Shown here: piece after piece, positions 1-36,038 of the stretch
How the letters are laid out: every line of letters begins with the position of its first letter
Position numbering within the stretch: position 1 is the stretch's first letter
DNA from: Thermoanaerobaculia bacterium
Lineage (GTDB): Bacteria; Acidobacteriota; Thermoanaerobaculia; Gp7-AA8
Direction: 5' to 3'
DNA: 36,038 bases
Assembly (NCBI GenBank): GCA_017883235.1
Contig: JADGNY010000070.1
Span: forward strand, 1-36,038
Translations under genes and position numbers: made by a program
The notes under the pieces: generated by a model
Told to the model about the DNA's origin: nothing
What the model saw: the letters and a program-made list of their open reading frames with translations, nothing else
The model's database searches: none

Positions 1-7039: not shown

Positions 7040-9631
7040 ATGACTGCCATGCGCGAACAGCTCGGGCATTACAAAATCCTGGCGCCGCTCGGGGCGGGGG
7101 GGATGGGCGAGGTTTACGTCGCGCACGATCCGTCCCTCGGACGCAAGGTGGCGATCAAGCTGTTGCCCGTCCGCCTCTCCGGCGACCGGGAGACGCTGGC
7201 ACGGTTCACCCGCGAAGCACGCTCGGCTTCGGCGCTCAATCATCCGAACATCGTCACGATCCACGAGGTCGGCATGGACCAGGGCTCCGGGTCGCCCTTC
7301 ATCGTGATGGAGTTCATCGACGGCCGCGACCTGCGCAGCCTCATCAGCAACGGACCGCTGACGAACCGCAAGACCCTCGACATCGCCGCGCAGATCGCTG
7401 ATGGTCTGGCCGCCGCGCACGAGCAGGGCATCATCCATCGCGATCTCAAGCCGGAGAACGTGATGATCACGAAGGACGGCTACGTCAAGATCCTCGACTT
7501 CGGTCTTGCCAAGATCATCCGTCCCGCCGGAGACGACGACGACACGGCCCAGCTCGACCTCCCCGGGACGAACCCCGGCACGATCCTGGGCACGGTCGGC
7601 TACATGTCGCCGGAGCAGGCTACCGGCAAGCCGCTCGACTTCCGCTCCGACCAGTTCGCGCTCGGGGCGATCCTCTACGAACTGGCCACGGGCAAACCGG
7701 CATTCGAGGCCGGCAACGCCATCGACACGCTCTCGGCGATCCTCCACGAAGAGGTGCAGTCGATCTCCCGCTTTAACGTGCAGGCACCGGAGCCCTTCTG
7801 CTGGATCGTGGAGCGGCTGTTGTCGAAGAACGTTGAGGAGCGCTACTCCTCGACGCGCGATCTTGCCCGCGACCTCCGCAATATCCGCGACCGCTTCGCC
7901 ACGATGACGCAGTCGGAGGAAATCCCGCGTCCGCCGAAGATCTCGCGGCAGAAGTTCACGATCGCGGCAATCGTCGCGGGGGCGTTGCTCTTCGCGGGCG
8001 GGATCGTCTTCGTGGCCCGGCAAGGCATGTCTACCGCACCTGCTGCTTCTGCTACCTCAACCTCCAAGAAGTATCTGGCTGTGATGCCGTTCAAGGATCT
8101 GACCGGTGAACCGAACGGCCAGCTCGTCGTCGATGGTCTTGCGGAGACTCTCTCCGCCCGGCTGGCGCACTTCGCATCGGTGCAGGTGATGCGCCCGACT
8201 ACTCCGGACGCGGTCGCGAATGCGAACCCGCAACAGGTCGGCCGCGACCTCGGAGCCAACATTGTTCTGACCGGCTCGATGCAGCGCGCCGGCGACCGCC
8301 TCCGCGTTGCCTACGAGGTCATCGACTTGGCGCAGGGAACGTCCCGCCCCGGCGAGCTGATCGAAGGGTCCGTCTCGGACCTTTTCATCATCCAGGACAA
8401 GCTCGCCGACAGCATCGCCGCATCGCTACAGCTTGGCGCGCCCACCTTCCGGCCCGCCGCGCCCGACAGCAGCGTCTCGCAGACCCGCTACCTCGAAGCC
8501 CTCGGCCACCTCCGCCGCTACGACAGCGAAGCATCCGTCGACAGCGCCATCCACATCCTCGAGGAACTGGCCGCGCAAAGCTCTTCGGCGTCCGTGCAGG
8601 CGGCGTTGGGGCAGGCGTATCTGGCCAAATTCGAGTTGACGCATGACGCGAAATGGGCGACTCCGGCCGCAGCGGCGTGCGAGAGGGCCATCTCCGCTGA
8701 TCCACAAAATCCAAACGTCCACATCACTCTTGGCGAACTGCGGAGGTTTACCGGCCGTCTCGATGACGCTCTCAAGGAGTACCGAGTTGCACTAGCTCAA
8801 CAGCCGAACAACGCAGATGCGATCCTCGGTCTTGCGGAGACCTACAAGGCCGACGGCAAGCTCCCTGAAGCAGAGGCCGCGTACAGGAAATCCATCGAAC
8901 TGCAGCCAAACTACTGGGCTGGCTACAACAAGCTGGGCGCCTTCTACGCCGGCCACGGACGCTTGCCGGAAAGCGCCACGATGTTCCAGAAGGTCCTCAC
9001 TCTCGTTCCAGACAACCTGCGGAGCTACAACAATCTCGGCGGCGTTTATGAGCAGATGGGCCGCTACGATGACGCGATTGCCGTTTTTTCCAGCAGCATC
9101 GCCAAAAAGCCGACCGATCAGGCGTACTCCAACCTGGGCACCTGCTACTACTTCCTGGGCAAGTACAGCGACGCGGCAGCAGCGTATCAACGGGCGATCG
9201 CCCTCACTCCGTCGAAGTACATTTACTGGGCAAACCTCGGTGACGCCTTTCGGTGGGTGCCGTCGCAGGAAGCGCAGTCGGCCCATGCCTACGATGAAGC
9301 GATTTCGCTCTGCCGCCGTGAGCTGCATCTGAATCCCGGCGATGCGGCGACGCGTGCGCGCCTCGCGGAATGCCTCGCAAAGAGGGGCGATGCTACCAAC
9401 GCGAAGAAAGAAATCGAGCAGGCGTTAGCTGCCGATCCAACAAACAGCCGAATCATGTACAAAGCCGCGGTCGTGGCGAACGTAGGTGGCGATGATTCCG
9501 AAGCGGTTCGGTGGCTGACAAAAGCGATCGATCGAGGGTATGACCGGAGCGAGATCCAGCGAGATCCCGAGCTCGCCGTGTTGCGCAATTCTGACCGCTA
9601 CAAACGCGCCTTCGCGGCGCGCGTACAATGA
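7040..9631 (+). CDS. Transmembrane Ser/Thr protein kinase with TolB-like and TPR domains
   Basis: An 863-residue Hanks-type kinase, one of the large sensor kinases common in acidobacteria and planctomycetes. The kinase domain, residues about 10-280, is complete: glycine loop LGAGGMGEVY, ATP lysine K40 (VAIKLL), catalytic loop HRDLKPENV near residue 134, DFGLAK, and GTVGYMSPEQ. One membrane helix follows around 312-332 (FTIAAIVAGALLFAGGIVFV). Next comes a domain starting KKYLAVMPFKDLTGE, typical of the TolB-like/FlgO segment found after such kinases. From about residue 480 to the end are roughly eight TPR-type helix pairs (NLGGVYEQMGRYDDAIAVF, NLGTCYYFLGKYSDAAAAY). The C-terminal part is predicted outside the membrane. 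Starts ATG 7040 and 7049 are both possible. Substrates are unknown. Confidence 0.95.
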   Translation: MTAMREQLGHYKILAPLGAGGMGEVYVAHDPSLGRKVAIKLLPVRLSGDRETLARFTREARSASALNHPNIVTIHEVGMDQGSGSPFIVMEFIDGRDLRSLISNGPLTNRKTLDIAAQIADGLAAAHEQGIIHRDLKPENVMITKDGYVKILDFGLAKIIRPAGDDDDTAQLDLPGTNPGTILGTVGYMSPEQATGKPLDFRSDQFALGAILYELATGKPAFEAGNAIDTLSAILHEEVQSISRFNVQAPEPFCWIVERLLSKNVEERYSSTRDLARDLRNIRDRFATMTQSEEIPRPPKISRQKFTIAAIVAGALLFAGGIVFVARQGMSTAPAASATSTSKKYLAVMPFKDLTGEPNGQLVVDGLAETLSARLAHFASVQVMRPTTPDAVANANPQQVGRDLGANIVLTGSMQRAGDRLRVAYEVIDLAQGTSRPGELIEGSVSDLFIIQDKLADSIAASLQLGAPTFRPAAPDSSVSQTRYLEALGHLRRYDSEASVDSAIHILEELAAQSSSASVQAALGQAYLAKFELTHDAKWATPAAAACERAISADPQNPNVHITLGELRRFTGRLDDALKEYRVALAQQPNNADAILGLAETYKADGKLPEAEAAYRKSIELQPNYWAGYNKLGAFYAGHGRLPESATMFQKVLTLVPDNLRSYNNLGGVYEQMGRYDDAIAVFSSSIAKKPTDQAYSNLGTCYYFLGKYSDAAAAYQRAIALTPSKYIYWANLGDAFRWVPSQEAQSAHAYDEAISLCRRELHLNPGDAATRARLAECLAKRGDATNAKKEIEQALAADPTNSRIMYKAAVVANVGGDDSEAVRWLTKAIDRGYDRSEIQRDPELAVLRNSDRYKRAFAARVQ

Positions 9632-9662
9632 CAAGGGTTAACGACGAACAAGAGAGGGTTCT

Positions 9663-9950
9663 ATGGCAGACATTCGTGTGACGTTGAAGGATGGCAATAT
9701 CTCTGTAGATTCATACAAAGTGCAGGCTTCTGTCTCGGGCGGTCACAAAGTTACATGGAAGAGCCGCGACGCCGAGTTTCACATCGAGTTCAAGCCGGGA
9801 TCGGACTGGCCCAATCCGGCCACGAGCAAAGATGGGGATGTCTGGAAGGCAGAAGCCGGCCCCTTCAGACAACACGGCCGTACCCTGAGCTACGCGGTCA
9901 AAGCGGCAGGGCACAAGACCCTCGATCCCGATATCGAGATACTCCCCTGA
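9663..9950 (+). CDS. Unrecognised 95-aa beta-rich protein
   Basis: Starts at ATG 9663 after AGAGAGGG, 31 bases beyond the kinase stop, so probably co-transcribed with it. The product is soluble, with no signal peptide or cysteine, and reads as a small beta-sandwich: GGHKVTWKSRDAEFHIEF, DVWKAEAGPFRQHGRTLSYA, DPDIEILP. Alternating hydrophobic positions and a WxSxDAxFxIxF segment resemble small Ig-like domains of unknown function that I have seen in acidobacterial proteins; I cannot name the family. It is followed by a terminator hairpin, which marks the end of the kinase transcript. A role with the kinase is inferred only from adjacency. Confidence 0.7.
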   Translation: MADIRVTLKDGNISVDSYKVQASVSGGHKVTWKSRDAEFHIEFKPGSDWPNPATSKDGDVWKAEAGPFRQHGRTLSYAVKAAGHKTLDPDIEILP

Positions 9951-9968
9951 AAAACAGCGAACTAGCGT

Positions 9969-9993
9969 AGAGGGCCACCTCGGTGGCCCTCTT
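9969..9993 (+). terminator. Stem-loop terminator after the 95-aa gene
   Basis: AGAGGGCCAC pairs perfectly with GTGGCCCTCT across a CTCG loop, followed by a short T run. The ten-base GC-rich stem is strong, but the T tract is only three or four bases. It lies between convergent genes, so it may serve both strands. Confidence 0.75.
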
Positions 9994-10008
9994 TAGCGAC
10001 GCGACCGC

Positions 10009-10218
10009 CTACCTGCCGAGCTTGTCGCCGGCGTCCTTCATCGCCTCGCCCACCTTGCGGCGAGCTTTGCCGAAGCCTGCCTCGATCTTGCCGCTGGCGC
10101 GCTGATCAGCACCCTTCTCTTCCAGAACCGGATCGCCCGTTGCGCGGCCCACGTTTTCCTTCACGGTACCGCTCGCCTCGTCGATCTTTCCTTTGACTTC
10201 GTCGCGATTCACTCTCAT
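10009..10218 (-). CDS. CsbD-family stress protein
   Basis: A 69-residue, highly charged, mainly helical protein. MRVNRDEVKGKIDEASGTVK and the following ENVGRATGDPVLEEKG fit the CsbD pattern (GKxKEAxGxVKxxxGxxTGDxxLExxGxxxQxxGKxQ). CsbD proteins accumulate under general stress in many bacteria; the molecular function is not established. ATG 10218 is chosen over the longer open frame because AAAGGAG precedes it at the right distance. The gene converges on the 95-aa gene and is divergent from the gene at 10325, leaving about 105 bases for two promoters. Confidence 0.88.
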   Translation of the reverse strand: MRVNRDEVKGKIDEASGTVKENVGRATGDPVLEEKGADQRASGKIEAGFGKARRKVGEAMKDAGDKLGR

Positions 10219-10324
10219 GTGTCGATCTCCTTTACGATTGGAATCACTCAAGAAGCCTGCCATCGCGAGCACAGAGTTGCGTGCTATCATTTGCCATCGA
10301 CTGACAGTTCTGCGGGAGGGCGTG

Positions 10325-10840
10325 ATGGGGGATATCAAGCTTTTTCAGGTCTGCTATGAAGGCGAGCTGACAGTCAGGGTTTCAGACGCCATGCGGCGTC
10401 TCGGCGCCGAGGCCAACTTCGATCAGAGTTGGAACGTCTGGGTGCCCGAGGGAGGCCACGCCGAGCTCCTCGTCAGGTATCTGAGGATCGAAGTCGGCGA
10501 TGATGCCCGCGTCCTGGTCGGCTGCTCTCAGTTCACGAGCACGCGCGATTTCCTCCTCGTCAGGCACAGCCTCACGCCCGGTTCCGATTACAGCGAATTG
10601 CACGACGCCATCGCCCGCCTCGGCGTCGTCGTCGAGCTTCCGTTCGAATCGACCTTCGTCGTTCAGTCGGACGATCGCACCGACGTCCACACCCTCGGTC
10701 TGGCCCTCGGCGAGCTCTGTCCTGACGACGCGCTGTTCGTCACCGGCATCAGCCACGACTGGGCGTACTGCGACGGCACCACCAGCCGCATGTACGTTGC
10801 CGAGCAGGAACCGAAGAGTCTCCAGTTCCGCAGCTTCTAG
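10325..10840 (+). CDS. Two-domain Cas2/SinR-like protein, unrecognised
   Basis: A 171-residue soluble protein; ATG 10325 (GTG 10322 is also possible) follows GGGAGGG. It seems to be two copies of one ferredoxin-like fold. The second half, FLLVRHSLTPGSDYSELHDA then IARLGVVVELPFESTFVVQS and ELCPDDALFVTGISHDWAY, has the layout of small SinR/Cas2-like proteins: a first strand, YxxLxxAI helix, LG, STWxV strand, helix and DDxLxV strand. The first half repeats it more loosely: KLFQVCYEGELTVRVSDAMR, RLGAEANFDQSWNVWV, VGDDARVLVGC. No CRISPR array or cas gene is present, and the catalytic Asp of Cas2 after the first strand is replaced (VRHSL), so nuclease activity is unlikely. The family assignment is pattern-based. 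Confidence 0.7.
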   Translation: MGDIKLFQVCYEGELTVRVSDAMRRLGAEANFDQSWNVWVPEGGHAELLVRYLRIEVGDDARVLVGCSQFTSTRDFLLVRHSLTPGSDYSELHDAIARLGVVVELPFESTFVVQSDDRTDVHTLGLALGELCPDDALFVTGISHDWAYCDGTTSRMYVAEQEPKSLQFRSF

Positions 10841-10890
10841 CCGGCATTTCTCACACTCTCACGGGAATCGTCGGCAGCCTGTACCTCGTC

Positions 10891-11105
10891 GAGACCCTTC
10901 TCCCCCAGCGCTTTTCAGCTGGGGGAGAAGGTGCCGACAGGCGGATGAGGGGGCGCTTCACGAGTGCGTCAGTTGCGCACGACTCGTGCTCTTGGGCTGT
11001 CTCGATGCCGTGTTGCAAGATCGTTCCTGTCGCGTATACGCCCCCCTCATCCGCCTTCGGCACCTTCTCCCCCCGCAAAAAAACCGCGGGGGGAGAAGGA
11101 CTCTC
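10891..11105. repeat. Inverted pair of CCTTCTCCCCC palindromic elements
   Basis: The 419-base gap at 10841-11259 has no gene. It holds two roughly 65-bp elements in opposite orientation, 10891-10954 and 11039-11105. Each begins GAGA, contains a long hairpin CTTCTCCCCC / GGGGGAGAAG, and continues GTGCCGA, AGGCGGATGAGGGG. The inner part of the stem differs between copies but stays paired: AGC/GCT in the first, CGC/GCG in the second. A less perfect CACGAGT/ACTCGTG palindrome lies between them. The remaining sequence up to the adaptor gene shows no clear promoter. Confidence 0.85.
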
Positions 11106-11259
11106 GACAAAGGGAGTGGCAAGGCTTTCGGGGGAACAATTCAAGTGAGCGTGTTGCCCAAGGCTCGGCCACCATCTCCGCTTTATCGGTTCTGCTGCGC
11201 AAGCTTCTAGCTAGAACCTCTTTCGGTATCATGTCGGTCCGCTCACCACGGACCTGCGA

Positions 11260-12420
11260 ATGTCAGTTACCGAAGATCGCCCCCGGCCCGACCTGTCGGC
11301 TCTGCGCATTGACAGAGAGGAACACGACGCCAGACGTGTACCCTGGGGAACGATCGCGGGCTGGATCATCACCCTTGCCGTCGTCATCGCGGCCGCAATC
11401 GCAGTCTACAAGGTGTGGATCGTGCCCCGCCGCGCGCCGCTCGTCGAAACGCTCGTGGTCAAGCCGTCAGTCAACGTCACCAATCCCCCATTACTCACCG
11501 CCACCGGCTACCTCGTGGCCGACCGTCAATCGAAAATCACACCGAAAATATCCGGCAAAGTCGTTCGCCTGAACTTCGACGTCGGCGACAAAGTAACCAG
11601 CGGTCAGGTGCTGGCCATCCTCGAGAGCACGAACCTACAGGCGCAGCTCGACGAGACGAACGCCGCCCTTCAGCAAGCAGACCGCGAGTGGAAAAGGCAG
11701 GCGGCGCTCTGGAAGGATGGCGTCACCACGCGCTCCCAACTCGACGGCGCTGAGGCGCAGCTCAAAGGGGCGAGGGCGCGAGTCGATCAGATCCGCATCA
11801 ACATGCAGGACATGGTCGTCCGCGCGCCGTTCGACGGGACCATCGCCACCAAGAACACGGAAGTGGGCGAAGTGATCTCCTCGGTGATGATGACCCAGGC
11901 CGGCGGTACGTTGCCGGCCGGCGCGATCTGCACGCTGGTCGATCTGAAGACGCTCGAGGTCGTCGCCGACGTCAACGAGTCGAGCATCGGGCAGTTGCAC
12001 GAAGGGCAGGCCGCGGAGGTCAGCGTCGACGCCTTTCCGAACCAGAAGTGGAAAGGCGTGCTGCGGCAGATCATCCCCACGGCCGATCGCGCCAAGGCAA
12101 CGGTGCAGGTGAAGGTGAAGATCGTCGACCCCGGCGACCGGCTTCTGCCGGAGATGAGCTCCAGCGTCTCGTTCCTGCAGAGCGAGCGCACCGACGCCGA
12201 GATGCACGAGCCGGCGAAGATCTGGATTCCGGCATCTGCCATCTCCGGCGAAAACGTGGCCATCGCAGGCGCCGACAAGCACGTCACGCTTCGGCACGTC
12301 ACCACCGGTGCCGTGCGGGAGAAACGGATCGAGATCACGAGCGGCGTCAATGCCGGCGACCGTGTCGTCACCTCGGGCGTCGACACACTCGAAAACGGAC
12401 AGTTGATTCGGTTTGAGTAG
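11260..12420 (+). CDS. MacA/HlyD-like periplasmic adaptor of an ABC exporter
   Basis: Membrane-fusion protein that links an inner-membrane ABC exporter to an outer-membrane channel. The 386-residue product has an N-terminal cytoplasmic segment, one membrane helix around residues 30-52 ([20 protein letters not shown]), a lipoyl-like half motif ([20 protein letters not shown]), a helical hairpin ([19 protein letters not shown] to [13 protein letters not shown]), the second lipoyl half ([20 protein letters not shown]), then beta-barrel and membrane-proximal domains ([31 protein letters not shown]). It is first in a four-gene operon with an ATPase and two permeases. The substrate cannot be read from the sequence. 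Confidence 0.9.
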
Positions 12421-12434
12421 TTAACGGAGGAGCG

Positions 12435-13124
12435 ATGGCTACACTCGTCGAGATCGATAACGTACGGAAAGTCTACAAACGCGATGCGTTCGAAGTGCCG
12501 GTGCTCAACGGCGTGACCGTCGATGTGCCGCGCGGCGATTTCCTGGCGCTGATGGGACCGTCCGGCTCCGGCAAAACGACGTTGCTCAACCTCATCGCCG
12601 GCATCGACCGGCCGACCGCCGGGCGCATCTCCGTCGACGGCAAGGAGATTTCGCGCTTCTCCGAAACGCAGCTGGCCAGCTGGCGCTCGCGCCACGTCGG
12701 CTTCATTTTTCAGATGTACAACCTCATCCCCGTGCTGAACGCCTTCGAGAACGTCGAACTGCCGCTGCTGCTGACGAAGCTCTCGAAGAAGGAGCGCCGC
12801 GAGCACGTGCAGGCAGCCCTCGGCATCGTCGGCCTCGGCGACCGTTCCTTACACTATCCGCGGCAGCTCTCCGGCGGTCAGGAGCAGCGTGTCGCTATCG
12901 CCCGCGCCATCGTCACCGATCCGACGCTTCTCGTCGCCGACGAGCCGACGGGCGATCTCGATGCGAAGAACGCGGAAGAGACGCTCGATCTCCTCCAGCG
13001 CCTCAACGCCGACTTCCAGAAGACGATCGTCATGGTCACGCACGATCCGAAGGCAGCGCTGCACGCCAAGCGGACACTGCACCTCGAGAAAGGATTGCTC
13101 GTGGAAGGAGCGGCGAACACATGA
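12435..13124 (+). CDS. ABC exporter ATP-binding protein (MacB/LolD type)
   Basis: ATPase subunit that drives the adjoining FtsX-like permeases. The 229-residue product contains Walker [10 protein letters not shown] (residues about 41-49), a Q-loop at [20 protein letters not shown], signature [15 protein letters not shown], Walker [13 protein letters not shown] and the switch histidine in MVTHD. The [15 protein letters not shown] segment is characteristic of the LolD/MacB/FtsE subgroup rather than importers. A GGAGG sits just before ATG 12435. The signature has GGQEQR where GGQQQR is usual, a small and probably harmless variation. Its stop overlaps the next start by four bases, indicating translational coupling. 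Confidence 0.95.
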
Positions 13125-14263
13125 AATTCGCGAAACTGATCCGCCGCAATCTCTTCCGCAACAAGCTGCGGGCCATCCTGACGATGCTGTTGCTGGCCGT
13201 CATCTTCTTCTTCGTGGCCACGCTGCTGGCCATCCTGCAGAACTTCGAGGAATTCTCGAACGCCGGCGCCGGCTCGAACCGCATCGTCGTCCAGTCGGCG
13301 ATCTCGCTGGCTACACTGCTTCCATACTCGCACGAGCAGAAAATCCGTCAGCTTCCGGGTGTGGTCGAAACGGCCAAGCTTCAATGGATCGGCGCGTATT
13401 ACAAAGAGAAGTCGAACTTCTTCGCCAACTTCGCGATCGACGGCGAAAAGATGCCGGTGGTCTGGGACGACTACAAGGTCGACCCGAAACAACGAGCTGA
13501 CTTTCTGGCGGATCGCCGCGGCGCCCTCGTGGCCGAGGCGCTGATGAAACGGTTCGGCTGGAAGATCGGGGACCGCATCACCCTCAAGCGGCAGATCTTC
13601 CCGTTCGATCCGGAGCTGACGATCCGGGCCACGTTTGTCCACCCCGTCGACACCGGATCGCTCTTCTTCCCGATGGAGTACTTCGAGCATGCCAACGGCG
13701 ACCGCAGCGAAGTCGGCACGATCTGGGTCAAGGTGAAGGACCCGAAGCAGATGGCCGCGCTCAGCCAGCAGATCGACGCCATGTTCAAGAACAGCGACTA
13801 TCCGACAGAGACCTTCACCGAGAAAGAGTTCCAGCAGAACTTCATGTCGATGATGGGGAATGTGAAGCTGCTGTTTACCGCGGTTTCGTCATGTGCGGTT
13901 TTCATGGTGATCCTGCTGGCGGCGATCACCATGTCGATGTCGGCGCGCGAGCGCGTCACGGAGATCGCCGTGCTGAAAGCGATCGGTTTCGAGCAGCGGC
14001 TCATTCTGGCCCTCATGCTGACGGAGTTCGTCCTCCTGACGGTCATCGGCGGCGCCGCGGGCAGCTTCGGCGCGCACTACATCTACCTGGTCGTCGATAT
14101 GGGAAAAGTGACGATGGGCTTCCTGCAGAACTTCGGCGTTCATGCGAAGACGCTGGCCATCTGCGTCGCCACCTCCGCGGGTGTCGGTCTTCTCGCCGGC
14201 GGCCTGCCAGCACTGCGCGCTTCCAATCTGCGCGTGGTTGACGGTCTGCGGAGGGTGGTCTGA
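13121..14263 (+). CDS. ABC exporter permease, FtsX/MacB family, first
   Basis: A 380-residue membrane subunit with the MacB/FtsX plan: one membrane helix near the N-terminus ([20 protein letters not shown]), a periplasmic domain of about 220 residues, then three membrane helices near the C-terminus ([60 protein letters not shown]). The loop [20 protein letters not shown] is the coupling region that contacts the ATPase and is typical of FtsX-domain permeases. It overlaps the ATPase gene by four bases and the second permease start by one (TGATG). It presumably forms a heterodimer with the following permease. Confidence 0.92.
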
Positions 14264-15423
14264 TGATCCCGCTCAAGTACAACATCGGCAACCTGACCGC
14301 GCGCCGTGTCTCGACTCTGATGACGATCCTCGGTATCGGCGTCGTCATCGCCGTGATGATCTCGATGATGGCGCTGCAGAATGGCGTCCACTCCGCGGTG
14401 GTCTCTTCCGGCTCGAAAGACAATCTGATGGTGATGCGCGAGGGGGCCGCCGCCGAGCTCTCCAGCTGGGTGACCAAAGACGCCTTCCGCATCATCCGCG
14501 CCATGCCCGGCATCGCCAAAGACAACAACGGTTCGCCGATGATCTCGGGCGAGCTGGTCATCATCTTCAAGATCCCGAAGAAAGACGATCCGAAAGGGTC
14601 GAACGTCCTCGTGCGTGGCGTCACGCCGATGGCGTTCACCATGCGGCCGTACGTGCAGTTGATCGAGGGCCGGATGTTCCGACCCGGCCTGAACGAGGTG
14701 ATCGTGGCGCGGCGCATCCGCGACCGGTTCGTCAACGCGGGCCTCGGCGACACCTTTCAGTTCGGCTCGCAGAAGTACAACGTGGTCGGGGTATTCGACG
14801 CGAAGGGAACCGCCTTCGACTCGGAGATGTGGTGCGACGCCGATTTCCTGGGCCAGGCGCGTAAACGTGAAGCCTACTCGTCGGTGATCGTCCGCCCGGT
14901 CGACCGAAGCGCCTTCGAGTCGATCGAGGCCGGCATCAAGAACGACAACCGGCTCAAGCTCGACGTGAAGAGCGAGTACAAGTACTACGACGACCAGACA
15001 AGCGGTCTGGCCGGTATCGTGATCCTGGTGGCGATCGTGACGTTCTTCATGACCATCGGCGCAATTCTCGGGACGATGAACACGATGTTCTCCGCCATCG
15101 CCTCACGCGGCCGCGAGCTGGCCACGATGCGCGCCCTCGGCTTCAAACGACGGACGATCCTGTTGTCAGTCATCATCGAGAGCGCGTTCATCTCGCTTCT
15201 CGGTGGCATCGCCGGTCTGCTGCTGGCTCTGCCGGTCAATGCCATCTCGACCGGTACGACGAATTTCGAGACGTTCTCGGAGGTGGCCTTCAACTTCCGC
15301 GTCGATGCGCGCGTGGCCATCACCGGCATCGTCATCGCCCTGATCGCCGGCATCATCGGCGGCGCACTCCCGGCCCTCTCCGCGGCACGGATGCCGATCA
15401 CGAAGGCTCTGAGGGAGATATGA
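14263..15423 (+). CDS. ABC exporter permease, FtsX/MacB family, second
   Basis: Paralogue of the preceding permease, 386 residues, same topology: N-terminal helix (VSTLMTILGIGVVIAVMISM), periplasmic domain, then C-terminal helices (LAGIVILVAIVTFFMTIGAI, RTILLSVIIESAFISLLGGI, AITGIVIALIAGIIGGALPA). The coupling loop SRGRELATMRALGFKRRTIL matches the FtsX consensus. The product ends LSAARMPITKALREI, a standard family ending. Two different permeases in tandem suggest a heterodimeric transporter rather than a MacB fusion. A long palindrome immediately follows the stop and probably ends the operon's transcript. Confidence 0.92.
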   Translation: MIPLKYNIGNLTARRVSTLMTILGIGVVIAVMISMMALQNGVHSAVVSSGSKDNLMVMREGAAAELSSWVTKDAFRIIRAMPGIAKDNNGSPMISGELVIIFKIPKKDDPKGSNVLVRGVTPMAFTMRPYVQLIEGRMFRPGLNEVIVARRIRDRFVNAGLGDTFQFGSQKYNVVGVFDAKGTAFDSEMWCDADFLGQARKREAYSSVIVRPVDRSAFESIEAGIKNDNRLKLDVKSEYKYYDDQTSGLAGIVILVAIVTFFMTIGAILGTMNTMFSAIASRGRELATMRALGFKRRTILLSVIIESAFISLLGGIAGLLLALPVNAISTGTTNFETFSEVAFNFRVDARVAITGIVIALIAGIIGGALPALSAARMPITKALREI

Positions 15424-15430
15424 AATGAAA

Positions 15431-15505
15431 CCGGGAGTCGGGGGTCGGGAGTCGGAGTTAGCTCACAACCACTCCGACTCCCGACTCCCGACCCCCGACT
15501 CCCGG
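15431..15505. repeat. G-rich long palindrome after the exporter operon
   Basis: Left arm 15431-15458 (GGGAGTCGGGGGTCGGGAGT core) and right arm 15471-15505 are complementary around a 12-base loop. The right arm has one more seven-base GGGAGTC unit than the left, so the arms are built of slipped heptamers. The transcript would form a very stable stem; four or more G runs per arm could also form a G-quadruplex. No T tract follows. Probable role: transcript 3' end of the exporter operon. Confidence 0.85.
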
Positions 15506-15557
15506 TCGTTCCGAACCCCTCGCCCCGTTTCTTCGTATACGCTCAGCAGCGCTTACC

Positions 15558-17555
15558 ATGCTGCCAGTCCAACAAAGACCCGAGCCACCGCGGACGCGAC
15601 GAGGATCGCGCCTGTTCGCCGTGTGGGTGGCCGCGCTCGCGGTCATCATCGTCGACGAGGTTCTGACGCGTCTTCTCAGGCCGCTTCATGTTCCCGGCCT
15701 CGGCCTCTTTACCTTCACCACCTTCCTGGCGTCGCTCGTTCTCATCGCCCTGACGCTCTATGGCTTCGCGGTCTTCGTCCGCTGGACACTGCGGAAGTTG
15801 TTCTGGCGGGTTGGGCGGCGGCTTTTCCTCAGTTACGTGCTCATCGGCATGTTGCCATTCTTTCTCTTCGCCATCCTGTTGCTGACGATCGGCTACATGA
15901 TCTGCGGGGTGATGACGCACGCCGCTTTGCGCGGCGAGCGCCAGGCGGCTCTCGGACAACTCGAGAGCGCGGCATTCGAGTATTCGCTCACCGGCAAACG
16001 GCCGGCCGGCGTTACGAAGAGCCTGGAGATCTACGACACCAACGTCGCATCGGGCGCCAAGCTGCCGGCGTGGCTGAAATCGACGACCTTCAGTGGCATG
16101 GTGGAGCGCGGCCATCAGCCGCTGCTCGTCGCCTCCCGCCAGAGTGCTCCGGCACGAACCATCGTGTTCATCGAGCCGCTCGACCCCGAATGGGTCGAGC
16201 AACTGCAGGACAAGTCAGGGATGACCGTCCTGATGGCCCGCGAGAACACCAGCAAGCTTCGGAAGGGAAGCATTCGCGTAGAGAAAGGCGGTCACTCATT
16301 CGACCTCAACGATAACGATAGCGGCGCGGTGACTGACCTCATACTCCACTCGATCGGCACCAAAGTCATCTGGGCCGACGTGACCGCGCTGACCGACTGG
16401 GACAGCGGCGCGACCATCGATGGGCGCCACGAGCTTTTCACCCTCATCATCAATCCGTTCCAGAACCTCTTCCACTTCTACTTCGGCGCGCAGGCCGACA
16501 GCTATGTCAGCGCCCTCCTTCAGTTCACGGCGGGCCTTGTCATCCTGCTTCTTGTCTTCTACGCGATGGCCGTGCTCTTCGCGGCGGTGCTGATCTTCTC
16601 CATCACGCGGGCCGTGAACCGGATCGAGAAAGGGACGAAAGCGGTCGAGCGCGGCGACTTCACCTATCGCATCGCCATGAAACCGCAGAACCAGCTCGGC
16701 GAGATGGCCCAATCGTTCGACCGGATGACCGAGTCGATCGCCACGCTGCTGGTGAACGTCGCCGAAAACGAGCGTCTTCAGAGCGAGATCGAGATCGCCG
16801 CCTCGATCCAGCGGAACCTTCTGCCGAAAGAAGGGCCGCAGTTCCGCGGCGTGTCGTTCTCGGCGCACTTCGAGCCGACGGCATCGATCGGCGGTGACTA
16901 CTACGACGTTTTCAACATCGACAAGACCCGCCTGGCCGTAGCCATCGGCGACGTCTCGGGTCACGGCCTTTCCACCGGTCTGGTCATGGCCATGGTCAAA
17001 GCAGCCATCACGACGCTGGTCGAGGAGGGAGCGGAGGAGACGTCACTCTTCCACCGCCTCAACGATCTCGTCTACCGCTCGACGGAACGCCGTGCGTTCA
17101 TGACCCTGGCCTTTACGATTTTCGATCTGGAGAAGGGCACGATCCGCCACACGAACGCTGGACATCTCTACCCGTACCTGCTGCGCGAAGGTCAGAAGCC
17201 GCGCGGTATCGAGGTCCCCTCCCTCCCCCTCGGCGTTCGCAGCACGATCAGCACCCACACCGCCGAGGTCGATCTGCAGGAAGGCGACGCCATCGTTTAT
17301 CTTTCGGATGGAATCGTCGAGGCGCAGGACGAGCACGGTGAACCGTTCGGCTTCGACCAGCTCGAAGCCCTGCTGTCGCGGTCCGTCGATCGCTCCCCGA
17401 GCACGATCCGCGATCAGATCCTCGAAGCCGTGGCCCGCCACTGCGGCGCCCGCCCCGCCGACGACGACCGCACGGTGATGATCCTCAGGTTCGACAACTT
17501 CCACCACGGCTACAACCAGAACGCTGTGCCGGTGCTCGAGGAAGCGACGGTGTAG
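15558..17555 (+). CDS. Membrane-bound PP2C-type phosphatase with HAMP domain (RsbU/SpoIIE-like)
   Basis: A 665-residue regulator that should dephosphorylate a partner-switching anti-anti-sigma protein. Three membrane helices lie in the first 110 residues (LFAVWVAALAVIIVDEVL, TTFLASLVLIALTLYGFAVF, FLSYVLIGMLPFFLFAILLL), then an outer sensor region of about 200 residues, a fourth helix near 320-345, a HAMP domain (SITRAVNRIEKGTKAVERGD), a short coiled coil with IEIAASIQRNLLP, and the phosphatase domain. Metal-binding motifs are intact: IGGDYYDVF, IGDVSGHGLSTGLVMAM, TNAGH, YLSDGIVEAQDEHGE and DDRTVMILR. No cognate STAS protein or anti-sigma kinase is in the window. It stands alone, with palindromic repeats on both sides. 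Confidence 0.94.
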   Translation: MLPVQQRPEPPRTRRGSRLFAVWVAALAVIIVDEVLTRLLRPLHVPGLGLFTFTTFLASLVLIALTLYGFAVFVRWTLRKLFWRVGRRLFLSYVLIGMLPFFLFAILLLTIGYMICGVMTHAALRGERQAALGQLESAAFEYSLTGKRPAGVTKSLEIYDTNVASGAKLPAWLKSTTFSGMVERGHQPLLVASRQSAPARTIVFIEPLDPEWVEQLQDKSGMTVLMARENTSKLRKGSIRVEKGGHSFDLNDNDSGAVTDLILHSIGTKVIWADVTALTDWDSGATIDGRHELFTLIINPFQNLFHFYFGAQADSYVSALLQFTAGLVILLLVFYAMAVLFAAVLIFSITRAVNRIEKGTKAVERGDFTYRIAMKPQNQLGEMAQSFDRMTESIATLLVNVAENERLQSEIEIAASIQRNLLPKEGPQFRGVSFSAHFEPTASIGGDYYDVFNIDKTRLAVAIGDVSGHGLSTGLVMAMVKAAITTLVEEGAEETSLFHRLNDLVYRSTERRAFMTLAFTIFDLEKGTIRHTNAGHLYPYLLREGQKPRGIEVPSLPLGVRSTISTHTAEVDLQEGDAIVYLSDGIVEAQDEHGEPFGFDQLEALLSRSVDRSPSTIRDQILEAVARHCGARPADDDRTVMILRFDNFHHGYNQNAVPVLEEATV

Positions 17556-17562
17556 CGCCAGC

Positions 17563-17664
17563 AAACGTAGGCCGGCCTCTCCAGTCCGACCACTCCTGAG
17601 AAACGCAGGATGCAACAAACGGCCGCGCGAGAACCGGTCGGACTGGAGAGTCCGACCTACGTTT
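17563..17664. repeat. Inverted pair AAACGTAGG...CCTACGTTT
   Basis: Left arm 17563-17591 and right arm 17636-17664 are 29 bases each and complementary except at two positions. The core is GGACTCTCCAGTCCGACC, itself partly palindromic. It lies between convergent genes (phosphatase and transglycosylase) and may serve as a two-way terminator, although no T tract is present. Confidence 0.85.
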
Positions 17665-17685
17665 CGGCCGTTCGCCGGATCAGTA

Positions 17686-18435
17686 TCACCGAGTACCCGA
17701 CTCCGCCAGCTTGCCAGCCGCCGGCGCCGGCGTCATCGCGGCGCGGACATGTTTCGCGATCCGGTTGATGTAGTTGATCGTCTCGCGGAACGGAGGCACT
17801 CCGTTGTACTTCCAGACGTTCCCTTCGCCGGCGTTGTACGCGGCGACGGCGAGGTCGGCGTTACCGTTGAAGGTCTGGAGCAGCCAGCGCAGGTAACGCA
17901 CGCCGCCGTAGATATTGGCAACCGGATCGTAGGAGTCGGTGACGCCGAAGCGTTCCGCGGTGGAGGGCATCAACTGCATGAGGCCGCGCGCCCCTTTGTC
18001 CGATACCTCGCGGGCATTGAAGTCGGACTCCGCCTTGATCACCGCGGAGACCAGGGCCGCATCGACGTCGAACTTCTTCGCCGCTTCGACGATCAGATTG
18101 TTGAACTTCGACTTGAAGATCGGGCCACGCTTCTCGTCGTAGCGCCAGGAGCGCGTCGGGAAGATCCCGCCGTCCTTCTCGATCGCCTTCTTCACCTCTT
18201 CGACGATCGCGGGCGGGACGACCTCGTCATCGATAACACGATCGATTCGGGTGAGAGGGACCGTGATCGCCCCGCCGCTTTTCAGCGTTAGTTGCATGTC
18301 GCTCTCGCCGATAACCTTGAACGCGCTGATCTTCATGGCTCGCCCGTCGACGAACAGGGCGATGCTCGCACCGGCCGGGGAGGCGAGCGCGACAAGAGCG
18401 ATGAATGGAAGAAGCCGCTTGATCATTGGACGCAT
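17686..18435 (-). CDS. Soluble lytic transglycosylase (SLT family)
   Basis: Periplasmic enzyme that cleaves peptidoglycan glycan strands to 1,6-anhydro ends. From ATG 18435 (or 18426) the protein has about 249 residues with a signal peptide (MIKRLLPFIALVALASPAGA). After a short region that resembles a SH3-like or DUF4124-type start (ALFVDGRAMKISAFKV) comes the SLT domain: DAALVSAVIKAESDFNAREV with catalytic Glu in KAESDFN, SDKGARGLMQLMPSTAERFG, YDPVANIYGGVRYLRWLL, and AVAAYNAGEGNVWKYNGVPP. All four signature blocks of family 1 transglycosylases are intact. The longer open frame upstream of 18435 runs through a repeat element and lacks coding character. Confidence 0.93.
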   Translation of the reverse strand: MRPMIKRLLPFIALVALASPAGASIALFVDGRAMKISAFKVIGESDMQLTLKSGGAITVPLTRIDRVIDDEVVPPAIVEEVKKAIEKDGGIFPTRSWRYDEKRGPIFKSKFNNLIVEAAKKFDVDAALVSAVIKAESDFNAREVSDKGARGLMQLMPSTAERFGVTDSYDPVANIYGGVRYLRWLLQTFNGNADLAVAAYNAGEGNVWKYNGVPPFRETINYINRIAKHVRAAMTPAPAAGKLAESGTR

Positions 18436-18468
18436 CGTCGTGAACGGGGCAGGGTCGCTCAAACTTCC

Positions 18469-18598
18469 ATGCTGCGCGAAGACGCAGCATCTCCGGTGAT
18501 ACCGGCAGGAACAACATCTCTTTTGACGCACACGCGTCGCGCATGGTTTCCAACTCGCGGCGCCACCGGAGATCCTGCCGTCTCCGCGGCAGGATGAA
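18469..18598. repeat. GCGAAGACGCAG/CTCCGGTGG repeat family, inverted pair
   Basis: Two diverged copies of the element that is repeated at 33511-33714, in opposite orientation. Copy one, 18469-18500: ATGCTGCG, CGAAGA, CGCAGCAT, then CTCCGGTG. Copy two, complement of 18561-18598: ATCCTGCC, GCGGAGAC, GGCAGGAT, then CTCCGGTGGCG. The stem bases differ between copies yet remain paired. The first copy also continues into CCGGTGATACCGG, a small perfect palindrome. It lies between the recombinase and transglycosylase genes. Confidence 0.85.
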
Positions 18599-18604
18599 CT
18601 TCCT

Positions 18605-19540
18605 CTACGCCCGCGGGTGAAATTGATCGTACATCTTCTGCAGACGTGCCCGGGATACATGCGTATAGATCTGCGTCGTCGAGATATCCGAGTGCCCGAG
18701 CATCATCTGGACGCTGCGGAGGTCGGCGCCGTTTTCGAGGAGATGCGTGGCGAAGGAGTGGCGCAGCACATGGGGCGAGATGTGTCCGGCGATTCCGGCC
18801 TGGCGCGCGTATTTGGTGATCTTCATCCAGAAGGCCTGACGCGACATCGGCCTCCCGCGGCTGGATAGGAAGAGATAAGGATCAGCGTGTTTGTCGAACC
18901 GCGGCCGGCCGCGCTCGACGTAGACGATGATGGCATCGCGCGCGCTGTCGCCGAACGGCACGATCCGCTCTTTCGATCCCTTCCCGATCGTGCGCAGAAA
19001 TCCGGCATCCATCACCAGATCGTCGATCTTGACGTGGATGAGCTCCGAGACCCGCAGCCCGGTCGCGTAGAGCAATTCCAGCATGGCCCCATCGCGCAGG
19101 CCCTCAGGCGTCGTACGGTCGGGAGCGCGCAGGAGCGCATCCACTTCCTCGGGCTGCATCGACTTCGGCAGCGTCGTCCACAGCTTCGGGTTCTCGAGGT
19201 TCTCGGTCGGATCGTGTTTCAGATGCCGTTCCGCAACGAGAAACCGGAACATCCCACGAATCGCCGCCAGCGCGCGCGCGACCGAGCGCGCGGAGATTCC
19301 GGCCGAGCGAAGGGCCTGGAAGTAGCGGACGATGTCAATGCGCTGGACGGCGTCGAGCTCTCTCTTCTGATCGCCGAGCCAGTGCCCGAAATGGCGGAGG
19401 TCGGTCTGGTACGCGGACAGTGAATTCTTCGCCAGTCCTTTCTCGACCGCAAGGTAGTCGAGAAACATCGGCAGCCAGGTCAGAAAGTACGGGCCCGATT
19501 CCTTCTTCTCGGGATCATTTGCGCGTGGGCTTTTACGCAT
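18605..19540 (-). CDS. XerC/XerD-type tyrosine recombinase
   Basis: Site-specific recombinase of the kind that resolves chromosome dimers at dif. The 311-residue product (ATG 19540; ATG 19552 also possible) overlaps the end of lipA. The N-terminal SAM-like domain is at FLDYLAVEKGLAKNSLSAYQ. The catalytic residues are in place: Arg in LYATGLRVSELI, Lys in GKGSKERIVPFG, HxxR in SPHVLRHSFATHLLENGADL, His in MMLGHSDISTTQIYTHVS and the nucleophilic Tyr in that same stretch. Length and sequence are those of housekeeping XerD rather than a phage integrase, and there are no phage genes around it. I cannot tell XerC from XerD by eye. Confidence 0.93.
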   Translation of the reverse strand: MRKSPRANDPEKKESGPYFLTWLPMFLDYLAVEKGLAKNSLSAYQTDLRHFGHWLGDQKRELDAVQRIDIVRYFQALRSAGISARSVARALAAIRGMFRFLVAERHLKHDPTENLENPKLWTTLPKSMQPEEVDALLRAPDRTTPEGLRDGAMLELLYATGLRVSELIHVKIDDLVMDAGFLRTIGKGSKERIVPFGDSARDAIIVYVERGRPRFDKHADPYLFLSSRGRPMSRQAFWMKITKYARQAGIAGHISPHVLRHSFATHLLENGADLRSVQMMLGHSDISTTQIYTHVSRARLQKMYDQFHPRA

Positions 19541-20408
19541 TGGCAGCTTCATGCGCCACCGCGTCCGCCATGTACGAGCTGCGCACAAATGGACCGGCGA
19601 AGACGGCGCGGAAGCCGATCTCTTCGCCGATGGCGCGGTATTCGTCGAAGACGCCGGGAGCGATGTATGCAACGACGTCGAGCTTCTCGCGTTTCGGCTG
19701 AAGGTACTGTCCGATGGTGACAATCTCGACGTGCGATTCGAACAGACGCCGCAGCACGTCGATGACTTCGTCGCGCCGCTCGCCGAGGCCGAGCATCAGG
19801 CCGGACTTCGTGATGATGGTTGGGTCGATACGCTTCGCCTCGCGGAGCACCGCCAGCGAGCGCTCGAAACGGGAGCCGGGGCGGACGAAATCGTAGAGTC
19901 GAGGCACCGTCTCGACGTTGTGGTTGAAATAGTCAGGCCGCGCTTCGACGACGGTGCGCACGGAGTTGAAGTTCCCGCGAAAATCGGAGGTCAGCACCTC
20001 GACGGCGGCATCCGGCAGCGCGTCGCGCAAGGCTTCGATCGTCCGCGCGAATTGCCGTGCGCCGCCGTCGTCGAGGTCGTCGCGCGTGACGCAGGTAACG
20101 ACGACGTGCCGCAATCCCATCTTCTTCGCCGCCTCGGCGACAGAGCGCGGCTCGTCGGGCGACGGCGGCATGTGGGGGCGGCCGGTAGTCACGTTGCAGA
20201 AACCGCAGGAGCGCGTGCAGACGTCGCCGAGGATCATGAACGTGGCCGTGCCGCGCAAGAAACATTCGCCGCGGTTCGGACAGGCCAGCGATTCACACAC
20301 CGAATGAAGCGACTTCTCGCGCAGCAGCGACTTGATCTCGTGCAGATCGCGGAGGTTGACCTTCTTCTCGCGAATCCAATCAGGGAGGCGGCCAGACATT
20401 GTTGACAT
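19533..20408 (-). CDS. lipA: Lipoyl synthase
   Basis: Radical-SAM enzyme that inserts two sulfurs into a protein-bound octanoyl chain to make lipoate. From ATG 20408 it is 291 residues (ATG 20399 is also possible). The auxiliary cluster motif CESLACPNRGEC (C-x4-C-x5-C) and the radical-SAM motif CTRSCGFC (C-x3-C-x2-C) are both intact, followed by family blocks VVVTCVTRDDLDDGGARQFA, FNHNVETVPRLYDFVRPGS and KSGLMLGLGE. The C-terminal serine that ligates the auxiliary cluster is supplied by AGPFVRSSYMA. lipB is absent nearby. The start lies just past the carD terminator, so lipA and the overlapping recombinase gene probably form their own transcript. Confidence 0.97.
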   Translation of the reverse strand: MSTMSGRLPDWIREKKVNLRDLHEIKSLLREKSLHSVCESLACPNRGECFLRGTATFMILGDVCTRSCGFCNVTTGRPHMPPSPDEPRSVAEAAKKMGLRHVVVTCVTRDDLDDGGARQFARTIEALRDALPDAAVEVLTSDFRGNFNSVRTVVEARPDYFNHNVETVPRLYDFVRPGSRFERSLAVLREAKRIDPTIITKSGLMLGLGERRDEVIDVLRRLFESHVEIVTIGQYLQPKREKLDVVAYIAPGVFDEYRAIGEEIGFRAVFAGPFVRSSYMADAVAHEAANA

Positions 20409-20411
20409 CGT

Positions 20412-20448
20412 AACAAAAACAAACCGCCGCCCCTTTCGGAGCGGCGGT
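20412..20448 (-). terminator. Rho-independent terminator after carD
   Basis: On the minus strand ACCGCCGC pairs with GCGGCGGT around a CCGAAAGG-type loop, followed by TTGTTTTTGTT. This is the clearest intrinsic terminator in the window. It ends about 65 bases after the carD stop and only a few bases before the lipA start. Confidence 0.85.
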
Positions 20449-20513
20449 GGACTGCTGAGATACAAGGGATGGTGGTCGAGCCTAGGGCAACCAACGCTGC
20501 GGGCCGTGCCCGC

Positions 20514-21023
20514 TCAGTGACCGAACGACTTTTCCAGGGACCTGGCGATCAACTTCTCCGCCTCGGCCTCCGGGATGTTCTTGACGATGGCCACTTCGGA
20601 GACCAGGAGATACTTGGCCCGGTCGTACATCTTTTTCTCGCGGAACGAGAGGCTCTTCTTCTTCTGCACTTCGCTGAGGTTTTTGAGGACGTCGGCGACG
20701 TCTTCGAGACGGCCGGTCTTCATCTTCTCGAGATTCTCACGATAACGACCCTTCCAGTCGGTATGCGCTTTCTGCGTGGTCTCTTCGAGGAGGCTGAGAA
20801 GGCCTTTGATCTGCGTCTGCTTGTACAACGGCCGGAGGCCGACGCGATCGGTGTTCTTGATCGGCACCATCAGGCGCGAGTTATTCGCGAGAAGCCTGAG
20901 ATGGTAGTACGTATCATCCGCACCCATGATCGGCGACTCGCCGATCTGCTCGACGATGGTCACGCCATGGTTCGGATAGACGAGCTTTTCCCCGACCTTG
21001 AAACCTAATTTCATTGACGACAA
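20514..21023 (-). CDS. carD: CarD-family RNA polymerase-binding regulator
   Basis: Binds the RNA polymerase beta subunit and stabilises open complexes, often at rRNA promoters. The N-terminal Tudor-like domain is recognisable: FKVGEKLVYPNHGVTIVEQI, YYHLRLLANNSRLMVPI, RVGLRPL. The C-terminal part is helical and charged (DWKGRYRENLEKMKTGRLED, REKKMYDRAKYLLVSEVAIV), as in the family. TTG 21023 is preferred as the start, giving 169 residues, since AAGGAG at 21030-21035 is six bases away; ATG 21014 would be 15 bases from it. Single-gene unit with its own sigma-70 promoter and terminator. Confidence 0.95.
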   Translation of the reverse strand: MSSMKLGFKVGEKLVYPNHGVTIVEQIGESPIMGADDTYYHLRLLANNSRLMVPIKNTDRVGLRPLYKQTQIKGLLSLLEETTQKAHTDWKGRYRENLEKMKTGRLEDVADVLKNLSEVQKKKSLSFREKKMYDRAKYLLVSEVAIVKNIPEAEAEKLIARSLEKSFGH

Positions 21024-21029
21024 GTGGAG

Positions 21030-21035
21030 CTCCTT
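21030..21035 (-). promoter_or_regulatory. Ribosome-binding site that sets the carD start
   Basis: AAGGAG on the minus strand, six bases from TTG 21023. Its distance argues for the TTG start over ATG 21014. Confidence 0.65.
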
Positions 21036-21065
21036 TCGGAAGACTTGCAAAACTGAGGGATCGGC

Positions 21066-21094
21066 ATTATACGTCAGCGAGCCCCTATCGTCAA
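21066..21094 (-). promoter_or_regulatory. Sigma-70 promoter of carD
   Basis: On the minus strand TTGACG (21094-21089), a 17-base spacer and TATAAT (21071-21066): five of six and six of six consensus bases with ideal spacing. The start of transcription should fall near 21058, giving a leader of about 35 bases. It is the strongest promoter visible in the window. Confidence 0.88.
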
Positions 21095-21158
21095 TCAGCC
21101 GTGAGCGGGAATGTGAGCGCAGGAAGCTCAACGGTCGGCGCTAGACCGTCTCAACAAC

Positions 21159-22088
21159 TCAATGAGGGTTGGCGCGAAGGCGTCGAACGAGCTGGTGAAG
21201 GCGGTCAACTCCTTGACGGCGTTCGGCTTCCGTCCCTGTGAGCAGGTCCTCGATCGCCTGTAATTCGGTCAGAGTCTCAGCATCTCCGCGGCCCGCCGTC
21301 ACCTCGATCTGTGTCGCGGCAGGGATCGCGGCAATTGTTGCCGGAGCGTTTCCTATGACCCCGGCCGGCACCGTCGAGTCTGCCGGCAATCTGCTGGCGA
21401 TCCGCTGGGCCATGGCCCGGATCGACGGCTTGTCGTTGTGCTCAATCGCCTTCAGGATCGCCTTCGCGCTCTCCACGGCATCGGCATATGGGCTGGACGG
21501 CTCATCGAAGAGCCGCGCCTCCACGAGGGTCAGGGTGACGTTCGCATAGCCGTCCTTGTCGGCGTGGGCATAGACGCGCGCAATAGCCTGCCTGCCGATC
21601 TCGTCGAGCTCGATCGTTTTCGACGCGCCCGGCTCGATCCAGGCATCAACCTTGACGGTCTGGAACTTCTTTTCCGACGATTTCTGGGGCAACGTCTCGA
21701 TCTCGACGCGGTCGATGTAAATGTGGTGATTCTTCGACACCAGCATGCGGCGCGCCGGGACACTCACGATCAGCCGGAAGGAGAAAGCATCGCGCAACTC
21801 CAGCACCGACTCGTTGTGCTCGGGATTGACGGAGATGGTGTCTGACTTGCGATTCCCCTCCATCCGGTCATAGCTCGCGTACTGATACGTGCCATCGGCG
21901 CGCTTGCCGCGGAGCAGATCGATGTCTTCGTTGACGATCCTTTTCAACAGGTCGCCCGGGAGATCGTTCCTGCTCATCTCCGCGACGCGGTCGATGACTC
22001 TTGCATCAGTCGCAACGCGAGCCACAGGCACCTGCGCGATCGCGTTCGTGACCACGAGGAAGACGAGACCGATGGCGGCACGTTTCAT
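21159..22088 (-). CDS. Secreted protein of unknown function, 309 aa
   Basis: I do not recognise this protein. It begins at ATG 22088, preceded by AGGAGG, and overlaps the deoB stop by four bases (ATGA). A signal peptide is clear (MKRAAIGLVFLVVTNAIAQ). The mature protein has a beta-rich middle (DAFSFRLIVSVPARRMLVSK, HHIYIDRVEIETLP, DGYANVTLTLVEARLF) and a helical C-terminal third that ends in charged repeats (AIEDLLTGTEAERRQGVDRL). No catalytic motif, cysteine pair or lipobox is seen. Although it lies at the end of the deo operon, a periplasmic protein is unlikely to take part in nucleoside breakdown itself; co-transcription is the only link. Confidence 0.75.
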   Translation of the reverse strand: MKRAAIGLVFLVVTNAIAQVPVARVATDARVIDRVAEMSRNDLPGDLLKRIVNEDIDLLRGKRADGTYQYASYDRMEGNRKSDTISVNPEHNESVLELRDAFSFRLIVSVPARRMLVSKNHHIYIDRVEIETLPQKSSEKKFQTVKVDAWIEPGASKTIELDEIGRQAIARVYAHADKDGYANVTLTLVEARLFDEPSSPYADAVESAKAILKAIEHNDKPSIRAMAQRIASRLPADSTVPAGVIGNAPATIAAIPAATQIEVTAGRGDAETLTELQAIEDLLTGTEAERRQGVDRLHQLVRRLRANPH

Positions 22089-23254
22089 TTCAAGACCTCC
22101 TGAAGCACGCTCACACCCGGCAGTCCGTCCGGCGAAAGGCCGAGGTGTTCGCAGATTGTCGCGCCGAGGTCGGCGAAGGTCGAGCGCGTGCCGAGCGGGT
22201 GCGCCTTCACCCGCGGTCCGGCCACGATCAGCGGCACGTACTCGCGGGTGTGGTCCGTGGATACATCCGTTGGATCGCAACCGTGGTCGGCGGTGATGAA
22301 GAGAAGGTCGTCTTCGCGCATGTCGCCGAGCAGGGCACCGAGCTCCTGATCGAAGACTTCGAGCGCTTTCGCATAGCCGGGTGCATCGTTGCGATGGCCG
22401 TACTTCGAATCGAAGTCGACGAGGTTGGTGAAGATGAAATCGGCGTCAGACTGGCGAATCAGGTCGATCGTCTTGCGCATGCCATCGGAGTTGTTCTCCG
22501 TGCGGATCTCCTGCGAGATACCAACGCGATCGAAGATGTCGGCGATCTTGCCGAGGCCGATGACCTGTTTCCCTGAGTTGAAGGCTCGCTCGACGACGGT
22601 CAGGCCGGTCGGCCGCACAGAAAAATCCTTCCGGTTCGCGGTCCGTTTGAAGTGCCCCTTGCCGGTTCCGATGAACGGCCGGGCGATGATGCGGCCGATG
22701 TTGTGTTCCCCGCGCATCAGCTCGCGGGCGATCGCGCAAATGCGCCACAACTCCTCGACGGGAATGATCTCCTCGTGGGCGGCGACCTGGAAGACCGAAT
22801 CGGCCGAGGTGTAAACGATCGGCGATCCGGTGCGCATGTGCTCCTCGCCAAGCTCGTCGAGAATCACTGTCCCCGAGGCGGCCTTGTTGCCGAGCGTCTT
22901 GCGTCCGATACGCCGTTCGTATTCGGCGATCACGTCAGCCGGAAAGCCGTTCGGGTAGGTGCGAAAGGGGTCCTGGACGATGAGACCCATCATTTCCCAG
23001 TGGCCGGTGGTGGTGTCTTTCCCAGCGCTGACCTCCGCCATCCTGCCAAAGGCCGCACGCGGAATCTCCGTCGATGCCGGTTGCGGGAGCGTGTGCAGCA
23101 GACCGAGCCGAGAGAGAGCCGGCAGCGACGGATGCTGCGTCTCCAGCACATGCCCGAGCGTGTTCGACCCTTCGTCGCCGAAGTCTTTTGCGTCCGGCAG
23201 CTCGCCGACGCCGAGAGAATCACAGACGATGACGATGGCCCGTCTATTTGTCAT
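22085..23254 (-). CDS. deoB: Phosphopentomutase
   Basis: Interconverts (deoxy)ribose 1-phosphate and 5-phosphate, feeding nucleoside sugars into central metabolism. The 389-residue product is full length. The first strand, RRAIVIVCDSLGVGELPDA, carries a metal aspartate; SAGKDTTTGHWEMMG holds the phosphorylated threonine; NLVDFDSKYGHRNDAPGYAK and LLFITADHGCDPTDVSTDH supply the other metal ligands of the alkaline-phosphatase fold. deoA, two TA modules and deoB lie in the same orientation, so deoA product ribose 1-phosphate would be passed to DeoB. A second copy of its first codons is preserved at 24115-24147. Confidence 0.97.
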   Translation of the reverse strand: MTNRRAIVIVCDSLGVGELPDAKDFGDEGSNTLGHVLETQHPSLPALSRLGLLHTLPQPASTEIPRAAFGRMAEVSAGKDTTTGHWEMMGLIVQDPFRTYPNGFPADVIAEYERRIGRKTLGNKAASGTVILDELGEEHMRTGSPIVYTSADSVFQVAAHEEIIPVEELWRICAIARELMRGEHNIGRIIARPFIGTGKGHFKRTANRKDFSVRPTGLTVVERAFNSGKQVIGLGKIADIFDRVGISQEIRTENNSDGMRKTIDLIRQSDADFIFTNLVDFDSKYGHRNDAPGYAKALEVFDQELGALLGDMREDDLLFITADHGCDPTDVSTDHTREYVPLIVAGPRVKAHPLGTRSTFADLGATICEHLGLSPDGLPGVSVLQEVLK

Positions 23255-23379
23255 AGGCGCAGATTATGGCGCAGTTGGAAGAGGTGACAGGCACTCCGCC
23301 ACGGAAGTCATCTGAAGTGCCGCGGCCATGCTGCCGCTCTAGAGATGCGCCGGTGAAACATGAGGCGCAAGCGATCGGC

Positions 23380-24143
<764 letters not shown>

Positions 24144-24147
<4 letters not shown>

Positions 24148-24413
24148 GCGCGCGCTTTCTTCTTAGTCTTCGGCGCGGTGGCGGTCCTGGCGCTGATCTT
24201 TTGAGGAGTGGCTGCTTTCAGACGAACGAGCGTGCGCAGCGCCTCGTTGACCGACTCGGAGTCAGGAAAGACCTTCAGAAGGTCGGGCGCGAGGATGCGC
24301 AAATTGCGGTTACGGCCGTAGTCACGCGCGAACGGATTAGGCCTTGCCTTGCTGAAATCGATTTCACGGTCCAGCGGGTCTTCTTCGTCAACTGGTGCGC
24401 TTTTCTTGTTCAT
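24144..24413 (-). CDS. BrnT-partner antitoxin, module 2
   Basis: An 89-residue antitoxin that pairs with the module 2 toxin, whose gene it overlaps by 26 bases. EIDFSKARPNPFARDYGRNR is the usual N-terminal toxin-wrapping region; NLRILAPDLLKVFPDSES and VNEALRTLVRL look like a ribbon-helix-helix-type segment. It ends in a Lys/Arg/Ala-rich tail (APKTKKKARA). It is highly similar to the first 84 residues of the module 1 antitoxin, more so than the toxins are to each other. BrnA-type antitoxins repress their own operon; no operator is obvious because the promoter would lie inside deoA. Confidence 0.85.
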
Positions 24414-24684
24414 AGATTTGTTGTTCGCGCCGATTCGCGCGGCGTGTGCTGATGATTCGAACGGTTTCGTCGTCTCGATAAGTGAAAGCCACGGTCAGCA
24501 GCCGGTGGAGCTCTGACGCACCGACAATGATAAAGCGATCTTCCCGTGTCGAGTGCTCCACATCGCCGTTGACCGGCGCGCCCCATTCACTGAACACGCT
24601 CGCTGCTTCTTCAAACGACACTCCGTGCTTGCGCAGGTTTGCGCCAGCCTTTGCGTCGTCCCATTCAAAGCCGGCAATCTTCAC
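24388..24684 (-). CDS. BrnT-family toxin, module 2
   Basis: A 98-residue predicted RNase toxin of the BrnT fold. [40 protein letters not shown] and VRIISTRRANRREQQIYEQE are the standard blocks. The start is GTG 24684, overlapping the deoA TGA as GTGA, so translation is coupled to thymidine phosphorylase. Having a toxin gene within a metabolic operon and without its own visible promoter is unusual: TA modules normally rely on autoregulated promoters. Confidence 0.92.
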   Translation of the reverse strand: MKIAGFEWDDAKAGANLRKHGVSFEEAASVFSEWGAPVNGDVEHSTREDRFIIVGASELHRLLTVAFTYRDDETVRIISTRRANRREQQIYEQEKRTS

Positions 24685-25994
24685 ACCAAGTGCTCGTGGA
24701 TCAACGGCCGCTCCTCCGGCTTCTCGTCTCCGAACGTCACGAATGACCGGTATCGCCTCGTCAGTTCATCCGCATCGCGCGGAGACTGTCCGAGCTGGAT
24801 GCGCGCGATGGTCTCGCCGGCGCGGACTTCATCCCCCGTCCTGCGGTCGAACATCACGCCGGCCGCGTAGTCGATCACGTCGTCCGACTTCTTGCGGCCG
24901 GCGCCGAGGTCGACGGTGAACATGCCGGCCTGATAGGTGTCGATGAAGGTGATGAACCCAGAGCGCGTTGCCTTCACCTCGATCGTCGTCCGCGGCTGCG
25001 GCAGAAGCGAGTAATCGTCGACGATCGACGGGTTGCCGCCCTGGGCCTTGATCCACAAGCGGGCCTGATCGAGCGCGCGGCCGGAGCGGAGCGCTTCATC
25101 GAGAGCAATGCCCGCGGACGCGTCGTCGAACTTACCGGACATGGCCAGGACACGGACGGCTTGGGCGCGCGTAACTTCCTCGACGTCCGCCGGCCCGTTA
25201 CCCTTCAGAACCTCGATCGTTTCGATGATCTCGTTCGCGTTCCCCGCGGCCACGCCCAGCGGGCGATCCATGTCGGTGATGAGCGCCTCGACGCGTGTGC
25301 CCGACCCGGCCGCGGCGGCGATGAGGCTCAGTGCCAGCGCCTTCGAGTCCTGGTAACGGCGCATGAAGGCGCCGCTGCCGGTCTTGACGTCGAGGATCAG
25401 GGCCGACGCGCCCATGGCCAGCTTCTTCGACATGATCGACGCCGTGATCAGCGGCAGCGACTCCACCGTCCCGGTGACGTCGCGCAGCGCGTAGATTTTC
25501 TTATCCGCCGGGGCGATCCCCTCGGTCGACGTCGAGATCACGCAGCCGGAGTCGGCGATGCTCTGATCGAACTGCTCGCGCGACAGCCGGGCGTTGAATC
25601 CGGGAATCGCTTCGAGCTTATCGAGCGTGCCGCCGGTGTGGCCGAGGCCGCGGCCGGAAAGCATGCCGATCTTGATCCCGCAGGCCGCCACCCACGGCGA
25701 GAGCACGAGCGACACCTTGTCGCCGACGCCGCCGGTGGAGTGTTTGTCGGCGATGAAGTCGTATTCGCTGCGCAGGTGCCATTCATCGCCGCTCCTCAGC
25801 ATGGACTGCGTCAGCGTGGCCATCTCCTCGGCGGTCATGCCGTTGATGGCGATGGCCATGAGCAGCGCCGACATCTGGTAATCGGGGATCTCGCCGCGCG
25901 TGTAGCGCTCGATGAACAGCTCGATCTCGCGCTGCTCCAGGGGAGCGCCGCGGCGCTTCCGGTTGAGAACTTCGTAGACATTCAGTTCGGACAT
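24681..25994 (-). CDS. deoA: Thymidine/pyrimidine-nucleoside phosphorylase
   Basis: Splits thymidine, and probably uridine, with phosphate into base and (deoxy)ribose 1-phosphate. From ATG 25994 (MSELNVYEVL) it has 437 residues. Family signature SGRGLGHTGGTLDKLE is present, as are DKHSTGGVGDKVSLVLSPWV for phosphate binding and ASIMSKKLAMGASALILDVK for base and sugar binding. The C-terminal domain (TIEVKATRSGFITFIDTYQA, GVMFDRRTGDEVRAGETIAR) is complete. The longer open frame upstream runs into queC and is not used. First gene of the minus-strand deo operon; divergent from queC with only 26 bases between the two starts. Confidence 0.96.
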   Translation of the reverse strand: MSELNVYEVLNRKRRGAPLEQREIELFIERYTRGEIPDYQMSALLMAIAINGMTAEEMATLTQSMLRSGDEWHLRSEYDFIADKHSTGGVGDKVSLVLSPWVAACGIKIGMLSGRGLGHTGGTLDKLEAIPGFNARLSREQFDQSIADSGCVISTSTEGIAPADKKIYALRDVTGTVESLPLITASIMSKKLAMGASALILDVKTGSGAFMRRYQDSKALALSLIAAAAGSGTRVEALITDMDRPLGVAAGNANEIIETIEVLKGNGPADVEEVTRAQAVRVLAMSGKFDDASAGIALDEALRSGRALDQARLWIKAQGGNPSIVDDYSLLPQPRTTIEVKATRSGFITFIDTYQAGMFTVDLGAGRKKSDDVIDYAAGVMFDRRTGDEVRAGETIARIQLGQSPRDADELTRRYRSFVTFGDEKPEERPLIHEHLV

Positions 25995-26020
25995 AGCGGG
26001 CGATTGTAGTATTCGGCGCC

Positions 26021-26695
26021 ATGAAAGCCGTCGTGCTGCTGAGTGGAGGACTCGACTCCGCCACCGTCCTGGCGATCGCGAAAAGTGAGGGCCGCGCCTG
26101 TTATGCGCTCTCGTTCGCGTACGGACAGCGTCATGGGATCGAGCTCGACGCGGCACGGCGTGTCGCGCAAGCGATCGGTGTCGACGAGCATGTCGTCTTC
26201 CCGATGGACCTGCGCCTTTTCGGCGGCAGCGCGCTGACTGGAGACATCGATGTTCCGAAGGACGCCGCCGACGCGCCTGGCATCCCGGTCACCTACGTCC
26301 CCGCGCGGAATACGATCTTCCTCTCGCTGGCCCTCGGCTACGCGGAGACGCGCGAGGCACGAGAGATCTGGATCGGCGTCAACGCCGTCGACTTCAGCGG
26401 CTATCCCGACTGCCGGCCGGAGTTTCTCGACGCCTTCCAGCGGGTGATCGTGACCGGCACACGCAGCGGCGTCGAGCACGGTGAGCCGCGTCTGGTCGCT
26501 CCGCTCGTGACGATGTCGAAGGCGGACATCATTCGCCGAGGGACGGCGTTGGGTGTCGATTATTCGCTGACGCACTCCTGTTACGACCCGGATGTCCGAG
26601 GCTTTGCCTGCGGGCATTGCGACTCCTGCATCCTGCGGCGGAGAGGGTTCGAGGAGGCAGGAGTCCCAGATCCAACGCGGTATGTTGAAGGATGA
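26021..26695 (+). CDS. queC: 7-cyano-7-deazaguanine synthase
   Basis: ATP-dependent enzyme that turns 7-carboxy-7-deazaguanine into preQ0, the precursor of queuosine in tRNA. The 224-residue product has the PP-loop SGGLDS at residues 8-13, [60 protein letters not shown] and the zinc site [20 protein letters not shown] with four cysteines. It sits with queE, the preceding enzyme, 183 bases downstream; queD and folE-type genes are not in the window. Little space separates it from deoA, and no ribosome-binding site is visible, so a leaderless or very short leader transcript is possible. Confidence 0.97.
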
Positions 26696-26847
26696 AGGCT
26701 GACGAGACAGCATATTGGCTCGAGCTGATTGCCGAATCGGGGATGATCGCCACCTCGCGCATTGACCCGCTGATGCGAGAAACGAATGAGCTGACTGCAA
26801 TCCTCGTTACCTGCGTGCGTAAAGTAAAACAGCGTCGTAGGACTTAA
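26692..26847 (+). pseudogene. C-terminal remnant of a four-helix-bundle protein
   Basis: A 51-residue open frame whose ATG overlaps the queC stop (ATGA). [20 protein letters not shown], then LMRETNELTAILVTCVRK, matches the last two helices of the small four-helix-bundle family related to proteins encoded in 23S rRNA intervening sequences (ETxYWLxLLxESG...LxxExxELxAILxTxxK). The N-terminal 60-70 residues, with the SVPANIAEG-type motif, are missing, so this is a truncated gene lying in the queC-queE gap. It may be translated by coupling, but is unlikely to form the normal bundle. Confidence 0.75.
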
Positions 26848-26878
26848 GACTCATCCTTCATCCTTCTGACTTCCTTTC

Positions 26879-27511
26879 ATGCGCGTTACCGAAATCTTTC
26901 ACAGCATCCAGGGCGAATCAAGCCACGCCGGGCGCCCCTGTGTCTTCGTCCGTCTGACTGGCTGCAACCTGCGCTGCCGCTGGTGCGACTCCGAGTACAC
27001 GTTCACCGGCGGGGAGCGGATGTCGATCGATGAGGTGATCGAGCGCGTCCGGAGATACGGTTGCGATCTCGTCGAGGTCACCGGCGGCGAGCCGCTGGCA
27101 CAGAAAGAGGGGTTCGATTTGATCGGCCGCCTCTGCGACGAAGGTTTCGAAGTCCTGATCGAGACCTCGGGGTCGATCGACATCGAGCCGGTCGACCGCC
27201 GTGCGAAGATCATCCTCGACATCAAGTGCCCGGGCTCGCAGGAAGCGGAGAAAAACTACTGGCCGAACCTCGAAAAGCTCCGGCCGCATGACGAGATCAA
27301 GTTCGTCATCGGCGACCGCGCCGACTACGACTGGGCGCGCGGCGTGATCGAGGAGCGCAAGCTTGCCGGCCGCACGATCCTCTTTTCGCCGGTCTGGGGC
27401 GAGCTCGATCTGAAAACGCTGGCGGAGATGATGCTCGCCGACCGCGTGCCGGCCCGCCTGCAGACGCAACTGCACAAACACATCTGGGGCGCGGACGTGA
27501 AGGGAGTCTGA
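26879..27511 (+). CDS. queE: 7-carboxy-7-deazaguanine synthase
   Basis: Radical-SAM enzyme that rearranges 6-carboxytetrahydropterin to 7-carboxy-7-deazaguanine. The 210-residue product begins MRVTEIFHSIQGESSHAGRP, the family hallmark start, followed by FVRLTGCNLRCRWCD with the C-x3-C-x2-C cluster site. EVTGGEPLAQ binds SAM, and the product ends in LQTQLHKHIWG, as expected. It follows queC and overlaps the mce start by one base (TGATG). The order queC-queE is common. No preQ1 riboswitch could be recognised in the 26848-26878 gap, which is too short. Confidence 0.96.
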   Translation: MRVTEIFHSIQGESSHAGRPCVFVRLTGCNLRCRWCDSEYTFTGGERMSIDEVIERVRRYGCDLVEVTGGEPLAQKEGFDLIGRLCDEGFEVLIETSGSIDIEPVDRRAKIILDIKCPGSQEAEKNYWPNLEKLRPHDEIKFVIGDRADYDWARGVIEERKLAGRTILFSPVWGELDLKTLAEMMLADRVPARLQTQLHKHIWGADVKGV

Positions 27512-27909
27512 TGAACAAACCGACGCTCGACCACATCGGCATCGCCGTGAAATCGCTCGACGCCGCGAAGATTTACGAGGCCCTCGGGCTCTCCGTCAAT
27601 CACATCGAGACGGTGGCCACGCAAGGCGTTCGCACCGCCTTTCTCTCCGCCGGCGACGCCGACATCGAGCTCCTCGAGCCGTCGGGACCTGAGTCAACCG
27701 TGGCAAAGTTCATCGAGAAGCGCGGCGAAGGAATCCACCACATCTGTTTTCGCGTCGACGACATCGAGGCTCACCTCGGCAAGCTGAAAGCGCAGGGCTA
27801 CCGTCTCATCAATGAGGCGCCGGTTCCGGGCGCGCACGGCTGCCGCGTGGCCTTCCTGCACCCGGCCGCCGGCAACGGCGTTCTGATCGAGCTGAGTGAA
27901 AAACAATGA
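27511..27909 (+). CDS. mce: Methylmalonyl-CoA epimerase
   Basis: Converts (S)- to (R)-methylmalonyl-CoA in propionate and odd-chain fatty acid breakdown. A 132-residue protein of the VOC fold. Metal ligands are seen in LDHIGIAVKSLDAAKIYEAL (His), DIELLEPSGPESTVAKFIEK (Glu), GEGIHHICFRVDDIEAHL (His) and a final Glu in GVLIELSE. AFLHPAAGNGVLIEL is the standard ending. It overlaps queE by one base and the next gene by four, although its pathway differs from theirs; mutA/mutB are not in the window. Confidence 0.94.
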   Translation: MNKPTLDHIGIAVKSLDAAKIYEALGLSVNHIETVATQGVRTAFLSAGDADIELLEPSGPESTVAKFIEKRGEGIHHICFRVDDIEAHLGKLKAQGYRLINEAPVPGAHGCRVAFLHPAAGNGVLIELSEKQ

Positions 27910-28235
27910 TCGAAGGATTCCTGCCGGCGTCGCTGATCATCGTCAATCTCGTCAATCCGAAGGAGAAGTTCTTCGGGGTGCTGATGGCCCTCTCCTCCGC
28001 CGGCGTGACCATGCGCGGCATCAATCTCGACTCGTTCGAAGACTGGATCCATCAGATCGCCCGCAACGAGGAGCCGGATCTCGATCTCATCACCATGTTC
28101 GTCCCGCTCTTCCGCGTCGAACGGATCTTTCTCGACGAGCCCTCCGGCGCCATCAAATCGTACGGCCAGCGCTTTGAAGAGGTGGCAGGCACAACCATCC
28201 GCAAGTTCCTCGGGCTCGACGGTGCGGGCGACTGA
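27906..28235 (+). CDS. Conserved unknown protein after mce, 109 aa
   Basis: Starts at ATG 27906, overlapping the mce stop by four bases. Soluble and mixed alpha/beta: LPASLIIVNLVNPKEKFFGV, LMALSSAGVTMRGINLDSFE, DWIHQIARNEEPDLDLITMF, VPLFRVERIFLDEPSGAI. The VNPKEKFxGVLxxLSxAGVTxRGIxLxSFEDW pattern is, to my recollection, conserved in acidobacterial genomes next to mce, but I know of no assigned function. The small beta-rich N-terminal half could be Sm-like. No catalytic motif is apparent. Confidence 0.8.
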   Translation: MIEGFLPASLIIVNLVNPKEKFFGVLMALSSAGVTMRGINLDSFEDWIHQIARNEEPDLDLITMFVPLFRVERIFLDEPSGAIKSYGQRFEEVAGTTIRKFLGLDGAGD

Positions 28236-28269
28236 ATGTCGTCGATTGTGCGCGGTAGAATGCATTGCG

Positions 28270-28572
28270 ATGTCTGCTCACATTCAACTCGATCCCGAGT
28301 TCATCGCTGACTTCTGCAGGCGAAACCGGATTCGCAAGCTCGCGCTTTTCGGGTCGGTCTTGACAGACCGTTTCCGCTCCGACAGTGATGTGGATGTTCT
28401 GGTGGAGTTCGAGGAAGGAGCACGGGTGGGATACATCGCGATGGCGGGCATGGAAATCGAGCTTGGCGAAAGGCTTGGCCGAAAGGTCGACCTCAGAACG
28501 CCGGCCGAGCTGAGCCGCTACTTCCGCGATCAAGTCGTACATTCCGCCGAGGTGCAGTATTCCGCCGCCTGA
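28270..28572 (+). CDS. MNT-type nucleotidyltransferase, copy 1
   Basis: A 100-residue minimal nucleotidyltransferase (MNT, DUF4111/MntA-like) starting at ATG 28270. The fingerprint is complete: LALFGSVLTDRFRSDSDVDV with G28, S29 and the metal pair D40/D42, then VEFEEG and GRKVDLRTPAEL. In MntA-HepT systems this protein is the antitoxin that AMPylates the HepT toxin. It is followed not by HepT but by a second MNT gene, and the last codons of both (EVQYSAA, stop) are identical, so one arose by duplication. The frame stays open upstream to 28174 inside the preceding gene, but coding character begins at the chosen ATG. Confidence 0.9.
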   Translation: MSAHIQLDPEFIADFCRRNRIRKLALFGSVLTDRFRSDSDVDVLVEFEEGARVGYIAMAGMEIELGERLGRKVDLRTPAELSRYFRDQVVHSAEVQYSAA

Positions 28573-28613
28573 TATCGAGTGCGTTCGACGTAGGGCGTTA
28601 GAATACCTATCCG

Positions 28614-28916
28614 ATGGCAGCGCATGTTCATCTTGATCGGGAGTTCGTCGCCGAGTTCTGTCGGCGCAATCACATACGCAGGCTATCTTTGTTTGGATCG
28701 GTGCTAACGGAGCGGTTTCGGCCTGAGAGCGATCTCGATGTGTTGGTGGAATTCGAGCCGGGTGGCGAACCCGGTCTGATCGGGCTGGCGCGTATGCAAC
28801 TTGACCTCGAAGCCGTTGTCGGGCGACCGGTCGATCTTCGCACTCCGAAAGACCTGAGCCGCTTTTTCCGCGAAGAGGTGTTGCGGTTGGCCGAGGTGCA
28901 GTATTCCGCCGCCTGA
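28614..28916 (+). CDS. MNT-type nucleotidyltransferase, copy 2 (HepT partner)
   Basis: Same length and plan as copy 1: LSLFGSVLTERFRPESDLDV with G28, S29, D40 and D42, then VEFEPGGEPGLIGLARMQLD, GRPVDLRTPKDL and EVQYSAA. Roughly two thirds of residues match copy 1, with the catalytic fingerprint kept. It lies directly before the HepT-like gene, which makes it the working antitoxin candidate. Identical 3' ends suggest that gene conversion or a duplication endpoint is located there. Confidence 0.92.
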   Translation: MAAHVHLDREFVAEFCRRNHIRRLSLFGSVLTERFRPESDLDVLVEFEPGGEPGLIGLARMQLDLEAVVGRPVDLRTPKDLSRFFREEVLRLAEVQYSAA

Positions 28917-28926
28917 CCGCGCGCGG

Positions 28927-29253
28927 ATGCAGCATATTCTCGAGGCGGCGCAAACAATCGCCCGCTTCGCCGCGCGCTTCGACTCGGCTGAAAGTCTTCT
29001 TGCCGACGAGGCTGCCTTCTGGCTTGTGGTTCATATGATCGAGATCATCGGTGAGGCGGCCGGACACATCAGCGCCGAAACGCGAGCGCAACTTCAGCTG
29101 CCATGGGTGGAGATCGTTGCGATGCGCAACCGTCTCGCACATGGATACTTTGAAATCAACGAAGTCGTCATCTGGCGAACGGCCACCCTGGACGTGCCGG
29201 CTCTGGCGCACGCTATCGATGCCTTTCTGGAGCGCGAAGAACGAGGAGAATGA
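28927..29253 (+). CDS. HepT-like toxin (DUF86, HEPN fold)
   Basis: A 108-residue helical protein with the HEPN RNase motif R-x4-H-x-Y at R67, H72 and Y74 (MRNRLAHGYF). VHMIEIIGEAAGHIS and LPWVEIVAMRNRL are typical DUF86 text. ATG 28927 is used, but the in-frame sequence just upstream (PPPDRARMQHILEA) also matches HepT N-termini, so a non-canonical or further upstream start that overlaps the MNT gene is possible. The MNT partner precedes it by ten bases. The GAGGAG in its last codons provides the ribosome-binding site of the dihydropyrimidinase gene, so the TA module and the catabolic gene are tightly joined. Confidence 0.9.
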   Translation: MQHILEAAQTIARFAARFDSAESLLADEAAFWLVVHMIEIIGEAAGHISAETRAQLQLPWVEIVAMRNRLAHGYFEINEVVIWRTATLDVPALAHAIDAFLEREERGE

Positions 29254-29256
29254 GCC

Positions 29257-30642
29257 ATGACCACCCTCATCAAAAACGGCCGCGTCGTCACCGCGGTCGA
29301 TGACTACCATGCCGACATCCTGATCGAAGACGGCACCGTCGCCATGATCGGCAAATCGATCGATGCGAACGCCGACAAGGTCATCGACGCTAAGGGACGG
29401 CTCGTCATCCCCGGCGGGATCGATCCGCACACGCACATGGAGCTGCCGTTCGGCGGGACCTCAGCCTCCGACACGTTCGAGACGGGGACGATCGCGGCGG
29501 CGCATGGGGGAACGACCACCATCATCGACTTTGCCGTTCAGTACAAAGGACAGTCGCTGCAGCAGGCGGTGGATGCGTGGCACGCCAAGGCCGGCGGCAG
29601 GACGTCGATCGATTACGGGTTTCATCTCATCTGCACCGATCTGCCGGACGAGCGGCTGCCGGAGATGAAGTCGATGATCGATGAAGGGATCTCGAGCTTC
29701 AAACTCTTCATGGCCTATCCCGGAGTCTTTCTCGTCGATGACGCCACGATCTTCAAAGCGATGGGGACGGCCGGCGAAAACGGCGGGCTGATCTGCATGC
29801 ACGCGGAGAACGGCGTCGTCATCGATGCCATCGTCAAGAAAGCTCTGGCCGAGGGGAAGACGGCCCCGAAATATCACGCCCTGACCCGGCCGACGAAGGC
29901 GGAGGCGGAGGGCGTGCATCGAGCGATTGCACTTGCTGAAATGGCGGACGCTCCGGTGTACATCGTCCACCTCAGTTGCGACGACTCGCTGCAGGAAGTG
30001 ACGCGCGCCCGCGACATGGGCATCAACGCCTATGCCGAGACCTGTCCGCAGTACCTCTTCCTCGACTACAGCGTCTACGAGCAGCCCGGTTTCGAAGGGG
30101 CCAAGTACGTGATGACGCCGCCCATTCGCGAGAAGTGGAACCAGGAGAAGCTGTGGCGCGGGCTGAAATTCAACGATCTTCAGGTCGTCTCGACCGACCA
30201 CTGCCCGTTCTGTATGAAGGAGCAGAAGGAGCTCGGGAAGAACGACTTCTCGAAGATCCCCAACGGCGGTCCCGGCGTCGAGAACCGCATGTCGCTGGTC
30301 TACAACGGCGGCGTGGCGGAGGGGCGTATCTCACTGAATCGTTTCGTCGAGATCACCTCCACCTCGGCGGCAAAGATCTTCGGACTGTTTCCGCGCAAAG
30401 GAACGATCGCCGTCGGCAGCGACGCCGACATCGTCATCTTCGATCCGAATGAAGAGATGACCATCAGCGCGAAGACGCACCACATGAACGTCGACTACTC
30501 CTGCTACGAGGGGCGAAAGGTGAAGGGCGTTACGAAGACGGTGCTGTCGCGCGGGGATGTGGTGATCGAAGAGGGCAAGTACGTTGGGAAACCAGGGAAG
30601 GGCCAGTTCTTGAAACGGGGCCAGGCGTTTAGCCCGCGATAG
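29257..30642 (+). CDS. Dihydropyrimidinase (D-hydantoinase family)
   Basis: Zinc amidohydrolase that opens the ring of dihydrouracil, dihydrothymine or hydantoins. 461 residues, full length. Metal ligands are present: HTHMELPFGG, the carboxylated lysine in SSFKLFMAYPG, MHAENG, YIVHLSC and the Asp in STDHCPF. The C-terminal segment GTIAVGSDADIVIFDPNEEM closes the barrel in the usual way. The neighbouring NCS1 transporter and N-carbamoyl-beta-alanine amidohydrolase give uptake and the next reaction, so the set fits reductive pyrimidine degradation; dihydropyrimidine dehydrogenase (preA/preT) is not in the window. Confidence 0.95.
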   Translation: MTTLIKNGRVVTAVDDYHADILIEDGTVAMIGKSIDANADKVIDAKGRLVIPGGIDPHTHMELPFGGTSASDTFETGTIAAAHGGTTTIIDFAVQYKGQSLQQAVDAWHAKAGGRTSIDYGFHLICTDLPDERLPEMKSMIDEGISSFKLFMAYPGVFLVDDATIFKAMGTAGENGGLICMHAENGVVIDAIVKKALAEGKTAPKYHALTRPTKAEAEGVHRAIALAEMADAPVYIVHLSCDDSLQEVTRARDMGINAYAETCPQYLFLDYSVYEQPGFEGAKYVMTPPIREKWNQEKLWRGLKFNDLQVVSTDHCPFCMKEQKELGKNDFSKIPNGGPGVENRMSLVYNGGVAEGRISLNRFVEITSTSAAKIFGLFPRKGTIAVGSDADIVIFDPNEEMTISAKTHHMNVDYSCYEGRKVKGVTKTVLSRGDVVIEEGKYVGKPGKGQFLKRGQAFSPR

Positions 30643-30644
30643 CG

Positions 30645-30730
30645 CCTGGGACCGCGGGCGTCTCGCCCGCGTTTTGATGCCGGGCACCCTGCCGCTCGCA
30701 AGCGCAGGGCGAGACGCCCGCGCTCCCAGG
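30645..30730. repeat. GGGCGTCTCGCCC inverted pair
   Basis: Left arm 30645-30671 (CCTGGGA, CGCGGGCGTCTCGCCCGCG) and right arm 30704-30730 are complementary with few mismatches. Each arm is itself a palindrome around GCGTCTCGC or GCGAGACGC. The core GGCGTCTCGCC also occurs in the inner inverted repeat at 6826-6928. It lies between the dihydropyrimidinase and transporter genes and probably affects mRNA ends; the rest of the gap to 30820 shows nothing clear. Confidence 0.8.
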
Positions 30731-30820
30731 GGCTACGCACGAGGCCGCGTTCCGGATCGCTGTGGCATGGCACAATGTCGCCCACCCCTCACTTTGGGAA
30801 TCCCGTAGCGGAGGCAATGC

Positions 30821-32323
30821 ATGACTGACGCGGTCATCCAACACGAAGACGGACGTGTCGAGCTTCGCTCCGAGGAGGGGATTCGCACCAGTCCGCTGTA
30901 CAACCACGACTTGGCGCCGGTGCCAGTAGCTCAGCGGAACTGGACCACCTACAACTATGCCGCGCTCTGGATCGCCATGGCGCACTGCATCCCCACCTAC
31001 ATGATGTCGTCCGGCCTCATCGGCGCGGGGATGAACTGGTGGCAGGCGCTGCTAACCATTCTGGTCGGCAACACCATCGTCCTCGTCCCGATCCTCCTGA
31101 ACTCGCATGCGGGGACCAAATACGGCATCCCCTTCCCCGTCTTCGCACGCGCCAGCTACGGCACGCTCGGCTCCAACCTGCCAGCGCTCATGCGGGCCCT
31201 CGTCGCCTGCGGCTGGTTCGGGATTCAGGCCTGGATCGGCGGGGAGGCATTGCACACATTCTTCACGTCGATCCTTCCCTCATGGCCCGCGCTCCTCGGC
31301 AAGTTCGCCGGCCACGCCACGACTGAATGGATCTCGTTCCTCCTCTTCTGGCTGCTCAACATCCTCATCATCTATCGCGGCATGGACCTGCTCCGCCGCT
31401 TCGAGAACTGGGCGGCGCCGTTCGTCCTGGTCATGACGGCGCTCCTCCTCGGATGGGCGGTCTGGCGCGCGCACGGCCTCGGTTACCTGCTGCACGAGAA
31501 GGGGAAATTCGAAACGTGGGCGGCGTTCCGGCCGATCTTCATCCCCTCGCTGACGGCGATGATTGGCTTCTGGGCCACGCTATCGCTGAACATGCCCGAC
31601 TTCACCCGCTTCGGCCGCAGCCAGCGCGAGCAGGCCATCGGTCAGACGGTGGCCCTGCCAACGACGATGACCATCTTCGCGGCGATGGGCGTGATCATTA
31701 CCTCGGCCGCGGTGGTCATCTACCCGACGATGGGCATCAACCAGCTTTGGGATCCGCTCAAGCTGGTCGCACAGTTCAAGCAACCGCTGGTGGTGGCGAT
31801 CTCGATGTTCACCGTCGTCATCGCCACCCTCTCGGTCAACATCGCCGCGAACGTCGTCTCGCCCGCGAACGACTTCGCCAACGCCTTCCCGAAATGGATC
31901 TCATTCCGCACCGGCGGTCTGATCACCGGATTGCTGGCCATCGCCATGCAACCGTGGCGTCTGCTGGCCGACCCCTCTGGCTACATCTTCACGTGGCTCC
32001 TCGGCTACTCGGGCGGACTCGGGTCGATCGGCGGCGTGATGATCGTCGACTACTGGATCGTGCGGAAGAAGCTGCTGGTTCTCGGCGATCTCTATCGCAC
32101 CGAGGGCGCCTACCGGTACAACGCGGGCTGGAACTGGCGGGCCGTCTTCGCCACGCTCCTCGGCTGCACGGCAGCGTGGATCGGGCTTGTCGTCCCATCG
32201 TTGCGTCCGCTGTATGACTACGCGTGGTTCGTCGGCTTCGGCGTCGCAGCGATCACGCACTTGCTGTTGATGAAGGTTTTCCGCCCGCGCGGTGTTATCG
32301 ATCCGCAGCCTGTCGCCGCATGA
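30821..32323 (+). CDS. NCS1-family nucleobase/hydantoin transporter
   Basis: Sodium- or proton-coupled symporter for cytosine, uracil, allantoin or hydantoins. 500 residues with about 12 membrane helices. SPLYNHDLAPVPVAQRNWTT before the first helix, KYGIPFPVFARASYG between helices 2 and 3, ACGWFGIQAWIGGEAL in helix 3 and PDFTRFGRSQREQAIGQ are hallmark blocks of the NCS1 family, the last containing substrate-site residues. GYSGGLGSIGGVMIVDYWIV is also characteristic. Its stop overlaps the next ATG (ATGA). Gene order points to uptake of pyrimidine breakdown substrates, but the exact ligand cannot be decided. Confidence 0.94.
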   Translation: MTDAVIQHEDGRVELRSEEGIRTSPLYNHDLAPVPVAQRNWTTYNYAALWIAMAHCIPTYMMSSGLIGAGMNWWQALLTILVGNTIVLVPILLNSHAGTKYGIPFPVFARASYGTLGSNLPALMRALVACGWFGIQAWIGGEALHTFFTSILPSWPALLGKFAGHATTEWISFLLFWLLNILIIYRGMDLLRRFENWAAPFVLVMTALLLGWAVWRAHGLGYLLHEKGKFETWAAFRPIFIPSLTAMIGFWATLSLNMPDFTRFGRSQREQAIGQTVALPTTMTIFAAMGVIITSAAVVIYPTMGINQLWDPLKLVAQFKQPLVVAISMFTVVIATLSVNIAANVVSPANDFANAFPKWISFRTGGLITGLLAIAMQPWRLLADPSGYIFTWLLGYSGGLGSIGGVMIVDYWIVRKKLLVLGDLYRTEGAYRYNAGWNWRAVFATLLGCTAAWIGLVVPSLRPLYDYAWFVGFGVAAITHLLLMKVFRPRGVIDPQPVAA

Positions 32324-32634
32324 CTTCCATTCTCATACTCCTCCTCGTTGCAGTGGTCATCATCGTCGCCGGTGCCTCGATGCGACGGAAGGCTGCCGTT
32401 CGTCTGCAGCCCTCCACCGACCCCGAGCCGTTGCCGGACGCCGATCCGGAGCCGGTGCCGATCACCGAGCCGGAGCCGATGCCGCAACCGGAACCACCTC
32501 CACCCCAACCTGAGCCTCAGCCCACGATCATCGTCTCGGACGAACGCGAACCGCAGGTGCGGCCGAGCCTTGGGCAACCAACGCCGCCGCCCGTGGCGGC
32601 TATAATCCGCGAACCCAAATCGGAGAGAAAACGC
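32320..32634 (+). other. In-frame N-terminal extension: membrane anchor and Pro/Glu linker
   Basis: From ATG 32320, which overlaps the transporter stop, 105 codons run without a stop into the amidohydrolase. They encode a hydrophobic helix (MTSILILLLVAVVIIVAGAS), basic residues and a repetitive Pro/Glu linker (DPEPLPDADPEPVPITEPEP). The codons have the GC-rich third positions of a real gene. Normal members of the amidohydrolase family have nothing like it. It may be a separate small membrane protein whose stop was lost, or a real anchor for a fused enzyme. The style (helix plus acidic Pro-rich linker) recalls FtsY N-termini, only loosely. Confidence 0.5.
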
Positions 32635-33504
32635 ATGTCCCGAATCGTCAAAGGTGGTTTGATCCAGACATCCCTTGCTTGCGACACGAGCGAATCGCTC
32701 GACACGATCCGCGAGGCCCAGATCGAGCGCACGCTGAAGTACGTCGACCAGGCCGGCGCCGAGGGCGTTCAGATCCTGTGCATGCAGGAGATCTTCACCG
32801 GCCCGTACTTCTGCGCGGAGCAGACCACACGCTGGTACGACGCCACCGAGAAGATCCCCGACGGCCCCACCACCAAGCTGATGCAGGAGTACGCCAAGAA
32901 ATACAACATGGTCATCGTGGTGCCTCTGTATGAAGAGGAAGAGACCGGCGTTTACTACAACACCGCCGCCGTGATCGACGCCGACGGCAAGTACCTCGGC
33001 AAGTACCGCAAGAACCACATCCCGCACGTCGCTCCCGGATTCTGGGAGAAGTTCTACTTCCGCCCGGGCAACCTCGGATATCCGGTCTTCGAGACCGCCT
33101 ACGCCAAGCTCGGCGTCTACATCTGCTACGACCGGCACTTCCCTGAGGGGGCGAGAGAGCTGGGGCTGGCAGGAGCGGAAATCGTCATGAATCCCTCGGC
33201 CACCGTGGCCGGGCTCTCGGAGTACCTCTGGAAGCTCGAGCAGCCGGCCCACGCCGTCGCCAACGGCTACTTCGTCGGCGCCATCAATCGAGTCGGCTAC
33301 GAAGCACCCTGGAACATCGGCGAGTTCTACGGACAGAGCTACTTCTGCGATCCCCGCGGCCAGATGCTGGCTGTCGGCCCCCGTGACAAGGACGCTCTCG
33401 TCACCGCCGACCTCGACATGGACAAGATCCGCGAAGTGCGCAACACGTGGCAGTTCTATCGCGATCGCCGGCCGGAGACGTATAACGGGATCGTGAAGCT
33501 CTGA
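32635..33504 (+). CDS. N-carbamoyl-beta-alanine amidohydrolase (beta-ureidopropionase), nitrilase superfamily
   Basis: Hydrolyses N-carbamoyl-beta-alanine to beta-alanine, carbon dioxide and ammonia, the step after dihydropyrimidinase. From the internal ATG 32635 it has 289 residues, the normal family length. The Glu-Lys-Cys triad is complete: E52 in LCMQEIFTGPYFC, K126 in YRKNHIPH, C164 in YICYDRHFPEGARELG. GGAGAG precedes this start, and TATAAT at 32601-32606 might be a -10 box, without a clear -35. The open frame continues upstream to 32320, so a longer 394-residue product is also possible. Confidence 0.92.
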   Translation: MSRIVKGGLIQTSLACDTSESLDTIREAQIERTLKYVDQAGAEGVQILCMQEIFTGPYFCAEQTTRWYDATEKIPDGPTTKLMQEYAKKYNMVIVVPLYEEEETGVYYNTAAVIDADGKYLGKYRKNHIPHVAPGFWEKFYFRPGNLGYPVFETAYAKLGVYICYDRHFPEGARELGLAGAEIVMNPSATVAGLSEYLWKLEQPAHAVANGYFVGAINRVGYEAPWNIGEFYGQSYFCDPRGQMLAVGPRDKDALVTADLDMDKIREVRNTWQFYRDRRPETYNGIVKL

Positions 33505-33510
33505 AGTAGT

Positions 33511-33714
33511 TCATCCTGCGCGTAGACGCAGGATCTCCGGTGGCGTGGCACTGACTTGATTCATCCTGCGCGAAGACGCAGGATCTCCGGTGGCGTGGCA
33601 CTGACTTGATTCATCCTGCGCGAAGACGCAGGATCTCCGGTGGCGTGGCACTACCGTTGGGTTGCAGCAGGATCGCGTTATACCACCGGAGATCCTGCGT
33701 CTTCGCGCAGGATA
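33511..33714. repeat. Three 50-bp direct repeats plus one inverted copy
   Basis: Units start at 33511, 33561 and 33611 with an exact 50-base period; each is TCATCCTGCG, CGAAGACGCA, GGATCTCCGG, TGGCGTGGCA, CTGACTTGAT, the first with one change and the third cut after 40 bases. An inverted copy lies at 33684-33714, adjoining the xdhA start. Each unit forms the hairpin ATCCTGCG / CGCAGGAT. The same family occurs at 18469-18598. All of the 220-base gap between the two genes is repeat. Confidence 0.92.
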
Positions 33715-33724
33715 AACTGCGAGC

Positions 33725-35122
33725 GTGCGTGACTACATAGTCCTCAACATCAACGGAAAAACACATCGCATCGAAGGCGATGCCGCGTTCCAGACGCTCG
33801 CGAACTACCTTCGTCAGGATGTCGGCGCAACAGGTACGAAGATCGTTTGCGAGGAAGGGGATTGCGGGGCGTGTACCGTGCTCACAAGGCGCGCGGCCGA
33901 TGCCGACTATCGTCCAGTCAACTCCTGCATCCTGAACCTGGCGCAGCTCGATGGATCGTCGATCGTGACGGTTGAAGGATTGAGCGAAACGAAAACCGTC
34001 CTGCATCCCGTGCAGGAAGCGATGGTGCAATGCCACGGCGCGCAATGCGGATACTGCACGCCCGGTTTCGTGATGGCCATGGCCGGCATGTTCGAGGTCT
34101 GCGATCGAGTGAACGAGAAGCAGATTCGCGACGGACTGACCGGAAACCTCTGCCGCTGCACCGGCTACGAGCCGATCATCAAAGCAGCTCTCTCCGTCGA
34201 TGGCGCGTCCGCCGCGAAGATGCGTGATCGCTACCCCGAGCTGCCGGACGCCGGCGATTCGGTCACCGTCGGCCGTTTCTGCGCGCCGGCCACACTCGAC
34301 GAAGCGATCTCATTCAAACGCGGCCATCCCGGCTGCACCATCGTGCAAGGCGGCACCGACGTCGGCGTCTGGGTCAACAAGCGGAACTACGCCGCACCGG
34401 CCATGCTGTCGCTGTCAAAGATCGCCTCGCTCAACGAATTGCGCGAAGAAGATGGTGTGATCGTCGTCGGCGCGAACACGACGCTGGCCGACTTCGAGAC
34501 CTTCATCACCGGGCGTATACCTCAACTGGCCGGCATCATGGCCATCTTCGGCTCGCCGCAGATCAAGAACGCCGGAACGCTGGTCGGCAACATCGCCAAC
34601 GGCTCCCCCATCGGCGACACGCTGCCCTACCTGTTCGTGGCCGGCGCCATGCTCGAATTGAACGACGGCGCGCGCTCCGTGCCGATCGACCGCTTCTACC
34701 TCGGCTACCGTAAATTCGATCTCCATCCCGACGAGATCATCACGCGCGTCCGCATCTCCATCGTCCACGACACGCTCAAGCTCTACAAAGTCTCGCGGCG
34801 CAAAGACCTCGACATCTCCGCCTTCACCGCCGCGATCCGGCTGGCCATGACCGGCGACCGCATCGACCGCGCCGGGATCGCCTACGGCGGCGTCGCCCCG
34901 ACCGTCATCCGCCTTCCGCGTACCGAAGCGTTCCTCGCCGGCAAGTCCGCAACGCTCGACACCTTCGAACACGCCGGCCGCATCGCCCGCGACGAGATCA
35001 AACCCATCAGCGATGTGCGGGGCTCGGCCGATTATCGTCTTCAACTCGCCGAGAACATCATGGCCAAGTTCTGGTACGAGGTGTTCGGAGAGACGACAGC
35101 GCTGCGGCTCGCACACGCGTAG
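33725..35122 (+). CDS. xdhA: Xanthine dehydrogenase small subunit (2Fe-2S and FAD)
   Basis: Carries electrons from the molybdenum subunit to NAD+ during oxidation of hypoxanthine and xanthine. 465 residues, starting at GTG 33725. First [2Fe-2S] site: C42, C47, C50 and C68 (CEEGDCGAC). Second: C108, C111, C143 and C145 (CGYCTPG, CRCTG). The FAD domain follows (TIVQGGTDVGVWVNKRN, GSPQIKNAGTLVGNIANGSP), then the C-terminal CO-dehydrogenase-flavoprotein-like domain. The usual partner xdhB does not follow: the next genes, on the other strand, are a DUF4258/YgiT pair. The gene abuts the 50-bp repeat array. It may work with a large subunit encoded elsewhere. Confidence 0.94.
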   Translation: MRDYIVLNINGKTHRIEGDAAFQTLANYLRQDVGATGTKIVCEEGDCGACTVLTRRAADADYRPVNSCILNLAQLDGSSIVTVEGLSETKTVLHPVQEAMVQCHGAQCGYCTPGFVMAMAGMFEVCDRVNEKQIRDGLTGNLCRCTGYEPIIKAALSVDGASAAKMRDRYPELPDAGDSVTVGRFCAPATLDEAISFKRGHPGCTIVQGGTDVGVWVNKRNYAAPAMLSLSKIASLNELREEDGVIVVGANTTLADFETFITGRIPQLAGIMAIFGSPQIKNAGTLVGNIANGSPIGDTLPYLFVAGAMLELNDGARSVPIDRFYLGYRKFDLHPDEIITRVRISIVHDTLKLYKVSRRKDLDISAFTAAIRLAMTGDRIDRAGIAYGGVAPTVIRLPRTEAFLAGKSATLDTFEHAGRIARDEIKPISDVRGSADYRLQLAENIMAKFWYEVFGETTALRLAHA

Positions 35123-35163
35123 GCTCCGAGTTCGATGCAGAGCCGAGGTGGTGCAACGACGTG

Positions 35164-35416
35164 TTAGGCAGCCGCGCCAGGGCGCCTCGGGAAGACTGCG
35201 ACGGGAACCGGCCGCGGAGCAGCCATGCTGCGCCGTTTCGCCTTGATTCGCGATATCTCATGGAGCGTTTCGGCGGTGAAATAACTCTCGCCGCACCTCG
35301 GGCAAGAAAACATCGGAATGTTCTCGATTACAAGGAGAGTGGCGCCGCTACCGTAGCTCCTTGTAACGTGGCGAAGTGACACTTCGGCATTTCCGCAAAA
35401 CGCGCAAGGCTCACTC
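35164..35416 (-). CDS. YgiT-type zinc-finger antitoxin-like protein, start unclear
   Basis: About 80 residues. PCAFCGNAEVSLRHVTRSYG and IENIPMFSCPRCGESYF carry two CxxC zinc pairs, the mark of YgiT/MqsA N-terminal domains; ETLHEISRIKAKRRS completes the family pattern. Such proteins are usually antitoxins of a DUF4258 or MqsR-like toxin encoded just before, as here. No ATG, GTG or TTG in this frame lies within some 80 bases upstream of the first cysteines. The GTG that overlaps the toxin stop (GTGA at 35411-35414) is in the wrong frame by one base. Either the start has been lost through a single-base deletion or translation begins at a distant upstream codon. Confidence 0.6.
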
Positions 35417-35638
35417 GAGGTAGACGGTGATGATGACTGCGCGTCCGACTGAGTCGAACTTGGCGACAACGCAGCCGGCAGCGTTCGCGAGCGTGATGCC
35501 CCGGATGACGTACTTTGCTTCGCCCGTCCTGTGGTCCGTTTGGCGCTCAATGATTTCGCTCGTGAGGACGATGCTTTCGAGGTCGAGAATGTCGAGTTCG
35601 TCATCTTCCAGTTCCTCGGCCGCGTGAGAGGAAACCAC
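35411..35638 (-). CDS. DUF4258 protein, possible toxin of a TA pair
   Basis: 75 residues from GTG 35638. VSSHAAEELEDDELDILDLE, then IVLTSEIIERQTDHRTGEAK and AVIITVYLE, is the DUF4258 pattern, a RelE-like small fold often encoded before a YgiT-type zinc finger. The frame remains open upstream and reads LPRLRDLVRQHRY before the GTG, which also fits family N-termini, so the true start is probably earlier; the nearest ATG, 35699, is out of frame. The N-terminal uncertainty and the missing start of the next gene suggest that the module may be decaying. Confidence 0.65.
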   Translation of the reverse strand: MVSSHAAEELEDDELDILDLESIVLTSEIIERQTDHRTGEAKYVIRGITLANAAGCVVAKFDSVGRAVIITVYLE

Positions 35639-35872
35639 GTATCGATGCTGCCGGACGAGATCGCGAAGGCGCGGCAGGGTCCGGTCGGCACTTCGGCATG
35701 ATTCTATCGCTTCTCTCTCTGGCTGCCTAACGGATCCAAGCTCACCGGCCTAGAACCGCGCGCGAAATAGTACCGCACCCGCGCTGCAGTCAAGTTGCGG
35801 CTCCAAGTCCGGTGCAGCGCAGAGTTGAACGAACTCGATAGAGCGCGTCAGCTCGTCGGGTCCACTCGCACA

Positions 35873-36037
35873 CTACGCCCCGCCGCTCTGACACCAGACC
35901 CTCGCCTCTGCCCTCAATGCCATCAGGGCACGGTATGCCCCGGAGATCTGCTCCCTGGACAGACGTCGCAACCGCACCAGCTTGAGCAGAGGCTCTTTGG
36001 TCTGGACCTGGAGTTCAGCGGTGAGCTCGGAGGCGAG
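35873..36037 (-). CDS. C-terminal part of an unrecognised protein, cut by the window edge
   Basis: On the minus strand an open frame enters from the right edge and ends at TAG 35873-35875. Its 54 residues are strongly helical and charged (EPLLKLVRLRRLSREQISGA, YRALMALRAEARVWCQSGGA), with GC-rich third positions like the genes around it. I see no family pattern. The 140 bases between this stop and the inverted repeat at 35721 hold small palindromes (GCGCTGCA/TGCAGCGC, CACCGG/CCGGTG) but no gene. Confidence 0.4.
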   Translation of the reverse strand, partial: LASELTAELQVQTKEPLLKLVRLRRLSREQISGAYRALMALRAEARVWCQSGGA

Positions 36038-36038
36038 G

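Follow-up and report, generated by a model that had tools for sequence, protein, structure and literature searches.

The hairpin repeats of the window, a 36,038-nt stretch of DNA (contig C108) from a soil bacterium, are members of a real, high-copy family of compensated DNA palindromes in REPIN form. The family is best explained, with a probability of about 60%, as a non-autonomous REP family arranged as REPINs and related to the CGTC-class REPs. The genome of the window (G000) comprises 6.92 Mb in 246 contigs, and it was compared with two MAGs of the same genus, G001 (Acidobacteriota, isolate CP_BM_ER_20) and G002 (Thermoanaerobaculia, isolate Chersky.9_17). A set of 18 genomes of the bacterial family served for the comparison of repeats and RAYT genes, and a wider set included 297 Acidobacteriota genomes.

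Six hairpin copies of 22-24 nt were located in the window, a first cluster at 18469-18595 and a second at 33513-33713; their consensus is ATCCTGCG-CGNAGA-CGCAGGAT-CTCCGGT, with variants (Table 1). All of the stems quoted in the original prediction were found at these six sites. Its CGAAGA loop is not common to all copies, those at 33513 and 18572 having CGTAGA and CGGAGA, respectively. In place of its common tail CTCCGGTGGCG, CTCCGGTGATA was found at 18491 and CTCCGGTGGTA in the copy at 33692, the tail after CTCCGGTG being variable among the window copies. Folded as DNA, the first hairpin has an energy of -8.6 kcal/mol (z -3.05). The small tail hairpin, followed as a second helix across the family, had 88.7% of its cells paired and no two-sided pair changes. 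In the second cluster, the third direct unit pairs with the inverted copy, with 57 nt between them.

Table 1. Hairpin features of the window; positions refer to the window.
Feature	Position	Strand	Remark
First element, inverted pair (REPIN)	18464-18600		two hairpins and outer 5-nt flanks
Hairpin ATGCTGCG-CGAAGA-CGCAGCAT	18469-18490	+	followed by tail CTCCGGTGATACCG
Small tail hairpin CGGT-GAT-ACCG	18494-18504	+	weaker
Hairpin ATCCTGCC-GCGGAGAC-GGCAGGAT	18572-18595	-	followed by tail CTCCGGTGGCG
Hairpin ATCCTGCG-CGTAGA-CGCAGGAT	33513-33534	+	unit 1 of three direct 50-nt units
Hairpin ATCCTGCG-CGAAGA-CGCAGGAT	33563-33584	+	unit 2 of three direct 50-nt units
Hairpin ATCCTGCG-CGAAGA-CGCAGGAT	33613-33634	+	unit 3 of three direct 50-nt units
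Inverted hairpin ATCCTGCG/CGCAGGAT	33692-33713	-	closes second element; + strand flank AAACT

The first element sits between genes for an SLT transglycosylase (17686-18660, minus strand) and a XerC/D-type tyrosine recombinase (18605-19723, minus strand); for the former, the listed start is too far upstream. A link of this element to integrons or Xer through the adjoining recombinase gene was judged to be coincidence, because other copies adjoin many different genes.

The family is not confined to the two sites: the pattern GCAGGATCTCCGG with at most one mismatch gave 287 matches (132 + 155) genome-wide in G000, against 5 (3 + 2) for the reversed pattern. Exact matches to CAGGATCTCCGGTG numbered 154 (73 + 81), with none for its reverse, and a covariance model built from the six window copies returned at least 139 matches, 150 of 3852 candidates being scored. 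Several G000 copies are a few hundred bases or less from the end of their contig (C1, C6, C12, C21, C45, C46, C67, C208), and assembly gaps may therefore hide more copies or a linked gene.

The anatomy of the repeat was derived from 187 copies of 59 sources, obtained from 60 G000 stretches around listed matches and from the window by a tight filter that demands A[T/C][C/G]C[T/C]G at the copy start, so that the first bases of the stem are to some extent predetermined by the selection. Copy lengths were chiefly 34, 22, 24 and 35 nt. The short form reads ATCCTGCG-C-GNA-G-A-CGCAGGAT, and the long form ATCCTGAC-GGYGAGC-GNA-GCGAGCC-T-GTCAGGAT. The central C-GNA-G loop was present on the CTCC strand in 169 of the 187 copies and on the opposite strand in none, 18 copies being without the central GNA; the variable loop base was A in 80, C in 48, T in 33 and G in 8. 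GA/GA stands beside GC-GNA-GC in 90 of 135 copies, which is not Watson-Crick and could form tandem G.A pairs. The DNA mini-hairpin d(GCGNAGC) has unusually high stability, and tandem G.A stacks well beside a DNA loop of this type.

Neighbouring copies within 200 bp were oriented '+-' in 60 cases in G000, as against 2 '-+', 21 '++' and 22 '--', and all 15 such cases in G009, another genome of the family set, were '+-'. Such a neighbour was found for 168 of the 187 G000 copies, and a spacer of 57-58 nt separated the paired hairpins in 28/60 cases in G000 and 5/15 in G009. Orientation and spacer thus indicate REPIN-like pairs with their tails inward, which extend to small arrays, e.g. the three 50-nt units at 33.5 kb. 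Placement was mostly intergenic, as only 62 of 187 copy midpoints fell inside greedy ORFs, against a coding fraction of 0.865 in this rough ORF test. A short palindrome in many copies, extragenic and often in inverted pairs, is a REP/REPIN in the broad sense, and the REP-like character proposed originally is thereby borne out.

Both window sites are without the element at the orthologous positions in G001 and G002. In both, 37-38 nt (alignable ends) separate the SLT gene from the recombinase gene, versus about 162 in the window, and the second site spans 16 nt in G001 versus 229 in the window, with an unrelated inverted repeat there in G002. The flanks are too diverged in these two genomes for exact element ends, and the difference could also be a loss in both. 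No excision or recent transposition event was seen for the family. Direct repeats of at least 6 nt within 12 nt, as target-site duplications, occurred in 1 of 34 isolated pairs (shuffled mean 0.39), and AACTTCC on either side of the 18469 element was rejected as such a duplication, there being no excess over these pairs. Apart from a few unrelated repeats, the only large segments shared among the copy-bearing G000 stretches were the palindromes and the arrays that they form. A 240-nt self-complementary repeat at L043 13545-13784 and L097 126-363 (95% identical) is distinct from the hairpin family.

Relatives were sought in the 18 family genomes with a model (R2) trained on G000, G009 and G001, with 150 candidates scored per genome. 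Matches were obtained in 12 of the genomes and none in the other six: G000 (at least 137), G009 (at least 113), G013 (at least 85), G008 (17), G001 (12), G007 (12), G002 (8), G015 (7), G003 (5), G012 (2), G010 (1) and G016 (1). Copies in G009 are nearly uniform, AGTTT-ATCCCGCG-CGNAGA-CGCGGGAT-CTCCGGT, and ATCCCGAGCGNAGCGAGGGAT with its variants and CTCCGG tails is found in G013, G007 and G008. In the wider set, a 21-nt palindrome core was present in 37 of the 297 genomes, the reversed control giving 0 throughout; exact matches in the more distant G020, G033, G054 and G056 were set aside, as inspection by eye revealed no obvious hairpin of the family. YGTC (TGTC or CGTC) precedes the stem in 27/32 copies at 30 Acidobacteriota loci outside the family of the window, GTTT, GTTC or GTCT in 20/32 copies at G007, G008 and G013 loci, and in G000 the tag is GTYY in 68/187 and YGTC in 5/187 copies. 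Tails outside the family of the window were CTGC (8), CCCG (4), CTCC (3) and others among 32 copies; because of this variation the wider group does not conserve GGAG, which was rejected as a class-wide guide. The YGTC-type core was counted 57 times in G012 and 35 times in G009, compared with 2 and at least 113 R2 matches, and subfamilies therefore appear to expand independently.

According to the accessible part of a 2013 survey (Di Nocera et al. 2013, PMC3733652), CGTC REPs carry the tag CGTC (or TGTC, CCTC), 8-9 bp stems starting with AT, loops of 4-5 nt and CCA-like tails, with dimers predominating that have the tag outside; five phyla are named in that part, Acidobacteria not among them, and no transposase association. 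Compared with this partial description, the window family is alike in its 8-bp stems starting with AT, its unpaired tail and apparently its short loops, its chief arrangement as dimers with the tag outside ('+-' over '-+', as above) and its lack of a dedicated transposase. It differs in the tag, in the tail, which is CTCC(GGT) and not CCA in both G000 and G009, and in inner stems that are often longer. Most arms of the 8-bp outer stem begin with AT, the filter itself having required A[T/C]; the loop consists of the GNA triloop and a variable inner stem, so that 6 nt fall outside the 8-bp stem in short-form copies and as many as about 20 in long-form ones. Judged from these sequences, the family looks like a variant of the CGTC-class REPs and not a strict member, since the tag (often GTYY) and the tail (CTCC) differ.

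Two other classes were compared. GTAG-tagged REPs and REPINs with a RAYT (TnpA-REP) are likewise high-copy intergenic palindromes in inverted pairs, with a bulged hairpin and a four-base foot ending in AG on one strand, whereas the window copies have no GTRG tag (GTAG/GTGG) and no adjoining RAYT; their foot is GGAG on one strand, with GTYY or others on the opposite. The ends of IS200/IS605 elements and class 3 TnpA-Y1 repeats, described in the accessible part of PMC6006769 with the foot CnGA, from Acidobacteria and at high copy, resemble the window family as subterminal DNA hairpins with a 5' foot in high copy. In contrast, neither of the two IS200-type genes of G000 is flanked by the window repeat, and no Y1 gene in G000 is so flanked, whereas an IS200/IS605 MITE would share its ends with an autonomous element of the genome. 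G009, with at least 113 copies, has no IS200-type Y1 over the Pfam cut-off apart from its RAYT. No description of the palindrome strings or of the window-family variant was found in the accessible parts of the open-access literature (including PMC3733652, PMC8266576, PMC6006769, PMC3686654 and PMC12306157).

The search for Y1 (RAYT/TnpA-like) transposase genes that had been proposed with the prediction identified ten in G000, nine by PF01797 and eight, RAYT-like, by NF047646; the best NCBIfam match among nine scanned Y1 proteins was NF047646 for seven and IS200 for two. None of the ten genes lay beside the window hairpin repeat, although with 246 contigs a gene in a gap is possible. At 83 overlapping Y1/RAYT loci of the family genomes, 67 loose hairpin matches were obtained, none with a window-family stem by eye. 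Repeat copy number and RAYT number were uncorrelated over the 18 genomes (Spearman 0.08, p 0.76). When twenty ORFs located near copies or between them were compared with Pfam, 14 had matches, in each case to a household or regulatory family and never to a transposase, and six had none; an autonomous partner between neighbouring copies was rejected on this basis.

RAYT genes in related genomes have hairpins of their own. The gene on G002:C55 is surrounded by GTAG-GTCGGACT, that of G009 by GTGGAG-CGGCGCCCGC, and the RAYT hairpins of G015 read GTAG-CGGCGGGC. The window itself contains, at 17567-17661, a GTAG-tagged inverted REP pair of another family (GTAGGCCGGCCTCTCCAGTCCGACC / GGTCGGACTGGAGAGTCCGACCTAC), which is frequent in G002 and flanks the RAYT gene G002:C55:402-809. 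Hairpins with the core GGCGAGACGCC lie in the window at 6826-6944 and 30634-30735 and at L105, L107 and L099; with similar ones beside three RAYT-like G000 genes, they may be a cognate REP family. Hairpins of the form GGCACAGACA-(4 nt)-TGTCTGTGCC were seen at L106 2443-3217 and L099 2443-2466, surrounding RAYT-like genes or close to them. Direct repeats about 0.59 kb apart and 74-82% identical (23568-23743/24158-24333, 23987/24583, 23810/24403) likely represent a duplicated gene in the window.

An ordinary RAYT-mobilised REP, with a RAYT elsewhere in the genome acting in trans, was the mobilisation originally proposed. The eight NF047646 matches in G000 are compatible with it, and so is the foot of the G009 RAYT hairpins: the window palindromes have CCGGAG and thus share with them the final four bases of the foot (GGAG) and a nearby CT. 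As given in the accessible part of PMC8266576, an A3G4-to-CT guide model of RAYT would predict CT near a GGAG foot. On the GGAG strand CT at +4/+5 is near-invariant in G009 (C 33/35, T 34/35), but these positions are weak in G000 (C 88/196, T 95/196). G016, of the same genus as G009, has no RAYT and a single model match, yet G004 and G011 carry short RAYTs over the cut-off and no model match. Together with the unflanked Y1 genes of G000, the 83 loci, the absent GTRG tag and the lack of copy-number correlation, this leaves the proposal without support, and we consider it unlikely.

That the stem changes are compensatory, as first noticed in the window, was upheld in three analyses of covariation across copies, including one with the 5' arm ignored and one with both sides free. 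When copies were chosen by loop, 3' arm position and tail only, 297 of 328 stem cells were Watson-Crick in G009; the corresponding figures were 334/504 in G000, where about half of the 63 rows are chance matches, and 15/40 in G001/G002, a set holding many chance matches. Among the element-like G000 rows, 22 were ATCCTGCG/CGCAGGAT, and all nine with a changed 3' arm were fully compensated (six CGCAGGGT, two CGCAGCAT and one GGCAGGAT); one row had a G-T first pair and one was without a 5' arm.

In the second analysis, an alignment of 58 copies of 22 nt (31 from G000, 26 of the G009 copies and one from G001), the outer helix was 99.6% paired, with two-sided changes at five of nine pairs and no cell with a one-sided change; the whole structure was 96.2% paired versus 25-45% in slid controls, a percentage inflated by the preselection of copies for at least seven of eight pairs, G-T allowed. 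Of 500 shuffles, 5 attained as many pairs with two-sided changes and 208 as many further pair types. A single swap, from T-A in G000 to C-G in G009, accounts for much of the two-sided signal. In the third, a phylum-wide pattern (ATYCYGAGCGNAGCGARGRAT) with both sides free, 148 of the 150 matches listed from 19 genomes paired at each of two free positions, whereas 75.6 and 109.7 are expected under independence. The copies of one genome are related, and these pairings are hence not independent events.

The original prediction had allowed either a folded RNA or single-stranded DNA. G-T wobbles are near-absent (5 G-T and 4 mismatched among 1496 stem cells in G000, 1 G-T among 280 in G009), and this, together with the restriction of the GNA loop to one strand, favours a DNA hairpin over an RNA. 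Mutation without selection, by template switching that copies one arm of a palindrome onto the other, would likewise leave changes nearly always two-sided and mismatches as few as those in G000. Such a process should erase mispairs too, yet the tandem G.A is kept in two thirds of the GC-GNA-GC copies and the GNA loop is retained on one strand, and the high copy number, the fixed pair geometry and the species-wide swap of G009 need amplification as well; we regard this explanation as quite improbable. RNA elements spread between genes, such as terminators or mRNA-stabilising hairpins, would suit the intergenic placement but are quite improbable, given no Rfam match at gathering score within the window, no terminator-like site at 18300-18800, the scarcity of G-T pairs, and inverted pairs at fixed distance with copies on both strands.

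In the preferred reading, a non-autonomous CGTC-related REP family, each unit is a DNA hairpin. Its outer stem of 8 bp (A[T/C]-first) often carries a bulge of 1-2 nt on the 3' side, the inner stem varies in length and frequently has tandem G.A mispairs, C-G closes the GNA triloop, and CTCCGGT follows the hairpin; two such units face each other with about 57 nt between them. Spread may proceed through single-stranded hairpins of the units, which an unlinked HUH-type (Y1) or other enzyme would recognise in trans. The folded substrate would presumably be the strand with the conserved GNA, or, under a RAYT-like guide rule, the opposite strand with the GGAG foot and CT at +4/+5 after the hairpin; the recognised strand is ambiguous, because the GNA loop favours the one and the GGAG/CT rule the other. 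A bolder and doubtful proposal is that of a transposase-orphan REP class, Acidobacteriota-wide and compensatorily diversified, defined by an unusually stable single-stranded DNA fold of GC-GNA-GC with sheared tandem G.A on one strand. Copying in trans might then be the work of an enzyme associated with other REPs (for G009 its one RAYT, the single Y1 gene over the cut-off) or of a host enzyme that processes single-stranded DNA and is not yet known as a mobiliser.

The mobiliser of the CGTC-class REPs is an open point in the accessible part of the 2013 survey (PMC3733652). The present analysis places a CGTC-REP variant and its YGTC-tagged relatives in Acidobacteriota, with a fold kept by compensatory change. 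The contrast of G009, with its many matches and single RAYT, to G016 of the same genus makes mobilisation in trans directly testable, and the one-stranded GNA loop predicts which strand an enzyme must bind.
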